64,000 bases of DNA, taken from Methanogenium organophilum. GTDB lineage: Archaea; Halobacteriota; Methanomicrobia; Methanomicrobiales; Methanomicrobiaceae. The translations under genes were made by a program, and so were the position numbers. Shown in pieces: positions 1 to 64,000 of the stretch. The notes beneath the pieces were generated by a model. It worked only from the letters and a program-made list of their open reading frames with translations. It was not told where the DNA came from and did no database searches. The stretch is from positions 1,116,001 through 1,180,000 of the forward strand of contig NZ_CP113361.1 of the NCBI RefSeq assembly GCF_026684035.1, read 5' to 3'. Numbering within the stretch: position 1 is the first letter of the stretch; each line of letters starts with the position of its first letter.

Positions 1-29
1 AAGACGCAAATTGACGGTGAATTGTAAAA

Positions 30-527
30 ATGGCTAAAATTAACTCGCGAAAAAGACATACGATACGAAAATCAGATCTCTCCCGCCTCTTTCGACAGCT
101 GGAGGATGAAATTGGCCCAGATACCGATCTGTTCCGCTCAGCGAAGGTCGAAGTTGTCGACACCACCGGAGATATTTCCCTCTATCTCATCGAGAAAAAG
201 CCCCATCTGATGGAGTACCAGGAGATGGTCTTTCCAACACTCAGGGGTGCCATCGCCCACCCGTTTTCGGCCCGGAATGTGGTTGTTGATGCCGGTGCCG
301 TGCGATTCATGGCAAAGGGTGCGGATGTGATGCGCCCGGGCATAGTCCGCGTGACAGATGATGTCCGGGCGGGTCACCCTGTCCTCATTACCGAAGAGAC
401 CTATGGCAAACCGCTGGCAGTGGGCATCGCAGCACTCGATGCAGCGGAGATAGACGCTGCAGAGACCGGCAAGATGGTTCGCACATTCCACTACGTTGGA
501 GACGAACTATGGAACCTGGAAATCTAG
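30..527 (+). CDS. PUA-domain RNA-binding protein, archaeal MCT-1/Tma20 type
   Basis: A 165-residue basic protein. The C-terminal half (about residues 80-155) reads as a PUA domain: it holds the glycine- and valine-rich strand pattern around VRFMAKGADVMRPGIVRV and a later GKPLAVGIA segment. The N-terminal part resembles the pre-PUA domain of archaeal and eukaryotic MCT-1/Tma20 proteins, which bind RNA or ribosomes and are linked to translation initiation and ribosome recycling. That role is family knowledge, not shown here. The stop lies just before sepF, so the two may be cotranscribed. The alternative is an archaeosine-transglycosylase-associated PUA protein. Confidence 0.8.
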   Translation: MAKINSRKRHTIRKSDLSRLFRQLEDEIGPDTDLFRSAKVEVVDTTGDISLYLIEKKPHLMEYQEMVFPTLRGAIAHPFSARNVVVDAGAVRFMAKGADVMRPGIVRVTDDVRAGHPVLITEETYGKPLAVGIAALDAAEIDAAETGKMVRTFHYVGDELWNLEI

Positions 528-581
528 ACAATGTCCGGAAAAAAGATACCATTAAATAAAATTCACTCTAAAACGATTTTC

Positions 582-962
582 ATGGCTAAATTTCTGGATT
601 CCATCCTTGGCAGGGGCTCCTCATCTGCAGCAGAGTCAGATTATATGGAGCTTGACCTTGCATCGTTTGAATCCGTTTCAGGAGATGCGTCACCGGCCTC
701 AATGTATGTCAGGATCGCAACAATAACCGACCTCAAAGATACGCCGCGTGTCAAAGACGAAATCTACAACGGAAACATCGTCATTGTTGATGTGTCCCGG
801 CTGAAAATGGACAAGATCACCTATGAACGGGTCTTAAAAGACCTCCGTGCCGTTGCACACGACATCAACGGAGATATCGTCGGACTGGGCGACCAGAAGT
901 ATGTTATCTTAACTCCGATGAGCGTGAAAATCTCCCGAGAGAAGATCGGTGGAGGGGTCTGA
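582..962 (+). CDS. sepF: Cell division protein SepF (archaeal)
   Basis: This 126-residue protein begins with a short amphipathic stretch (MAKFLDSILGRG), the typical SepF membrane-targeting helix. A serine- and acid-rich linker follows, then the SepF core with IYNGNIVIVDVSRLK and a terminal GDQKYVILTP strand. In archaea with FtsZ, SepF anchors FtsZ to the membrane. A longer in-frame start exists at 531, but it would put 17 residues ahead of the membrane helix. An AT-rich TATA-like run at about 551-560 sits at a suitable distance for a leaderless message starting at 582. Two bases separate its stop from the next gene. Confidence 0.9.
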   Translation: MAKFLDSILGRGSSSAAESDYMELDLASFESVSGDASPASMYVRIATITDLKDTPRVKDEIYNGNIVIVDVSRLKMDKITYERVLKDLRAVAHDINGDIVGLGDQKYVILTPMSVKISREKIGGGV

Positions 963-964
963 AG

Positions 965-1495
965 GTGGAACGGGTCATCCGTGCCCCATGCCTTCAATGT
1001 TCAGAAGAGATCGAATATCACTATAAAACCATAGAAATACCGTATTTTTCCGACGTTCTCATCACAACCGTCATCTGTGAATCCTGCGGATTCCATTCTG
1101 TTGATGTGATGATACTTGGAGAGAACGAGCCTGCGCGCTATACCCTCACGGTCTCCACACCAAAAGACATGGAGAGCCGTGTAATCCGTTCAACGACCGG
1201 CACCATAGAGATTCCCGAACTAGGTATTCTCGTGGAACCAGGGCCCATCTGTGATGGGTTTATCACCAATGTGGAAGGGGTGCTTGTCCGTGTTGAGGAT
1301 GTCATTGATCGTGTGATTACCTGGTCAGAAGGGGAGGAACTGGACCGTGCCCGGGAACTGAAGGGACGTATCGAGGAGATGCGCTCGGGCACCATTCCCT
1401 TTGTTCTTGTTGTGCAGGATGAAGACGGGAACAGTGCAATTATCCATCCGGATGTAGAGAAAAGCGCACCCATCCCATACGAAGACCGGACATAA
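965..1495 (+). CDS. ZPR1-type zinc finger protein
   Basis: This 176-residue protein has a GTG start directly after the sepF stop. A C4 zinc finger (CLQCSEEIEY ... CESCGFHS, about residues 9-43) is followed by the ZPR1 core, including the VEGVLVRVEDV region and an acidic C-terminal strand. Eukaryotic ZPR1 binds and helps fold elongation factor eEF1A. Archaeal single-domain members are widespread and poorly characterised. The two-base spacing suggests cotranscription with sepF. A T-rich run at 1511-1517 after the stop looks like an archaeal terminator. Confidence 0.85.
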   Translation: MERVIRAPCLQCSEEIEYHYKTIEIPYFSDVLITTVICESCGFHSVDVMILGENEPARYTLTVSTPKDMESRVIRSTTGTIEIPELGILVEPGPICDGFITNVEGVLVRVEDVIDRVITWSEGEELDRARELKGRIEEMRSGTIPFVLVVQDEDGNSAIIHPDVEKSAPIPYEDRT

Positions 1496-1510
1496 TAACT
1501 GTCCCACCCA

Positions 1511-1517
1511 TTTTTTT
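1511..1517 (+). terminator. Poly-T terminator after the zpr1 gene
   Basis: Seven consecutive T residues follow a C-rich stretch 15 bases after the zpr1 stop. Archaeal RNA polymerase commonly terminates at such oligo-T tracts without a hairpin. Confidence 0.45.
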
Positions 1518-1901
1518 ATCTCCGATCCCGATATCAGGCGAAGAAAACCCATCACGGATCGGGGACTGACAGGCAGTTAAAGGTGTTGCCGGGCGCGGGC
1601 ATCGTCTGCATTTTTTCCAGACGTGATCTCTATCAGGACAACATACATTTTTGTTATTTCGAGGTATTACGGTATTTTACAGCAGGATTCAGGAGAACAA
1701 TCCTGATTTTTCAAAAAAAAACGATCTACATGCATCCAATCCATAAGTGTGGTATGAAACACCGAATACTCAGTATGGAACCGGACGTCTCCCCGAACAT
1801 TCGGATACCGGAATCTACAAACAATAAATTCGGACATAATATTGGTAACAGACGATTTAAAGCCATAATCCTATCGTTTTTTTGATCTCAATTTTGAGTC
1901 C

Positions 1902-1960
1902 CGGAAAGGTTTATAACACCCTGCAGGGACTATGCATCACCTACCGGACAGGAGGTGATA
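1902..1960 (+). promoter_or_regulatory. Strong archaeal promoter and Shine-Dalgarno sequence
   Basis: The sequence GGAAAGGTTTATAACACC reads as a BRE plus TATA box. An exceptionally good ribosome-binding sequence (ACAGGAGGTGATAAG) lies about 40 bases downstream. The same promoter core, GAAAGGTTTATTACACC, precedes the zinc ribbon gene near 12260, and a related one precedes the broken gene near 15060. No long reading frame follows, so this promoter drives either a very small protein, a decayed gene or a short RNA. Confidence 0.5.
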
Positions 1961-2034
1961 AGAGAAGGAAATAGACCTGGATTCATGTGAACGACAGATA
2001 AATACCAACAGCCATCGGATTATGCCCTTTACCC

Positions 2035-2181
2035 ATGAAGGAAGATATCCAGTATGGCCAACATGACCAATACATGAGTCAATGCGAGACTCAAACGCAA
2101 CATATGGCAGGCATTCCCCGCATTCCTGTAAAAGGGTTACCGATCATCTATAGGGGTACGGAAAGAAGCGACGCCATATAA
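2035..2181 (+). CDS. Possible small protein of 48 residues
   Basis: A short open frame within the transcript expected from the promoter at about 1902-1960. Its second half contains MAGIPRIPVKGLPIIYRG, which looks like real protein. No ribosome-binding site lies directly upstream. A different frame just upstream (from about 1965, in frame with MPFTHEGRYPVW) also looks protein-like. The two together may therefore be a frameshifted, decayed gene. Family not recognised. Confidence 0.3.
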   Translation: MKEDIQYGQHDQYMSQCETQTQHMAGIPRIPVKGLPIIYRGTERSDAI

Positions 2182-2193
2182 AGATACAAAGTG

Positions 2194-2210
2194 CACATGC
2201 GAGGCATGTG
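2194..2210. repeat. Perfect inverted repeat (7-bp arms, 3-base loop)
   Basis: The arms CACATGC and GCATGTG flank GAG. It lies 13 bases after the 48-residue reading frame, so it could end that transcript or bind a regulator. No T-tract follows. A stretch of AATACC-type imperfect tandem repeats follows at about 2246-2280, and then a second weak hairpin with CGCCCA/TGGGCG arms at 2287-2318. The rest of the gap up to 2582 shows nothing recognisable. Confidence 0.4.
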
Positions 2211-2582
2211 ACTGAATGATACCGTAAGGATTCGGAAGCACCCAATCCAATAACCGAATACCGCAATACCCCAATACCCTGATGTCGCCCATTCTGACGG
2301 AGCAATTGGGCGGCATTTCCCACCCACCTCATTTACGATGGAAATCGCATTATGATTTTTCATCAAAAAAGCCTGAAACATTCGTTTCATGCCCGTTTCT
2401 GCATGTTGTCGCACCCGAGGCACACATACACAGACAGCATGCAGAAACCGACCCCTCAGAACATTCGTCAGGGAGTCATTTCTGCATTCATTCTGAAGAA
2501 ACGGCCAGCCTCAAACGAGACGAAAAAGAATCACCATATACACTCAAAAAAAGAAAATACCCAAATTGGGTTAGATTTAATT

Positions 2583-3593
2583 TTAAACGGATTCAATAGA
2601 TTCGCCGCGGAGGAAGACACCAGGCGTGTCTGTGATCCTGCCCACAGGACGGGCATCGGAAAAGACCCTCTGTACCGTAACAACAGATTCCTCCGGGACG
2701 ATGAACACATACCCCATACCCATGTTGAAGGTGCGGTACATCTCTGCCTCCTCTACATCGCCCACCGACTGCATCCAGGGGAAGATCGGCTGCGGGATGA
2801 GGGGATCTGTGATCTCATAGCCCCAGTCGCCCAGACGCAACAGATTGAGAAGTCCGCCTCCTGTGATGTGACACATGCCATGCACCTCACAGGCAGCGGT
2901 GACGTCCAGCACACCTGCATATATACGGGTTGGTGTGAGAAGTTCTTCACCAAGGGTTGTCCCCCACGGCATCTCATGATCATAGCGTGCATAGGAATTT
3001 ACCAGTTCCCGGGCGAGCGTCAGACCATTTGAATGGATACCGGATGACGGCACACCCACAATGACATCACCTGCAGTAATTTTCTCCCCGGTAATGATGG
3101 CATCCTTCTTCTGGATGCCAAGACAGGTGCCTGCCACATCAAGGCCGGTCACCATACCCTTCAGGGTCGCAGTCTCGCCGCCGATGACCGTCATATTCGC
3201 CTGTCGTGCCCCCTCGTTTAAGCCCATGCCGACCTGCTCCATTTTCTCGATGGAAAGTTTATCGGTAGCTACATAATCAACGAAAGCGACCGGTTCGATG
3301 TTCATTACATAGAGATCATTTACGTTCATTGCAATACAGTCGATACCGATGGTGCTCCAGTCCTCCATCACATCTGCTACAAGCATCTTGGTGCCGACAC
3401 CATCCACTGCCATCGCAAGATAGTAGTCGCCAAACTCTATCAGACCGGCAAAATGCCCACTCCCGCCCGCTGGTGCACATTCACCTGTCCGCCGGAAGGT
3501 CAGCGTAGAGACCAGTGCCTTCACAGCTGTTGCCTCAAGGCCGATATCCACGCCTGCTTCACTGTATGTATGTTTCCTGCCTAGTCCCGTCAT
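2583..3593 (-). CDS. purM: Phosphoribosylformylglycinamidine cyclo-ligase (PurM)
   Basis: A 336-residue enzyme of the purine pathway. It closes the imidazole ring of FGAM to give AIR, using ATP. Signature parts are visible: YSEAGVDI near the N-terminus, AVDGVGTKMLVA, GIDCIAMNVNDL, FVDYVATDKL, GGETATLKGM and the glycine-rich CHITGGGLLNLLRL. Its length is normal for the family. The start lies two bases after the aspartate kinase stop, so the two form an operon although their pathways differ. Confidence 0.95.
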   Translation of the reverse strand: MTGLGRKHTYSEAGVDIGLEATAVKALVSTLTFRRTGECAPAGGSGHFAGLIEFGDYYLAMAVDGVGTKMLVADVMEDWSTIGIDCIAMNVNDLYVMNIEPVAFVDYVATDKLSIEKMEQVGMGLNEGARQANMTVIGGETATLKGMVTGLDVAGTCLGIQKKDAIITGEKITAGDVIVGVPSSGIHSNGLTLARELVNSYARYDHEMPWGTTLGEELLTPTRIYAGVLDVTAACEVHGMCHITGGGLLNLLRLGDWGYEITDPLIPQPIFPWMQSVGDVEEAEMYRTFNMGMGYVFIVPEESVVTVQRVFSDARPVGRITDTPGVFLRGESIESV

Positions 3594-3595
3594 TC

Positions 3596-4978
3596 TTAAC
3601 TCTCCTCCGCAAGTCCGAATTCCTCATGCAGCACACGTACAGCGCGCTGCCCGTCTGCCTGCTTCACCACAAACGAGACATTCACCTCAGATGAACCCTG
3701 CGAGAGCATCATGAGATTAATACCTTCCCGCCCGAGAGCAGTAAATATCCGGCCGGCAATGCCGGGAGTGCCCGCCATGCCGACACCGACCACAGCAACC
3801 GCCACCACATTGCGGTCATGCTCCACTTCCCGGATATAACCGCGCTGCATGACTTCATTGAGGGCAGCGAGAGCGGCTGTGAGATGCTCGTCGTCCACAA
3901 TCAGGGATATATTTGCTTCAGATGACCCCTGCGAGATCATCATGATGTTCACCTCAAACTCACCCAGTGCTGAGAAAATCGCACGGGCAACACCCGGCCG
4001 TCCAACCATCTGGGCTCCGGTGATATTGATCAGGGATACCTTGTCGATGTAGGTGATCGCCTTTACCACCCGGTGATCCTGTGCGCTTGCATCCACCAGA
4101 CAGGACCCCGGCGCATCCGGATTGAATGTATTTTTCACCCGGAGAGGGACACCCTTCTGCATCGCCGGTTCAATGGAACGCGGGTGCAGGACCTTTGCCC
4201 CGAAGAACGAGAGTTCCATAGCCTCATGATATGAGACTGAAGAGAGCACCCGTGCATCCTCGATCAGCCGGGGGTCAGCGGTCATCACACCATCTACATC
4301 AGTCCAGATCCAGATTTCATCCGCCTCGATTGCCGTGCCTACAATCGCGGCTGAATAATCCGAACCGCTGCGCCCGAGGGTTGTTACAATACCATCACCG
4401 GTACAGCCCATATATCCCATGACAACCGGCACCGACTCACTGAGAAGAGGGACCACCCGCGACTGGATGTGGGTACTGCTCTCCGGCAGCACCTCGGCAC
4501 ACCCGTGGCGACCGTTCGTACGGATGCCTGCCTCACAGCCATTGAGTGCGACAGATGGGACGCCCGCCTCACGGAGTGCTGCAGAAACAATGATAGCAGA
4601 GAGGCGCTCACCAAACGATATGATGTAATCACGTGACCGCGCTGTCAGTTCCCGCAGATTGTATACCGCCATCAGAATATTCTTCAGGTTTGCAAGACGC
4701 TCGTCAATCACTCCCATTACAGTCTCGTACTCACCTGGTGCCACTGCCTGCAGGACCTTTCCATGACGTGCCCGCATTGATGCAATAAAGGTGTCAATAG
4801 GTGGATCATCGCGGGAACCTTCAACCTCTGCTGCAATTGCATGGAGTTGATCAGTCACTCCTGCCATCGCGGAAACGACAACACAAAGTTCATTTCCCGC
4901 TGTATGGTGCTTGTTTATTATTCCGACAACCCGGTCGATACAGTCCTCGTCACCGACCGAAGTGCCGCCAAATTTCAT
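3596..4978 (-). CDS. Aspartate kinase
   Basis: This enzyme phosphorylates aspartate, the first step toward lysine, threonine and methionine. The chosen start gives MKFGGTSVGDEDC, the classic N-terminus, with a GAGG ribosome-binding sequence about six bases upstream. In-frame ATGs at 4990 and 5008 would only add basic residues. The kinase core holds GRSGSDYSAAIVG and WTDVDGVMTADPR. The last 130 residues contain two ACT domains, each with a QGSSE motif, which usually bind the feedback-inhibiting amino acid. About 460 residues, normal for the family. Confidence 0.93.
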   Translation of the reverse strand: MKFGGTSVGDEDCIDRVVGIINKHHTAGNELCVVVSAMAGVTDQLHAIAAEVEGSRDDPPIDTFIASMRARHGKVLQAVAPGEYETVMGVIDERLANLKNILMAVYNLRELTARSRDYIISFGERLSAIIVSAALREAGVPSVALNGCEAGIRTNGRHGCAEVLPESSTHIQSRVVPLLSESVPVVMGYMGCTGDGIVTTLGRSGSDYSAAIVGTAIEADEIWIWTDVDGVMTADPRLIEDARVLSSVSYHEAMELSFFGAKVLHPRSIEPAMQKGVPLRVKNTFNPDAPGSCLVDASAQDHRVVKAITYIDKVSLINITGAQMVGRPGVARAIFSALGEFEVNIMMISQGSSEANISLIVDDEHLTAALAALNEVMQRGYIREVEHDRNVVAVAVVGVGMAGTPGIAGRIFTALGREGINLMMLSQGSSEVNVSFVVKQADGQRAVRVLHEEFGLAEES

Positions 4979-5037
4979 CAAAAGCCTCATTCTGGCCCTG
5001 CCATCCATCTTATTTCTTTATGTAAGTATACGGCATA

Positions 5038-6681
5038 ATGGTTAATATCATGCCTGGAGATCATGTAGCTGACTGCCATGTGCTTGTCATCGGCAGCGGA
5101 GGGGCCGGTTGCAGGGCGGCACTCGAAGCAAGCCGATATGGCGAGACGGTGCTCCTTTCCCGGACGCTAACGGGAAAAGGCGGGTGCACTGTCATGGCGG
5201 AAGGCGGATACAATGCAGTCCTTGCAGAGGATGATTCAACAGGACTGCACTTTGAAGACACAATGCGCGGGGGGGCCTACCTCAATGACCCTGACCTCGC
5301 TGAGATTCTGGTGACCGAATCACCGGACCGGTTCCGGGACCTTGCGGCCTGGGGATCGGTCTTTGATGTGGAAGAGGACTGTGTGCCGGCTCAACGGCCC
5401 TTTGGCGGCCAGCAGTTCAACCGGACCTGCTATGCCGGTGATCGCTCGGGTCACGAGATGATTGCAACCCTCACTGAACAGATCAGAAATGCCCCGATTG
5501 AACAAATTCAGGAAACAAGTGCCATTGACCTCCTCATGGATGGCAGGAGGGTAGCGGGTGCCATAACACTGGACGGGGACGGCAACCTCGGAGTCATCAC
5601 CGCTGACGCGACTGTCATCGCCACCGGTGGCGGAACCCGGTGCTATAATATCTCTACCAACTGCGCTGCAGGAACCGGGGACGGCTTTGCCATCGGATAC
5701 CGGGCAGGGGCCGCCCTCATCGATATGGAGATGGTACAGTTTCACCCGACAGGCGCTGTATACCCGCCCGATTCACGAGGCCGTCTCATCACCGAGGCAG
5801 TCCGCGGGGAAGGCGGGGTATTGAAAAACAGCCTTGGAGAACGGTTTATGGAGCGCTATGATCCAGAGCGGATGGAACTCTCCACCCGGGACGTGGTCTC
5901 ACGCTCGATTGCGACCGAGATCCTCGAGGGGCGGGGAAGTGAACATGGGGGTGTCTACCTTGACGTGACCCACCTGCCGGCAGACGAAATTGAACGCCGC
6001 CTCCCCATCATGCTCGAGCAGTTCCTCCAGTTTGGTGTGGACATACGGGTGCAGCCAATGGAAGTCGCCCCGACCGCCCACCACCTCATGGGTGGACTGA
6101 AGATCACCCCGGATGCTGCAACCACCCTCCCCGGACTCTATGCCTGTGGAGAGGTGACCGGAGGTATTCATGGTGCAAACCGCCTCGGCGGCAACGCCCT
6201 TGCTGACACACAGGTATTTGGGAAGCGTGCGGGAGAATCCGCCGGAAAAGCACCTGTTGCTGCCCTTTCTGTAGACATCGACAAGGCCCTCGTGAGAGAA
6301 GCCGCGCGGTTTGACGCCTACTGCAGCGGAACCACCCCGCCGCACGTGATCGCTCGTGAACTGAAACGAACGATGTGGGATCATGCCGGCATCTTCCGGA
6401 CGGAGGCAGGCCTAAAAGAAGCAGAGGCAACTGTCAGTCGTCTCCAGAATCTGGTGCCAAAGGCTACTACCCGACGGATGCTTTCGGAGTGCTGTACCGT
6501 TACCAATATGCTCACGGTCGCACGTCTCATCATTCAGGGGGCACTCCTGCGCAAGGAATCACGCGGTGCTCACGTACGAACGGACATCATCCAGAACTGG
6601 ACCCCTGCAGACTCACCCTTCGGCCATACGGTGCAGTCCCTGTCCGGGACTGCCATTGAAACACAGGAGAGGACAGCATGA
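5038..6681 (+). CDS. tfrA: Thiol:fumarate reductase subunit A (flavoprotein)
   Basis: The catalytic FAD subunit of CoM-SH/CoB-SH:fumarate reductase. It reduces fumarate to succinate while TfrB oxidises the two thiol coenzymes. An N-terminal FAD-binding GSGGAGCRAALEASR motif is followed by the succinate dehydrogenase/fumarate reductase family signatures MVQFHPTGAVYPP and GGIHGANRLGGNAL. About 547 residues. An alternative ATG at 5050 keeps the FAD motif, and a TATA-like stretch near 5014-5022 would fit a leaderless message from there. The gene overlaps tfrB by four bases (ATGA), so translation is probably coupled. Confidence 0.92.
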   Translation: MVNIMPGDHVADCHVLVIGSGGAGCRAALEASRYGETVLLSRTLTGKGGCTVMAEGGYNAVLAEDDSTGLHFEDTMRGGAYLNDPDLAEILVTESPDRFRDLAAWGSVFDVEEDCVPAQRPFGGQQFNRTCYAGDRSGHEMIATLTEQIRNAPIEQIQETSAIDLLMDGRRVAGAITLDGDGNLGVITADATVIATGGGTRCYNISTNCAAGTGDGFAIGYRAGAALIDMEMVQFHPTGAVYPPDSRGRLITEAVRGEGGVLKNSLGERFMERYDPERMELSTRDVVSRSIATEILEGRGSEHGGVYLDVTHLPADEIERRLPIMLEQFLQFGVDIRVQPMEVAPTAHHLMGGLKITPDAATTLPGLYACGEVTGGIHGANRLGGNALADTQVFGKRAGESAGKAPVAALSVDIDKALVREAARFDAYCSGTTPPHVIARELKRTMWDHAGIFRTEAGLKEAEATVSRLQNLVPKATTRRMLSECCTVTNMLTVARLIIQGALLRKESRGAHVRTDIIQNWTPADSPFGHTVQSLSGTAIETQERTA

Positions 6682-8198
6682 ATACGATTACCTTTACCAT
6701 CGAACGATTTGACCCCGATACCGACCCCGCACCCCATACGGAGACCTATACCGTGGAAGTGAATGAGGGCGCACGGGTACTCGATGCCCTGCATGCCGTC
6801 CGGGAGCAGTGTGATCCCTCTCTCACCTACCGCTACTGCTGCGGGTCCGGGCAGTGCGGCAGCTGTTCGGTCCGTGTAGACGACGAACCGGTACTCGCCT
6901 GCATGCAGGAGGCCTCTGACGGAATGGCGATCACCCCCCTGAATCTCCCTGTGGAACGCGATCTCGCAGTCGAGATGAAGAGTTACCTGCAGGAGATGGG
7001 GGGTATCACGGCAGGCATCTTCACCGGTTACCTTACGATGGAGGCAAATGAGGCAATCCGTCCCATCCGGGACTGTATCGAGTGTCTCGCCTGTGTCTCC
7101 GAGTGTCCTGCCCTTGCGGTCACCGACTTTGCGGGGCCGACTGCCATGCGCCAGGAGATGCGTATTGCTCTTGATCCAAGAGACGACCGTGACCGTGCGG
7201 CGCTCACAGTCGATGAAGGTCTTTTCACCTGCACCACCTGCCAGCGCTGCCTTGAGGTCTGCCCGAAGCATATCAAGATCCCCGGGAAAGCCATCGAAAA
7301 ACTCAGGGAGATTGCCCATCGCGAGGGGCTTTCTCTTCCACGCCATGAGGCAGTGGCAGAAATGGTTCGCACGAGTGGCCGGACAGTTGACCGCATCATG
7401 GGTACTGTTCTTGAACAGGTTGCCGAAGTCATCGAACCGGTGGGCGAGGTGAGAGGAGAGGTCGGATTCTTTGTCGGCTGTATGTACAACGGCCGCCTGC
7501 CGGAGACCGCGATGAAGATGCTTGCCGTCCTGCGCAGAAACGGCATCCGCGTTATTATCCCGCCCGAACAGGTCTGCTGCGGATCACCGCTGATACGGAC
7601 CGGTCAGACGGATTATCTCCCGTCGCTGCAGCGCATGAACATTGAGTGCTTCACAAAACGCGGCATCGACACCGTCCTCACGATGTGCGCCGGCTGTGGC
7701 TCAACGCTGAAAAATGACTATGAGACACCTTACCGTGTCATCGACATCAATGAACTGCTGGATGAATATGGCATAGAACCGCCGGTATCCTCCCCAGTGC
7801 CTATGACCTACCACGACCCCTGCCATCTGAAGCGGGGTCAGGGAGTCACTGAAGAACCGCGGGCCCTGCTCCGGAAGCTCACAGATGACTTCCGTGAGAT
7901 GCCCGCCCGCTGCTGCGGGGCAGGCGGCGGCGTGCGTTCCGGCCTGCCGGATGTGGCGGCCGACCTCGGCAGTGACCGGCGTGAGGCGATTGCAGAGACC
8001 GGGGCAGCCATCTGTGTCACCTCCTGTCCATTCTGTGAGTTCCATATCAGTGAACACTCCGGCGTGCCCGTCATCAACATCACGACACTGCTCTTTGAGG
8101 CATACGAGAAGAAGGATGAAGAGACAGGAGAGAATTCGGACTGGAAGGACCTCCCCTGCAGGGAACAAAATACCCAGCCACCCAAAAACAGCAAATAA
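6678..8198 (+). CDS. tfrB: Thiol:fumarate reductase subunit B (iron-sulfur, HdrB-like)
   Basis: This 506-residue electron-transfer subunit has a plant-type [2Fe-2S] domain with Cys55, Cys60, Cys63 and Cys75. Two [4Fe-4S] sets follow (Cys133/136/139/143 and Cys185/188/191/195). The C-terminal half carries two CCG modules, each with CCG and a later Cys, like the HdrB subunit of heterodisulfide reductase. The CCG part is thought to handle the CoM-S-S-CoB chemistry, so the protein joins a fumarate reductase B subunit to an HdrB domain. In methanogens the pair supplies succinate for 2-oxoglutarate synthesis. Confidence 0.93.
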   Translation: MNTITFTIERFDPDTDPAPHTETYTVEVNEGARVLDALHAVREQCDPSLTYRYCCGSGQCGSCSVRVDDEPVLACMQEASDGMAITPLNLPVERDLAVEMKSYLQEMGGITAGIFTGYLTMEANEAIRPIRDCIECLACVSECPALAVTDFAGPTAMRQEMRIALDPRDDRDRAALTVDEGLFTCTTCQRCLEVCPKHIKIPGKAIEKLREIAHREGLSLPRHEAVAEMVRTSGRTVDRIMGTVLEQVAEVIEPVGEVRGEVGFFVGCMYNGRLPETAMKMLAVLRRNGIRVIIPPEQVCCGSPLIRTGQTDYLPSLQRMNIECFTKRGIDTVLTMCAGCGSTLKNDYETPYRVIDINELLDEYGIEPPVSSPVPMTYHDPCHLKRGQGVTEEPRALLRKLTDDFREMPARCCGAGGGVRSGLPDVAADLGSDRREAIAETGAAICVTSCPFCEFHISEHSGVPVINITTLLFEAYEKKDEETGENSDWKDLPCREQNTQPPKNSK

Positions 8199-8253
8199 AA
8201 TACGATATGGGTGACCTGATGGTCCCCTCTTTTTTGAATATTGATTCTCACTG

Positions 8254-8874
8254 TCAGACAGCCTGTGCTGTGGCAGTTGCATTCTCTGCAGCGGTCAGTG
8301 AGTCATCCCGCAGTTTTGCAGAGAAATAAATTGACTTAATGAGGGCATCTGCTTCACGGGCATAATCTGTATTCTGACTCAGTGCTGCCACCTGCAGCGC
8401 AGGGATCGCCGGTTCACCGATGCGGATGATCACCTCTTTTACTTTCTGTGTGTCAGAGTCACCCTGTTCAAGGGCGTCCAAAAGGTACGGCACCGCTGGC
8501 GCACCGATGCCCACAAGGGTCGTCGCACAGATCATCTTGGTATCCGGGTCATCTGCATCCAGGGCGGCAACAAGGGAGGGGATAGCCGGTTCCCCGATCT
8601 CCTGAAGGATGAACGCTCCATAGATACGAGTCTTGTTATCACTTGCCGCAAAGGAGTTGATGACGGGCTGCACTGCCGGTTCGCCGATATCCATGAGATA
8701 CGTGATAGCCGCAAGTTCAGCATCAGGATCACCAGACGAAAGTGCCTGTATCTGCTGTTCAATTGCACTGTTGGTGCCGTTCCCTCCTGACGTACTGTCC
8801 GTGCATCCGCAGATGCAGGCAGCAAGGGCCAGAATAATGAGGACACCGGCGTTCCATGCCGAAGATCGTCGCAT
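8254..8874 (-). CDS. HEAT-repeat lipoprotein
   Basis: A 206-residue exported protein. The chosen ATG gives MRRSS followed by a hydrophobic segment and a lipobox-like cysteine near LAACICGC, so it is probably lipid-anchored outside the membrane. A serine/glycine linker follows, then four PBS-lyase-type HEAT repeats, each with an IGEPA or IGAPA turn. Such repeats form a curved helical scaffold for protein binding. A longer in-frame start at 8928 only adds residues ahead of the signal. No partner is evident. Function unknown. Confidence 0.7.
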   Translation of the reverse strand: MRRSSAWNAGVLIILALAACICGCTDSTSGGNGTNSAIEQQIQALSSGDPDAELAAITYLMDIGEPAVQPVINSFAASDNKTRIYGAFILQEIGEPAIPSLVAALDADDPDTKMICATTLVGIGAPAVPYLLDALEQGDSDTQKVKEVIIRIGEPAIPALQVAALSQNTDYAREADALIKSIYFSAKLRDDSLTAAENATATAQAV

Positions 8875-8967
8875 ATATACCCGTTTTGCCGTACCATGTA
8901 AAAAATCCCACCCACCGGATATACACAAAAGAGGGGATAAAGAAAGAAAGTGGAGAGGAGAGGCTGT

Positions 8968-10128
8968 TCAGTGCTTCAGTGAGAGATACTGATACGCCTC
9001 AAGGGCCGCTTTGGCCCCCTCTCCTGAAGCGATGATCACCTGCTTGCCGTGGATATTGGTGATGTCACCTGCCGCAAAGACACCGGGGCGCGAGGTCTGG
9101 CAGTTCACATCAATGGTGATCTCACCATGTTCGTTTGTCTCCACAAACCCGTCCAGAAACCCGTTATTTGGTTCATGCCCAATGGCAAGGAAGAGACCGT
9201 CCACGGCAATACGGGTCTCTTTGCCGGTCTCCCTGTCTGTGATAGTGATGCCCTGCACGAGGGTTTCACCATGGATGGCCGTCACCACTGCCGGTTTGTG
9301 GGTGATGATATTCTCAATGGATGCATACTCTTTCCGGTAGATTTCATCGGCCCGCAAATCTGAGCGAACGATAAGGTGCACCTCTTTTGCAATCCCACTC
9401 ATCTCAATTGCCGTGGTGAGCGCATAGTTACCACCTCCGATGACCGCCACCGACTTCCCAACAAAGAGTGGACCATCACAGGTGGAGCAGATACTCTCTC
9501 CCCGGCCGATGAACCGCTTCTCCTCCGGGAGGCCCAGCCACCGCGGACGCATTCCGGAGGTGATGATAACAGAGCGGGCGGAGAAGGTACGCTCTGAAGC
9601 GGTCTCTGCTACGAACCCGCCATCCTCCCCCTCATGTAACGCAGTGACCGAATCAAGTTCAAGGGTGATGCCTGCCTCCTCACGCACCTTTTCCTCAAAC
9701 TTCTGCATCAGCTCCCCGCCTGTCACCAGGCGAAAACCCATATAATTCTCAATGGCCCATGATTCAAGCGCCTGACCGCCGATATTCTCTGAAAGAACGA
9801 GAACAGAAAGCATCTTACGCGAGGCATACATCGCAGCCGTGAGGCCGGCCGGCCCCCCACCAATGATAAGTACATCATAGACATCCGGCGTCTCCCCCGA
9901 CCCGAAGAGGTCCCGGAACCGGGCCACATCAAACCCAACGATGACCTCCCCATCCACAACCGTGACCGGCACCCCGTATTGCCCGGAGAGTTTTACCATC
10001 TCTTCTGCGGCTGTCTTGTCCTTCCCCACATCAATCTCTGTATAGGGCACTCCCAGACGGGAGAGATAACTCTTGGTCAGACGACAGTACTGACAACCTT
10101 CCGTAGAATACACAGTGACATCCGGCAT
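8968..10128 (-). CDS. Thioredoxin reductase with N-terminal glutaredoxin-like domain
   Basis: This 386-residue fusion begins with a small thioredoxin-fold domain (residues 1-75), with Cys12-Gln-Tyr-Cys15 and a GVPVTVVDG cis-proline strand. The rest is a low-molecular-weight thioredoxin reductase: FAD motif GGGPAGLTAAMYASR at about 90-104, redox pair Cys214-Ser-Thr-Cys217, NAD(P)H motif GGGNYA near 231 and the FAAGD flavin motif near 351. It could pass electrons from NAD(P)H or reduced F420 through FAD and its own Cys pair to the fused domain. The next gene upstream is rubrerythrin, same strand, pointing to oxidative-stress defence. Confidence 0.88.
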   Translation of the reverse strand: MPDVTVYSTEGCQYCRLTKSYLSRLGVPYTEIDVGKDKTAAEEMVKLSGQYGVPVTVVDGEVIVGFDVARFRDLFGSGETPDVYDVLIIGGGPAGLTAAMYASRKMLSVLVLSENIGGQALESWAIENYMGFRLVTGGELMQKFEEKVREEAGITLELDSVTALHEGEDGGFVAETASERTFSARSVIITSGMRPRWLGLPEEKRFIGRGESICSTCDGPLFVGKSVAVIGGGNYALTTAIEMSGIAKEVHLIVRSDLRADEIYRKEYASIENIITHKPAVVTAIHGETLVQGITITDRETGKETRIAVDGLFLAIGHEPNNGFLDGFVETNEHGEITIDVNCQTSRPGVFAAGDITNIHGKQVIIASGEGAKAALEAYQYLSLKH

Positions 10129-10184
10129 GGTTTCATCTACATCACCGATGCAGATAAGGCTTACCTGCCGGTCAAAAAATGGGG

Positions 10185-10685
10185 TTATTCAATCAGTTCA
10201 AACTTTGTACCGGGGACACCGCAGATAGGGCAGCGTTCCGGCACTTCACCGAGCACCACATTCCCACAGAACGGGCAGAGGTGCACAGGGGTTTCCTCCA
10301 GATCTCCTCCTGCTTTCACGGCGGCAAGTGCATCGGCATAGAGACCTGCATGCACCTGTTCTGCCTTCATGGCATGGGTAAATACCACTTTTGCTTCAGA
10401 TGCCCCTTCTGCTGTTGCTTCCTCAATAAAGGAGGGGTACATCTCGGTATACTCGTGCGTCTCTCCTTCCACCGCACCGGTCAGGTTCTCCTCCGTTGAA
10501 CCCACGGCCTTCAGGGCTCCAAGAAGACGTCTTGCATGTATCTCCTCTGCTTTTGAGGCTGCTGCAAAGAGTTTTGCAACGACCGGATATCCCTCATCCT
10601 TTGCCTTCACTGAATAATTCGCATATTTGCGGTTTGCCTGAGATTCTCCGGCAAACGCCTCCCAGGCATTCTCTTCGGTTGTCAT
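10185..10685 (-). CDS. Rubrerythrin
   Basis: This 166-residue non-heme diiron peroxidase reduces hydrogen peroxide in anaerobes. The ferritin-like four-helix part holds FAGESQANRKY near the start, KAEEIHARRLL and MKAEQVHAGLY, supplying Glu and His diiron ligands. The C-terminal rubredoxin-like domain has CPFCG and CPICG. The start was placed at MTTEENAW because it aligns with the family. The longer frame to 10739 adds a basic stretch of no known role. It lies upstream of the thioredoxin reductase on the same strand. Confidence 0.93.
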   Translation of the reverse strand: MTTEENAWEAFAGESQANRKYANYSVKAKDEGYPVVAKLFAAASKAEEIHARRLLGALKAVGSTEENLTGAVEGETHEYTEMYPSFIEEATAEGASEAKVVFTHAMKAEQVHAGLYADALAAVKAGGDLEETPVHLCPFCGNVVLGEVPERCPICGVPGTKFELIE

Positions 10686-10845
10686 AATAATCTGGTAACC
10701 CCTTCTTTTTCGATAGGAATAAGACAGCCATACTATCATATAAAATGTTCGTCTATAACAACGAAAATCTGCATACCGTCACCGTTTTATTCCCTGTTAG
10801 CCATTCTCTCATTTATCCGGCGTTTAGGAACAGGAAAGATATCAT

Positions 10846-11511
10846 ATGGCAGTAAAACGGATGCGGGACACTGATAAAATCGACCGTCCCCGGGAACGGA
10901 TTGCAGCAGCAGGACCCGAGGTTCTGAAGAATCATGAACTCGTTGCAGCCATCATTGGCAAGGGAATTCCCGGCCATGATGTTAATGCGATCGCAACAGA
11001 CATCACAGCCCTTCTGGATGAGAAGGGTACAGGGGTTACCTACAATGATCTGGTAGAGATTCAGGGAATCGGGGATAGCAGGGCATCCCAGATGGTCGCA
11101 TCCTTTGAACTAGCCCGCCGCTACCTGACACGGTCCAAAACCACCATTTCACGGCCGGAGGATATTCTGATGATGACGACAGACCTGCTCCACAAACACC
11201 AGGAATACTTTGTTGCCTTTACACTCAATGGTGCGGGAGAAATAATCCACCGCCACACCATCACCAAAGGGACCCTCACCCACTCACCGGTACACCCCCG
11301 TGAAGTATTTGCACCCGCCCTCATTGATCGCGCCGCCTCGGTGATTTTTGTGCACAACCATCCTTCCGGCAACACCGAACCATCTGATGCAGACATCGCA
11401 ATCACCCGCACCCTTGCAGAAGCGGGGGACATTCTCGGGATCCGGGTGCTTGACCATGTCATCGTTGCAGCAACCGGCCATACCAGCCTGAAGGAGCGCG
11501 GCCTCTTCTGA
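10846..11511 (+). CDS. radC: RadC-family JAB/JAMM protein
   Basis: A 221-residue protein. The N-terminal part has a helix-hairpin-helix-like motif (VEIQGIGDSRASQMVASF). The C-terminal JAB1/MPN domain carries the metal-binding pattern HNHPSGNTEPSDAD, with an upstream Glu in the first strand segment. The family was named for a supposed DNA-repair role, but its biochemical activity remains unsettled. The gene diverges from rubrerythrin, with about 160 bases between the starts. Confidence 0.88.
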   Translation: MAVKRMRDTDKIDRPRERIAAAGPEVLKNHELVAAIIGKGIPGHDVNAIATDITALLDEKGTGVTYNDLVEIQGIGDSRASQMVASFELARRYLTRSKTTISRPEDILMMTTDLLHKHQEYFVAFTLNGAGEIIHRHTITKGTLTHSPVHPREVFAPALIDRAASVIFVHNHPSGNTEPSDADIAITRTLAEAGDILGIRVLDHVIVAATGHTSLKERGLF

Positions 11512-11566
11512 AAAGAACAACACTTCCAATCTATTCAGACCAGAGAGTGGGGAGGGAAGAGAAGCT

Positions 11567-12172
11567 CTATTCTGCCATATCACGGGCGATTAGCTCACCC
11601 ATACGATATCCCTTCTCATAAGCATCCTTCATCACCTTGGGGCGTGTCGTGATATCGATCACCTCGTCCATATTATTCTGGAGCACCGCATCCCAGTATG
11701 GGCAGTCGATGATGTCACAGAAGGCCTTCATGGAGAGGATGAGACCGTCAAAATCATGTTCGATGTTCTGGCCGCCGATGCTCAGGAGAAGCGTTCTTCG
11801 ATGTGCCTTTTTCTCAGGCGCCACCAACGGCTCCTGCCGGAAATACTTTGCCATAAAAAAGACCTGAAACCGATCCATAAAGGACTTCAGGGCACCCGGA
11901 ATACCCATCGTCATCACTGGGGTAGCCACAATAAGGCCATCTATATCCCGAAATTTTTCCAAATAAGGGGTTACATCATCATTCATGGCACAGGCTGCAT
12001 GCTCCTGACAGTAGAGGATCTCTTTACAGGGCGAAAACGTCAGCCGCGGCACATGGACAGTCTCTACCTCACAACCGGCATCACGGATTCCACGCAGCGC
12101 TTCATTCATCAGTTTTGCTGTATTCCCCTTCGGACGAGGACTTCCCAATAGGGCAATAATCTGTGGTGCCAT
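11567..12172 (-). CDS. Flavodoxin-fold NAD(P)H-dependent oxidoreductase / iron-sulfur flavoprotein relative
   Basis: This 201-residue protein starts with the FMN phosphate loop LLGSPRPKGNT and later has ATPVMTMGIPGALKSFMDR, the usual second FMN-contacting segment of this family. Cysteines at SPCKEILYCQEHAAC resemble the cluster site of iron-sulfur flavoproteins, but the spacing is not the compact CX2CX2C form. Cluster binding is therefore uncertain. It points away from the zinc ribbon gene and shares the 130-base promoter region with it. Confidence 0.8.
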   Translation of the reverse strand: MAPQIIALLGSPRPKGNTAKLMNEALRGIRDAGCEVETVHVPRLTFSPCKEILYCQEHAACAMNDDVTPYLEKFRDIDGLIVATPVMTMGIPGALKSFMDRFQVFFMAKYFRQEPLVAPEKKAHRRTLLLSIGGQNIEHDFDGLILSMKAFCDIIDCPYWDAVLQNNMDEVIDITTRPKVMKDAYEKGYRMGELIARDMAE

Positions 12173-12254
12173 TATGGGAGAGTACGGTGCAAACCATCAT
12201 AATAATTCCCAAGGAAAAAACACCATGTGACATATATTGCACATTATAATCCGA

Positions 12255-12298
12255 GAAAGGTTTATTACACCATAATATGATGTAGGCATAGAGGTGAA
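12255..12298 (+). promoter_or_regulatory. Promoter and ribosome-binding site of the zinc ribbon gene
   Basis: GAGAAAGGTTTATTACACC is a BRE/TATA element, and the GAGGTGA ribosome-binding sequence lies 30 bases further, seven bases before the ATG. The core is nearly identical to the element near 1902 and similar to the one near 15057. Confidence 0.6.
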
Positions 12299-12303
12299 AA
12301 CCG

Positions 12304-12522
12304 ATGAGTGAAACCCCAAAGCGAGTGAGAGCAGGCGAAAAAGTAGGACCAGGAACATACAAATGTGTTGACTGCGGTCTTGAATTTGCCATTAATGAAT
12401 CAGACAAGGATCTCAGAAAATGTCCCACATGTGCCTGTGAAGTCTACGACTGTTTCCCTATGACGCATATCCGGGAAGATGTGAAAACACCGGAAGATGC
12501 AAAACATCCACCAAAACGCTGA
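12304..12522 (+). CDS. Small zinc ribbon / rubredoxin-like protein
   Basis: A 72-residue protein with CVDCG and CPTC pairs about 18 residues apart (KCVDCGLEF ... [11 protein letters not shown]), the four-cysteine pattern of a zinc ribbon or rubredoxin-type site. Two more cysteines follow. It heads a run of small redox genes (desulforedoxin-like, CMD-like, peroxiredoxin) on the same strand, suggesting a place in oxidative-stress defence. Whether it binds zinc or iron cannot be told from sequence. Confidence 0.75.
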
Positions 12523-12574
12523 AAATTATGATAATGGGGAGGTCACGCTTCCCCATCAGGAAGTGAAGAAGACG

Positions 12575-12700
12575 ATGGTAAACGTTACAGATGAAGGGCA
12601 GATCTTTGAATGCGAGATCTGCGGAAATATTGTTGAAGTGGTAGAAGTGGGCGGAGGAGAACTCGTCTGCTGTGGTGAACCGATGGCCATAAAGGAGTGA
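12575..12700 (+). CDS. Desulforedoxin-type iron protein (desulfoferrodoxin N-terminal domain)
   Basis: A 41-residue protein with the pattern [13 protein letters not shown] ... LVCCGEPM. That is the CX2C plus CC arrangement of the Fe(Cys)4 centre of desulforedoxin and of the N-terminal domain of desulfoferrodoxin. The superoxide reductase domain itself is absent. An upstream extension of the frame to 12497 overlaps the preceding gene and is unlikely to be used. It may carry electrons to the neighbouring peroxide-handling enzymes. Confidence 0.82.
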
Positions 12701-12705
12701 AAAGA

Positions 12706-13050
12706 ATGGATGCACAACTCAAAGAACTCGAAGAGGAGATCGGCAAAGTTCCGCTGATCGTTAAGAAATGGGCAACAGAAGACCCTGAACTGAAAGAATG
12801 GGTCACAGAGATGGACAAACACGTCTGGAAGGATGGAAAACTGTCACGCCAGACAAAAAAGATTATTGCTGTCTGTGTGGCAGCAGCCCTCCGCGACCGG
12901 CATGCCGTCCGTGCACAGGCAGCAGGAGCATCACACCTCGGTGTTGACTATGACGAGATGGAAGAGGCGCTCCGCGTGACATTTCTGCTCGCAGGGATGC
13001 CGGCCTATACCTATGGGCGCACCGCAATCGACGACCTAATGAAGAAATAG
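12706..13050 (+). CDS. Carboxymuconolactone decarboxylase-family (AhpD-like) protein
   Basis: A 114-residue helical protein of the CMD/AhpD fold. The ATG is preceded at a good distance by AAGGAGTGA, which overlaps the end of the preceding gene, so the two are translationally close. Family members with peroxidase-partner activity carry a CXXC pair. Here the equivalent helix reads DRHAVRAQAAGASHLGV with no cysteine pair, so it more closely resembles the decarboxylase branch. Its reaction is not predictable, but the context suggests a peroxide- or quinone-related role. Confidence 0.78.
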   Translation: MDAQLKELEEEIGKVPLIVKKWATEDPELKEWVTEMDKHVWKDGKLSRQTKKIIAVCVAAALRDRHAVRAQAAGASHLGVDYDEMEEALRVTFLLAGMPAYTYGRTAIDDLMKK

Positions 13051-13254
13051 TCAGTCTGGATCTTTCACGACAAAAATCCCCCCATTATCCAGTGATTTGT
13101 ACAGAAGAGCAGGGAAAGAGCGGATGGTTCTGGATTGAAACACTGAAATCCCAAGCCTTCCAATCGATTTTACCCCTCCATCTTCCGATGAGGATTTTGA
13201 AAAAAACGGTCCTGCCGCCCGGCGTCAGTGATCGTGTGGTGAAGAGGAATAAGT

Positions 13255-13923
13255 ATGTATGACGAAGAGATGTTAGACGATTACCTCTGTTGTCAGCCAG
13301 GGCCGCCGGTATTGAATGAACCTGCACCGGAATTCTCTGCTGTGACAACACAGGGACCAATGGAACTGGAAGATTACCGGGGAAAATGGGTGGTGCTCTT
13401 CAGCCACCCCGCGGACTTCACCCCGGTCTGCACCACCGAGTTTATGGCTTTTGCCGGAGTCTACGAGGAGCTGAAGGCACTGAATGTCTATCTTATCGGC
13501 CTCTCCATTGACTCAGTCCATGCCCACCTCGGGTGGATACGAAATATCAAAGAACGAATGGGAGTCGACATCCCCTTCCCGGTAATTGCCGACCTTGATA
13601 TGAATGTAGCACGCCTGTATGGTATGATCCAGGAAGGTGCGAGCAGTACGGCAACGGTGAGATGTGTCTTCTTTATTGACCCTGAAGGAATTTTGCGGGC
13701 CATGATCTACTACCCACTCTCCAATGGCCGGTATATCCCGGAGATTGTCCGGCTGGTGAAGGCACTCCAGACAACAGATGAAAATGGTGTCGCCACCCCT
13801 GCCAACTGGCAGCCGGGTGACAAGGTGGTGGTGCCGCCGCCTGCCACTCAGGAAGAAGCAGACAAACGCCTGAACGAGGGATACGATTGCAAAGACTGGT
13901 ATCTCTGCTTCAGGGACATCTAA
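13255..13923 (+). CDS. Peroxiredoxin, archaeal Prx6/AhpC type
   Basis: This 222-residue thiol peroxidase has the peroxidatic cysteine in PADFTPVCTTEF (Cys59). Two C-terminal cysteines in GYDCKDWYLCF (Cys212 and Cys218) are placed like the resolving cysteines of archaeal members. Residues 1-20 form a short extension with an extra Cys-Cys pair (12-13). A GAAGAGGA ribosome-binding sequence precedes the ATG. Reducing power could come from the thioredoxin reductase fusion at 9-10 kb. Confidence 0.92.
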   Translation: MYDEEMLDDYLCCQPGPPVLNEPAPEFSAVTTQGPMELEDYRGKWVVLFSHPADFTPVCTTEFMAFAGVYEELKALNVYLIGLSIDSVHAHLGWIRNIKERMGVDIPFPVIADLDMNVARLYGMIQEGASSTATVRCVFFIDPEGILRAMIYYPLSNGRYIPEIVRLVKALQTTDENGVATPANWQPGDKVVVPPPATQEEADKRLNEGYDCKDWYLCFRDI

Positions 13924-13999
13924 CAGCAACACCATTTTTCATATTTAAACATTGCTCACACTCCCCCCGAAAAGGCCAAATATACCAGATAGACAACAT

Positions 14000-14030
14000 T
14001 TTTATATAAATAGTCATCCGACATATGTCG
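14000..14030 (+). promoter_or_regulatory. TATA box with a 12-bp palindrome at the likely transcription start
   Basis: TTTTTATATAAATAG is a clear TATA box. The perfect palindrome CGACATATGTCG (14019-14030) begins just downstream of it, where RNA polymerase would bind. Such a position suits a repressor operator. The next gene encodes a DNA-binding protein, so autoregulation is plausible. Confidence 0.5.
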
Positions 14031-14077
14031 TGGGGTTTATCATAGAGAAAGACCCATTTACCTCTAGGAAATTCATC

Positions 14078-14893
14078 ATGCCGATGCAACGTACCGGGCC
14101 ACCTTCGCTCAGAAGTGCCTGGGCAAAAACCAAAGAAAATCAACTCCTTGCTATCCTTGAAGAGGAGTATGGCTTCAAACATGCAACAGGCCGTTCCCTT
14201 GTCCATCTGATGAATGAATTCGCAGAAGAATTCTATGGCTGGCACCGGAGCGACATGCAGATTATCTACCAGACGGTGGACTTCCGTGAGCCTCCGGGCC
14301 GTACATTCGGAGAGATGCCTTTGCGCCCGGTATTTCTCACGATGGCAGTGCCAGAAGATACCATGGCATTTGAGAATGGGGGGCTGCAGGGGATGCGCCG
14401 GCACAAATTGATACGCCTCGCACGTGAGGCATATGATCAGGGAGGCCTTCTAACACAGCATGACCTTGCCCTTCTGCTTACCACCTCATCACGCACCATC
14501 CAGCGGGACATTAAGGAATTGAGAAACGCGGGAATCCGGGTCCCGACACGGGGTGCCGTCCATGAATACGGGCATATTCCTTCTATACGCTCGGTCTGTG
14601 TAGACCGCTTTCTTTGTGGTGAAGGAGTGGATAGTACTGCTGCAAAATGTGGTGTTTCGACTGATATGGTGCGCAGATACCACCGACAGTTTACTGATAC
14701 CGTGGTATTATATGCAAGGGGTTACCGGGCAGAAGATATTATCGATGTAACAGGGGTCCCCGAGAAAGTGGTCGGAGAGTTTCTCATTCTATATGAAACC
14801 CATAAGAACCGAAAGTCCCCGCAACTCAATCACTTATTCACAAAATATACACCGGGCATCATCCAGCGCCCCATCCCGTTTGCTCCCCGGTGA
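14078..14893 (+). CDS. DUF1670 helix-turn-helix protein
   Basis: This 271-residue protein begins at MPMQRTGPPSLRSAW. The start was chosen because earlier in-frame codons lie on or upstream of the expected transcription start. The middle holds a helix-turn-helix (LTQHDLALLLTTSSRTIQRDIKELR), and a second helical DNA-binding-like region follows near STAAKCGVSTDMVRRYHRQF. DUF1670 proteins are common in methanogens and have been found near mobile DNA, but no terminal repeats are visible here. A transcriptional regulator is my best guess. Confidence 0.75.
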   Translation: MPMQRTGPPSLRSAWAKTKENQLLAILEEEYGFKHATGRSLVHLMNEFAEEFYGWHRSDMQIIYQTVDFREPPGRTFGEMPLRPVFLTMAVPEDTMAFENGGLQGMRRHKLIRLAREAYDQGGLLTQHDLALLLTTSSRTIQRDIKELRNAGIRVPTRGAVHEYGHIPSIRSVCVDRFLCGEGVDSTAAKCGVSTDMVRRYHRQFTDTVVLYARGYRAEDIIDVTGVPEKVVGEFLILYETHKNRKSPQLNHLFTKYTPGIIQRPIPFAPR

Positions 14894-15056
14894 TCTGACA
14901 AATGTCCTTATAGAAGCAGCAACCAACCATGGTTTTAAGGATAGCAGTCAAAGAAACTCCAAAATTATTCTGAACAGCATATTCAGGCAATTTTAGCCAA
15001 AATATCCAAAATAAGCAATATTTCAATATATCACAATTTTGTAATAGTTACATACA

Positions 15057-15098
15057 TGCGAAAGCTTTAATACACATTGGAGTAGAAGTAGGGGTGAC
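15057..15098 (+). promoter_or_regulatory. Promoter and ribosome-binding site ahead of a broken gene
   Basis: GCGAAAGCTTTAATACACATTGG resembles the promoters near 1902 and 12255. AGGGGTGA follows about 20 bases later. The promoter appears intact although the gene behind it is disrupted. Confidence 0.45.
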
Positions 15099-15618
15099 AA
15101 ATGTCGCACCCACTAGGTAAATGCACCTGCTGCGATTGCCATATCTGAAGAGGAAGAGACAATGGATACCTGCATGGACAAAACTGCCACCACATGCCAT
15201 GGCCCAACCATGATCACAGTCCAAGACGCGGTAGGCCCCTCTGCAACGCCAGGAGGGATTGGAGGCCGTGCAGACCATATGGGCTCCCATACACCCGGAT
15301 AGGAAGAGGGCATAACAGTCCACCCATACAACCAGGAGACTGACACCGATGACCCGGAGAAGATTGAACAGGCATTGTGGAATACCCCCATATCTGTTCA
15401 AATCCGACGAGATGGTAGTCCGCCGTTGGGAGATCATCTCTAACGCCAGCAAGCGAGCCTATTGGGTCCGGGCGACAACGAATGAAGACCCGTTTGTCGA
15501 GCAGGACACCACAGATAAGTTCAGGAGGTACTATACCGTGAGCCAGAAAAATTATCCTTTAGAAGGACACCACTATCTCCCAAATGCAACTCTAATTGAG
15601 GTTGATGCACGACAATAA
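15094..15618 (+). pseudogene. Disrupted gene with frameshifts and an in-frame TAG
   Basis: Protein-like sequence is spread over three frames in order. A GTG frame from 15094 (VTNVAPTR) ends at once. A second frame from about 15117 continues through SEEEETMDTC (ATG at 15162), is interrupted by one TAG at 15300-15302, and continues with EEGITVHPYNQETDTDDPEK to a TAA at 15441-15443. From 15442 a third frame runs from NASKRAYWVRATTNEDPF to 15618. A single ancestral protein of roughly 170 residues explains this best. Alternatives are several microproteins (15101-15148, 15162-15302, 15349-15618), TAG read as pyrrolysine, or sequencing errors. The family is not recognised. Confidence 0.5.
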
Positions 15619-15697
15619 CCACCGGAAAGCAGAGTCTACAGAAAAAATGCGAAATGAGCACCGAAATCACCACATACCAGTCAAGGAGGCCACATCA

Positions 15698-15955
15698 ATG
15701 ACAACATACACCGTAACACCGAACCAGGACATGATTGAGCCCCGTATCCCCGAGGATAAGCTTCCGGGATCCGCACAGGCAGTTCTGAACATTCTCGAAG
15801 ACCATGAACCACGGACATTCTCAGAGATCTCAGGCCAGGTCAAATGGGCACCCCGCACTGTCAGGAATGCATTGCGCAGACTTATTGAGGAAGGGTTTGT
15901 CGTAAGGAAATTCAACTTCTCGGACGCACGCCAGGTCTACTATATGCGGCCATAG
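15698..15955 (+). CDS. Small winged-helix transcription regulator
   Basis: An 85-residue protein with a clear winged helix: FSEISGQVKWAPRTVRNALR forms the helix-turn-helix and the FVVRKFNFSDARQVYYMRP wing ends the chain. The ATG is preceded at eight bases by AAGGAGG, which decides the start against a longer frame from 15596. It follows the broken gene on the same strand. It may regulate that unit or the flavoproteins downstream. Confidence 0.78.
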   Translation: MTTYTVTPNQDMIEPRIPEDKLPGSAQAVLNILEDHEPRTFSEISGQVKWAPRTVRNALRRLIEEGFVVRKFNFSDARQVYYMRP

Positions 15956-16210
15956 GCTTCCGGTCAGTACGCCCTACCCTGCCAAAAAATCGAGGGAAGG
16001 ACAGTAACCACATAATCACTCACTAAATATCTGTCACACCATCTCAGTCCCACTGGATGGGAGGAGAATTCAGGATTGATCTGACCCGGAAATACAAACC
16101 ATCTTTTTTAATCAGTTTTCATTTAACACCCTCAGGTGCCACGGATAAGACAAATTTTGGATATCTGTTCACCTGAATCACAGACACCGAATCGAAGATT
16201 CGGCAATATT
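15956..16210 (+). promoter_or_regulatory. Gap with promoter and two inverted repeats
   Basis: A TATA-like TTTTCATTTAACACC lies at about 16116-16130. Downstream are TCAGGTG (16132-16138) paired with CACCTGA (16170-16176), and a perfect hairpin CCGAATC-GAA-GATTCGG at 16187-16203. These may be operators or leader structures for the iron-sulfur flavoprotein genes. Confidence 0.35.
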
Positions 16211-16216
16211 TTCACC

Positions 16217-16357
16217 ATGCACGGACTGATGATATCGGGCAGATATGTTCGTATCAGTGAACCCCCCATTGGCAGGGTATACACCTGCAATACGGAGACA
16301 GCAGGAATCATCCGGAAGGAAACCCTAAAGTACATGCCTGTGCAAACAGTGGCGTAA
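16217..16357 (+). CDS. Possible 46-residue leader protein
   Basis: A short frame beginning MHGLMISGRYVRISE and ending with a TAA whose last A is the first base of the next ATG (TAATG). Such overlap is typical of translational coupling, and the next gene lacks its own ribosome-binding site. No family recognised. The frame may also be accidental. Confidence 0.3.
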   Translation: MHGLMISGRYVRISEPPIGRVYTCNTETAGIIRKETLKYMPVQTVA

Positions 16358-16995
16358 TGGCTGTAAATGTTCTCGCCTTTGCCACAAGCCCGCGGCGGCA
16401 CGGCAACTCTGAGACGCTTCTTGATGCCCTCCTCGAAGCGATGGCGGCAGAAGAAGGTGTCACAGTGGAGAAGTATGCACTCGATGAAATTGAGATCGAG
16501 CCCTGTCGGGGATGCAATGCCTGCGAAGAACTTAACCGCTGCATCAATGAGGACGATGACCTTGACTGGGTGCTGGAGAAGATCATTACAGCAGACATCG
16601 TGATCATGGCCGCACCCGTATACTGCATGGGCATGTGCGCCCAGGCAAAGGCCCTTGTTGACCGGATGCAGGTGCTGCGATCCCGGAAATATGTCCTCAA
16701 ACTCCCGGTCGTCCCCGCCGAGCGACAGGGCAAACGGCTTGGTGCGTTTCTCTCCACAGCAGGGCAGGACTGGGACTATGTCTTTGATGCCCTCATCCCG
16801 TCGGTGAAATGCTTCTTCCATGTGATGGATATCAAAAACCGCGACATCTCATATCTGATGGTGAACAATGTGGATAAGATGGGGGCGCTTGCGGCACATC
16901 CGACGGCGACCATGGATGCGGTGACCCTCGGGAAGCGGATGATCACAGAGATCAAGGCGAAACTTGCCGGGGAAGGGAGCGGGGGGAAAGAATGA
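16357..16995 (+). CDS. Iron-sulfur flavoprotein (Isf family)
   Basis: This 212-residue flavodoxin-fold protein has the FMN loop ATSPRRHGNSETLL at its start and the compact cluster motif CRGCNACEELNRC (CX2CX2CX5C) near residue 50, as in the Methanosarcina Isf that reduces oxygen and peroxide with ferredoxin electrons. The AAPVYCMGMCAQAKALVDR segment completes the FMN site. It overlaps the next flavoprotein gene by four bases (ATGA). Confidence 0.88.
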   Translation: MAVNVLAFATSPRRHGNSETLLDALLEAMAAEEGVTVEKYALDEIEIEPCRGCNACEELNRCINEDDDLDWVLEKIITADIVIMAAPVYCMGMCAQAKALVDRMQVLRSRKYVLKLPVVPAERQGKRLGAFLSTAGQDWDYVFDALIPSVKCFFHVMDIKNRDISYLMVNNVDKMGALAAHPTATMDAVTLGKRMITEIKAKLAGEGSGGKE

Positions 16996-17654
16996 ACGCC
17001 GAAACAAAACGACCCATACGGGTGCTGGGCATCTCCGGAAGTCCCCACCGGGATGGAAACACCGAACAACTTTTGGATCGATTTTTGGAGGGGGCGGCAG
17101 ATGCCGGGGGGATAACAGAGAAGATCATTCTCTCAACCCTTCAATACCGCTCATGTCGGGGGTGCAATGCCTGCCATAAAACCGGTGTCTGCATTATGAA
17201 AGATGATCTCATCCCGATTCTCACACAGAAAGTCCCGAATGCAGATATCGTCGCCCTTGCCTCCCCCATCTACTCGATGTCCATCACCGCCGAGATGAAG
17301 GCGTTAATTGACCGGGCGCAAACCGTATGGGCCCAGAATTTCAAACTCCACCAGGTGCATTACGAAGAGGAGCACTTCACGAACCATTCCGGATATTTCC
17401 TCGCAACCGCAGGGATGGAGCGGCCCGATATCTTTGACTATTCCTATCCCATAATCACCGCATTCTTCAACATATTCGGCTGCGGCTACACACCCGACCA
17501 CAATATCACCGCACCCGGCATGGACCGCTGGGATGGCATAAAAGGGCACCCAACTGCCCTCACCTTCGCATACACCGCAGGAAAGGAGGCAGTAAGGCAG
17601 CTGGAGAAGATACGGCCAAAAGGATTATCAGAAGAGCAGAAACCTTCCAGATAA
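16992..17654 (+). CDS. Iron-sulfur flavoprotein (Isf family), second copy
   Basis: This 220-residue paralogue of the preceding gene has the FMN loop GISGSPHRDGNTEQLL, the cluster motif CRGCNACHKTGVC (CX2CX2CX5C) and ASPIYSMSITAEMKALIDR. Two different Isf proteins encoded in one coupled pair may form a heteromer or act on different acceptors. Confidence 0.88.
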   Translation: MNAETKRPIRVLGISGSPHRDGNTEQLLDRFLEGAADAGGITEKIILSTLQYRSCRGCNACHKTGVCIMKDDLIPILTQKVPNADIVALASPIYSMSITAEMKALIDRAQTVWAQNFKLHQVHYEEEHFTNHSGYFLATAGMERPDIFDYSYPIITAFFNIFGCGYTPDHNITAPGMDRWDGIKGHPTALTFAYTAGKEAVRQLEKIRPKGLSEEQKPSR

Positions 17655-18066
17655 CCTATTTTTGAGGACCCGGGGCGATAAATTATTCTCCGAAAAATCT
17701 CCATACCGGAGACCAGTCAGCATTTCCTGCCACATATCGCATTTTCAGGGCGCATCATCCATCTAGGAACACTTCTTCTGACAGGACTTCCGTGGAGATG
17801 GGAAATACAGGGGATACAATATCAATAAAAAATAATAGATATAAACCCTTGGAACAGACAGCAGGAGAAATCTCCCAGAATAATATGGATTCGGGGGATG
17901 GAGATCAGGGAGAAAGAAGATTCCATTTGAGAGCCGGTAGCGGAACATGGCGCCACAAGGAAAGAAGTTGAAGATAATGCTCCATTAATCCACGATTCAT
18001 CAACAAAACCTGTGTCGCTGAAACCAGACATACCATATTACAGCACAAACAGAATCATATCATCAC
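17655..18066. other. Gene-free stretch between convergent genes
   Basis: It holds a plausible TATA (ATAGATATAAACCC near 17836) and a short perfect GGAGA-AA-TCTCC hairpin near 17872. It also holds a 28-codon frame starting at 17885 that has no supporting features. No RNA gene or confident coding sequence was recognised. Confidence 0.4.
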
Positions 18067-19326
18067 TCATACAAAAGAGAGAATCCCATTTGATAGCTCC
18101 AAAAAAATCCTCATTACTTCATCATCACACCTGCCAATACTCACCGCATCATACTCCGTCCCGCCTGCAAACATCCCAACAACTTTGCGATTATCCACCG
18201 ATACTGCCGTCACCGGCATGAAAACAGACGAGACGCAATTACCATCTACAGTAACCCTCACATACCCAAGTTCATGGTCAGCGCTCGCAACATACCCCTC
18301 CGTCTTTTCATTAGTAAGATTATAGAGTAAACCCCCACCCGTTGCCGCGATAATATACTGAACATCGTTCACTGCATACCGCTGATAGGAATGGACGTGG
18401 CCGTTAAAGACCATATCCACACCATTCTCCTCAAAGACAGGCCCCCATAGATCACGAAGATCAGTCCATCCACCAGGATGGCGGGTGCCTGAGCTGTATG
18501 GGGGATGGTGGAAGGCGACGAACACCGGGCCTGCCGGCGTGTCTTTTTGGCGCTCCCGATTGCTTTCCAGGTCCTGCCCCAGCCATGCCGCCTCCTCATC
18601 AAAGTGGCAGGAAGCCCATTCGTTTGAATCAAGCATTGCGAAATGGGCATTTCCGCAGTCAAAGGAGTACCACTCAGGCATCCCAAAGATGTCATACCAG
18701 ACGGTCTCGTTGTTTTCATGATTGCCCAGCACCGGTACAAGAGTAGTATTTGCAAAGAGGGATTTTCCTGCCGCAAAGAAGCGATCCCACTCATTCTCAT
18801 CTTCCACCTGGCAGACCATGTCACCGACGTGCAGCACAAAAAGAGAATCCGGTTCTGTTGCGGCAATCCGTTCTGCAACAAGGGCATGCCGCTCTGCCTG
18901 AGTGAAGTAAGGAAGCTGTTCCTGCGTATCTCCATAGACAATGAAGGTGAACGGACCATTTTCCGGGAACGTCCGGAAGGTGTGGTCTCCGGACCGCTCT
19001 CCGCCGGTGATGACCTGATAGTGATAGCAGGTATTCGGCTCAAGACCAGTAAGTGAGAGATGGTGAAGGGTGACATTCGCATCATCCGTCACGGTCTCTT
19101 CGTACCTGCCCGTTTCACAATATGTTGCATCAGTGGCATAGGAAACAGTCCCTTTCACAGGGGTAGTGGACAACCAGTTGACCACCGTCGTGTTCACGGT
19201 GGTTCCTGTCAGGTACGGGCCCCACCTGAAGAACAAGGTATCGTCGGAATCATCATATGCAGCCACATTGCCAGTACCGCAAATCACCAGAAGAAAAATA
19301 ACGACCGCCCCCACCAGCCGTTTCAT
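18067..19326 (-). CDS. Secreted metallophosphoesterase, purple acid phosphatase-like
   Basis: This 419-residue protein has an N-terminal signal peptide (about residues 1-23). A fibronectin-like N-terminal domain (residues 30-125) ends in LTGLEPNTCYHYQV. The calcineurin-type catalytic domain carries GDTQEQ, HVGDMV, GNHENNE and FNGHVHSYQR, which supply the two-metal ligands. It probably hydrolyses phosphate esters outside the cell. Several cysteines suggest disulfides. It stands alone between two gene-poor stretches. Confidence 0.85.
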   Translation of the reverse strand: MKRLVGAVVIFLLVICGTGNVAAYDDSDDTLFFRWGPYLTGTTVNTTVVNWLSTTPVKGTVSYATDATYCETGRYEETVTDDANVTLHHLSLTGLEPNTCYHYQVITGGERSGDHTFRTFPENGPFTFIVYGDTQEQLPYFTQAERHALVAERIAATEPDSLFVLHVGDMVCQVEDENEWDRFFAAGKSLFANTTLVPVLGNHENNETVWYDIFGMPEWYSFDCGNAHFAMLDSNEWASCHFDEEAAWLGQDLESNRERQKDTPAGPVFVAFHHPPYSSGTRHPGGWTDLRDLWGPVFEENGVDMVFNGHVHSYQRYAVNDVQYIIAATGGGLLYNLTNEKTEGYVASADHELGYVRVTVDGNCVSSVFMPVTAVSVDNRKVVGMFAGGTEYDAVSIGRCDDEVMRIFLELSNGILSFV

Positions 19327-19805
19327 GCTGCATCACCATTCATACAAAGAAGTATACGTTTTTTGGATATATCCTCTATTGTAAGGCTTTTAGACATACT
19401 TATGCTATAGATCACGAGAGAAAAATCAGAGCAAATGTGCCCATCCCCCTTGCACATCATTTCCGAAAGGGACTCATGAACGCCATTTGAAAGGTTTGCA
19501 TCCCCATCGGCATCGCGTGCAGTGCAGTACTTTCGATCGCCGGATGCCACAACCCACATATCAAATACCGTTCACCCTATACCACCTGCACGAACAGAGA
19601 TGCCGCCAAAGGTATCTGCACTCATCCCATCAAAAGAGAGATACCAGCATATATATTTTACCAAATATTTGCAAAAACTTTCGACAAGCATATATACAAA
19701 TTAAGCACACATCACCAAACAAACCCCAATTTGACAATATATTAAAATAAATATACAATATAACAATTGGCGAACATTTATTTCTTATTAATGTAGTTAT
19801 TCATT
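19327..19805. promoter_or_regulatory. AT-rich upstream region of the first large surface protein
   Basis: From 19650 the stretch is strongly AT-rich, with several TATA-like runs (AAATAAATATACAATATAAC at 19744-19763 is the best placed). No clear ribosome-binding site precedes the ATG at 19806. The left part holds the divergent promoter of the phosphoesterase. No gene is evident. Confidence 0.4.
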
Positions 19806-22800
19806 ATGAATATTCCCCGGGTGCGGGAAATGACAACCCTCCTTATATGCTGCCTCCTCTGTTTTACCGCTGCAGCGGCAGCCACACCCGATCAGATATC
19901 GGTCACCTCTGACCGCGATCAGATCGTGGCAGGAGATACCGGAGCTCACATTCTTGCTGAACCGGATCCGTCACTCCCCCCAGTCTCCTCTGTTTCATTT
20001 GTGTACCTGAACCGCACGGTGGATCCCACCGGATTACTTACCCCCACCGTAGACGCTACGGCACCCTTTGAAACACTGTTCACCACAGAACTTGCCGGAA
20101 CGGCGTATATCCAAGTGGACATCACATTCGCCGATGAAAACACAGACCCCGTCACGACCATATTCACACAGGATGTAATTCCCGGTGATCCATATGCATA
20201 TGAGAGCATTGTGCCTGATGCTGTCCAGGCAGGCTCTGCAGGTCCCGTGACCGTGCGGATGCAGGATCGCTACGGAAATGCCATAACCGCAGTTACAGGT
20301 GCAACAGTCACATTCTCTACCTCACGAGAGGGGTCAGGATTCGTAGATGGTGCGGCCATCACCCAGACGATAACCAAAGCATTCGATGCAGAAGGCAACT
20401 GCACCACATATTTCATTGCACCGGAAACAGCAGAGCCCGTGATCATCTCTGTGGACCCTTCACCAGGCAGCAGCCTGCAGCGCCTCATCACCGTTCGTGT
20501 GATCGCGGAACGCACGCCCGCGTCGATCAACCCCTATATTGTAACCGTCCCGCATTACCCGGTAACCGGCACCTGCCCGGCAGACGGTATCAGTTATTTC
20601 CTGATAAGCTATGTTATTAAGGACCAGTTTGGCAATCCGATTGACAATTATCCGGTAACGGTTTCCACAACTCTCGGGGAATCAGCAGAGATCGTCACAA
20701 GTGAAGATGGAGTGGCAAAATTCACCTATGGCCCAAAGACCGGGATGGGGGATGTTACCATCACCGCCACAGCAGGTTCGCTCTCTGAAGCTTCCGAACT
20801 TTCATTTACCGGCGGTGCCGGCACCCGGTTTTCTGTCACCTTAAACCCAAATAACATTCCCTCATATGATGTGGATCCGGACACACTGATCGCAGTTCAG
20901 GCACGGGTTTACAACGATCTCGGCACCGGCGTGGAAGGAGAGACCATTCACGCGTGGATCACCCCGGGAAGTGTGAATGCCACGAACACAATATCACAGG
21001 AGCCAGGACTCTCAGCAAACCGTGAGAGCGGATTTGGCTACGGTACTGCTGAAGCCATTACCGGTGAGGATGGATTTGCCACATTCTACTTCCGTGCAGG
21101 GGCCTTCCCGCCTCGCGGGGATGAAGAGTATGAACCATTTTCACGGGGAAGTGCCACGGTAACCGCGATGTGGAACAATCAGACAGGTACTTCACCCGAG
21201 ATCACCTGGCGTAACTATCCCTACCTGAGAGTCGAAACCGAAGTATCTGATGTTGCCATCGCACCAGGTGACCCGCTGAATGTAACCATCCGGCTAATAG
21301 GTGATGGCAATGAACTGCTCTCCCACAACCCGATAGATGTGGCACTCTGTCTTGACCGCGGAGAGGACATGCTCGTTGATGAAGGTCTGGAAGACCGGAT
21401 GGAACGCGCACGCAGGGCAGCCATGTACCTGGTCGAAGGGGACAGCGGAGAGATTGGCCTCACACCCGGCTATGACCGCGTTGCACTCATCTCTTACAGC
21501 GACCGGACAACAGACACCACCCTCTTTCCGACCGGGGCCGTTGATCTGGACTATATCAATGACAACTTCCCCACCTACAACTGGATCAAACTTGCAGGTG
21601 ACGACTCGGCATCCATTGACAATCTGGAGACAAAAGAGGGCTACGTGCTCGCGGCACACTATCCTGGCAGCGGCTTTACTGAATATAATGACTTTGCGAC
21701 CATTGACGAGACCTTTGCCACAGCCGTAACCTCAGACTGGTCGGGGCTCGAGTCCACACTTCGCTATACTGTGCCCTTCAAAGCGGATGACACTGGCCAG
21801 GCAAGCGCCCCCCTCCGCTACGGCCTGAAGAAGTCCATCGAATATCTTGCAGACAACGATAAACCCGGTGCCATCCAGGCAGTAGTGGTTCTGATGCAGA
21901 ACAACTACCGGTACTTTGGCGACCCTTTTGCAAATGGCAGTGTGATGACCGTCCTCCCGTACTCAAACACCCTCGCGAAGGGTGGTTCAGAGTATTATTC
22001 CTTTGGTGATCTCCCGGCAGACCAGCAGAACATGGTCGACTATGCACGGGCAAACGATGTGAAAATATATGCAATCTACTACCCATCAGGTGGGTCCCAG
22101 TCTGATGAAGCAGTCCCGCGACGTCTCGCGGAAGATACCGGTGGCGATTACTATTTCGCGGGCAATGAGGCAGAACTCACAGAAGCGTTCCGACAGATTC
22201 GTGACAGTCTCCTGCGTGATGCAGGAGTGAACACCAATGTAAACCTGAACTTTGCGGGCATGCCCGAGGATGTATCCTACACAGCAGATGAGGTGCTTGA
22301 GTATCTCCCTCCCACACATGTTGACTTCTACAACTGGTCTGCGGATCCTTATGTCCCCTCAGACCACCTGAACGGATTTCCATACACAGAAGACCAGACT
22401 GTGATGTGGCGGGGAGAGGACGGAAGCCAGCCGGCATCCCTTTCCTTTGTGGTTGGCAACGTGACGATTAAACAGACATGGACAGTTGACTTCAACCTGC
22501 AGGTGAACGAGTCCATCGATAGTGCCCTGAACTTTAGCCTCTTTGCAGAAGGATCATATGTCGAGTTCGAAAATCAGGATGGCGGAAATATTATCGAAGC
22601 CCTTCCCGAAACTATGATCACGGTCATTCCCGGCCTTACCCCGGATGCACTCCTGAATGCCACCATCCACATCACCGCATTTGACCTCATTGCTCAGGAT
22701 GCACAGACCGCCCGGTTCGCCTGGGACATCGCATATGATGGTATATACCCGCTCACAGAAGAACTGGCGCTGAAGAATACAGAGGACGTGGAAAGTGTAT

Positions 22801-22991
22801 GGCAGACAGTCGACATAAGTACACTCTCACCAGAGACAAACAGCAGCACAGGGATGGCATTTACCGGTGATCTTACACCGGGTATTTATAGTGCACGCAT
22901 CAAAGTCACCACAGAAGATGCGGGCCACGACTCCGCAACGCACCCCCTTACCATCGGCGAAGACCAACAGTACTTTATCCGGCTGGAATAA
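19806..22991 (+). CDS. Large secreted protein with Big-like repeats and a von Willebrand A domain (copy 1)
   Basis: This 1061-residue protein has a signal peptide (about 1-27). Residues 30-470 contain bacterial-Ig-like repeats, two of them with the DRYGN or DQFGNP turn typical of Big1/invasin-like domains. Residues 490-800 form a von Willebrand A-like domain beginning DVALCLDRGEDM. The metal site is atypical: the usual D-x-S-x-S reads D-R-G-E-D. The last 250 residues form further beta-rich domains. No C-terminal membrane anchor is seen. An adhesin or surface-layer-associated role is likely. The next gene is a full-length paralogue. Confidence 0.75.
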   Translation: MNIPRVREMTTLLICCLLCFTAAAAATPDQISVTSDRDQIVAGDTGAHILAEPDPSLPPVSSVSFVYLNRTVDPTGLLTPTVDATAPFETLFTTELAGTAYIQVDITFADENTDPVTTIFTQDVIPGDPYAYESIVPDAVQAGSAGPVTVRMQDRYGNAITAVTGATVTFSTSREGSGFVDGAAITQTITKAFDAEGNCTTYFIAPETAEPVIISVDPSPGSSLQRLITVRVIAERTPASINPYIVTVPHYPVTGTCPADGISYFLISYVIKDQFGNPIDNYPVTVSTTLGESAEIVTSEDGVAKFTYGPKTGMGDVTITATAGSLSEASELSFTGGAGTRFSVTLNPNNIPSYDVDPDTLIAVQARVYNDLGTGVEGETIHAWITPGSVNATNTISQEPGLSANRESGFGYGTAEAITGEDGFATFYFRAGAFPPRGDEEYEPFSRGSATVTAMWNNQTGTSPEITWRNYPYLRVETEVSDVAIAPGDPLNVTIRLIGDGNELLSHNPIDVALCLDRGEDMLVDEGLEDRMERARRAAMYLVEGDSGEIGLTPGYDRVALISYSDRTTDTTLFPTGAVDLDYINDNFPTYNWIKLAGDDSASIDNLETKEGYVLAAHYPGSGFTEYNDFATIDETFATAVTSDWSGLESTLRYTVPFKADDTGQASAPLRYGLKKSIEYLADNDKPGAIQAVVVLMQNNYRYFGDPFANGSVMTVLPYSNTLAKGGSEYYSFGDLPADQQNMVDYARANDVKIYAIYYPSGGSQSDEAVPRRLAEDTGGDYYFAGNEAELTEAFRQIRDSLLRDAGVNTNVNLNFAGMPEDVSYTADEVLEYLPPTHVDFYNWSADPYVPSDHLNGFPYTEDQTVMWRGEDGSQPASLSFVVGNVTIKQTWTVDFNLQVNESIDSALNFSLFAEGSYVEFENQDGGNIIEALPETMITVIPGLTPDALLNATIHITAFDLIAQDAQTARFAWDIAYDGIYPLTEELALKNTEDVESVWQTVDISTLSPETNSSTGMAFTGDLTPGIYSARIKVTTEDAGHDSATHPLTIGEDQQYFIRLE

Positions 22992-23432
22992 CCCATATTT
23001 TTTTCAGAAAGGCGCACACCATCCGCCCTGCATGCCCTCACCCTTACTGACACCAAAACGCCACCCACCCATCCAATGCGGCACCCCTGTAAGAGCGAAC
23101 AGAATGCATCAGCGAACCATGTCATTCCGCTTCATGTCCGCGCTAAAAAAACTTGGTTTTTTGGTCATTTCGCCACAAATATCCAACATAATACTTTATA
23201 ATAGATATTTAAACAAATATTACTATTTTTATCGAATTTTATTGATAAATTGAGATTGCAAACCAGAAAATCGCCCAATATAATAAATATATCTGGAAAA
23301 TCGCCAATAACAGAAATCATTATTAATATTCAAAGATACAAGTCTGGGGATTCCGAACAATATAATATATAAATATATGCATCGTCGGGGAGATCAGTCT
23401 TTAATATATAATCAGACATATGAGAGATCACC
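22992..23432. promoter_or_regulatory. Gap between the two paralogues with a terminator and direct repeats
   Basis: A T-run follows the first stop (about 22998-23004). An A7-CTTGG-T6 hairpin at 23144-23162 resembles a terminator. Further right the DNA is AT-rich. GAAAATCGCC occurs twice, at 23266-23275 and 23296-23305, exactly 30 bp apart, suggesting regulator sites on one helix face. TATA-like runs near 23360 and 23402 precede the next gene. Confidence 0.4.
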
Positions 23433-26400
23433 ATGTATGGCATCAGAATTTGGGGGGTGGGGATCCTCATCATATGCTGCCTTGTCTGCATCAGCACCGG
23501 AGCGGCAGTCACCCCCGACCAGATACTGATCACTTCTGATCAGGATCAGATCCAGGCCGGAGGAACCGGATCGCTCATTTCCGTCGAACGAGACACATCA
23601 ATTCCTGCAATTGCCTCAGTTTCATTTTCGTATCTGAATAGGACATCAGATCCCTCGGGCACACTCAGTGCACTCATCGATACCGTGGCACCCTTTGAAA
23701 CACGGTTTACCTCTGAGAGTGCCGGTACGGCATATATTCAGGTGGGCGTTGCCTTCGCAGATGAATCAACCGCACCCATCACTGTCGTATTTACGCAGGA
23801 CGTGATTCCCGCAGACCCGTATGTCTATGAAAGCATAGTGCATGAATCCGTTCAGGCAGCCTCTCAAACACCCATCACCGTCCGAATGAAGGACCGTTAC
23901 GGCAATACCATAACCAAAGATACGGATGCCACCATCACGTACTCAGTCTCACAGTACGGAGCGGGATTCGCAGACGGGGCAAACAGTACCCAGACAATCA
24001 CCATGCCATTCGATACAGACGGCGACTGCACCGTATCTTTCCGTGCACCGGAACGGGCTGGACCGGTGATCGTCTCCATCCGCCCATCAGTAGGAGACAG
24101 CCTGCAGCGACTCATCACAATGGATGTTGTCGCACTGCGCTCACCTGCCCAGATCACCCCCGATATTGTTACCATACCTAATTACCCAGAGGCAAATACC
24201 TGCCCTGCAGACGGCTCCAGTTATTTCCGGATCAGCTATCTTGTCAAGGACCAGTTTGGCAATCCGATCGACAACTACCCGGTAGAGATATCGACTACCC
24301 TTGGGGAATCAGCATCAATCATCACGAACGAGGATGGCGTTGCCAGGTTCATCTACGGCCCAAGTACGGGTATGGGCGATGTCACCGTCACCGGAACAGC
24401 AGGCACAGCCATTGCAGTATCTGAACTGTCCTTCACCGGGGGTCTCGCCAGTCGGTTTTCCGTCACCATAAACCCGAATAACCTTCCTTCATACGATGTG
24501 GACCCGGATGCACTGATCGCGGTCCGGGTACATGTGTACAATAACTTCGGCACCGGGGTGGAAGGTGAGACGATTAAGGCATGGATGAACACTGGAAGTG
24601 TGAGCGCCACGAACACCCTTACCCAGTATCCGGGGCTTTCTGCAACCGAAGATGGCGAATTCGGAAATCACTCGGTGACGGTTGTTACCGGTGAGGATGG
24701 ATTCGCCACGTTTTACTTCCGGGCAGGGGCCTTCCCCCTCCGCAGTGAAGAGGGATTTGATCCGTTTTCCCGGGGAAGTGGAACCGTCACCGCGATGTGG
24801 GACAATAAGACGGCAAATTCACCGCAGATCACCTGGCGCAATTATCCCTATGTCCGGGTGGAGACCGAGGTATCGGACACCGCCATCGCACCCGGCGACC
24901 CGCTGGATGTGACCATCCGGATAATAGGCGACGGCAATGAACTCCTCTACCATGACCCGATTGACGTTGTTCTCTGTCTGGACCGGGGAGAGGATATGCT
25001 TCTCGAGGAAGAAAAAAAGGACAATATAGACCGGATGGAACGGGCACGCAGGGCCGCAATGTACCTGGTCAAAAACAGCAGTACTGATGAAAACATCCTT
25101 AATCCCGGCAGTGACCGTGTAGCCCTTGTCACCTACAGTGACATATCAACAGATACTGATAACTTCCCCAATAAATGCGTCGACCTGCGCTACATCAATG
25201 ACCATCGAACAGAGAGTAACTTCCTCTGGGTCAAGGGGGTAGGAGAAGACGAGACATGGCTTGAAGCTCTTGAGAATAATGGCTATGTGTTGGAAGAGCA
25301 TTATCCGGGCAACAACAGAACCGGATACACTGACTATGCAACTATTGACGAACCCTTTACTATCGATAACGCAGACTGGGACGGGCTTGAGCAAGCCCTC
25401 CTCAACACCATGCCATTCAAAGCAGTACAAGGAGGAGAGGCAAGCGCCCCGCTCCGTTACAGCCTGAAGCAGTCCATCGAGTACCTTGCAAAAAACGAAC
25501 GACCCTGTGATACACGGGCAGTAGTGGTTCTTATGCAGAACAATTACCTTTACTTCGGCGACCCCTTTGCAAGCGGAAAAGCTATTTATGATATCAACGC
25601 AGCACTTGCACTTGGGAAGGGTAGTAATGATTATTATTACTTTGATGAACCCCACCCGGCAGACCATCAGAACATGGTCGACTATGCACGGGCAAACGGT
25701 GTGAAGATCTATACCATTTACTACCATTCAGGAAACTCCCAGGCAGCTGAGGTGGTCGCACGCGATCTGGCAGATCTGACCGGCGGTGCATTCTATGATG
25801 CAGAAAATGAGGCAGAACTCACCGATGCTTTCAAGAAAATTCGTGACGAACTTCTGCGTGACGCGGCAACCAGAACCAGCGTCAATCTGAACTTTGCCGG
25901 GATGCCGGATGAGGTCCTCTATACGCCGGAAGAAATGATGGAGTACATCCCAAATACGACAATTTCCTTCTACAACTGGTCGGTGAATCCCTATACGCCA
26001 TCAGACTACTTGACCTACCCATACGAGGTAGACCAGTCAGCGATGTGGGCGGGAGAGGACGGCAGCCAGCCGGCATCGCTCTCCTTTACCATTGGGAACA
26101 TTACGATTAAACAGACATGGACATCCCACTTCCGGCTGCGGGTGAATGAGTCCATTGACAGAGCATTGAACTTCAGCCTCTTTGCACCGGGTTCAGCTAT
26201 CCAGTTTGAAAACCGGGATGGCGGAACGATCTCAGAATCTCTTCCCGAAACAGTGATTACTGTCATTCCCGGTCTCACACCGGAAGCACTCCTGAATGCC
26301 AGTGTACAGATCACCGCGTTTGACCTCATCGCACAGGACAAACATACCGCACAGTTCAACTGGACCTTCACCTATGACGGTGCATTCCCCGTCACACAAG

Positions 26401-26636
26401 AACTGGCTCTGAAGAACAGTGAGGAACCGGAAGATGTCTGGCAGACGGCTAAAGCCGAAACGGTTTCACCGGAGACGGAGATCATCAATAGTTCCGGAAT
26501 GGCATTCATCAGTGACTTCACACCCGGCACCTACACAGCCCGTATCAAAGTTTCTACCGAGGACGCAGGGTATGATACGGAAACCCTTCCGGTTAACATC
26601 AGCGAAGGAGGGGAGTTTTACATCCTCCTTGAATAA
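23433..26636 (+). CDS. Large secreted protein with Big-like repeats and a von Willebrand A domain (copy 2)
   Basis: This 1067-residue protein is similar to the previous gene over its whole length, from the signal peptide through the Big-like repeats (DRYGNTITK, DQFGNPIDNYP) to the C-terminal end. Its von Willebrand A-like domain has the same altered metal site, DVVLCLDRGEDM. Small insertions (for example EEEKKDN after the motif) distinguish the copies. The pair arose by tandem duplication and both reading frames remain intact, so both are probably used. Confidence 0.75.
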   Translation: MYGIRIWGVGILIICCLVCISTGAAVTPDQILITSDQDQIQAGGTGSLISVERDTSIPAIASVSFSYLNRTSDPSGTLSALIDTVAPFETRFTSESAGTAYIQVGVAFADESTAPITVVFTQDVIPADPYVYESIVHESVQAASQTPITVRMKDRYGNTITKDTDATITYSVSQYGAGFADGANSTQTITMPFDTDGDCTVSFRAPERAGPVIVSIRPSVGDSLQRLITMDVVALRSPAQITPDIVTIPNYPEANTCPADGSSYFRISYLVKDQFGNPIDNYPVEISTTLGESASIITNEDGVARFIYGPSTGMGDVTVTGTAGTAIAVSELSFTGGLASRFSVTINPNNLPSYDVDPDALIAVRVHVYNNFGTGVEGETIKAWMNTGSVSATNTLTQYPGLSATEDGEFGNHSVTVVTGEDGFATFYFRAGAFPLRSEEGFDPFSRGSGTVTAMWDNKTANSPQITWRNYPYVRVETEVSDTAIAPGDPLDVTIRIIGDGNELLYHDPIDVVLCLDRGEDMLLEEEKKDNIDRMERARRAAMYLVKNSSTDENILNPGSDRVALVTYSDISTDTDNFPNKCVDLRYINDHRTESNFLWVKGVGEDETWLEALENNGYVLEEHYPGNNRTGYTDYATIDEPFTIDNADWDGLEQALLNTMPFKAVQGGEASAPLRYSLKQSIEYLAKNERPCDTRAVVVLMQNNYLYFGDPFASGKAIYDINAALALGKGSNDYYYFDEPHPADHQNMVDYARANGVKIYTIYYHSGNSQAAEVVARDLADLTGGAFYDAENEAELTDAFKKIRDELLRDAATRTSVNLNFAGMPDEVLYTPEEMMEYIPNTTISFYNWSVNPYTPSDYLTYPYEVDQSAMWAGEDGSQPASLSFTIGNITIKQTWTSHFRLRVNESIDRALNFSLFAPGSAIQFENRDGGTISESLPETVITVIPGLTPEALLNASVQITAFDLIAQDKHTAQFNWTFTYDGAFPVTQELALKNSEEPEDVWQTAKAETVSPETEIINSSGMAFISDFTPGTYTARIKVSTEDAGYDTETLPVNISEGGEFYILLE

Positions 26637-26753
26637 CCCTTTTTTGCCGGAAGGACCAGGAAGCGAACAATGCCTCCTACATACTCCTTAACCCTGTCCG
26701 GAATGAACATTTTTATCCTAATGGTTAGAAATCCCCTCCCGAATATCTCGTGA

Positions 26754-27231
26754 AAGCAGATCAGGGCCATTCTTATCTCGTCCAGTGCCCCCACATTTAT
26801 TCTGCCCTTCATCGGGTCTGCGATCAATATCGCCCTGCCGCTTATCACAGGGGAGTTTCTGACAAGTGCGGATCTCGTCGACTGGATTCCCACCGCATAC
26901 CTTCTTGCCTCGGCCATCTTTTTACTCCCCTTCGTCAAGGTCGCGGATACCATCGGACAGAGGAAGTTATTTCTCGCGGGCTGTGGTGACGGCCGTCTCC
27001 CTTGTAGGTGCGGCCCTCTCCCGGCTTCCTGACGCACTTTGTGATGATGTTTGTGGCAGGCGTCGGGAGTGCGATGATGGTCTTTTCCGTCATCATATGG
27101 GAGTGTGAGTTCGGCCCTGCAGCTCCATCGCTAAACTCCTCTTTGCGGTGCAGGCAAGCTTTTCCATATGTGCCGGTTTCTGCGCCACAGGAGTCTGGTT
27201 TTCTGTCGTGCGCGGCAATCTCCGCGATTAA
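26754..27231 (+). pseudogene. Remnant of an MFS transporter gene
   Basis: The frame from 26754 reads KQIRAILISSSAPTF and then INIALPLITGEF and WIPTAYLLASAIFLLPF, matching the first helices of the intact MFS gene that follows. No start codon is present: a TGA stands directly ahead. After KLFLAG the frame shifts to VVTAVSLVGAAL, then another frame gives MMFVAGVGSAMMVF. The last part reads CATGVWFSVVRGNLRD and a stop, matching the C-terminal end of the intact gene. The middle of the transporter is deleted. Confidence 0.75.
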
Positions 27232-27315
27232 ATTCCTGCAATCGAAACGGGAACCTCCCCGTCCCCAACATTCATTCCCCCAGCACCCCTAACTGAAATA
27301 TATACCGGAGTTTTT

Positions 27316-28728
27316 ATGGATACCACCACATCCCCGCTGCCGCGACAAACCCTTACTGCGATACTTCTGGCCGTCTGTCTCGCCTCCTTTGCCACCCCCT
27401 TCATCTCCTCAGGAGTGCAAATTGCCCTGCCCCTCATTGCAGAGGCATTTGGTGTCACGGCAACGCTACTGGGATGGGTTCCAACCGCATTTCTTCTCCC
27501 GTATGCAGTGTTCCTGTTGCCCTTCGGCAAGACTGCAGACACACTCGGGAGACGCCGGTATTTCCTTATGGGGATTGCCGTCATGGGTACAGGGCTCATC
27601 TGTGCCGGGCTTGCACCATCATTCGGGTATTTAATGGCAGGGATGGCCATAGCCGGATTAGGGAGTGCGATGACCTTTGCCACCGCCCTGCCGCTGCTGA
27701 CAACAAACTATCCCCTGCGGGAGCGTGGGAAGATTATCGGGATCAATACCGCAGTTGTCTATGTGAGCCTTGCCGCAGGGCCGTTTCTGGGCGGAATTAT
27801 CACGGGCTATCTCGGGTGGCGGGCCCTCTTTCTGGTGACCGCGCCCGCCATTCTCGCTGCCCTCCTCGTCGGCTCTCGAGTGATTCCAAAGGATCAGAAT
27901 ACAGTAGAAAAGAAACCCTTTGACTATCCGGGGACGGCCATCTACGGTGCCTCCCTAATCCTTCTTATTGCAGGCGCCTCCCGCCTGCCTGCCCTCTGGG
28001 CGGCTGCCATTGTATTCGCCGGCGCCTGTGGTATTCTGGGATTCTTTGTCTGGGAAGCCCGTACCAATGAACCAGTCTTTCCCGTCCGCCTCCTCCGGGG
28101 CAACCGGGCGTTCACCTATTCGAATATCGCAGCGCTCATCAATTACTCCTCCACCTATGCCGTCACCTTCCTGCTCTCCCTCTACCTCCAGTATATCCGG
28201 GCCCTCACGCCGCAGGCGGCAGGCACCATCCTCCTTGCACAACCAATTCTGATGGCAGTGACCGCCCCTATTGCTGGCAGGCTCTCTGACCGGACAGAGC
28301 CGCGGTTCCTCGCTACCACGGGCATGGCCATCGTCACTGTCTGCCTCTTTCTCCTCTCGTTCATCACGGAAAAGACACCGCTATTTTTCATCGTAACCGT
28401 CCTGATGGTCCTTGGTCTGGGCTACGGTATCTTCTCACCCCCCAATATGAACTCCATCATGAGTTCAGTCTCCAATGCACAGGCAGGCATTGCCTCGGCG
28501 ACCGCCGCCACCATGCGGGTGCTGGGGCAAAATCTCTCGATGGCCGTTGCAATGATGTCCTTCTCTATGGTGATAGGAACAATCGTCATCACCCCGGACA
28601 GAACCGGAGAACTTCTCACCGCAACGCATTACGCCTTTGTCGCCTTTGGCATCCTCTGTGTAGCTGGCGTCTGGTTCTCAGCAGGACGGGGAAATATACG
28701 AGAGAGGCCAACAGAAGAGACAGAATGA
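27316..28728 (+). CDS. MFS efflux transporter, EmrB/QacA (DHA2) type
   Basis: This 470-residue integral membrane protein has about 14 hydrophobic segments, the number usual for DHA2 drug:proton antiporters. Between helices 2 and 3 it carries the MFS motif GKTADTLGRRRYFLMG, and QIALPLIAEAF lies in helix 1. It probably exports a toxic compound using the proton or sodium gradient. The substrate is unknown. It stands next to a decayed copy of itself and to an RND exporter on the other strand. Confidence 0.85.
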   Translation: MDTTTSPLPRQTLTAILLAVCLASFATPFISSGVQIALPLIAEAFGVTATLLGWVPTAFLLPYAVFLLPFGKTADTLGRRRYFLMGIAVMGTGLICAGLAPSFGYLMAGMAIAGLGSAMTFATALPLLTTNYPLRERGKIIGINTAVVYVSLAAGPFLGGIITGYLGWRALFLVTAPAILAALLVGSRVIPKDQNTVEKKPFDYPGTAIYGASLILLIAGASRLPALWAAAIVFAGACGILGFFVWEARTNEPVFPVRLLRGNRAFTYSNIAALINYSSTYAVTFLLSLYLQYIRALTPQAAGTILLAQPILMAVTAPIAGRLSDRTEPRFLATTGMAIVTVCLFLLSFITEKTPLFFIVTVLMVLGLGYGIFSPPNMNSIMSSVSNAQAGIASATAATMRVLGQNLSMAVAMMSFSMVIGTIVITPDRTGELLTATHYAFVAFGILCVAGVWFSAGRGNIRERPTEETE

Positions 28729-28935
28729 ACACAAAATAGAATAAGAAACAGACCCAGCCACTCTAAATATCCACATATCATGAAAGAAAGGGAGGCTCAC
28801 TGATACCTGAATCGGGCCATCGTGATTAATAACCGGGATGAAAAATGGTTCTGAAAAAGCAGTAAACCATAGTAAAAACATTTTGAAAAATGATTTTGGC
28901 AGGTCTGCACGCGACTCTGTTTCTCTTTTCTGTAT

Positions 28936-31194
28936 TCATACCGTTTTAGAACGCTTTACCGATTCTCGTGCCGCAAACCAGTCCTGAATTCTGCTGGTAA
29001 TAGCGAGAACCGCAGGCATCACAAGGATTGCGCCCACGAGAGAGAAAGCCACCGTAATCACGGTGACGAGGCCAAAGTTTGCCATGATAGGAAACTCCGA
29101 GAGCGTGAGTGCGGAGAACCCGAAGACCGTCGTCAGGCCGGAGATGGAGATAGCGGTCCCTATCTTCTGAATACTCACCTGGATAGCATCGTGGCATGAG
29201 AGGCCACGTTCACGCTCCTCATCATACCGCTCCATGATGAGGATGGTATACTCGGACGCGACACCGATAGTCATCGCCCCGAGTGTTGCCGTGAGAAGAT
29301 TGTACTCCAGACCCAGGACATACATGATGACCGCGTTCCAGCCGACGATCATGATGATGGGGATAATTGGTGTGATGGCCGTCGCCTTCCGGTAGATGAG
29401 AAGAAGGAAGACAAAGATCAGGCCGAATCCCAGCATGTTCATCGTACTCTTGGACTCGGTAATGCCGTCGATCATATCCCCGAAGAGCGCCATGGAACCG
29501 GTAAAGACCGCCGTGGTTCCGGGCTCCTTCTCATACCATTCAAGGTCGGTGCGCATATTATCGAGCAGGGCCTTCATACTGTTGAGGTCCAGGGACACGG
29601 TAGAGAACTCGATGACCGCCTCCATCTGCCCGTCCGTATACCGGGTGAGTGTATTCTCCGGGACCTGTTCCAGGAGTGCATCGATCTGCTCCCTGTCCTG
29701 TGGAAGGGTGCCGCCGTTCAGTGAAGTCAGTACGCTTGCGATGCTCGTCGCACCCGTGATTTCACTGTGCTTCAGTTCTTCATAATCAGTTATATCAACC
29801 ATCCATTGCAGGGTGGCCGGTTCAAAAATATCGTCACTGCGCACAACGAGCGGTATGGTGGATGTCGAACCCATCGCACTGCCCAGTTTGTCCATGCTCA
29901 CCTTCGCGGGCATGGTGGGCGGGACCATCGCTTCCTCTTCGGTATTGATGACAATTTTGTCGTCGAGCGGGATACCGATCATCGCAACGCACCCGACGAG
30001 AAGGAGGACGCCCACCGGGTGGTCGGCGATCCAGGCGGCCACCTTTGCAAGGACAATGTCATAGCGCTCCATCATGGAGAGTTTATTCCCCTTGCCGTTT
30101 TTGGCGGGCTTTGGGTCAAGCGGCCGGTAGTTCACCAGTTTGGCGAAGGTGGGAACGATGACGAGAGCACAGAGATAGCAGGAGAGAACACCTACCACAC
30201 AGATCACGCCGAAGTCGACCACCATGGGGAACGGAGCCGTGGAAAGCGCGATGAAACCAAGCGATGTCGCCACCATTGCGATTGCGACCGCACTGCCCGA
30301 CTGGGTGACGGTGGTATAGACCGCCTCGTCGATGGAGGTCTTTTTCACCTCTTCATCGAACCGGGTCTGGAACTGAATGGCATAATCAATACCGATACCG
30401 ATCATCACCGGGAAGGCGGCCATCACCATCATCGTGAGGCCGGTGCCAGAGGCGCCCATCATCCCGAAGGAGACAACGACACCCATCAATACGATAAAAA
30501 CCGGAAGGAACCGATATCGGACATGCCCGAAGAGGAGTCCCATTGCAACGACCATTAAGAGCATTGCAAGACCTATCAGCATCCCGGTGGACGTACCCAT
30601 TGAGGTCTGCATCTCATCGGAAAATGCTGCAGTTCCTGTCACGGTAACGGAGATCCCGGGTGGAGGGGTATGTGTTTCCACTACCGAACGGATATTGCTG
30701 AGGGCGGCGCTCGCGGCTGAGTCCGAGAGACCCGGCTGCACGACGACCTGCATCAGGGTCATCGTACCGGTCGTCGAGGCACCCGGAATGACATCCTTGT
30801 ACTGATCAACGATACTCTTGATCTCTGCTTCCGAACCGGGAATTATACCGCCATTATAGAGATCCACGAGATCGATTATACTCGAGACTGATACGATTTG
30901 GTATTCGTTTTCGATGTCATTCGAGAGGTCGCGGAGGTAGTCCAGCGTCTCGGGCATATAGACCGCATCGCCCTCGAACATGAGGATGATTGAATCGGAA
31001 CTATACGTATCCTCATAATGCTTAATGAGGGACCCCGTGGGGGTGGTGATGTCCACATAGGTCTCGGTGCCGGTCTTCATCTGGACGCCGGACGCGAAGA
31101 AGATCATCACCAGGATCACACCAAAGACTACTGCTGCAACCGTCTTTGGGTGACGAATAATTGAATTGGCCAGAAAGGCAAATGGTGACTGCAT
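28936..31194 (-). CDS. RND-superfamily exporter (HAE3/MMPL type)
   Basis: This 752-residue protein has the internal duplication of RND transporters: one helix, a large extracellular loop and five helices, twice. Signature segments are GIGIDYAIQFQTRFDEE in the first half and GVASEYTILIMERYDEERERG in the second, both in the fourth-helix region that carries proton-relay residues. Archaeal HAE3 members have been proposed to move hydrophobic compounds or lipids such as hopanoid-like molecules. The substrate here is unknown. Confidence 0.85.
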   Translation of the reverse strand: MQSPFAFLANSIIRHPKTVAAVVFGVILVMIFFASGVQMKTGTETYVDITTPTGSLIKHYEDTYSSDSIILMFEGDAVYMPETLDYLRDLSNDIENEYQIVSVSSIIDLVDLYNGGIIPGSEAEIKSIVDQYKDVIPGASTTGTMTLMQVVVQPGLSDSAASAALSNIRSVVETHTPPPGISVTVTGTAAFSDEMQTSMGTSTGMLIGLAMLLMVVAMGLLFGHVRYRFLPVFIVLMGVVVSFGMMGASGTGLTMMVMAAFPVMIGIGIDYAIQFQTRFDEEVKKTSIDEAVYTTVTQSGSAVAIAMVATSLGFIALSTAPFPMVVDFGVICVVGVLSCYLCALVIVPTFAKLVNYRPLDPKPAKNGKGNKLSMMERYDIVLAKVAAWIADHPVGVLLLVGCVAMIGIPLDDKIVINTEEEAMVPPTMPAKVSMDKLGSAMGSTSTIPLVVRSDDIFEPATLQWMVDITDYEELKHSEITGATSIASVLTSLNGGTLPQDREQIDALLEQVPENTLTRYTDGQMEAVIEFSTVSLDLNSMKALLDNMRTDLEWYEKEPGTTAVFTGSMALFGDMIDGITESKSTMNMLGFGLIFVFLLLIYRKATAITPIIPIIMIVGWNAVIMYVLGLEYNLLTATLGAMTIGVASEYTILIMERYDEERERGLSCHDAIQVSIQKIGTAISISGLTTVFGFSALTLSEFPIMANFGLVTVITVAFSLVGAILVMPAVLAITSRIQDWFAARESVKRSKTV

Positions 31195-31709
31195 GCTATC
31201 ACTTATTTTTTGAGTATTGTGTGGTGTTTACAGGGCATAACACAATCAGGACACCACATGGTTGTTGTCCTGCGATACCGGGAAGACCGTGATCCGTGAA
31301 ACCTCCTGTTGTTACTTAAAAAACAACAACGTGAGAGTTATTAAAAGGTGCACACCGTGCCAATAGATCAGAGGATTATTCCAGAAAAACTGCAATTCCC
31401 AAAAAACCAATATATTTCAGACAATTATCCAATTTACAGAACACCGGGGCATTTCATAGAGGACACAAACGAAGCAATAACACCGTCATCAGCTCCACAG
31501 CGCGGAAAATCGTGGATAGCAGATCAAATCTGGTATTAGGGGATAAATCCATGGAAAGGAGGCTCTGCTGCCATACCCACACACCCCTTTCCTTCATCCT
31601 TACCTGCACCTATACCATGATTAGGAAAGAATTACAAATACAGACCTATCTGTGATATTATCCGGTAAAACATTCCATAAACCGCAGATCGGAGTACAGG
31701 ACGGGAACG
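31195..31709. promoter_or_regulatory. Intergenic region with repeated TTGTTGT-type inverted repeats
   Basis: Two inverted repeats lie upstream of the RND gene. At 31249-31270 the arms are GGACACCA and TGTTGTCC (7 of 8 pairs). At 31307-31328 the arms are TGTTGTT and AACAACA, with an eight-base spacer. The shared TTGTTGT half-site suggests binding sites for one regulator. The remainder up to 31709 shows no convincing gene. The kinase promoter presumably lies near its right end. Confidence 0.4.
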
Positions 31710-33818
31710 ATGATAATAACGATGAATACCCCGGAACTATTTATATTCCTTCTTTTACTTGGGTCAGCATGTATCACCGGGGCTGTTTCCTATGTGCTCC
31801 ATTCACAGCTGGAAAAACGGGGCGCAAACTGGCTCTTATTCACCGCCGCCACTATGACCGGGTGGCTCTGCTGTGACGCCCTGATCGTCGCGATTCCGGA
31901 TATCTCCATCAAATTTGCAGTATCCGGGATCAAGTTCATCTTTGTTATTCTCACCCCGCTTGCATTCTTCTTTTTTTCTCTCGCATATACTGGCAAGTAT
32001 GAAGGAGTGTCAGGATGGAAGCGGGCTGCTGTAGCTCTTCTTCCTGCAGTGAGTATCTGTGCCTTACTCACAAACCCCTGGAAACATCTGTTCTATGTGG
32101 AACTTGCTAACCCGTCCCTCTGGGTATATAATCATTACACGGGCCCTGAAGGGATTTGGTTCTGGGTGAACCTTGTATACTCATATGCACTCATTACAGG
32201 CGCCCTGCTTCTCCTTATTGGCCTATTCATGTCCTCTCCGCAACACTTCCGGCGGCAGATATTTCTTCTTATTTTGAGTGCTCTGGCTCCGTTCACCGCA
32301 AATATCATCGTAATATTCACAAACGTAGGCACCGATACAGCCGACATCACCCCGCTCTTCTTTGCCCTGAGCGGAATTCTCATCTTCATTACGGTATATT
32401 GGATGCACCTCTTCAGTATCATGCCCTTTGCACGGACACGTATTATCACCGAAATTCATGAAGGGGTTATTGTTGCAGACGGGAACGGTGTTGTCATTGA
32501 TATAAACAGTGCTGCCTGCACAGCAGGAGGCGTAACCGAAAAAGAGGCGATTTCCCTTTCTACGGATACTCTCCTCACCGGAATATTCGGGATCACACTC
32601 GCTGAACTCAGCGAGGCACGTTCACTCACAGTTTCTCACACGAACGCCGCCGGAGAAACCCAATGGTCTGATCTGACCGTCAGCAGGGTTGAGGGATATG
32701 ACGCACAATCAGGTGGAACCATCATCCTCATTCGTGACGCGACCGCACGGAGACGGGCAGAAGAAGAAATAATGGCCAAAGACCTCAGGCTGAAGATCGC
32801 AATGGAGGGCGCAGGCCTTTCCTCGTGGGAATGGCGGGAGGGTCCAGGATATGTAACATATGATAACCCGCTTGCCGACCGTACGATTGAAAATGTCACA
32901 ACCATCGAGGGGTTCACGGACCAGATGAAGCGATGCCTGAAGGACGGATATGAGGCCACACTTGACGAACAGTTTGAAAATATTCTGAGCGGAGGAAAAA
33001 ACACCTTTTCCGTTGAATTTCCCGTTGAAAACCTAAATAAGGGACACTGGATCCAGATCACGGGGCAGGTTATTGAACGGGATGAGGATAATAGACCGAT
33101 ATGGATGGTAGGTATTACCCAGGATGTGTCCACCTACTATGCAGCACGTGCTGCCATAATGGAAGCAAACACGAAGATAAAATTGCTCACATCAATTACC
33201 CGGCACGATGTTCTCAACCAGGTGATGGTAGTCCGGATGCTGATCGAACTCGCCGGGATGGAACCCAAAGACGCCATGAGCCCGGAGGTGAAGGAAATAG
33301 TCACAAAAATAGACAATGCCGCTGCACTAATAGAAGAACAGATTTCATTTACCCGCGATTATGAAGATCTTGGTACATATACTCCTTCCTGGCAGAATGT
33401 GGCAACTGTGGCGGCTCAGGCAGCAGGAGTGGTCAGCCGGACAGGGATTTCGTTTTCCTGCAATACCGGCACCCTGGAGGTGTATGCAGATCCGATGTTT
33501 AGAAAGGTGATAGAAAACCTCTTTGAAAACGCCCAGCGTCACGGAGGAGGGGTAACAGCACTGTCGGTTCGTTTTGATTACAGGGGGGCCGGAGCCTGCC
33601 TGGTGGTGGAAGACAACGGACGGGGGGTCCCGGATGAACTCAAAAAGAGGATTTTTTCACAGGGATATGGAAAAAATACCGGATTTGGCCTTTTTTTGAG
33701 CAAAGAGATCCTAGCCCTCACTAATATCACCATCACCGAGGAAGGGACGGAAGGGAAAGGATCGCAATTTGTGATGCACATCCCCGCAGGCGGTTACCGG
33801 GGCTATCAGGGGGAATGA
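31710..33818 (+). CDS. Membrane histidine kinase with 7-TM sensor and PAS domains
   Basis: A 702-residue sensor. Residues 1-240 contain seven hydrophobic helices of the histidine-kinase N-terminal 7TM type. Two PAS domains follow (about 245-350 and 360-480, the second with the terminal PAC-like WMVGITQDVS). The phospho-acceptor region has SITRHDVLNQ, in which the His is present. The ATPase domain shows the N-box NLFENAQRHGGG, the G1 box VEDNGRGVPDELK, and GFGLFLSKEI. No response regulator gene is adjacent. Confidence 0.85.
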   Translation: MIITMNTPELFIFLLLLGSACITGAVSYVLHSQLEKRGANWLLFTAATMTGWLCCDALIVAIPDISIKFAVSGIKFIFVILTPLAFFFFSLAYTGKYEGVSGWKRAAVALLPAVSICALLTNPWKHLFYVELANPSLWVYNHYTGPEGIWFWVNLVYSYALITGALLLLIGLFMSSPQHFRRQIFLLILSALAPFTANIIVIFTNVGTDTADITPLFFALSGILIFITVYWMHLFSIMPFARTRIITEIHEGVIVADGNGVVIDINSAACTAGGVTEKEAISLSTDTLLTGIFGITLAELSEARSLTVSHTNAAGETQWSDLTVSRVEGYDAQSGGTIILIRDATARRRAEEEIMAKDLRLKIAMEGAGLSSWEWREGPGYVTYDNPLADRTIENVTTIEGFTDQMKRCLKDGYEATLDEQFENILSGGKNTFSVEFPVENLNKGHWIQITGQVIERDEDNRPIWMVGITQDVSTYYAARAAIMEANTKIKLLTSITRHDVLNQVMVVRMLIELAGMEPKDAMSPEVKEIVTKIDNAAALIEEQISFTRDYEDLGTYTPSWQNVATVAAQAAGVVSRTGISFSCNTGTLEVYADPMFRKVIENLFENAQRHGGGVTALSVRFDYRGAGACLVVEDNGRGVPDELKKRIFSQGYGKNTGFGLFLSKEILALTNITITEEGTEGKGSQFVMHIPAGGYRGYQGE

Positions 33819-33834
33819 GCAGAGAGGCAAACAG

Positions 33835-33878
33835 GGTGGGGCATTTCTGTCAAAGTGCGGTTGCCCGCCCCATCTTTT
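33835..33878 (+). terminator. Hairpin terminator after the histidine kinase gene
   Basis: The arms GGTGGGGC (33835-33842) and GCCCCATC (33867-33874) pair over eight positions with one G-T wobble and are followed by TTTT. The next 280 bases up to the sbcD gene contain no recognisable gene. Confidence 0.5.
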
Positions 33879-34155
33879 ACATTTACTCAAAATAGTTTCA
33901 CATTACAGCGTTTTCGGCAACAGAAGACGTGAACACAATCCCTACATAAAACCCCTTAGATACAGCCACATGAATCCGTTGATAACCGCATAACTGACGA
34001 AAGATACACCAGAGGTAGAGGAATATTTCCATGTCAGCGAGTCCCCAGAGCAGTTCCAAACAGTTTCACCCCGCAGAGGAACATTTTTTGGTAACGAAAA
34101 GAGGCATTCATCATATGCACAGCAACACCATCGGAATTGCAGACTATTTGGCCAG

Positions 34156-35421
34156 ATGCTATTATATGGAGGGAGACCTCTGAATATTCTACATACCTCA
34201 GACTGGCACCTCGGCATGACCCTCTGCGGACGGCGCCGGGAAACAGAGGCAGCGGCATTTCTTGAGTGGCTTGCGAATCTCATCAAACAGGAATCAATTG
34301 ACCTCCTGCTGGTGACAGGCGATATCTTTGACAACGCCTCCCCCTCCACCAAATCCCAGGCACTCTACTACCGTTTTCTGACCGATGCAGCAGCAGCAGG
34401 ATGCCGTCATATCATCATCACTGCAGGTAATCATGACTCTCCGGCATTCCTTGAAGCGCCACAGGAGATACTTGCAGCACTTAATATCCATATCGTAGGG
34501 AAAGCAGTCCCCGAAAAGCCGGGAGGAACATATCTTCTGGACGGGCCACACGGAATACCGGAATGTATTGTGGCTGCAGTCCCCTACCTCCGTGAACGCG
34601 ATATCCGAAAATCCGCACCGGGCACTTCCATTGACGATAAGGCAGTACAGATTCGCAAGGGCGTGCGGTTGCTATATCAGGAAGCGTGGGATGTTGCCTG
34701 TGCGATGCAGCCCCCCTCAGGGCCCAGGATCCCTGTGATCGTCACGGGACATCTCTTCGCTGCCGGAGGGAAGACCGTCGAGGGTGATGGTGTACGTGAC
34801 CAAGTCGCAGGCTTCATTGAACGGGTCGGCGCTGACGTCTTCCCGGAAGAGGCCGCCTATGTGGCACTCGGACACCTGCATGTCCCACAGATAGTGGCAG
34901 GGATTGATACCATACGATATCCCGGCTCGCCACTCCCGGTTGGATTCGGGGAGGCAGAGCACCAAAAGGAGGTCGTCATCGTCACCACCACACCGGGAAT
35001 GACAGCTGCTGTGCGTTCAGTACCGGTCCCTCGGTTCCGTCGCCTCACAACAATTCAGGGTGATCTCCCCGCAATTGCCCGGAGAATCAATGAACTGAAG
35101 GATATAGGAGACCCTGTCTGGGCAGAAATTATCTACGACGGTGCCATGGTTCCGGGGGATCTGATGGGCCAGGTGGCGAAAATGATCGATGGAACCAGGA
35201 TAGAGGCCCTGCGGGTGAAGGATGCCCGGCTGATCGCAGATGCCCTTTCTGGGCATCAGTCATGCGTTGAACTTGAAGAACTGACCGTTACCGAGGTCTT
35301 CTGCCAGCGGATGGAGATAGCTGACGTTCCCCCCGAACAGAGGGACAGGCTGATGACCGCATTCCTGGATATCCTCAGCGGAATGGATTGTGATGAGCCG
35401 GATGAGGAGGCAGCAATATGA
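34156..35421 (+). CDS. sbcD: DNA repair exonuclease subunit SbcD (Mre11 family)
   Basis: This protein of about 420 residues has the Mre11/SbcD phosphoesterase motifs ILHTSDWHLG, VTGDIFDNASPS, AGNHDSP, GHLFA and ALGHLH, which bind two Mn ions. It is bacterial SbcD-like rather than the usual archaeal Mre11. The start is uncertain. The ATG at 34156 has no ribosome-binding sequence, whereas GGAGGGA (34168-34174) stands five bases ahead of an in-frame CTG at 34180, giving the short N-terminus typical of SbcD. It overlaps sbcC by four bases. Confidence 0.9.
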   Translation: MLLYGGRPLNILHTSDWHLGMTLCGRRRETEAAAFLEWLANLIKQESIDLLLVTGDIFDNASPSTKSQALYYRFLTDAAAAGCRHIIITAGNHDSPAFLEAPQEILAALNIHIVGKAVPEKPGGTYLLDGPHGIPECIVAAVPYLRERDIRKSAPGTSIDDKAVQIRKGVRLLYQEAWDVACAMQPPSGPRIPVIVTGHLFAAGGKTVEGDGVRDQVAGFIERVGADVFPEEAAYVALGHLHVPQIVAGIDTIRYPGSPLPVGFGEAEHQKEVVIVTTTPGMTAAVRSVPVPRFRRLTTIQGDLPAIARRINELKDIGDPVWAEIIYDGAMVPGDLMGQVAKMIDGTRIEALRVKDARLIADALSGHQSCVELEELTVTEVFCQRMEIADVPPEQRDRLMTAFLDILSGMDCDEPDEEAAI

Positions 35422-38400
35422 GAATTCTGAAAGTCCGATTTAAAAATCTTAACTCCCTCGCCGGTGAATGGGAAGTTGATCTGACCGATGATGCCTACAC
35501 CGCAGACGGAATATTTGCGATCACGGGACCAACCGGGTCGGGGAAGACAACCATTCTGGATGCCATATGTATAGCCCTCTATGGGTGCACACCACGGCTG
35601 AAGACAGTAAGCAAGTCAACGAACGAGATTATGCATCGGCAGGCTGCAGAATGTTGTGCAGAAGTTGAGATTGCGACAGGAAGCGGCGTATACCGGTGCA
35701 CATGGGCACAGGAACGGGCTCACCGAAAACCTGACGGTGCGCTGCAGACTCCACATCATGAAATTGCCGATGTTTTCGCAGATAAAATTCTCACCACACG
35801 GAAGCGTGAAGTCCCGAAAAGGGTCGAGGAGTTGACCGGCATGGATTACGAACAGTTTACCCGTTCCGTTATGCTGGCACAGGGCGATTTTGCGGCATTT
35901 TTAAACGCTTCACCGGATGAACGCTCTCCCCTTCTGGAACAGATCACAGGAACAGAGATCTACTCAAAAATCTCGATAAACGTTCACGAACGGAGACGGG
36001 ATGAACAGGCAAAACTGAATGAGCTCAGGGCGAAAGGAGAGGGAATTGAACTGCTTTCGGAGAACATTACCGCCACACTCCATGAGGAAGAGGCCGCCCT
36101 CATAGAGAAAGGAAAGGAGCTGCAGGATAATATCAGCCACTGCAGGAAGGGAATTAACTGGCACCAGGATGGAATAAGGATTGCCCGTTCCCTCGCAACT
36201 GCTGACTGTGAAGAGGCGGACTGGACTGAGCAGCGAGGGGCCGCGGAGGAACAGCTCAGGCGTCTGGAGCGAGGAGAAACAGCCGCCGCATTGGAGGGTG
36301 AATACCAGCAGGTCGTCGCCCTCAGGGAAAGCCGGGAGAAGAACAGAACATACCTCAGACAGCTTGAAGTGATGGTGCCGGATAAAAAGGATACTGCACT
36401 CCGGATGGAAGAGGCTGTTTCTTTGCAGAAAGAAATGCTCACAGAAGTACAGGAACGCTTAGAACGGGCCACCCCGGTCATACGTGAGGTGCGCAGACTA
36501 GACCTTGAGCTACAGTCCAGAGCGGATCGTCTCCGTGAAGTCTACAGCACACAAGAGCGGGCCTATCGCGACTGGGAAGGGATCTGTACGGAGCTGAAAC
36601 GGTGGTCAGATGCTGGAGACGGTACACCCGAAGAAACGAAGGCGGTTTCATGGTTCCTAGGTGAAAATGGCATTGTTGGTGAACCTTCATCTCTCTTTGC
36701 GGGAACAAGAACTCTCGCAAAAAACCTGAGAGCGGCAGTCCCGGGTGACACTGCCCGGCCGCTGCCGCCAGACGTCGAAGTGAGCTGCACCACCACCGAC
36801 ACAGAGTTGGATGTTCTGCAGCAAGCCCTCACAACAATTTCATGGTATCGGGATACTTCCATCATCAGAGCAGAAATCAATGCATTCCAGGAGCAAAAAA
36901 CGCAGCTGATGTTGCTCCGTGACCGTCTCTCAGAAGGTGCAGACGATGCCCGGAGGAGACAGGACCTCACCATTCGTCTGAAGAACATACGTTATGACTA
37001 CACCAGATATCAACAGACGCTGGAGGCCTGCGTCCATGAACGTGAACGGCAAGTGCGCCTCACCGAACAGATGGCGGAGAATGTACGTCTTGCTGCCAGG
37101 GTACATGATCTCGAAGCGGAGCGGTCCCACCTCCGGGCGGGAGAACCCTGCCCCCTCTGTGGTTCATCGATACACCCATACGCAGATGAGACGGTAGCAT
37201 TGCCCCGTGCAGCAGAAGAAGACCTAAAGCAGGAACAAAGCATCCTCTCTGCAATCAAGGAGAAGGAAGCCATGCTCCGTCAGGCAACTTACCAGTGCAA
37301 AAGCAAAGAGAAAGCTATTCAGGAGGCACTGGATGATATTCAGGTGAGGACTACCCACCGTGGAGAGATCTGGGCAGACGGGTGCAGGGCATGCGGACTC
37401 CATCCTGACACACCCGAATCTGAAGCAGTGGTGCAGACAGCGCTCGAAAAGACAAATGATGCTATCAAAAGCCACTATACGACAGAAACTGCCCTCAGGA
37501 TATTGAAAGAAGAGATCAGGGCAACAAAAACACTCATCGCGCACTGCCACCAGGCAGTCATAAGGTTCAGAGATGCGGAGAATTGTGCAGCCCGCACGGA
37601 AAAATTAGAGGCAGAAATTACAGAAATCCGTGACAAACGACAGGACTTGCTGCCCAATATGAGCCCGGACGAGGCTGAGGCACAGTTTATCTGGATGATA
37701 CGGACAGAAGAGAAGAATCTGGAAGCGGTGCAGACCGATTACCAGCAGAGAGTGGAGGAAATAGCAGGCCTTGGAGGCGAGATCCGAACCCTTCAGGATT
37801 CAATCAGAAGACAGAAAGAAGAACTGGAAGAGGTAGAACGCCGGTTTGACACGGCGGTATACAATGCTGGATTATTCGGGGAAGAGGACTTTGCAGCTGC
37901 TCTCCTCACACAGGAAGAGAGGGCCTGCTTGCAGAGCGAACGTGACCGTCTGGAACGTTGGGAGACAGGTATTGCTGTACAGCGTGCAACCGCCCAAAAA
38001 GAAGCAGAGATGCACCGAAACCGGGGAGTTACACAAAAAGATGAAGCCACCCTCACAATTGAGCTTGATGCCCTCATCACAGCAGAACAGCATACCAACA
38101 CCCGCAGGGGAGAAATACGCCAACAGCTCAAACGGGATGAAGAAGAGAAATTACGGTATGCCGAACAGCAAACCAAAATTATCACACAGGAGGCCGAAAC
38201 AAACCGATGGAACGAACTTCATACGCTCATCGGGTCGGCTGACGGAAAGAAGTTCCGCAACTTTGCACAGGGACTCACCTTTGCAGTGATGATCGCGTCA
38301 GCCAACCGCCAGCTGCAGACTATGAGCGGCCGGTACCTCCTGAAACAGAATCCCGATCGGCCCCTGGACCTTGAGGTGATTGACAATGAACAGGGAGGAG

Positions 38401-38723
38401 CCATACGTTCAACGAAAAACCTCTCCGGCGGGGAGAGTTTTCTGGTAAGTCTGGCCATGGCACTAGGCCTTGCCTCAATGGCATCAGGGAAGATTCGGGT
38501 TGATTCCCTCTTCCTTGACGAAGGATTCGGGACACTGGATGAGGATGCCCTTGAGATGGCCCTTGCCACTCTCTCCTCACTCAGTGACCAAGGAAAAATT
38601 ATCGGAGTCATATCTCACGTCCCTGCCTTAAAAGAGCGGATTTCAACGGTGATAGAGGTAACAAAGAAGAGCGGCGGACGAAGCACTGTGAAAGGGCCGG
38701 GTGTTATCCAACACAGGATCTGA
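35418..38723 (+). CDS. sbcC: Exonuclease subunit SbcC (SMC-like ATPase)
   Basis: This 1101-residue Rad50/SbcC-type ATPase has the N-terminal Walker A motif GPTGSGKTTILDA near residue 35. Long coiled coils surround a zinc hook CPLC near residue 578. At the C-terminus are the ABC signature LSGGESFLVSLAMALG and the Walker B motif SLFLDEGFGTLDEDAL. With SbcD it forms the nuclease that opens blocked or hairpin DNA ends. The ATGA overlap with sbcD shows a two-gene operon. Confidence 0.95.
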   Translation: MRILKVRFKNLNSLAGEWEVDLTDDAYTADGIFAITGPTGSGKTTILDAICIALYGCTPRLKTVSKSTNEIMHRQAAECCAEVEIATGSGVYRCTWAQERAHRKPDGALQTPHHEIADVFADKILTTRKREVPKRVEELTGMDYEQFTRSVMLAQGDFAAFLNASPDERSPLLEQITGTEIYSKISINVHERRRDEQAKLNELRAKGEGIELLSENITATLHEEEAALIEKGKELQDNISHCRKGINWHQDGIRIARSLATADCEEADWTEQRGAAEEQLRRLERGETAAALEGEYQQVVALRESREKNRTYLRQLEVMVPDKKDTALRMEEAVSLQKEMLTEVQERLERATPVIREVRRLDLELQSRADRLREVYSTQERAYRDWEGICTELKRWSDAGDGTPEETKAVSWFLGENGIVGEPSSLFAGTRTLAKNLRAAVPGDTARPLPPDVEVSCTTTDTELDVLQQALTTISWYRDTSIIRAEINAFQEQKTQLMLLRDRLSEGADDARRRQDLTIRLKNIRYDYTRYQQTLEACVHERERQVRLTEQMAENVRLAARVHDLEAERSHLRAGEPCPLCGSSIHPYADETVALPRAAEEDLKQEQSILSAIKEKEAMLRQATYQCKSKEKAIQEALDDIQVRTTHRGEIWADGCRACGLHPDTPESEAVVQTALEKTNDAIKSHYTTETALRILKEEIRATKTLIAHCHQAVIRFRDAENCAARTEKLEAEITEIRDKRQDLLPNMSPDEAEAQFIWMIRTEEKNLEAVQTDYQQRVEEIAGLGGEIRTLQDSIRRQKEELEEVERRFDTAVYNAGLFGEEDFAAALLTQEERACLQSERDRLERWETGIAVQRATAQKEAEMHRNRGVTQKDEATLTIELDALITAEQHTNTRRGEIRQQLKRDEEEKLRYAEQQTKIITQEAETNRWNELHTLIGSADGKKFRNFAQGLTFAVMIASANRQLQTMSGRYLLKQNPDRPLDLEVIDNEQGGAIRSTKNLSGGESFLVSLAMALGLASMASGKIRVDSLFLDEGFGTLDEDALEMALATLSSLSDQGKIIGVISHVPALKERISTVIEVTKKSGGRSTVKGPGVIQHRI

Positions 38724-38888
38724 GAGCGCCGTGCAGAGGGAAATATTCGGAGGCACGTGCATTAAATACCACGATCTTCCCGCACCCAGTACAGGCGAAG
38801 GGATATGGATTCTGCAGGCAGGTCCTACCACCGCCTCCCATCTATTATGCCATACCATACCAACCTACCAACCAAATCTCAGTTTTAG

Positions 38889-40376
38889 CTACTCTTCTTC
38901 GCGAACCTCGACGCAACGCCTGAGGGTTTCGCGGAGGAGCAGACAGACCCGTCCGGCAGAAGGCAGGGAAGCAGACTCCCTGACAGTGTGGGCATCCCGG
39001 ATATCCGGACCAAGGGAGATTATGTCTGCTTCCGGTATCTTCTGTGCAATCCAGGCGGTCTCAAGACCGGCATGCAGACCACGGAGGTGCATTGTACTCC
39101 CGAAGAGATCGCTATACGCCTCCGCCACTCTCTCCCGGATAGGAGATACTTCCCGGTACTGCCAGGCTGGTGCAACACCAGGAATTGAAACGGCCGCTCC
39201 TGCCTCCTTTCCCTGCCTCCGGAATGTTTCACCCAGCGCTGCGAGGGTCGCATCATCGTTGCTGCGGGCCGAAAGACCGATGGTCAGCAACCCCGCCTCC
39301 TCCCGGATGGTTGCCGGGTTGCATGAGGTAGCGACGAGATCGGGGATAACCACATCCATCGTACAGACCCCTGCGGGCAGGCCGGAGAGAAGGGAGACTA
39401 CACCCGCCGCGATCTCGGGGGAGATGACATTCTCCTGCGGAGTCGCCGGAAAGATCCTGACCCGCAGGTCAGGATCTGTGTCACGGTATGTTTCCCGGCA
39501 GGCACGCCCTTCTTCCCGGATAAACCGGACTGCCTTTTTCACTACTGCGGGGTCAAGACCGATACAGGCCCGCGCCTGACCGGGGATCGCATTATCCCGT
39601 TCTCCGCCGCTGATGGTGGTGACGGCACATCCGGTCTCTGCCATGAGGCCGGTGAGCAAGGTTCCTATAAGAGAAAGGGCATTGGCCCGCCCGGACCCTG
39701 CCTCCATTCCTGAGTGGCCTCCTCTGCCACCAGCAACCTCAACGGTCTGCCAGCTGACAGCGCCCCGGACCAGAATGCGGTGGGCAGGGAAGGTAAATGC
39801 AACCGCCATCATCCCGGCCGAACTGGTGGTGATGACTCCTTCCTCCTCATCATCGATGTTGATCACGGTTGTCCCGGCAATTTTTGCCGGGTCAAGAGCG
39901 GCTGCACCATGCATCGTCGTCTCTTCCTCACGTGTGGCAATGAGCTGGATGGGGGGGTGGACAGGCCCCGGTTCTTCGAGAAGACGGATCCCGATGGCAA
40001 GACCGATGCCATTGTCCGCCCCAAGCGTCGTCTCCCGTGCCCGGAGGATGCCGTCCTCCTCGTACCAGTCGATGCCCTCCCGGGCGAAGTCATGATCGCT
40101 GCCCTGCGCTGCCACACAGACCATGTCCATATGCGCCTGCAGCACAAGAGGCGGGGCATCTTCACCCCCTCCCGCACCCGGGAGGCCGAGAAAGAGATTG
40201 CCTGCATCATCCTCTTTTACCATGCATCCGGCATCCACAACCCGTTCCCGGAGAAATCGTGCAATGCCGTCCTCGTTCCCGGAACACCGGGGGATTGATG
40301 CAATATAACCAAAAATCTCACGAATAGCAGCGGTGTCTCTCTCTGCCTCTCCAGAGGGCATTCTGATTTCTGTCAT
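38889..40376 (-). CDS. pepD: Aminoacyl-histidine dipeptidase (PepD, M20 family)
   Basis: This 495-residue zinc dipeptidase has the metal-binding segments VLQAHMDMVC, TLGADNGIGLA and ATREEETTMHGA, and a late GLHAGLETAWIA that contributes a further His ligand. It cleaves Xaa-His and related dipeptides in the cytoplasm. The ATG at 40376 is preceded by AGGTG at a suitable distance. The same frame stays open far upstream, but that part lies opposite the MarR gene and is not protein-like. Confidence 0.9.
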   Translation of the reverse strand: MTEIRMPSGEAERDTAAIREIFGYIASIPRCSGNEDGIARFLRERVVDAGCMVKEDDAGNLFLGLPGAGGGEDAPPLVLQAHMDMVCVAAQGSDHDFAREGIDWYEEDGILRARETTLGADNGIGLAIGIRLLEEPGPVHPPIQLIATREEETTMHGAAALDPAKIAGTTVINIDDEEEGVITTSSAGMMAVAFTFPAHRILVRGAVSWQTVEVAGGRGGHSGMEAGSGRANALSLIGTLLTGLMAETGCAVTTISGGERDNAIPGQARACIGLDPAVVKKAVRFIREEGRACRETYRDTDPDLRVRIFPATPQENVISPEIAAGVVSLLSGLPAGVCTMDVVIPDLVATSCNPATIREEAGLLTIGLSARSNDDATLAALGETFRRQGKEAGAAVSIPGVAPAWQYREVSPIRERVAEAYSDLFGSTMHLRGLHAGLETAWIAQKIPEADIISLGPDIRDAHTVRESASLPSAGRVCLLLRETLRRCVEVREEE

Positions 40377-40491
40377 CGTGCACCTGATGCGTGAAGAGTG
40401 GCACATCATCCCTGATGAGGGTTGCTGCGCTCCCCCGGGCGCAATGTGAGAAAGAAGGAGGGCAGGACGAATGAGAGGTGACGGATCAACA

Positions 40492-40512
40492 GTTGTCATG
40501 TCAACAATTATA
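40492..40512 (+). promoter_or_regulatory. Putative MarR operator and TATA box
   Basis: GTTGTCATGTCAAC (40492-40505) is a near-palindrome with 12 of 14 positions symmetric. It abuts the TATA-like AATTATATG, about 27 bases before the ATG of the MarR gene. This is the layout expected for autorepression. Confidence 0.45.
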
Positions 40513-40535
40513 TGCTGCCACACCAACGTGGTACC

Positions 40536-41027
40536 ATGGATGTTCCTCTCCCCTCGGACCTGCCTCCCGGTGCACTCATCTCGATCATCTACCGGAGCAG
40601 AAACCGTATCCTCGGGGAGTGGGCATCGCAGGCAGGCATCCCCGTGGCCGTGATGAGTCCGCTCATCTACCTTGCAAAACACCCCGGTGCGACACAGGAT
40701 GAGATCAGCAGGCGTATGATGATCGACAAGGCGGCAGTGGCGCGGGCGATCCGGCAACTCGAGGATGGAGGATACCTGACCCGCATCCCGGATGAGGCGA
40801 ACCGCAGGAGATACTGCATTTCCCTGACGGAAGCAGGTATCCGGCTTGCAGAAGATGCCATCGCCGCATCCGACGAGCTCGACCGGACGATCACTACCGA
40901 TGTCCCGCAAGAGGCAGTACCATACCTCCTGCCTCTCCTCCGGTCAATGGCATATACAAGCAGCATAGTAGCAAAAAACAGAGATATTCCCGGAAATGAC
41001 ACAGACAACACCGACACATTCAACTGA
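40536..41027 (+). CDS. MarR-family transcription regulator
   Basis: A 163-residue winged-helix regulator. The DNA-recognition region reads ATQDEISRRMMIDKAAVARAIRQLEDGGYL and the wing RIPDEANRRRYCISLTEAG, both typical of MarR. The ATG at 40536 lies about 27 bases after the TATA box, so the message is probably leaderless. An in-frame ATG at 40512 would be upstream of transcription. The gene overlaps the MATE transporter frame and probably represses it together with itself. Confidence 0.88.
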   Translation: MDVPLPSDLPPGALISIIYRSRNRILGEWASQAGIPVAVMSPLIYLAKHPGATQDEISRRMMIDKAAVARAIRQLEDGGYLTRIPDEANRRRYCISLTEAGIRLAEDAIAASDELDRTITTDVPQEAVPYLLPLLRSMAYTSSIVAKNRDIPGNDTDNTDTFN

Positions 41028-42447
41028 ATCTATGGAACCCGGCACAGCGGGCATGACCTCAGGCGTATCGATTCTGACAGGCGACCCAAAACAGGCAATC
41101 ATCAAACTCTCGGGGCCGATGATCGTCGCGATGCTGCTCATGTCGCTCTACAACATCATCGACGCGATATGGGTCGCAGGACTGGGGCCGGATGCCCTTG
41201 CTGCTATAGGCTTTGTGACACCGGTTTTCATGGTCCTTATCGGCATCTCCAACGGCCTCGGTGCCGGCGCCACCTCGGCGATTGCCCGCCGTATCGGTGC
41301 AAAAGATAAGAACGGGGCTGACAACACCGCATTGCATGGCCTCTATCTGGCGGTTGCCGCCTCGATAGTGATGACGATATGCTTCATTGTTTGCCTCCGG
41401 CCACTCCTCATTGCCATTGGCGCCGGAGAGACGATCGGGCTTGCCCTGGATTATGCTTACATCGTCTTTGCCGGGACCGTCTTCTTCATCTTTACCAATA
41501 TGGCCTACGGAATTCTGCGTGCAGAGGGCGATATGAAGCGGACGATGCACGCGATGGCCGTCTCGTCGGTCGTAAACATTATCCTCGATCCGATTCTCAT
41601 CTACGGGCTCGATATGGGTATGGCAGGTGCCGCCCTTGCTACCATTATATCGGTCGCTCTCGTCTCCGTCGTCCTCCTCTGGTGGTTTTTGGGGAAACGC
41701 GACACCTACGTCTCCATTCATCGGGATGCCTTCTCCTACAGACCCGCCATCGTCTCCGACGTCCTGAAGGTTGCAATTCCCGCAAGCGGTGAGTTCATGC
41801 TGATGGCAGGCCTGGGGATCATCCTCAACGGACTCTTCGTCACAGTTGCCGGTACCGACGGTGTGGCCGTCTACACCGGCGGGTGGCGCGTGGTGATGTT
41901 TGCCATCGTCCCGATGATTGCGATAAATACAGCCGTGATCTCGGTCGCCGGGGCGCTCTTTGGAGCAAGACGCTACGCAGAGCTCAAAACAGTACATCTC
42001 TATTCGATATGGATAGGGACGCTCATCTCCATCGGGATCAGCATTCTCACCTGGGTCTTTGCCCCGCAGATTGCGACCCTCTTTGCCTATTCCCCCGAGA
42101 GTGCCCGTCTGCTGCCGGATATCACGGCATTCCTCCGGACGATGTGCTTCTTCTACCCGTTCGTCCCGATGGGGATGATGTCCAACGGGCTCTTCCAGGG
42201 ACTGGGAAAGGGGACGGCATCCTTTATCCTCACCCTCCTGCGCAATCTGGTATTCATTGCATTCTTCGCATACCTCTTCGCACTCACCTTTGGATGGGGA
42301 GAAGTGGGCGCCTGGTGGGGTTGTGTGGCAGGAGACATCGTGGGGGGATGTGTTGCCTTCACCTGGGCGGCGTTGTTCGTACACACCCTCGCGAAGAAGC
42401 ATGCAAAGGACCGGGAGGAGACTCCTGTCGGAGAATCGTCTTCATAG
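40996..42447 (+). CDS. MATE-family multidrug/metabolite efflux transporter
   Basis: This 483-residue membrane protein has twelve predicted helices in two similar halves. It begins the membrane part with GDPKQAIIKLSGPMIVAMLLMSLYN, cited here in two pieces: GDPKQAIIKLSGP and then a helix. ISNGLGAGATSAIARRIGA in helix 2-3 is characteristic of the MATE fold. It likely exports a cationic compound in exchange for sodium or protons. The first ATG lies inside the MarR gene. A second ATG at 41032 is also possible. Arrangement with MarR suggests drug-inducible control. Confidence 0.88.
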   Translation: MTQTTPTHSTESMEPGTAGMTSGVSILTGDPKQAIIKLSGPMIVAMLLMSLYNIIDAIWVAGLGPDALAAIGFVTPVFMVLIGISNGLGAGATSAIARRIGAKDKNGADNTALHGLYLAVAASIVMTICFIVCLRPLLIAIGAGETIGLALDYAYIVFAGTVFFIFTNMAYGILRAEGDMKRTMHAMAVSSVVNIILDPILIYGLDMGMAGAALATIISVALVSVVLLWWFLGKRDTYVSIHRDAFSYRPAIVSDVLKVAIPASGEFMLMAGLGIILNGLFVTVAGTDGVAVYTGGWRVVMFAIVPMIAINTAVISVAGALFGARRYAELKTVHLYSIWIGTLISIGISILTWVFAPQIATLFAYSPESARLLPDITAFLRTMCFFYPFVPMGMMSNGLFQGLGKGTASFILTLLRNLVFIAFFAYLFALTFGWGEVGAWWGCVAGDIVGGCVAFTWAALFVHTLAKKHAKDREETPVGESSS

Positions 42448-42639
42448 ACTCAAAAAAGAACGAGGGCGCAGGAGGAGAGAGGCGGCAGACCGCGATGCAT
42501 GCACTTCCCCTGAGGGAGGGGGAGCCCCACCCACCCCTTTCTGTAAGACATTCTCTCCCGGTTTTTCCGTATCTCAGTGATCCCGCTATTCTCATCCAAT
42601 ACTGCTATGCCTTTTCTCTGGGCTACAGGCACAAACGTG

Positions 42640-43770
42640 TCAGACCCCGTTCCGCTCCATCGCTGTGAGATACTCCTCCAGCGCCCCAAGGGCGGGCATC
42701 ATATCCCGCCGCCCGAAGCCGAACCGGATGTGGGCGTCCCCGGCGCCGAAGGCGGTGGATGGGAGGAGGATAACACCCGTCTCCCGGATGAGGGTATCGC
42801 AGAAGGCCTCCGCCCCCTCCTCTCCCAGATACCGGGGGAAGCAGACCGGACCTGCCACGGGCGCCTGGCAGGTGAAGAAGTCGGCGTGCCGGTCGAAAAA
42901 GTCTTCAAGCAGGGCACGGTTTTCATTCAGGATGGTCCGGTTCCGTTCGATGATTGAATCCGCATGCCGAAGGGCAATCCCCGAGAGATACTCCGCCGGT
43001 GCACTGGTGCAGATGGTGGTATAGTCCTTCCACGCGAGGATACGCGAAATGAGTTCTGTGTCCTGTGTTGCCACCCAGCCCAGCCGGAGGCCCGCAAGCC
43101 CGAAACTCTTTGACATCACCCCAACCGAGATGCCCTTTGCATACCGGGATGCAACGGCAGGCAACCGGGCGGAGGGGTCGTACTCCCCGAAGCGGTATAC
43201 CTCATCACAGAAGAGCCAGCAGTCATGCTCCTCTGCAATCGCGATGAGCTCTGCCATCTCAGCTGCCGGGAAGTGGAAGCCGGTTGGGTTGTGCGGACTG
43301 TTCACGATGATGCACTTCGTCTCCGGCCGGATAAGAGCACGCAGCTCATCCATTCGCGGCCGCCACCCGTCCTCCTCGTGCATCTGCCAGAAGGAGACAT
43401 CGGCTCCCACATGGCGGGCCACTTCAAAGAGCGACTGGTAGGCGGGGAAGAGCACCACCGCGTGATCGCCGGGTCCAAGGAGAGCATGCATTGTGATGAA
43501 GATGCCTTCTTCTGCACCGGCAAAGACGATACAGTCCTCTGCACCAATACTACCACCCGTAATGGCTGCAATCTCCTCCCGCAATGCCGGGTCACCCTGT
43601 GACTCGGTATACATGAGCCGCATGGAACAGAAGGCATCAAGCGAGCCCTCCTCCATCGCAAATATCTCACCAGGTGTCCATGTCTCGCAGTCCGCGGCAG
43701 AGAGCATATGGGGGGCGGAGAACTCGTACTTTCCAAAATAGCGTTCAAGGGCAAACGGGGGAATGTCCAT
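42640..43770 (-). CDS. Pyridoxal-phosphate aminotransferase, class I/II
   Basis: This 376-residue PLP enzyme holds NSPHNPTGFHFP, CDEVYRFGEY and the lysine-bearing SKSFGLAGLRLGW, in which Lys binds PLP. The specificity cannot be set from sequence. The start MDIPPFALERYFG is preceded about 28 bases upstream by an ATATTATA box, suggesting a leaderless message. An in-frame start at 43842 would lie upstream of that promoter. The gene converges on the MATE gene, and the 190 bases between the two stops hold nothing notable. Confidence 0.88.
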   Translation of the reverse strand: MDIPPFALERYFGKYEFSAPHMLSAADCETWTPGEIFAMEEGSLDAFCSMRLMYTESQGDPALREEIAAITGGSIGAEDCIVFAGAEEGIFITMHALLGPGDHAVVLFPAYQSLFEVARHVGADVSFWQMHEEDGWRPRMDELRALIRPETKCIIVNSPHNPTGFHFPAAEMAELIAIAEEHDCWLFCDEVYRFGEYDPSARLPAVASRYAKGISVGVMSKSFGLAGLRLGWVATQDTELISRILAWKDYTTICTSAPAEYLSGIALRHADSIIERNRTILNENRALLEDFFDRHADFFTCQAPVAGPVCFPRYLGEEGAEAFCDTLIRETGVILLPSTAFGAGDAHIRFGFGRRDMMPALGALEEYLTAMERNGV

Positions 43771-43892
43771 GCGATATTGGTGGGTTTTCCGTGAGTATAA
43801 TATGTATGAATCCAATGTGGCGGGTGGGTCAGGAAGAATCACAGATCACCATTAAATATCTTCACGACCAAGACAGAAGCGGTATTTTGATT

Positions 43893-43994
43893 ATGACCAA
43901 AGAGAGACGTGCAGGAGACGGCAGGTGGTCCATATCCGCTACCTCCGGTGCTCTCGTTTTCTTTGGTTTTTTTAACCTCTTTCACTTTAGATAG
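43893..43994 (+). CDS. Possible 33-residue small protein
   Basis: A short frame starting MTKERRAGDGRWSIS and ending in a hydrophobic, phenylalanine-rich tail. A TATA-like ATTAAATATC lies about 35 bases upstream. No family recognised. It may be an accident of sequence. Confidence 0.22.
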   Translation: MTKERRAGDGRWSISATSGALVFFGFFNLFHFR

Positions 43995-44047
43995 GGCTCC
44001 GGATACACAATAAATCCGGCAGCCCGTGTATTGTTTCGGTTATAATT
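43994..44047 (+). promoter_or_regulatory. Long inverted repeat and promoter upstream of the symporter genes
   Basis: GGGCT-CCGGAT (43994-44004) pairs with ATCCGG-C-AGCCC (44014-44025), 11 pairs with one bulged base and a nine-base loop. A TATA box (GGTTATAATT, about 44038-44047) follows and fits a transcription start at or next to the ATG at 44071. The repeat lies upstream of that TATA box, so it is either an operator or the end of an upstream short transcript. Confidence 0.45.
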
Positions 44048-44070
44048 CTCAATACCGTGAGGTTTCTCTT

Positions 44071-44199
44071 ATGTTTGGTATTACCGATCCCGGTATATGG
44101 GCAGGATACCTGCTGTCATTCATCCTGACGGCGGCATGTATAGCGTACGGCATGATAAACTGGAAGAAAGGGGCGGAAGGGGAGCACGATGGCAGTTGA
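44071..44199 (+). CDS. Symporter small accessory protein
   Basis: This 42-residue membrane peptide begins MFGITDPGIWAGYLLSF. It has one transmembrane helix and a basic and acidic tail after MINWKKG. It matches the family of tiny proteins encoded directly ahead of sodium:solute symporters in methanogens and bacteria. Its stop overlaps the symporter start by eleven bases, so the two are translationally coupled. It probably assists assembly or activity of the symporter. Confidence 0.82.
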   Translation: MFGITDPGIWAGYLLSFILTAACIAYGMINWKKGAEGEHDGS

Positions 44200-45760
44200 C
44201 ACACTGACCTTTTCTGCAATCACCCTCGTCTACCTCGGAGTCGTGATTCTCCTCGGTTACATCGGATACCGGCAGACAAAAGGGAGCGATGATTTCCTCG
44301 TCGCCGGGAGACGAATTAACCCCGTCGTCCTCGCACTCTCCTATGGCGCGACTTTCATCAGTACTTCCGCCATCGTGGGGTTCGGCGGCATATCGGCCCA
44401 GCTCGGCATGGGCCTCGTCTGGCTGACCGTGCTCTGCATCGGGGTGGGCGTTCTCGTCGCCTTCGTACTCTTCGGGAAACGGACACGGATGCTCGGGCAT
44501 GCGACAGGCGCCCTCACGTATCCGGACCTCCTCGGGAAATGCTATGATTCACCGTTCATCCGGAAGATTTCGGCCGTAATCATCATCGTGAGCATGCCGA
44601 TATACACCGCCGCGATTCTCATCGGGGGCGCACGGTTCATCGAGACGACGCTCTCCATCCCGTATGACACCGCCCTCCTCGCCTTTGCCGCGGTGGTGGC
44701 ACTGTACGTGGTGCTCGGCGGGCTCATCGCCGTCATGTACACGGATGCCCTGCAGGGTGCTATCATGTTCGTCGGCATGACCGTGCTTCTCGTCCTGACC
44801 TATGTCTACCTGGGCGGCATCGGAGCGGCGAACAGCGCCCTCGACTCCCTTGCTCCGCTCGTACCGGAGAGTCTTGCGGCGGCAGGGATGACCGGATGGG
44901 CATCAATGCCAACGTTTCTCTCCCCGATATGGCTGACGATGATCACGACGATGGTCCTCGGCGTGGGTATCGGCGTGCTCGCACAACCACAGCTCGCCGT
45001 CCGTTTCATGACGGTGAAAGACGACCGCTCCATTCACCGGGCGGTGATGGTCGGCGGGCCGTTCGTCCTGATGATGACCGGCGTCGCATTCACGGTCGGG
45101 CCACTCACGAACGTTTGGTTCATGCAGAACGGCGGGACGCTTGCGGTCGATGCGGCAGGTGGCAATGTGGACAGCGTGATACCGTTCTACATCAACTCCG
45201 CTATGCCCGATCTCTTCATCATCATCTTCATGCTCGCCCTCCTCGCAGCGGCGATGTCGACCCTCTCCTCCCTCTTCCATACGATGGGAACGACCATCGG
45301 ATACGACCTGAACCCGCTCGTGAAGAACGGAAAACCGTCCATGACGGCGATACAGATAGGGACGCTCGTGATGATCGTGGTAAGCACGGTCGTCGCCTAC
45401 GCCCTTCCCGCAAACATCATCGCACGGGCGACAGTCATATTCATGGGGCTGTGTGCGGCGGCGTTTATTCCCGCATTCGCCCACGCCCTCTACGCGAAAA
45501 ATCCCTCGGTAATGGCCGCAAAAGTGAGCATCACGACAGGTGCGCTCGCCTGGTTCCTCTGGACCGCCTTCGTTCACGCAAAGGAATCGGCTGTCCTCGG
45601 CATCTCCGACGCGCTCTTCGGGGTTCCGTCCGTACTGCCGATGCCCTGGGGCGTGGTGAACCCTATCGTGATCGCGCTCCCCGTTTCGGCAGTGACACTC
45701 ATGGTTGTCCTCGCCATCGAAAAGCGGGCGCCGTGCACTACCACCAACACCTCCCCCTGA
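44189..45760 (+). CDS. Sodium:solute symporter (SSS family)
   Basis: A 523-residue transporter with about 13 hydrophobic helices. Family features include GRRINPVVLALSYGATFIST near residue 45, an early-helix motif with small residues around the sodium site, and GVLAQPQLAVRFMTVKDDRSI near 265, resembling the SSS signature. Members move organic acids, amino acids or sugars with sodium. The presence of the small accessory protein suggests the carboxylate/acetate-type branch, but the substrate is not established. Confidence 0.87.
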   Translation: MAVDTLTFSAITLVYLGVVILLGYIGYRQTKGSDDFLVAGRRINPVVLALSYGATFISTSAIVGFGGISAQLGMGLVWLTVLCIGVGVLVAFVLFGKRTRMLGHATGALTYPDLLGKCYDSPFIRKISAVIIIVSMPIYTAAILIGGARFIETTLSIPYDTALLAFAAVVALYVVLGGLIAVMYTDALQGAIMFVGMTVLLVLTYVYLGGIGAANSALDSLAPLVPESLAAAGMTGWASMPTFLSPIWLTMITTMVLGVGIGVLAQPQLAVRFMTVKDDRSIHRAVMVGGPFVLMMTGVAFTVGPLTNVWFMQNGGTLAVDAAGGNVDSVIPFYINSAMPDLFIIIFMLALLAAAMSTLSSLFHTMGTTIGYDLNPLVKNGKPSMTAIQIGTLVMIVVSTVVAYALPANIIARATVIFMGLCAAAFIPAFAHALYAKNPSVMAAKVSITTGALAWFLWTAFVHAKESAVLGISDALFGVPSVLPMPWGVVNPIVIALPVSAVTLMVVLAIEKRAPCTTTNTSP

Positions 45761-45970
45761 TTTTTTCTCCTGAAACCGTGACGGGCCCCGGAACACCAGA
45801 GGCACCGTCCGGTGCAGGTAGGACAAATACCCATACCGCTGTCCCCTTCCACCCTGGAGCCAGAATCAGGTGACCGCCGTATACCTGCCGGATACGAGGA
45901 AATCCGTTCACAGCCGCTATCCCGCCCTTGGAGGCGGATTATCCAAATAAGAGAAACAGGCAGATACGCC

Positions 45971-46546
45971 CTATGCATTCAGTTTCTTCAACACCCAGGC
46001 CATGTTCTTCCCGAGATCGATCATCGTCTGGCGCCCTTCCTGATCAGACTCCACATCTCCCGGTTCAAGACCCATCCCCAGGTTCCAGTAGGTTGAACCG
46101 ACGGTGACCATTTCCGAAATGCCGAAGAGATGATTGATGGAATCATACACATGAATAGCTCCCGCACGGCGGACCGCCACCACCGCAGCACCGACCTTCC
46201 GCCGCAGGAGGCCGCCGTTTGCAAGGCCGACAAACCCTGCACGGTCGATGAGCGCCTTTGCCTCCGTTGTGAGATCGGCAAAATACGTCGGGCTGCCGAT
46301 GATGATGCCGTCTGCCGCATACATCTTCTCCATCCATTCGTTCACCGGATCACCGGTAATCGCACACCTGCGGTCCAGTGTCTCGGCACACTTCATGCAG
46401 GCGATACATCCGTTCACCTTCTTCCCGCCGATATGCACGATCTCAGTTTCAATCCCCTCTTCTTCAAGAGTGTCACAGACTATCCGCAGCAGGCGCATGG
46501 TATTGCCTTCCTTGCGCGGACTTGCATTGAATGCCACTACTTTCAT
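45971..46546 (-). CDS. Flavodoxin-fold iron-sulfur flavoprotein / NADPH-dependent FMN reductase
   Basis: This 191-residue protein starts MKVVAFNASPRKEGNTMRLL, the FMN phosphate loop at the very N-terminus. A cysteine set CIACMKCAETLDRRC (CX2CX2CX7C) follows near residue 48, slightly wider than the pair at 16.4-17.7 kb. The GSPTYFADLTTEAKALIDR segment completes the FMN site. An in-frame start at 46600 would only add a poorly conserved leader. Confidence 0.83.
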   Translation of the reverse strand: MKVVAFNASPRKEGNTMRLLRIVCDTLEEEGIETEIVHIGGKKVNGCIACMKCAETLDRRCAITGDPVNEWMEKMYAADGIIIGSPTYFADLTTEAKALIDRAGFVGLANGGLLRRKVGAAVVAVRRAGAIHVYDSINHLFGISEMVTVGSTYWNLGMGLEPGDVESDQEGRQTMIDLGKNMAWVLKKLNA

Positions 46547-46624
46547 TGGTATCGCCGGTTGATAATTCTGAACGGCGCTATTTATGTATGACGATTGCAA
46601 CGGTCACCCGCACTGCACATCTGC

Positions 46625-48043
46625 TCAGGTGTAGTCGTAGTGTTTGCGCAGGAAGTCGCGGATCTTCTCCGACTCCAGCCAGCGCTGGTCGAGGGTATTG
46701 ACGAGACGGTTAATAGTCGAGGCCTGCTCCAGAATTTTCTCGCTCTCTTCTGCGGGCGAGAGAATCGAGAGGCCGATGATCACCTGCAGGGGATTGCGGA
46801 TCTCATCGTTCAGGATAGCGAGTTGTTCAAAGTTCCGTTCAATCTGTATGAGCGACTGCTTCTTCTGCTCATTCAGGTTCACGACCTCCGTAATATCGGT
46901 ATAGAGTGCTGCCACCTGGCCCCTCTTTGGAGCGTATGCCTGTATCCGGAAGTGACGCCGGAAGATCGGGTTATAGTCCTCAAAGACCGCCGGTGCCCCC
47001 GTCCGGGCCACCGCTGCGTACCGGCTGATGATCGCATCCCTCCCCTCCGGGAAGAGCGTCCGGCATGAATTCCCGATAAGTTCGTGTACCAGCAACCCGC
47101 TCAGTGCCTCATATGCCGGGTTTGCTTCAAGAAACACCAGGTCGTCCGTCCCGTTCCGCTCCTCCAAGGCAAAGACGACAAATCCATTTTGCATCGTCGA
47201 AAACAGCTCCATATAGCGTTGTTCAGCGGATTTGCGTTTTGATATATTGAGACACGACTCTACCGCGCCTATCACCTCCCCCCCTGCATCATGCACCGGG
47301 TAGACAGACGTCTTCACGAACCGTCCGTTCCCGAGCCGCTTCTCCTCGGTTATGGGGACACCTCCCTCTATCACCTGACGGACCGTACAGCCTTCGCAGG
47401 GCGTTGTCCGGTTGTACAAGATTTCGTAACAGATACGGCCCGGAAGGGCATCGGGGGAGAGGCCGAACCATTCAGCGGGGTCATCATTGCACCAGAGAAT
47501 ATGGAAGTCCCGATCATACAAGACCAGATTCTCGTGAATGGCGTTGAGAATCATCGTCTTCTCAGCCGCGGCCTCCTTTATCCGCCAGACAAACTCGTGC
47601 CGGTGCGTGGTATCACGACAGAAGAGGAGGTACTGCAGATCACCTGTGCCGGGGAATACCCGCCGGTGGACCGAGACCGGGTACCTGCTCCCGTTGCGGC
47701 GGCGGTGCACCGCCTCGAAGACTTCCTCGCCTTCGGTATTCACTAGGCTCCGGTTCAGCGGCAGCGCCTTTTCCGGCGGCATCTCCTCCTGGATATCGGA
47801 AATATGCATGCCGTTCAGTTCATCCCGCGGCCACCCAAGACTGCGGGCAGCCCTTTTATTTACAAACCGGATAGTACCGCTAACGTTCAGCCAGTAGACC
47901 TCATCGACCGCACTCTCAAGGGTGAACCAGAGCAGGGGGGCGAGCTCCCTATCGGTGAACGTGGGGTTGCTGTTGATATCTGCTGACCCAGGGGGAAGAC
48001 CATGCGGTGAGAACTGTTCCACGATTCCGTGCACCTCTGTCAT
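46625..48043 (-). CDS. PAS sensor with HisKA-like end but no ATPase domain
   Basis: A soluble protein of about 472 residues with three PAS domains (roughly 35-150, 165-275 and 285-400). The first starts with DEVYWLNVSGTIRFVNKRAA, and the second has a cluster of cysteines around CYEILYNRTTPCEGC. The final 80 residues form a helical module with LNDEIRNPLQVIIG and DQRWLESEKIRDFL. That module resembles a kinase dimerisation region, but there is no HATPase domain and the usual His position reads Glu. The start MTEVHG fits a TATA box (ATAGTTATATG) about 25 bases upstream. Confidence 0.75.
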   Translation of the reverse strand: MTEVHGIVEQFSPHGLPPGSADINSNPTFTDRELAPLLWFTLESAVDEVYWLNVSGTIRFVNKRAARSLGWPRDELNGMHISDIQEEMPPEKALPLNRSLVNTEGEEVFEAVHRRRNGSRYPVSVHRRVFPGTGDLQYLLFCRDTTHRHEFVWRIKEAAAEKTMILNAIHENLVLYDRDFHILWCNDDPAEWFGLSPDALPGRICYEILYNRTTPCEGCTVRQVIEGGVPITEEKRLGNGRFVKTSVYPVHDAGGEVIGAVESCLNISKRKSAEQRYMELFSTMQNGFVVFALEERNGTDDLVFLEANPAYEALSGLLVHELIGNSCRTLFPEGRDAIISRYAAVARTGAPAVFEDYNPIFRRHFRIQAYAPKRGQVAALYTDITEVVNLNEQKKQSLIQIERNFEQLAILNDEIRNPLQVIIGLSILSPAEESEKILEQASTINRLVNTLDQRWLESEKIRDFLRKHYDYT

Positions 48044-48184
48044 CCGGCTCCAATCCGGACATATAACTATTATTTTTAGCAATCATATATTTCTGACCAT
48101 ATTGATGTATATACAGACTATATTCTCTATACTCCTGCAATTCCGTGAGAAGCGGAAATGAATCGAAGAAAAAGAGGATGGGGA

Positions 48185-48844
48185 TTACCAGCCGAATATC
48201 GCGGCGATGACCATATCCATCACGCCGCCGTAGTTCGTGGCAAAGAGGATCATTCCAAGGGCGAGCACAATGGCCACCACGAAGAACACCGGGTTCCAGG
48301 CGAGCACCTTCTTCCCGTCAAGCACGCTGATGGGGAGCAGGTTGAAGAATGCAATCATTCCGTTTACCGAGATACCCATCGTTCCGAGGAGAATGACAGG
48401 AATTGACTGCACGGCAAATCCGGCGATGAGAATTCCGAAGAATACGACTCCCAGTACAAGGTTCACGGCGGGGCCGGCAATAGAGATTATGCCGTTCTCC
48501 CGTGACGTCATCTCGCGGCCGGGCTGGGCATAGATAACTGTCGCCCCGGGGGCGGCAAATACGATACCGACGAGGGCGGCAAGGGCTACTCCCATCAGGA
48601 GCATCCCGTTGTCCTTGCGGAATGCCGCATAATAGCCGAAGCGCATCGCCATGAACTTGTGTGCCATCTCGTGGAGAATGAAGGCAGCGCCCACGGTGAT
48701 TATGGAGATGATGAAGATGACGACGAGATCGGTCCACGAATCCCAGCCGCCGCGGATGAAGACGAGGGTGAAGGCGAGGGCCAGCGCAAGACACCCGACT
48801 GTCAGGTCTTTGCGTTCCTCGCGGTCAATTTTATCGGTGATCAT
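48185..48844 (-). CDS. Site-2-protease-like membrane metalloprotease (M50)
   Basis: This 219-residue membrane protein with about six helices has the zinc-binding HEMAHKFMAMRFG (HExxH) in an early helix and a late NLLPISVLDGKKVLAWNP, which supplies the Asp ligand. It is a minimal archaeal site-2 protease type. It may cleave membrane-bound regulators inside the bilayer. No obvious substrate gene is adjacent. Confidence 0.85.
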   Translation of the reverse strand: MITDKIDREERKDLTVGCLALALAFTLVFIRGGWDSWTDLVVIFIISIITVGAAFILHEMAHKFMAMRFGYYAAFRKDNGMLLMGVALAALVGIVFAAPGATVIYAQPGREMTSRENGIISIAGPAVNLVLGVVFFGILIAGFAVQSIPVILLGTMGISVNGMIAFFNLLPISVLDGKKVLAWNPVFFVVAIVLALGMILFATNYGGVMDMVIAAIFGW

Positions 48845-48951
48845 GAATGGTACTATTTTTACCCTCTTTCTTATTCAATACGTCGTACCTGTCATACACA
48901 GACAAAATATAAGGGATGCTTTTTTACGATCCGGGCAGAAGAGATGATACT

Positions 48952-49236
48952 ATGACTCTCGAAACTGTTCGCGAAGAGATCTACCAAATCGACAGAAAAA
49001 TAATCGACCTCATTGCAGAACGCCAGTGTCTTGCAGCAACGGTGGCAGGGGAGAAACACCAGAACGGAATACCGGTACACGACCAAGAACAGCGCACCCG
49101 CGTACTTGACCGGGCCTTCAGGTATGCCGTCACCAGCAATATTGACCCGGTTGAGGTGCGCAAGATCTTTGAGATCCTTATTGCAATGAATGAAGAGCGG
49201 CAGCGGGAATATTCCGGAGAAGGGAACCTCCCCTGA
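48952..49236 (+). CDS. Chorismate mutase, AroQ type
   Basis: A 94-residue all-helical enzyme converting chorismate to prephenate, toward phenylalanine and tyrosine. The pattern VREEIYQIDRKIIDLIAER and the KHQNGIPVHDQEQRTRVL helix match AroQ enzymes (Arg and Lys in helix 1, Glu/Gln near the end). The start at MTLETVRE matches the family. An extension to 48916 is unlikely. Confidence 0.88.
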   Translation: MTLETVREEIYQIDRKIIDLIAERQCLAATVAGEKHQNGIPVHDQEQRTRVLDRAFRYAVTSNIDPVEVRKIFEILIAMNEERQREYSGEGNLP

Positions 49237-49257
49237 CCCCACCGGGAAACCCACACA

Positions 49258-51810
49258 TCAATTGCTCTTTATATTAAAATGATAGTGTTTCTGCAGGAAA
49301 TCCCGTATTTTTTCTGATTCCAGACAGCGCTGATCCAGACGGCGGACGATGCCGTCAATCTCATTCACCTGCTCTGACATAGCTTCATAATATCTTTCTT
49401 CCCCAATCTCCGCCAATCCAAGGATGACCTGCAGGGGATTTCTGATGTGGTCATTGAGAATAGAGAGTTCCTCCATGTTCCGCTCGATCTGTGAAAGCGC
49501 CTCCACTTTTTCCTCCTCGATGCGTCGTGACCAGATACCATAGGCAATATCATTCGCGAGTGCCTGCAGGGTGGTCAGCTCCTGTTCTGTCACCGTTGCA
49601 GAAGATTGGATGAAAACTGAGAGCACCCCCTCCACCTGATCGCTTGCGATCATCGGGAGTACGAAGACATCGATCTCTTCTGCCGCATTCCCCTCTTCTT
49701 TTCCTGTTACCCACGGGGAATAACTCACCATTTTCGTCGCAACAGCCTCTTTCGGTGCCGAAGAGGTGCTGATAAAGGATACATTCGTCTCTTGGAATGA
49801 GGGTGAAGAGATACCAGACGGTATTAGTTCTCCATTTCTGCAGAGGGAAAGGGAAACGACATAATACTGGTCAAGCCGGCCAAACTCTGTGCAGGCGGCA
49901 GAAAGCAGATGATCGGTATCATTTTCATAGATAATGAGCTGAATAATCCCATTTGCAACACTAATAAGCCGTTCAGACTGGTTTTTTCCGGTCTCATCGG
50001 TCAGAGAAACCGCCAGCTGATAACTGTCTGGGATAAAGGAAAGCGTAATGCGGGTATCGTGTCGCATCCCTCCGGCGTCCAACAGTCCGACAGATGGAAG
50101 CGTGCGGGGAGGGATGGTCCCTGCAAACATCTGGACAGCATTCTCACGGAATCCGATCTGGTCTTCTTCTACCAGCATGTCTGCAAAGGTATGTTCCCCA
50201 CTGAGAAGTGCCCCCAGAGGATATCCCACCAGTTCAGCCCCGGTACGGTTGGTATTCACGATGGTACCGTCTGCATTTAAGAGGAACATACTGGTGCCTG
50301 TATTCTCAAATACAGTACGATACATCGTTTCAGATCGATTCAGTGCTAATTCCATGCCCCGCTGATCCGTAAGGTCTGCAACGAGCATCCGCAGCCCGGT
50401 GACAACACCATCCTCCATCATCCGGCAGCAGTAGATCATCGCAGGGAATGTAGAGCCGTCCTTGCGGAGGGCGGTAAACTCATTGCTGATGATCGTATCT
50501 TTTACCAGACATATCTGGAACATCTCCCGCAGTTCTGGTTGCTCACCAGTGGATATGAGGGAGTAAATGATGAGCCCCTCCAGCCAGTCAGCCTCATCAT
50601 ACCCAAAGAATGTCTTCGCAGTCTTGTTTCGGAAAAGAATTTTCCCTTTGGATTCCAATTCAAACGCCGGGAGAGGGAGAAAATCAGCGAAATCACGGAA
50701 CCGCCGCTCGCTCTCCTCCAGTGTCTTCTGGGCGCTCACCCATGCGGTGATATCACGCATTGCAAGCACAAAGAACCTCTCATTGTGCATTTCATAAGAG
50801 GAGACCGCTACCTCTACGGGGAAGCGGGCTCCGTCCTTTCCCCTTGCCCTGACCTCGATATGCCCGTCGGTGATACCCACATCACCCGCTTCCATCGCAG
50901 CGTAAATATAGCCAAGGACATCAGGAAAGAGATCTTTTACCTGAAACGACTGCATTTCGGTATGGGTATAACCAAATATAGTGCACCCATACCGGTTCAC
51001 ATCCAGAATTCGCCCCGGCATTCCGTCTTTATCACAGAGACCAATAATAAGACATTCCCGTGCATTCGTAAAGATGGCCTTCAGAGTCTCCACATTCCGG
51101 GTGAGCCCCGACTCTGCCTCCCGGAGGGAGGTGATGTCACGGCCGATTGTGATCGAACCGGAGATTCTACCATCTTCCGTGTAGTGAGTTCGTACATTCC
51201 ACTGCACAACATGATCACACCTGTCACTGCCGACAGTAACCGACTCAATCATCCCCGCCGGATGCTCCTCGCTGAGCGAAGAGAGAAATTCATCCATTTC
51301 ACTGGCGCTGTTCCTAAAAAATATCGGAATATACGACGTTCCGATGATCGCCTCAGATGTGATTCCCGCAAGGGTGCAATAGGCGTCATTCACATAGGCA
51401 ACGGTTCCTGACCCGTTCATCCAGAGCAGGGGATCGTTCACACTTCCGACTAGGCGAGTGAACCGTTGTTCCTCATCGTGTAGCTGTGCCGAAAGATATC
51501 CAGTCAGCACACTTATTGCGACAAAAAGCACAGAACGCCCGGCAGCGGTGAAGATGACCAACGGTGCACTGCCAAATCCCACCACGAGGAGAAGATACGT
51601 GACACCGATACAGACCGCATAGAGAGGAACCTTCCGGTGAAACCAGTAAGCCTCCAGAACAATCGGGATATAAAAGAGATGGGCCAGAAGTATTGAGACT
51701 CCTACCGAGAGACCTGCTGTTACCACCACAAATGAGAGAATTGTCAGGCTGCCAAGGACAGTCAATTTCAGTGCACTTTGGGAATCCTGACAAATGCTCC
51801 CCATATTCAT
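49258..51810 (-). CDS. Membrane multi-PAS/GAF sensor with HisKA-like end but no ATPase domain
   Basis: An 850-residue sensor. Residues 15-110 contain four hydrophobic helices. Four PAS domains follow (about 120-245, 250-375, 380-495 and 500-620), then a GAF-like domain (about 640-770). The last 80 residues repeat the module of the gene at 46.6 kb: LNDHIRNPLQVILG and DQRCLESEKIRDFLQKHY. No ATPase domain exists. Here the His position in the loop is His rather than Glu, so a kinase partner in trans is conceivable. Confidence 0.78.
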   Translation of the reverse strand: MNMGSICQDSQSALKLTVLGSLTILSFVVVTAGLSVGVSILLAHLFYIPIVLEAYWFHRKVPLYAVCIGVTYLLLVVGFGSAPLVIFTAAGRSVLFVAISVLTGYLSAQLHDEEQRFTRLVGSVNDPLLWMNGSGTVAYVNDAYCTLAGITSEAIIGTSYIPIFFRNSASEMDEFLSSLSEEHPAGMIESVTVGSDRCDHVVQWNVRTHYTEDGRISGSITIGRDITSLREAESGLTRNVETLKAIFTNARECLIIGLCDKDGMPGRILDVNRYGCTIFGYTHTEMQSFQVKDLFPDVLGYIYAAMEAGDVGITDGHIEVRARGKDGARFPVEVAVSSYEMHNERFFVLAMRDITAWVSAQKTLEESERRFRDFADFLPLPAFELESKGKILFRNKTAKTFFGYDEADWLEGLIIYSLISTGEQPELREMFQICLVKDTIISNEFTALRKDGSTFPAMIYCCRMMEDGVVTGLRMLVADLTDQRGMELALNRSETMYRTVFENTGTSMFLLNADGTIVNTNRTGAELVGYPLGALLSGEHTFADMLVEEDQIGFRENAVQMFAGTIPPRTLPSVGLLDAGGMRHDTRITLSFIPDSYQLAVSLTDETGKNQSERLISVANGIIQLIIYENDTDHLLSAACTEFGRLDQYYVVSLSLCRNGELIPSGISSPSFQETNVSFISTSSAPKEAVATKMVSYSPWVTGKEEGNAAEEIDVFVLPMIASDQVEGVLSVFIQSSATVTEQELTTLQALANDIAYGIWSRRIEEEKVEALSQIERNMEELSILNDHIRNPLQVILGLAEIGEERYYEAMSEQVNEIDGIVRRLDQRCLESEKIRDFLQKHYHFNIKSN

Positions 51811-51864
51811 AGAATATTCTCAGGTATACAAAGTTAAATAAATGCCGAAGCGGATCTTCCTGCT

Positions 51865-52737
51865 TCAGATATGGTGAATCATTGTTCCTACGCCATTATC
51901 TGTGAAGAGTTCCAAAAGCAGGTTGTGCTCGCGGTTACCGTTGATGATATGGGCTGAGCGAACACCGTGGTTCAGTGCATACAGGCAGGACTCCAGTTTT
52001 GGAATCATACCCCCAACAATGGTACCGTCACTGATGAGCGCATCTGCCTCCTGCAGGGTAAGGCGCTGATAGGTTCGGGTTCGGTTTGCGTTCATCACAC
52101 CGTCGATGTCAGAGAGGTTGATCAGCTTGTCCGCCTTCAGGGCGACTGCAATCTCCCCTGCCGCAGTATCTGCATTGACATTGAGTGAATGCCCCTTCCG
52201 ATCGATTGCAACCGGCGCAACCACCGGAATGTAGTGTTTTTCTAGCAAGTCCTCGAGTATCCGGGGATTGACTTCCTCAATATCGCCAACCAGCCCCAGA
52301 TCGACTTCCTGTGAGGTTTCATCCACCATAACTGTCTTTGTCCCCGCCTTGTGGGCAATAAGGAGGTTTCCATCATTTCCGGAGATGCCAACCCCTAGAG
52401 CACCAAACTTTGCGATGTCAGAGACAATGTTGTCGTTAATTTTTCCCACAAGCACCATCTGGGCAATCTCCATCGTCTCGCTATCGGTGATCCGCAGGCC
52501 AGCCACAAACTTTGGTTTCTTTCCCATTGCTTCCATTTTTTCGGTAATTTCCGGCCCGCCGCCGTGGACAAGGACGACGTTTATACCCACATACCGCAGC
52601 AAAACAACATCCTGAATGGCAGTATCGAGGATCTTCTGATCCACCATCGCATGTCCTCCGAGTTTGATGACGATGGTCTTTCCGTGGAACCGCTGGATGT
52701 AGGGCATCGCCTCCATCAGCACATCTTCGCGTTTCAT
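51865..52737 (-). CDS. argB: Acetylglutamate kinase
   Basis: A 290-residue amino-acid kinase family enzyme that phosphorylates N-acetylglutamate in arginine synthesis. It shows [10 protein letters not shown] at the N-terminus, [10 protein letters not shown] for substrate binding and [15 protein letters not shown] for ATP. It overlaps argJ by four bases (ATGA), so the two are coupled. Confidence 0.95.
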
Positions 52738-53906
52738 GTCGTATACTTCCCGTTTATTTCCACATACTGTTCGGTGAGATCACAGCCCCAGGCGGTCGCC
52801 GCAGCACTGCCAGCTCCAAGTGCCACTTCAAAGATCACCTCAGCCCCGTCCATCAGGGACGCGGCGTCCACAAGTGCCTCCGGGTGCATAACATCATCTG
52901 CACAGATTTCACCCTTGTTGGCAAGAAGCACCCGGCGGGTGCCGTCTGTAACTGCAACCGTCGCCTGGTCAGGATCAAAATCCACCCCGGCACGCCCGGC
53001 GGCAGCAATGACTCTGCCCCAGTTTGGATCTTTGCCATAAACTGCGGTCTTTACAAGCGGTGACCCAACAACCGTCCGGGCCACTTTTGCCGCATCCTCT
53101 TCTGTCGGAGCACCAGTCACCCGCACCTCAATGAGCCGGGTCGCCCCCTCACCATCCGCAGCGATCTGACGGGCAAGGGAGACACAGACCTCCTCAAGTG
53201 CCTCCTGGAATTCGTTCATATCCGGAGTTCCGCGGCGCCCCGTTGCCGTGCAGAAGACACAGTCATTCGTTGAGGTGTCGCCGTCAACAACCACGCGATT
53301 GAAACTCCGGACAACCGCTGTCTGCAGGACCTTCTGCAGGATCGGTGCAGGCACCTCTGCATCGGTGTAGATGAAGGCTAACATGGTCCCCATATTCGGG
53401 GCGATCATACCACTCCCCTTTGTAATCCCTGCGACCGTAAACCCGTTCCGTACCACCGCCGCATGCTTCTCGACAAGATCGGTTGTCATGATGGCCCGTG
53501 CAGCATCCGTTTCAGCTGTATCCTCACTGCGGAGCATCCCGCCTGCCTCTGCGATCTGACTGGTGACAAGCTCAATCGGCATATACCGACCGATAACACC
53601 CGTTGAGGCAACTCCGATGCGCTCCGGAACGGTCCCAAGAACGGCGGCGGCCGCCTCTGCCATCCGGCAGGCGTCCCCATAACCCTGAACACCGGTAAAT
53701 ACATTGGCATTCCCGGCATTAACGACGATGCCGTCCAGAGCCCCTCCTGCCATGCGCTCACGCATCAGCCGGACCGGCTCAGCGAAAACCTGATTTTTGG
53801 TAAAGACCGCAGCGGCAGTGCCGGACGCCTCAATAAGGGCAACCCCGTACTTGCCTTCCCGCACACCTGCAGCCCGGACACCTTCCACAAGGCAGATGCT
53901 CTGCAT
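52734..53906 (-). CDS. argJ: Glutamate N-acetyltransferase / amino-acid acetyltransferase
   Basis: A 390-residue bifunctional-type ArgJ. It recycles the acetyl group from acetylornithine to glutamate. The self-cleavage site region [16 protein letters not shown] contains the threonine whose hydroxyl begins cleavage into alpha and beta chains. ArgJ here supplies acetylglutamate to ArgB. The start shares its first base with the CBS gene stop. Confidence 0.94.
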
Positions 53907-54391
53907 TATTCCTCCTTGTCTCCGTAGTGTGAACCGAGCCCCCGTACAAGGTCAGCCCGTGTTACGATACCCACCAGTTCTCCATCGGCAACAACCGGTA
54001 GACGTGCAATTCCTTCTTTCATCATAATATTAGCTGCTTCCTCAATGTCCACATCCGGTGCAATACAGATAATATCGTCAGACATCACGTCAGAGATTGG
54101 CATATTACCAACATCAGAGAGTGCCTCCTTCGTTTTTTCCCAGTTCATCAATTCACGAATAGGGATCTCGATAACCTCAAAGGGCGATGGGAGCCAGAGG
54201 TCGTCATTTATTTCCGGCATTGTCAGAAGCGAGAGTATGTCTGTCTCGGTTACAATGCCAATCGCTTTACCATCTTTTGCGACAGGTATCCCGCCGATAC
54301 GGTTTTTCTTCATCAGGAGAGAGACCTGGCTCACGGGGGTGTCGGGCGCGACCGTTATCGGCCGCGGTGTCATTACATCTTTTACTTTCAT
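53906..54391 (-). CDS. CBS-domain pair protein
   Basis: A 161-residue protein made of two CBS domains: MKVKDVMTPRPITVAPDTPV starts the first, and ISDVMSDDIICIAPDVDIEEA starts the second. CBS pairs bind adenosyl ligands such as AMP, ATP or S-adenosylmethionine. It is embedded between argC and argJ with overlap or minimal spacing, so it may sense cell energy state for the arginine pathway. That link is inferred from position only. Confidence 0.85.
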   Translation of the reverse strand: MKVKDVMTPRPITVAPDTPVSQVSLLMKKNRIGGIPVAKDGKAIGIVTETDILSLLTMPEINDDLWLPSPFEVIEIPIRELMNWEKTKEALSDVGNMPISDVMSDDIICIAPDVDIEEAANIMMKEGIARLPVVADGELVGIVTRADLVRGLGSHYGDKEE

Positions 54392-54414
54392 CGTTTGTTC
54401 ACCGCTGTTGTAGC

Positions 54415-55407
54415 TCAGGGCTGAAGCGGAACGACCATCAGGCCGTCGGGTTCAGCACACCCGCACATCAGGTTCATATTCTGGATCGCCTGCCCCGAGG
54501 CACCTTTCACAAGGTTGTCAATTGCAGAGACTGCAACCACCCGAGTGCCGCCCTCCTCTACTTCAACTGCCACATCACAGAAGTTACTACCCCGAACACC
54601 GGCAAGAGACGGTTTCTGAAGGCGTACAAAGTACTCACGGGCGTAATAATCCGCATAGAGCGCCTCTGCCTCCTCTTGCGTGATGGGGTCATCAAGAAGG
54701 ATATGGGCCGTCGTCAGGATGCCACGATTCACCGGCAGAAGATGCGGAGTGAAATGCACGGAGGCATTTGAACCTAAAAATGCCATTTCCTGGCGCATTT
54801 CTGCCACATGACGATGAGCAGTCATTTTATACGCAGTGAGGTTGTCGCCTACACTGGTATACATATTGGTGACGGAGGGCGAGACACCGGCACCGGAAAC
54901 GCCTGTCTTGGAGTCATAGATAATGGTATGTGCCCGTTTTGCAAGCGGAGCAGCGGCAAGAGTCGCACCGGTCGGGAAACAACCCGGGTTTGCCACAAAG
55001 AGGGCGCCCGGGATCTCATTTCTGTGAAGTTCGGGCAAACCGTAGGGAACCACGTGATAATCTGTGTGCTCAACGCCATATACCGTTTCATAAATATCCT
55101 TCGGAAGCCGGTAGTCAGCAGAGAGGTCAATCGTACGGATACCATGTTCCATAAGGGCGCCGGCATACTGCATCGCGGCCGTGTGCGGAACGGCAAGAAA
55201 AGCAATATCTACATCGATATCCTCTAAATCCGGATTGGTATATTCAAGATCGGTGAATCCCCTGAGGTATGGGTGGGTCGCAGCAACGGCTGTTCCCGCA
55301 AGCTTTCGGGAAGTTGCACAGACCACCTCTCCTTCGGAATGCCCGGCAAGAAGACGGATGAGTTCTCCACCGGTAAAACCGGAGGCTCCGATGATCGCAA
55401 TTTGCAT
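54415..55407 (-). CDS. argC: N-acetyl-gamma-glutamyl-phosphate reductase
   Basis: A 330-residue enzyme performing the third step of arginine synthesis. It has the NADP fold [14 protein letters not shown] and the catalytic cysteine in [13 protein letters not shown]. The conserved His region HVAEMRQE follows. First gene of the argC-CBS-argJ-argB set. Confidence 0.95.
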
Positions 55408-55433
55408 AAAGGGTGTATCTTTTTTTTCAGGAA

Positions 55434-56336
55434 TTAATCCTTTCCCGAAACAACGTCAAATAACTGCTCTGCAGTCTCCTGAATACGGGCCTGATCCTCC
55501 AGCTGCACCACCAGATCACTACTGAATGCAGCCGTACCTTCAGAGGCACCAAGCCATGACCCGCAGATAAACCCGATGGTGTCGGTGTTGCCGCCAACAT
55601 GAGCTGCGACAGAAAGAAGCGCCTCATCCTGTCCAAATCGGGAAATCAGGAAAAGTGCCAGTGGATACGTGTGGAAGACAGCAACATCATTGCCCACAGA
55701 TATCAGTGCTGACTCAAGAGAAAGACCCTCTTTTTCCAGAGCAAGAGCATTCTTGATGCATCTCTGAAGCTGGATGTCGTATTCTCCAGCGATTTCCTCT
55801 GCCACGCGGAATGGGTGGGGGTGCCGGTGCATCACTGCCCGCAGAAAAAGGGCGTAGGAGATAGTGGCGCCATAGGCAGCAGGATGGATATGAGTGACCT
55901 CACAGGCGGACCGGAGATTGTCGCACATCTCATCTCCATTGCGGTACGCAAGGGCAAACGGGACCGCAAGTGCCATACACCCGCTGGTTGTCGAATTTCG
56001 CCCGGAATCTGGCAGACCCGCGGTGATGCGTGCACAGGCGGTTGCTACCGTACCGTCTGGAAACCGTAGTTGTCTTCGTGCATGCAGACCTGCCATTCTG
56101 CTGCCGTATTCCATTGGACTGAACTCTTCTTCCGCCAATAGTTCGGCCGCACACAACATAATCTGGGTATCATCGGTAAACTGTCCCGGCCCGAGGCCCT
56201 CGTTTGGGTGGCGGCGCAGCGGTTTTCCGTATCCCCCTCTCAGACGTGAGAGAGAAGGAGCGAGCGTCTCCTGCGGCATTCCGAGTGCATCACCAATGGC
56301 GGCACCCAGCATGCATCCCCTATACCTGCTGAGCAT
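55434..56336 (-). CDS. ADP-ribosylglycohydrolase family protein
   Basis: A 300-residue all-helical enzyme of the DraG/ARH type. Magnesium-binding motifs are visible: [13 protein letters not shown] at the start, [11 protein letters not shown] near residue 55 and [14 protein letters not shown] near the end. It removes ADP-ribose from proteins or small molecules. Target unknown. Confidence 0.87.
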
Positions 56337-56408
56337 ATGATGTAGTATAGCGATGCCGGAAGGAAAAAAGCTCTGGAGAAAAAAGGGGGGAAGTATGGCT
56401 CATGGCCT

Positions 56409-57842
56409 TCATCGCCCACCCTGTCCGTTGACGACGACCAGACGCTCCTCGGTCATCTCACGTATGGCGGACCGCGGTCCTTCCCGCCCAATTCCAGAGT
56501 GTTTTGTCCCGCCGTAGGGCATATGATCCATCCTGAAAGTCGGAATGTCATTCACGATGAGTCCCCCCACCGGAATACCACGGACTGCCTTTTGAATGCG
56601 GACGATATCGTTTGTGAAGATGCCTGCCTGCAGACCGTAGGGAGTATCTGCCGCGAGGGCGATCGCTTCTTCCCACGTATCATACGGTATGAGAGTGATG
56701 CCGGGGGCAAATAGTTCAGTGGCATTCACATCCATTCCGGGGGTGGTGTTTTCGAGCACCGTTGGTTGCAGGACGGCCCCCTCGCGACTGCCACCGGTAC
56801 AGCAGACCGCTCCTGCTGCGACCGCCTCTGCAATCTTCTTCTCGGCGGCCATCGCTGCAAACTCACTGATCATCGGGCCCACATCGGTCTCCGGGGCCGT
56901 CGGGTCTCCGGTCACAAGGCTTGCCGCCCGTTCACAGAGTAAGAGCCGCATCTCTTCATAGACGGTATGGTGCACAAGCACCCGCTGGACCGAGATGCAG
57001 GCCTGCCCGCTGTATGAGAAGGCGCCGTGCGCAATCCGGGCCGCGGCGTAAGCGAGGTCAGCATCCTCATGTACGATGACCGCCGCATTGCCGCCCAGCT
57101 CAAGCGCCACCCGGGGTGTCCGCGCTACAGCCTGCAAATGCCAACCTACCTCAGGACTCCCGGTGAACGAGACCATCGCAACCCGCGGGTCACGGACCAT
57201 CGCTTCTGCGGTCTCCGGCAGGCAGGGAAGAACAGAAACAGCCTGCGGCGGGATGCCTGCTGCGAGTGCTGCTTCACCAAGGAAAAGAGAGGTGAGCGGA
57301 GTCTTAGAGGCCGGTTTCAGGATACAGGCGTTGCCTGCGGCAAGCGCTGGCCCGAGTTTGTGGCAGGCGAGATTGAGCGGAAAGTTAAAGGGAGTGATCC
57401 CGAGAATGATCCCCAACGGCACCCGGTAGAGGTACCCTGTTCGCCCATCCCCGCCTTCTGTCCAGTCCAGCGGCAATATCTCACCATCGATCCGGCGGGC
57501 CTCTTCTGCACAGACACGAAGGGTGTCTGAAGAGCGCATTACCTCGCTTTCTGCCGCCCGCCAGGGTTTGCCCGCCTCTGAGACGATGAGTTCTGTTGCT
57601 GCCTCTGCATGCTCCTCCAGGAAGCCTGCCATCGCGGTCAGGCACTCTGAACGCCGGTATGCGGGAAGATCCCGCATCTGTTTGTATCCCGCTTCAGCTG
57701 CATTCAGGGCGTCATTGCAGTCCTCCCGTCCTGCAATGCAGACAGACGCAACCGTAGAACCGAGATACGGTTCAGCGACATCAAGGACGGCCGGGCTGGT
57801 CCGCCACTCGCCGCCGACAAGAAATGGTTCCGGATCCTGCAT
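56409..57842 (-). CDS. Aldehyde dehydrogenase, possibly lactaldehyde dehydrogenase CofA
   Basis: A 477-residue NAD(P)-dependent enzyme with the catalytic Asn153 in TPFNFPLN, Glu248 in LELGGNAAV and the active-site Cys282 in SGQACISVQR. In methanogens a lactaldehyde dehydrogenase of this family (CofA) supplies lactate for coenzyme F420 synthesis. This is a reasonable but unproven assignment. The start is well separated from the divergent regulator gene. Confidence 0.72.
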   Translation of the reverse strand: MQDPEPFLVGGEWRTSPAVLDVAEPYLGSTVASVCIAGREDCNDALNAAEAGYKQMRDLPAYRRSECLTAMAGFLEEHAEAATELIVSEAGKPWRAAESEVMRSSDTLRVCAEEARRIDGEILPLDWTEGGDGRTGYLYRVPLGIILGITPFNFPLNLACHKLGPALAAGNACILKPASKTPLTSLFLGEAALAAGIPPQAVSVLPCLPETAEAMVRDPRVAMVSFTGSPEVGWHLQAVARTPRVALELGGNAAVIVHEDADLAYAAARIAHGAFSYSGQACISVQRVLVHHTVYEEMRLLLCERAASLVTGDPTAPETDVGPMISEFAAMAAEKKIAEAVAAGAVCCTGGSREGAVLQPTVLENTTPGMDVNATELFAPGITLIPYDTWEEAIALAADTPYGLQAGIFTNDIVRIQKAVRGIPVGGLIVNDIPTFRMDHMPYGGTKHSGIGREGPRSAIREMTEERLVVVNGQGGR

Positions 57843-58100
57843 GAGAGATACTAGTCCGTGCCCATATATAAGTCGTCAGTCACCGGGAGAGAATCCCATG
57901 CCTGCCTGACAACCTGTCAACCAACCTCCCCACAGATTATCATTGACAGGCGAGAACGCGACCCGCCATTCTGTTCAGGCTCCTGTGACAGCCATCTTCT
58001 CATATTGCGAAGAGTAGGTAGCTCCCGCTGGCGGCAAAACACTGCTTTGGTATCGGGCTCACATACCCTTAAGTCACTGTTGTTCCCATTCATCAGTACA

Positions 58101-58589
58101 ATGTTTTCAGCCCGTGTATTTGAGACAGATTTCAGAACGGCACTGGAAGAAGAGCTTGACCGGCGGGGCATGAGCATAAAGGAACTGGCAGGAGAGGTGG
58201 GCATCTCCCCTGCAGCTCTCTATAAGATCACCTCCGGCAACCGTGACCCCCGCTTTTCCCTCGTAAAGGCAATCGCCGATGCTTTTGACCCAAAAGAGAA
58301 AGATTTTGTCGCCATCATCGCGGCAAAATTTCTTCTGGATGAACTGCAGTCGGTGAAGTATACGGTAAACGATACAACCTACCGAATCCACGGGTATAGC
58401 GCAAATACAATGGAAGAGGTGATCATCGCAGCGGTGCGTGCCGAAAAAGACGGTGCAATCGGCATCATCTGTGCCCCGATACTCACCACCTTGGTGGAGC
58501 GGATTGTCGATATTCCGGTAGCCATCATCAAACCCAGCCCGGATTCCTACCGAGCGGCCTTTGAGTCCCTGATCCGCAGCCGGGAATAG
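58101..58589 (+). CDS. XRE-type helix-turn-helix regulator with C-terminal sensor-like domain
   Basis: A 162-residue protein. The helix-turn-helix MSIKELAGEVGISPAALYKI lies at about residues 24-43, inside a Cro/CI-like domain. The C-terminal part (about 70-160) is an alpha/beta region typical of archaeal HTH proteins of unknown ligand, with GAIGIICAPILTTLVERI. The frame is open far upstream, but the ATG at 58101 gives the normal length. It diverges from the aldehyde dehydrogenase gene and could regulate it. Confidence 0.8.
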   Translation: MFSARVFETDFRTALEEELDRRGMSIKELAGEVGISPAALYKITSGNRDPRFSLVKAIADAFDPKEKDFVAIIAAKFLLDELQSVKYTVNDTTYRIHGYSANTMEEVIIAAVRAEKDGAIGIICAPILTTLVERIVDIPVAIIKPSPDSYRAAFESLIRSRE

Positions 58590-58721
58590 CCTTTTTTCCT
58601 ATTTACATATCGCCATGTCCGGATGGGGACATCTCTTCGCTCCCTCATCTGTGCATATCCATGAATGTGCTGCAGAAAATGATTGCTGTAAAAAAGATGG
58701 ATGATCCTGAAGAAATGAGGG

Positions 58722-59831
58722 TTATTTCTTGCGCCATCTGCCTGCTGCCGAACACCCTCCCCCAAAGAGCAGGCCGCCCACCGTTGCCAGGAGAGGGGCA
58801 GGGGACCGGGTGGGTGTAGGAATCCCGCCGGCAGGTGTGCCCTCTACCACTGTCCCCGTGGGCACTTCCGGAGAAGAAGAGGTCTGGATAACATCAGGGC
58901 ACGCAGATACGTCCGGTGCACCGGCACATCCTCTTTCAAAACAATAGATACGGGTGCCATCCGTGCTCATCACATAAGTACCTGCGTCATCCATTGCAAA
59001 GGAAATCGGGGTAACTGCCTCCTCAATTCTGCCGACATGGGTGCCGTCCCGGTCCATAAACCGGATGTCCTGCATGTCCGCAATAGCACCAATGGCACCG
59101 TCTGCCGTGACTGCAACACCTCCCGAATGCGGCGCAGTCCCTGTCCAGAGAAGGCTGCCTGCCCGGGAGAGAAGTATCGCCGCACCGTCTTCGGATACCG
59201 CGGCAATGGTCCGGCCACCTTCTGCCATCGCAAGCGATGTAACCGGCTGGCTGGAGAGACGATAGGTCCAGCGTTCCTCCCCGGTATCCGAGTAGAACAC
59301 CACATTCCCGGTATCGGTACCGCCTGCGATATACGTCCCCTCCGGGCTGATGGCCACCGATACGAGATCGTCCCCTGTGTCAGTGGTCTCCAGCAAGACC
59401 CCTGTGGCATTATAAAGACGGAGCGTCTCGTCCTCAAACACAGCTGCAATCCGGCTGCCGTCAGCATTCACCGCAACTCCATTGACAAAATATCTGGACG
59501 GCACGGTTGCGAGGACGGTGCCGTTTTTGTGCCGAACAAGCAAACCATCGCCGCCCGCCACCAGGATATCCCCATCACCGGAGAGGGCAACAGAACGGTA
59601 TCTCCCGTCCGGACTACGCCACAGCTCCCTCCCTGCCGGTGTCAGGAGGATGACACCACCATCACCAGTTATGGCACGAAAGGCTCCGTCACCGGAGACG
59701 GCCACATCCTGGATGTGAAAACCCGGCTGTTCAGAACTGACACAAACCCATTCTTCCGCCGCTGCGGTTGGGAATGAAAGCAGGAGAGAGAAAATGAGGA
59801 GAGAAATAAGGGTCGGAAACCGTCCGATCAC
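58722..59831 (-). CDS. Secreted beta-propeller protein with C-terminal anchor
   Basis: A 369-residue protein. The GTG start overlaps the upstream stop (GTGA) and is preceded by AGGAGGCAGGGA, which is decisive against the longer frame. A signal peptide (about 1-25) is followed by at least seven blades with the recurring VAVSGDG / VAISPEG / VAVTADG turns of WD40/PQQ-like propellers. A Thr/Pro stalk (GTPAGGIPTPTRSP) leads to a hydrophobic segment and a basic tail, as in sorted archaeal surface proteins. Last gene of the operon. Confidence 0.8.
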   Translation of the reverse strand: MIGRFPTLISLLIFSLLLSFPTAAAEEWVCVSSEQPGFHIQDVAVSGDGAFRAITGDGGVILLTPAGRELWRSPDGRYRSVALSGDGDILVAGGDGLLVRHKNGTVLATVPSRYFVNGVAVNADGSRIAAVFEDETLRLYNATGVLLETTDTGDDLVSVAISPEGTYIAGGTDTGNVVFYSDTGEERWTYRLSSQPVTSLAMAEGGRTIAAVSEDGAAILLSRAGSLLWTGTAPHSGGVAVTADGAIGAIADMQDIRFMDRDGTHVGRIEEAVTPISFAMDDAGTYVMSTDGTRIYCFERGCAGAPDVSACPDVIQTSSSPEVPTGTVVEGTPAGGIPTPTRSPAPLLATVGGLLFGGGCSAAGRWRKK

Positions 59832-61807
59832 TCTCCCTGCCTCCTGAGACAGTATCCTGCTGCCGCAAAAGCGGCCACCGCACCAATGAACGGGGCGGGG
59901 CTCTGTGTTGCCACCGGTTGAGTCTGACTCTCCTCCGGGAAACACTCCGGGTGGATATCGTGTGCCACGATCTCAAGCGCCTCCACAATACGCGGACCGC
60001 CACGGTCAATAATATCAGAATCTACCAGGTAGACCCGGCCCTCTTTGACTGCAGAGAGACCCTGGAATCGTGGTTCATCGAGGACATAGCGGTAGAGGAT
60101 GTCATACTGTTCACCACCCATACCGGCACCGGAGTTCGCGATGATAACGTCCGGATCGGTGACAATAAACTCCTCCATGCTCACGATCTCCCACCCCTGA
60201 ACAGTGGGGAAGGCATTGGTGCCACCCGCCATCTCAAACATCTCGTCCTGGAATGATCCAGTGCCGCTGACCCAGATCGGATCGTTCCAGACCATATGGA
60301 CGACAGAGGGCGTCGTGTCTGCAGAGGCAACTGCCGTTTCCACAGCGTCAATACAAGCCTGCATCTCGCTGACCACGACTGCAGCCTCGTCATCTGCCCA
60401 GGTCGCTTCACCGACGAGCCGGATATTGTCCTGCACATCGCCGATGGAAGCGGGGTTGAGGGAGATGACGGTGAGGCCCAGATTGTCCAAGTGCTCGATC
60501 ACCTCAGCCGTATTGCCAAAGGCCGCCACCACGAGATCGGGTTTTGCCTGTAGCACCTTCTCGATGTTTACCGAACTGTAGCCGCCGACCTTCTCGGCAG
60601 CGAGCGCCTCTTCAGGGTAGTTGCAGTAATCGGTCACCCCGACCACCTTGTCACCAAGACCCAGTGCATAGAGGATCTCGGTGTTGGCCGGCGCCAGTGA
60701 GACGATCCGCTGGGGCGGTGCCGGGATGTAGACCTCCTTTCCAAAGTCATCGGTGACTGTCCGGCCGTCTGCATCGGGAACCGCCGTCGTTGCCGATGCT
60801 GTCGCTTGTGTCGCCGTCACAACCGGTGTTGATAACGGTGTGGGTTGTGGGACCGGGACGGCATTCTGGTCCGGAATGATCGGGTAGGACCGGCCGGTCA
60901 GGGCAGGGATAGCGGTTGCGGTCATCTTGCACGGCACATCGGCGAGTACCGATGTCCACTTGAAATATCCCTCTTCCGTCTGGAAGGAAAGGAGGTGGGA
61001 GACCGGGGTGTTCCCGGTCGCAGTTGTCCAGGTGAGAGGGTCCTCGCCTGCGGCCACAAGCGCTTGGATAACCCAGGAGTCAGAGGCAGAGTTCGTCGCA
61101 CTCGAGCCGCCGTAGTTGAACCCGCCGTCCGCCTGCTGCTGTGCCTTCAGAAAGGCGATGGCATCGCGAATGACCGGGTCATTCTGCGGGGTATCGCCAG
61201 CGATGAGTGCCTCGATGGCAGAGGCGGTATCATCACAGTCGCTCTCTGCGCCTACCGCCCAGCCAAAGCCACCGTCTTCGTTCTGCTGGGTTTTGAGCCA
61301 GGCAACCCCTTTCGAGGTGTCCTCACCCGCAGCGGAGAGGGCCATGATGGCCCAGTTTGTGGTGTAGATATGCTCTCCATAGCGACCGTCTTCCCGCTGC
61401 TTCTTCTGCAGGAATGCAACAAAGTCATGCCCCTCGAAGTTGCGGGGGTCGTCCCCTGCGGCCACAACGGTGAGGATCAGTTTTGCGGTCTCCGATGTCC
61501 CGTCGATGGCAAGCGTCTCCTCTGCAAGGGTGTGCAGGTAGTCACTGGCGGAAGCGCCACCCGATGACCACTGGTCCGGATCGCCGCCTGACGCTACAAT
61601 CGCAAGGATTGCCCAGGTGGAGAGTGACGGAGTGGACTCTTTTCCGTCTTCAGCAAACCCGCCGTCTGCTTGCTGGCAGGAGGCAAGGTAGGCCAGTGCA
61701 CTACCCACTTCATTGTTATCAGCTGTGAGCGGATATGCCGCAGCCGTTGCCACAAAGCACGGAACAATGAGAAGAATTAAAAAAAAAAGATGTGTTTTTG
61801 TGTTCAT
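59828..61807 (-). CDS. Surface protein: squalene-cyclase-like repeats fused to a BtuF-like binding domain
   Basis: About 659 residues. A signal peptide is followed at about 30-310 by alpha/alpha repeats with QQADGGF, QREDGRYG, QNEDGGFGW and QQADGGFNYGG, the QxxDGG signature of prenyltransferase/squalene-cyclase barrels. A Pro/Thr linker leads to a helical-backbone periplasmic-binding domain (about 355-620) with PQRIVSLAPANTEILYALG, VTDYCNYPEEAL and KPDLVVAA, as in cobalamin or ferric-siderophore receptors. A QTQPVATQSPAPF stalk, hydrophobic segment and basic tail end the protein. The first in-frame codon (TTG at 61831) is less likely than the ATG used. Confidence 0.85.
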   Translation of the reverse strand: MNTKTHLFFLILLIVPCFVATAAAYPLTADNNEVGSALAYLASCQQADGGFAEDGKESTPSLSTWAILAIVASGGDPDQWSSGGASASDYLHTLAEETLAIDGTSETAKLILTVVAAGDDPRNFEGHDFVAFLQKKQREDGRYGEHIYTTNWAIMALSAAGEDTSKGVAWLKTQQNEDGGFGWAVGAESDCDDTASAIEALIAGDTPQNDPVIRDAIAFLKAQQQADGGFNYGGSSATNSASDSWVIQALVAAGEDPLTWTTATGNTPVSHLLSFQTEEGYFKWTSVLADVPCKMTATAIPALTGRSYPIIPDQNAVPVPQPTPLSTPVVTATQATASATTAVPDADGRTVTDDFGKEVYIPAPPQRIVSLAPANTEILYALGLGDKVVGVTDYCNYPEEALAAEKVGGYSSVNIEKVLQAKPDLVVAAFGNTAEVIEHLDNLGLTVISLNPASIGDVQDNIRLVGEATWADDEAAVVVSEMQACIDAVETAVASADTTPSVVHMVWNDPIWVSGTGSFQDEMFEMAGGTNAFPTVQGWEIVSMEEFIVTDPDVIIANSGAGMGGEQYDILYRYVLDEPRFQGLSAVKEGRVYLVDSDIIDRGGPRIVEALEIVAHDIHPECFPEESQTQPVATQSPAPFIGAVAAFAAAGYCLRRQGE

Positions 61808-61831
61808 TTTGTTCAACCAGTCCTGTTTCAA

Positions 61832-63454
61832 TTATCTTTTTTTGTTCCGGTATATGCTGGTTACTCCAAGAAGACCGGCTGCTGCTGCACAGATGACACT
61901 AAGGGGTGTCCCTGACTCGGTTGGTGCAGGAGTCGCTGTCTGTTCAGCAGGCGCGGATGTTGGGGATGCTGTACCGGGGTCAACAGGTGCATCGGTGACG
62001 GAAACAAAGAGGAATGACGAGAGTCCTTCAGCAGAACCTGCCTCGAGGATCATCTTTCCGTCAGCGGTAGTACCCACGGAGCGCAGGGTCAACACCTCTG
62101 CGGTTCCGTCATCCAGGATATGCACGAGCCGCAGGGCAGAGAGGCCGCCTGCCTGTGTTATGCATGTCGGGTCTGCCGTGATGCGGATGGTCACATCGCC
62201 AACATCCACCCCATTTTCAAGGCCGCGTTTATCAACGTCCATCATCCAGCCAGCGGTGTCGACTGCCATGCCTTCAGTATCAAGTGCTGCGTTTGAAGCA
62301 CTCAGCATTGCTGCCGGAACATCCGAAAGACCGGAGAGAGGGGTCACAACCACATCAATATCTGCGTCCATCGGAACCGTCATGAGGGAGACAACGAGGC
62401 CAATTTCGGGAGTTGCCCCGTTTGCACAGGTCACCGTAACCGGTGTGGTCTCGACGGTGACATCAGCGATCTCCCCTGAGATTACCCCGCTCTTGTCGGT
62501 GAAATCAGTAAAGCGGAGCTTTAAAACAACATCATCACGGGTGATGAGCATCGTGTTTCCGTCAAATGTGATCTCATCGCCGGCGGACGTTGCCATGGGG
62601 ACATTGACCGTCAGGTACATCCGACCCTCACTTAAACTGAGGTCAGATCCCGGCGGGAGAGAGAGCGGATAGGAGACAGCATCTGCCGTTACACCAGAGC
62701 CCGTTTCGGTTTCTCCGGTTTCAGCGGATGAACCACCGGAAGCAGGGGCACTGCTTGTCTCCACCTTGTAATAAAATGACTTCGGTGACTGTTCGGGTGT
62801 CTGGCTCATCGACTCGCTGTAGTACCAGATCACCTCGTCACCGGTTGAAACCGGTTCGTTATCAGCAGTCACTCCTGGCGAAATGCCATTCACCTGGTAC
62901 ATCCAGCCGGCCAAGTCTTTGTTGGGTGTCCCGTCCACTTCAATAACAAAGAGACCGCCGTCCCACTTGTCGCTTACCTTGAAACTGATGCCTGCTTTCT
63001 TCAGGACCCCAAGGGCGCTTTGCCATGAAACAGGATAGGTTTCATCGGAGTTGTCAGCGATAACATTGAATGTTCCCGTTGGCAGGATGACGGACTTCCA
63101 GACGATTGACGGGGTGTCCCCGCCGCCGCCTCCACCGCCAGGTGAGGGTGTGGGGGTAGGCGCAGTGATCGTAATACTCTGTGGGGCGGAAATCTCTCCG
63201 GTGACTGGATCAGTCGCGGAGAAGGTGACCACTCCATCTGCCGGCGGAATAAACTTCACCGTCGTTCCATGGGCAAAGATTGGTGTGCCACCGTTATATT
63301 GAAAGGCGACAGTCCCTTCCATATCGAGCGTAACTGTCACCGGTTGACCCCCCCCATCCTGAGTGACACTCAGGACGCTGATCGCGGCAGCAGGCGCCGC
63401 CGTACAGACGAGGAGGGCGAGGATGACTATACAGATTTCTACAGCACGGTGCAT
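61832..63454 (-). CDS. Secreted DUF4430 protein with C-terminal anchor
   Basis: A 540-residue protein with a signal peptide (about 1-24), a short Ig-like domain, a Pro/Gly linker, then DUF4430 (about 120-210). DUF4430 is recognised by GWMYQVNGISPGVTADNEPV followed by GDEVIWYYS. A long beta-rich region follows (230-500), then a Thr/Pro stalk, a hydrophobic segment and the tail YRNKKR. DUF4430 is the fold of the C-terminal domain of animal transcobalamin and intrinsic factor. The gene overlaps the previous one by 16 bases and abuts the next. Confidence 0.82.
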   Translation of the reverse strand: MHRAVEICIVILALLVCTAAPAAAISVLSVTQDGGGQPVTVTLDMEGTVAFQYNGGTPIFAHGTTVKFIPPADGVVTFSATDPVTGEISAPQSITITAPTPTPSPGGGGGGGDTPSIVWKSVILPTGTFNVIADNSDETYPVSWQSALGVLKKAGISFKVSDKWDGGLFVIEVDGTPNKDLAGWMYQVNGISPGVTADNEPVSTGDEVIWYYSESMSQTPEQSPKSFYYKVETSSAPASGGSSAETGETETGSGVTADAVSYPLSLPPGSDLSLSEGRMYLTVNVPMATSAGDEITFDGNTMLITRDDVVLKLRFTDFTDKSGVISGEIADVTVETTPVTVTCANGATPEIGLVVSLMTVPMDADIDVVVTPLSGLSDVPAAMLSASNAALDTEGMAVDTAGWMMDVDKRGLENGVDVGDVTIRITADPTCITQAGGLSALRLVHILDDGTAEVLTLRSVGTTADGKMILEAGSAEGLSSFLFVSVTDAPVDPGTASPTSAPAEQTATPAPTESGTPLSVICAAAAGLLGVTSIYRNKKR

Positions 63455-64000
63455 ACGATTCCCTCAGAGGTGACCGGCTTAGTATATGGGAATGTGTCGA
63501 AGGTGTACACCGCCGCAAAGAGTTCATATTCACCGGCAGGGGTGTTCAGGGGTACCTGTACATACACTGGAATACCGGTCTTTTCTGTTGCTGCTTCTAA
63601 TTCTACAGTGGCAAGTCCTGACAGACTGTTTCCTTCGTCATCAACACCGGAGACATCGATCACATACCATCCCGGAGATGTCTTCGTCACGTTCAGGCGT
63701 GCAAGGAATGAACTGCCCGGAGAAACTTCAGTATCTGCAATGGTGAAGACACCAATATCATCTTCAGGCACAGTCACGTGTACGGTCACGAGGTTGGGGA
63801 CACCGGTTGTTTCAGCTGGAAGAACGTCGCCCCACCCGGAGTACCAGAATGAGAAGGTGTCACCGTCACGGGCGACTGCATCAAGCCCAATGCCGGAGGC
63901 AACACCGTTGTCGAACTGCTGCCAATAATAACCGGTAACAGGGTCATACCCCATATCTCCGAGGAGATTTAACGAAGAGCCCCATGTCCCGGCAGAGGTA
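63439..64000 (-). CDS. Exported DUF4430-containing protein (N-terminus outside the window)
   Basis: The frame runs off the right edge. The visible 186 residues begin TSAGTWGSSLNLLGDM and contain GYYWQQFDNGVASGIGLDAV followed by DGDTFSFWYSGWG, matching the end of a DUF4430 domain. A beta-rich domain of about 110 residues follows, with no C-terminal anchor. The stop overlaps the next start by 16 bases, so they share an operon. Further genes, possibly an ABC transporter, may lie beyond the edge. Confidence 0.72.
   Translation of the reverse strand, partial: TSAGTWGSSLNLLGDMGYDPVTGYYWQQFDNGVASGIGLDAVARDGDTFSFWYSGWGDVLPAETTGVPNLVTVHVTVPEDDIGVFTIADTEVSPGSSFLARLNVTKTSPGWYVIDVSGVDDEGNSLSGLATVELEAATEKTGIPVYVQVPLNTPAGEYELFAAVYTFDTFPYTKPVTSEGIVCTVL

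Follow-up and report, generated by a model that had tools for sequence, protein, structure and literature searches.

The window (the whole 64,000-nucleotide stretch of DNA analysed, from a complete Methanogenium-type genome of 2.65 Mb) contains, on its minus strand, an uninterrupted reading frame for a two-domain protein, flanked by genes for β-propeller and SLBB/DUF4430 proteins (Table 1). Translation from the ATG at 61807 yields 659 residues, and from the TTG at 61831, 667; by sequence comparison, the former start agrees with the signal peptide and with the N-termini of homologues. From N to C terminus, the protein comprises a signal peptide, an α6/α6 toroid, a Thr/Pro linker, a BtuF-type domain, and a membrane anchor, with the low-complexity linker of ~30 residues setting the two large domains apart. 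Orthologues in other Methanogenium are 80-85% identical. The initial annotation had placed a barrel and a periplasmic-binding protein on one surface-anchored chain, and this anatomy holds: Pfam domains lie at both ends of a single open frame (SQHop_cyclase_C/Prenyltrans and Peripla_BP_2), and the sequence itself shows a signal peptide and, at the C terminus, a hydrophobic anchor. The anchor reads as a degenerate PGF-CTERM signal, with SPAPF in Methanogenium vs. SPGF in Methanofollis; that of one orthologue (L010) gives a weak match to TIGR04126 PGF_CTERM (E 1.8e-4, under cut-off).

Table 1. Features of the toroid-BtuF locus, in window positions
Feature	Position	Strand	Basis or remark
Toroid-BtuF fusion gene	59828..61807	-	ATG start; TTG alternative at 61831 (59828-61831); Pfam
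N-terminal signal peptide of fusion	61736..61807	-	Sequence MNTKTHLFFLILLIVPCFVATAAA; hydrophobicity of the protein peaks here
α6/α6 toroid domain	60857..61735	-	Pfam SQHop_cyclase_C/Prenyltrans; AlphaFold2; Foldseek
DCDDT motif, residues 198-202, N-end of fourth inner helix	61226..61240	-	Alignments
Thr/Pro/Ala-rich linker	60761..60856	-	Directly visible in sequence
BtuF-type substrate-binding domain	59912..60760	-	Peripla_BP_2; NCBIfam BtuF PRK03379; BtuF structures
C-terminal membrane anchor, PGF-CTERM-like, degenerate in Methanogenium	59831..59890	-	Sequence
SLBB/DUF4430 protein, predicted toroid partner	61832..63454	-	Pfam DUF4430 7.8e-10, over cut-off
SLBB domain of DUF4430 protein	62765..63103	-	hmmsearch with SLBB profile, residues 118-230
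PQQ-type β-propeller + SLBB protein, 3' part	63439..64000	-	Gene extends to ~65331, beyond the window
WD40-type β-propeller surface protein, next downstream gene	58722..59831	-	Pfam WD40 1.2e-11; start approximate

The C-terminal domain matches Pfam Peripla_BP_2 (PF01497; residues 376-606, E 1.9e-39) and NF038402 over their cut-offs, the latter upholding the earlier description of a helical-backbone binding domain. It also matches the NCBIfam BtuF model PRK03379 (4e-32), at 111 bits under the equivalog cut-off of 234. Among solved homologues, 4m7o, whose entry names an iron-binding protein, ranks first, ahead of BtuF of Vibrio cholerae (5ysc, 1e-31) in second place and that of Escherichia coli (1.3e-22) lower down. 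As for the closest free-standing BtuF relatives, one (L016) adjoins CbiZ and another (L015) lies beside a stretch of what we read as cobamide genes. In three loci, the fusion is accompanied by another BtuF gene that stands alone (L132:5924-6964, L134:3510-4631, and L133:7712-8719); since both forms share one locus there, the fused BtuF may serve as a capture station supplying the free one.

In the N-terminal part, the general Pfam toroid models pass in three stretches each (SQHop_cyclase_C, 7e-15; Prenyltrans, 9e-13), and AlphaFold2 returns a confident α6/α6 fold (pLDDT 94, pTM 0.92), in keeping with the barrel first proposed. The accompanying count of at least four QxxDGG-type repeats stands if degenerate copies are admitted, i.e., three strict copies (residues 53, 183, and 232) plus QREDGR at 145 and QTEEGY at 284, and falls to three on the strict pattern; when the N-terminal 330 residues were shuffled 20,000 times, more than one strict copy never arose. 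Invariant polar residues (YTTxW, DxDDT, and GSSxSNxAS) cluster at the N-ends of the inner helices, as judged from the alignment and the AlphaFold2 model. The D-x-D-D-T motif is invariant in 21 aligned toroids and aligns with the catalytic DxDD of drimenyl diphosphate synthase (7xq4). Three divergent SLBB-linked toroids instead carry D-x-D-T, which by-eye alignment matches to V-D-T in both intrinsic factor (within N-V-D-T-G-A) and transcobalamin.

Structural searches with the toroid place terpene cyclases first (E 2e-8), with squalene-hopene cyclase (SHC), drimenyl diphosphate synthase, and the type II cyclase MstE (target of ~350 residues) at the top, and also recover prenyltransferases and transcobalamin. 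The latter (7qbg_C) ranks 50th (E 6.7e-6), and its TMq of 0.58 sits within the 0.56-0.68 of the cyclases, so that fold alone does not decide between the two. In sequence, the toroid scores higher to terpene cyclases than to the animal α domain: HMMER against the PDB provided no link to the latter, and hhalign a weak one (probability 11%, score 29.5 vs. a shuffled maximum of 18.8). The SHC and oxidosqualene equivalog models reach only 33-46 bits on the fusion, far under their cut-offs of 322-851.

The gene directly 5' of the fusion encodes the sole above-threshold DUF4430 protein of the genome, which thus adjoins the sole toroid gene. Animal B12 carriers end C-terminally in DUF4430 (PMC4350170), a domain that is an SLBB domain (PMC1796856), and that of the archaeal partner corresponds to this C-terminal half of intrinsic factor and transcobalamin. 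In hhalign, a profile built from 42 archaeal SLBB domains aligned with the intrinsic factor/haptocorrin/transcobalamin β domain at a score of 41.3 (probability 91.7%, E 7.8e-7), compared to a maximum of 16.3 among 100 column-shuffled control profiles. The propeller-SLBB gene immediately upstream of the DUF4430 gene (L004:3439-5331; PQQ_2 4.9e-39, SLBB 5e-10) supplies the second SLBB domain of the locus. In some species, its propeller protein carries two to several SLBB copies (L008:4044-6419, L131:9269-13297, and L134:4865-8641), suggestive, at the level of sequence, of several capture sites. On the 3' side of the fusion, a WD40-type propeller gene is found in most Methanomicrobiales loci.

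The toroid is present in 51 of 199 Methanomicrobiales genomes (10 of 38 genera), nearly always within a frame of fusion length. A survey of retrieved loci for this exact architecture returned at least 37 distinct toroid-BtuF genes in Methanomicrobiales from independent genomes, complete single-contig ones included. An SLBB gene lies directly 5' on the same strand in 34 of the 35 fusion loci with sufficient upstream DNA, with a 4-base overlap in 10 cases; in the exception (L133), a propeller-SLBB gene lies directly 3' of the fusion. An artefact of annotation or of assembly, the latter having been raised with the initial annotation, is excluded for practical purposes by the recurrence of the fusion in 37 distinct genes and by the fixed SLBB neighbour, and nothing was found in its favour.

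The boundary between fused and separate domains also shifts. In Archaeoglobi-type genomes (Geoglobus L013 and L014, and relatives), a single chain of ~730-820 residues carries both SLBB and toroid. A separate BtuF gene directly follows 10 of the 12 distinct chains of this kind (that of L137 being read as two frames); it is one gene away in L138, and none was found in the DNA read for L136. In L120 and L121, SLBB, toroid, and BtuF are all separate genes in unchanged order. We regard these three cuts of one SLBB-toroid-BtuF order as strong evidence, of the Rosetta-stone type, that the domains would function together, precisely because the same order is split in three different ways. Bacterial loci, sampled through a scan for the BtuF pattern only, gave no toroid or SLBB match. 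AlphaFold2 modelling of an Archaeoglobi SLBB-toroid chain (pTM 0.56) did not confidently dock the SLBB domain on the toroid and gave no useful pose, and transcobalamin was absent from the 50 best Foldseek matches of that model.

Beside the fusion, the operon encodes a transporter of BtuC + BtuD type. The permease has BtuC as its best NCBIfam match (3.7e-104, 349 bits vs. 223 for the next non-BtuC model) and the ATPase a corrinoid ABC transporter ATPase (1e-106, 357 bits vs. 251 for the next), both under their equivalog cut-offs. Corrinoid genes recur in relatives: CbiZ (adenosylcobinamide amidohydrolase) is encoded between BtuD and the propeller-SLBB genes in L124, L126, and L137; CbiB adjoins the propeller gene in L138; BtuR lies within ~1.3 kb in L131; and MtrA is in the neighbourhood in L128. 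In the present genome, CbiZ is encoded elsewhere, outside the fusion operon, and CbiD is also encoded, from which the organism probably makes its own cobamides; with both genes in the genome, scavenging would supplement de novo synthesis. The BtuD-type ATPase has a C-terminal domain of ~160 residues without a Pfam match (L004:5465-5940; window-equivalent about 65465-65940, beyond the window); it keeps its position across these operons, and the corrinoid-ATPase model PRK09536 extends over part of it.

We consider it likely that the fusion acts at the cell surface as receptor for the import of corrinoids (vitamin B12-type cofactors), in a system consisting of a toroid/SLBB clamp, a tethered BtuF, and BtuCD; of these elements, the ligand, the clamp, and the handover are those that we infer. 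The toroid and the SLBB protein of the adjacent gene would together form a transcobalamin-like clamp, catching cobamide at the cell surface. BtuF, on its flexible linker to the toroid, would then take the ligand and dock on the BtuC/BtuD of the same operon. There is precedent for a clamp from separate parts, as transcobalamin taken apart into its α and β domains shows: either one binds cobalamin by itself, and binding brings the two together (PMC11107200). Capture by one part and handover to the other, as initially suggested, is thereby retained as the likely logic; the "cyclase-like" label is probably the wrong frame for the toroid, which, like that of animal transcobalamin, goes together with an SLBB domain, here encoded next door, and not with terpene chemistry. 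Finely balanced, in our estimation, is the broader proposition of a covalent B12 relay, in which a cobamide clamped by toroid and SLBB on the archaeal surface would pass along a single chain to the tethered BtuF; toroid, SLBB, and BtuF would then be interchangeable modules of one machine, two of the three being used by animal transcobalamin and intrinsic factor. Counting against the corrinoid reading are the weak hhalign result between toroid and α domain beside the higher scores to terpene cyclases, the undocked Archaeoglobi model and its lack of transcobalamin among the 50 best Foldseek matches, the location of CbiZ outside the operon, and the presence of CbiD.

The same capture-import machine could instead serve another ligand, such as a tetrapyrrole or metal complex (haem, F430 fragments, a siderophore, or F420-0). 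Haem and siderophore receptors belong to the class III binding-protein family, the IsdE and F420-0 models also match the BtuF domain (both under their cut-offs), and a 2007 analysis raised the binding of another metabolite by archaeal SLBB proteins (PMC1796856), which likewise counts against a corrinoid. We nonetheless hold this to be improbable, given that the highest-scoring models for iron, haem, and F420 trail the BtuC and corrinoid-ATPase models by >100 bits, that CbiZ and CbiB are linked in relatives, and that the SLBB domain matches the β domain of B12 carriers.

Equally improbable, to our minds, is that the toroid is a docking or scaffold module tying BtuF to the SLBB and propeller proteins without binding a ligand of its own. 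Toroids do act as docking modules, the transcobalamin α domain alone binds CD320 (PMC4947154), and the several surface proteins encoded in the operon could assemble; however, the invariant YTTxW, DxDDT, and GSSxSNxAS residues lie at the inner-helix N-ends, i.e., the cobalamin-contact side in animal carriers. There, the corrin ring is bound by a TNYYQ motif (PMC4350170), which by-eye alignment places in the third inner helix at the position of the archaeal VYTTxW.

We give very little credence to an active class II terpene cyclase, the outcome named at the start as refuting a relay. A catalytic-type DxDD is indeed present, invariant and aligned with that of drimenyl diphosphate synthase, the best structural matches are cyclases, and the ~350-residue MstE target indicates that a second large domain may be dispensable for such an enzyme. 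Yet the protein is predicted to be secreted and surface anchored, 37 + 12 distinct genes have the toroid fused to or linked with BtuF and SLBB, BtuCD is encoded in the operon and CbiZ in those of relatives, divergent SLBB-linked members have DxDT in place of DxDD, and every cyclase equivalog model falls far under its cut-off; the motif, then, is not decisive. Based on the predicted secretion, anchoring, BtuF fusion, and gene context, we argue that DxDD is an inherited motif that would serve ligand contact, if anything, rather than cyclisation. The archaeal toroid has its fold, QxxDGG repeats, and DxDD in common with SHC, drimenyl diphosphate synthase, and MstE as class II terpene cyclases, but differs in its predicted secretion and in lacking a cyclase gene context.

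Under the preferred reading of corrinoid capture, a close parallel is that of animal transcobalamin, intrinsic factor, and haptocorrin (PF01122 + a DUF4430-type β domain), which like the archaeal system are secreted and combine a toroid with an SLBB β-grasp domain, the SLBB domains being alignable as profiles. The archaeal system differs in that toroid and SLBB are encoded by separate adjoining genes, that the toroid is covalently joined to BtuF and retains QxxDGG repeats and DxDD, and that one-chain SLBB-toroid proteins are confined to Archaeoglobi-type genomes, where SLBB comes first. The fusion would thus work like a transcobalamin joined to BtuF, yet its toroid fails the sequence test for the animal family: a Pfam search found no PF01122 match in it, the fold alone being the same, and no SLBB domain lies on its chain.

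Secreted proteins with the same two domains, SLBB and toroid, were predicted to be B12 scavengers by Burroughs et al. in 2007 (PMC1796856), with euryarchaeal and propeller-linked members noted; bacterial members were tied there to CbiO/CbiQ, not BtuCDF, and the text makes no mention of a fusion to BtuF or to an ABC-transporter binding protein. With the BtuF-BtuCD importers of E. coli, V. cholerae, and haloarchaea, the archaeal operon has the BtuF domain and BtuC/BtuD-type genes in common, whereas its BtuF makes up the C-terminal portion of a two-domain chain that is anchored at the surface and comes with capture modules. Surface capture has another counterpart in Bacteroides, where BtuG is a β-propeller; propellers are thus found in both systems, as compared by description, the archaeal side being without an outer membrane or TonB system. 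The BtuG/BtuH lipoproteins capture B12 at the surface ahead of the importer (PMC6143338), to which we liken the predicted archaeal capture. No description of a toroid-BtuF fusion or of the boundary shift was found in the literature searched, most subscription papers being beyond its reach, in agreement with the initial remark that no protein with this role had been described.

The domain fusion links transcobalamin-type B12 binders with the BtuCDF importer, gives a testable function to an unstudied prokaryotic group (DUF4430 + "squalene-cyclase-like" toroids), and bears on the origin of animal B12 carriers. For methanogens, which need cobamides in the pathway to methane, it also suggests scavenging through dedicated surface machinery, though they probably make their own. 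Further genes were seen around such operons: (i) a xylose-isomerase-like TIM-barrel gene (PF01261) recurs near the corrinoid operons of L127, L128, L129, L132, L133, and L134 (e.g., L134:11780-12532), and (ii) an apparent coenzyme M biosynthesis gene (comDE-like) with a DUF39-like gene lies directly upstream of btuC (L004:7775-10291), a pair that, as named from sequence reading, occurs in Methanogenium and one other genus (L135).
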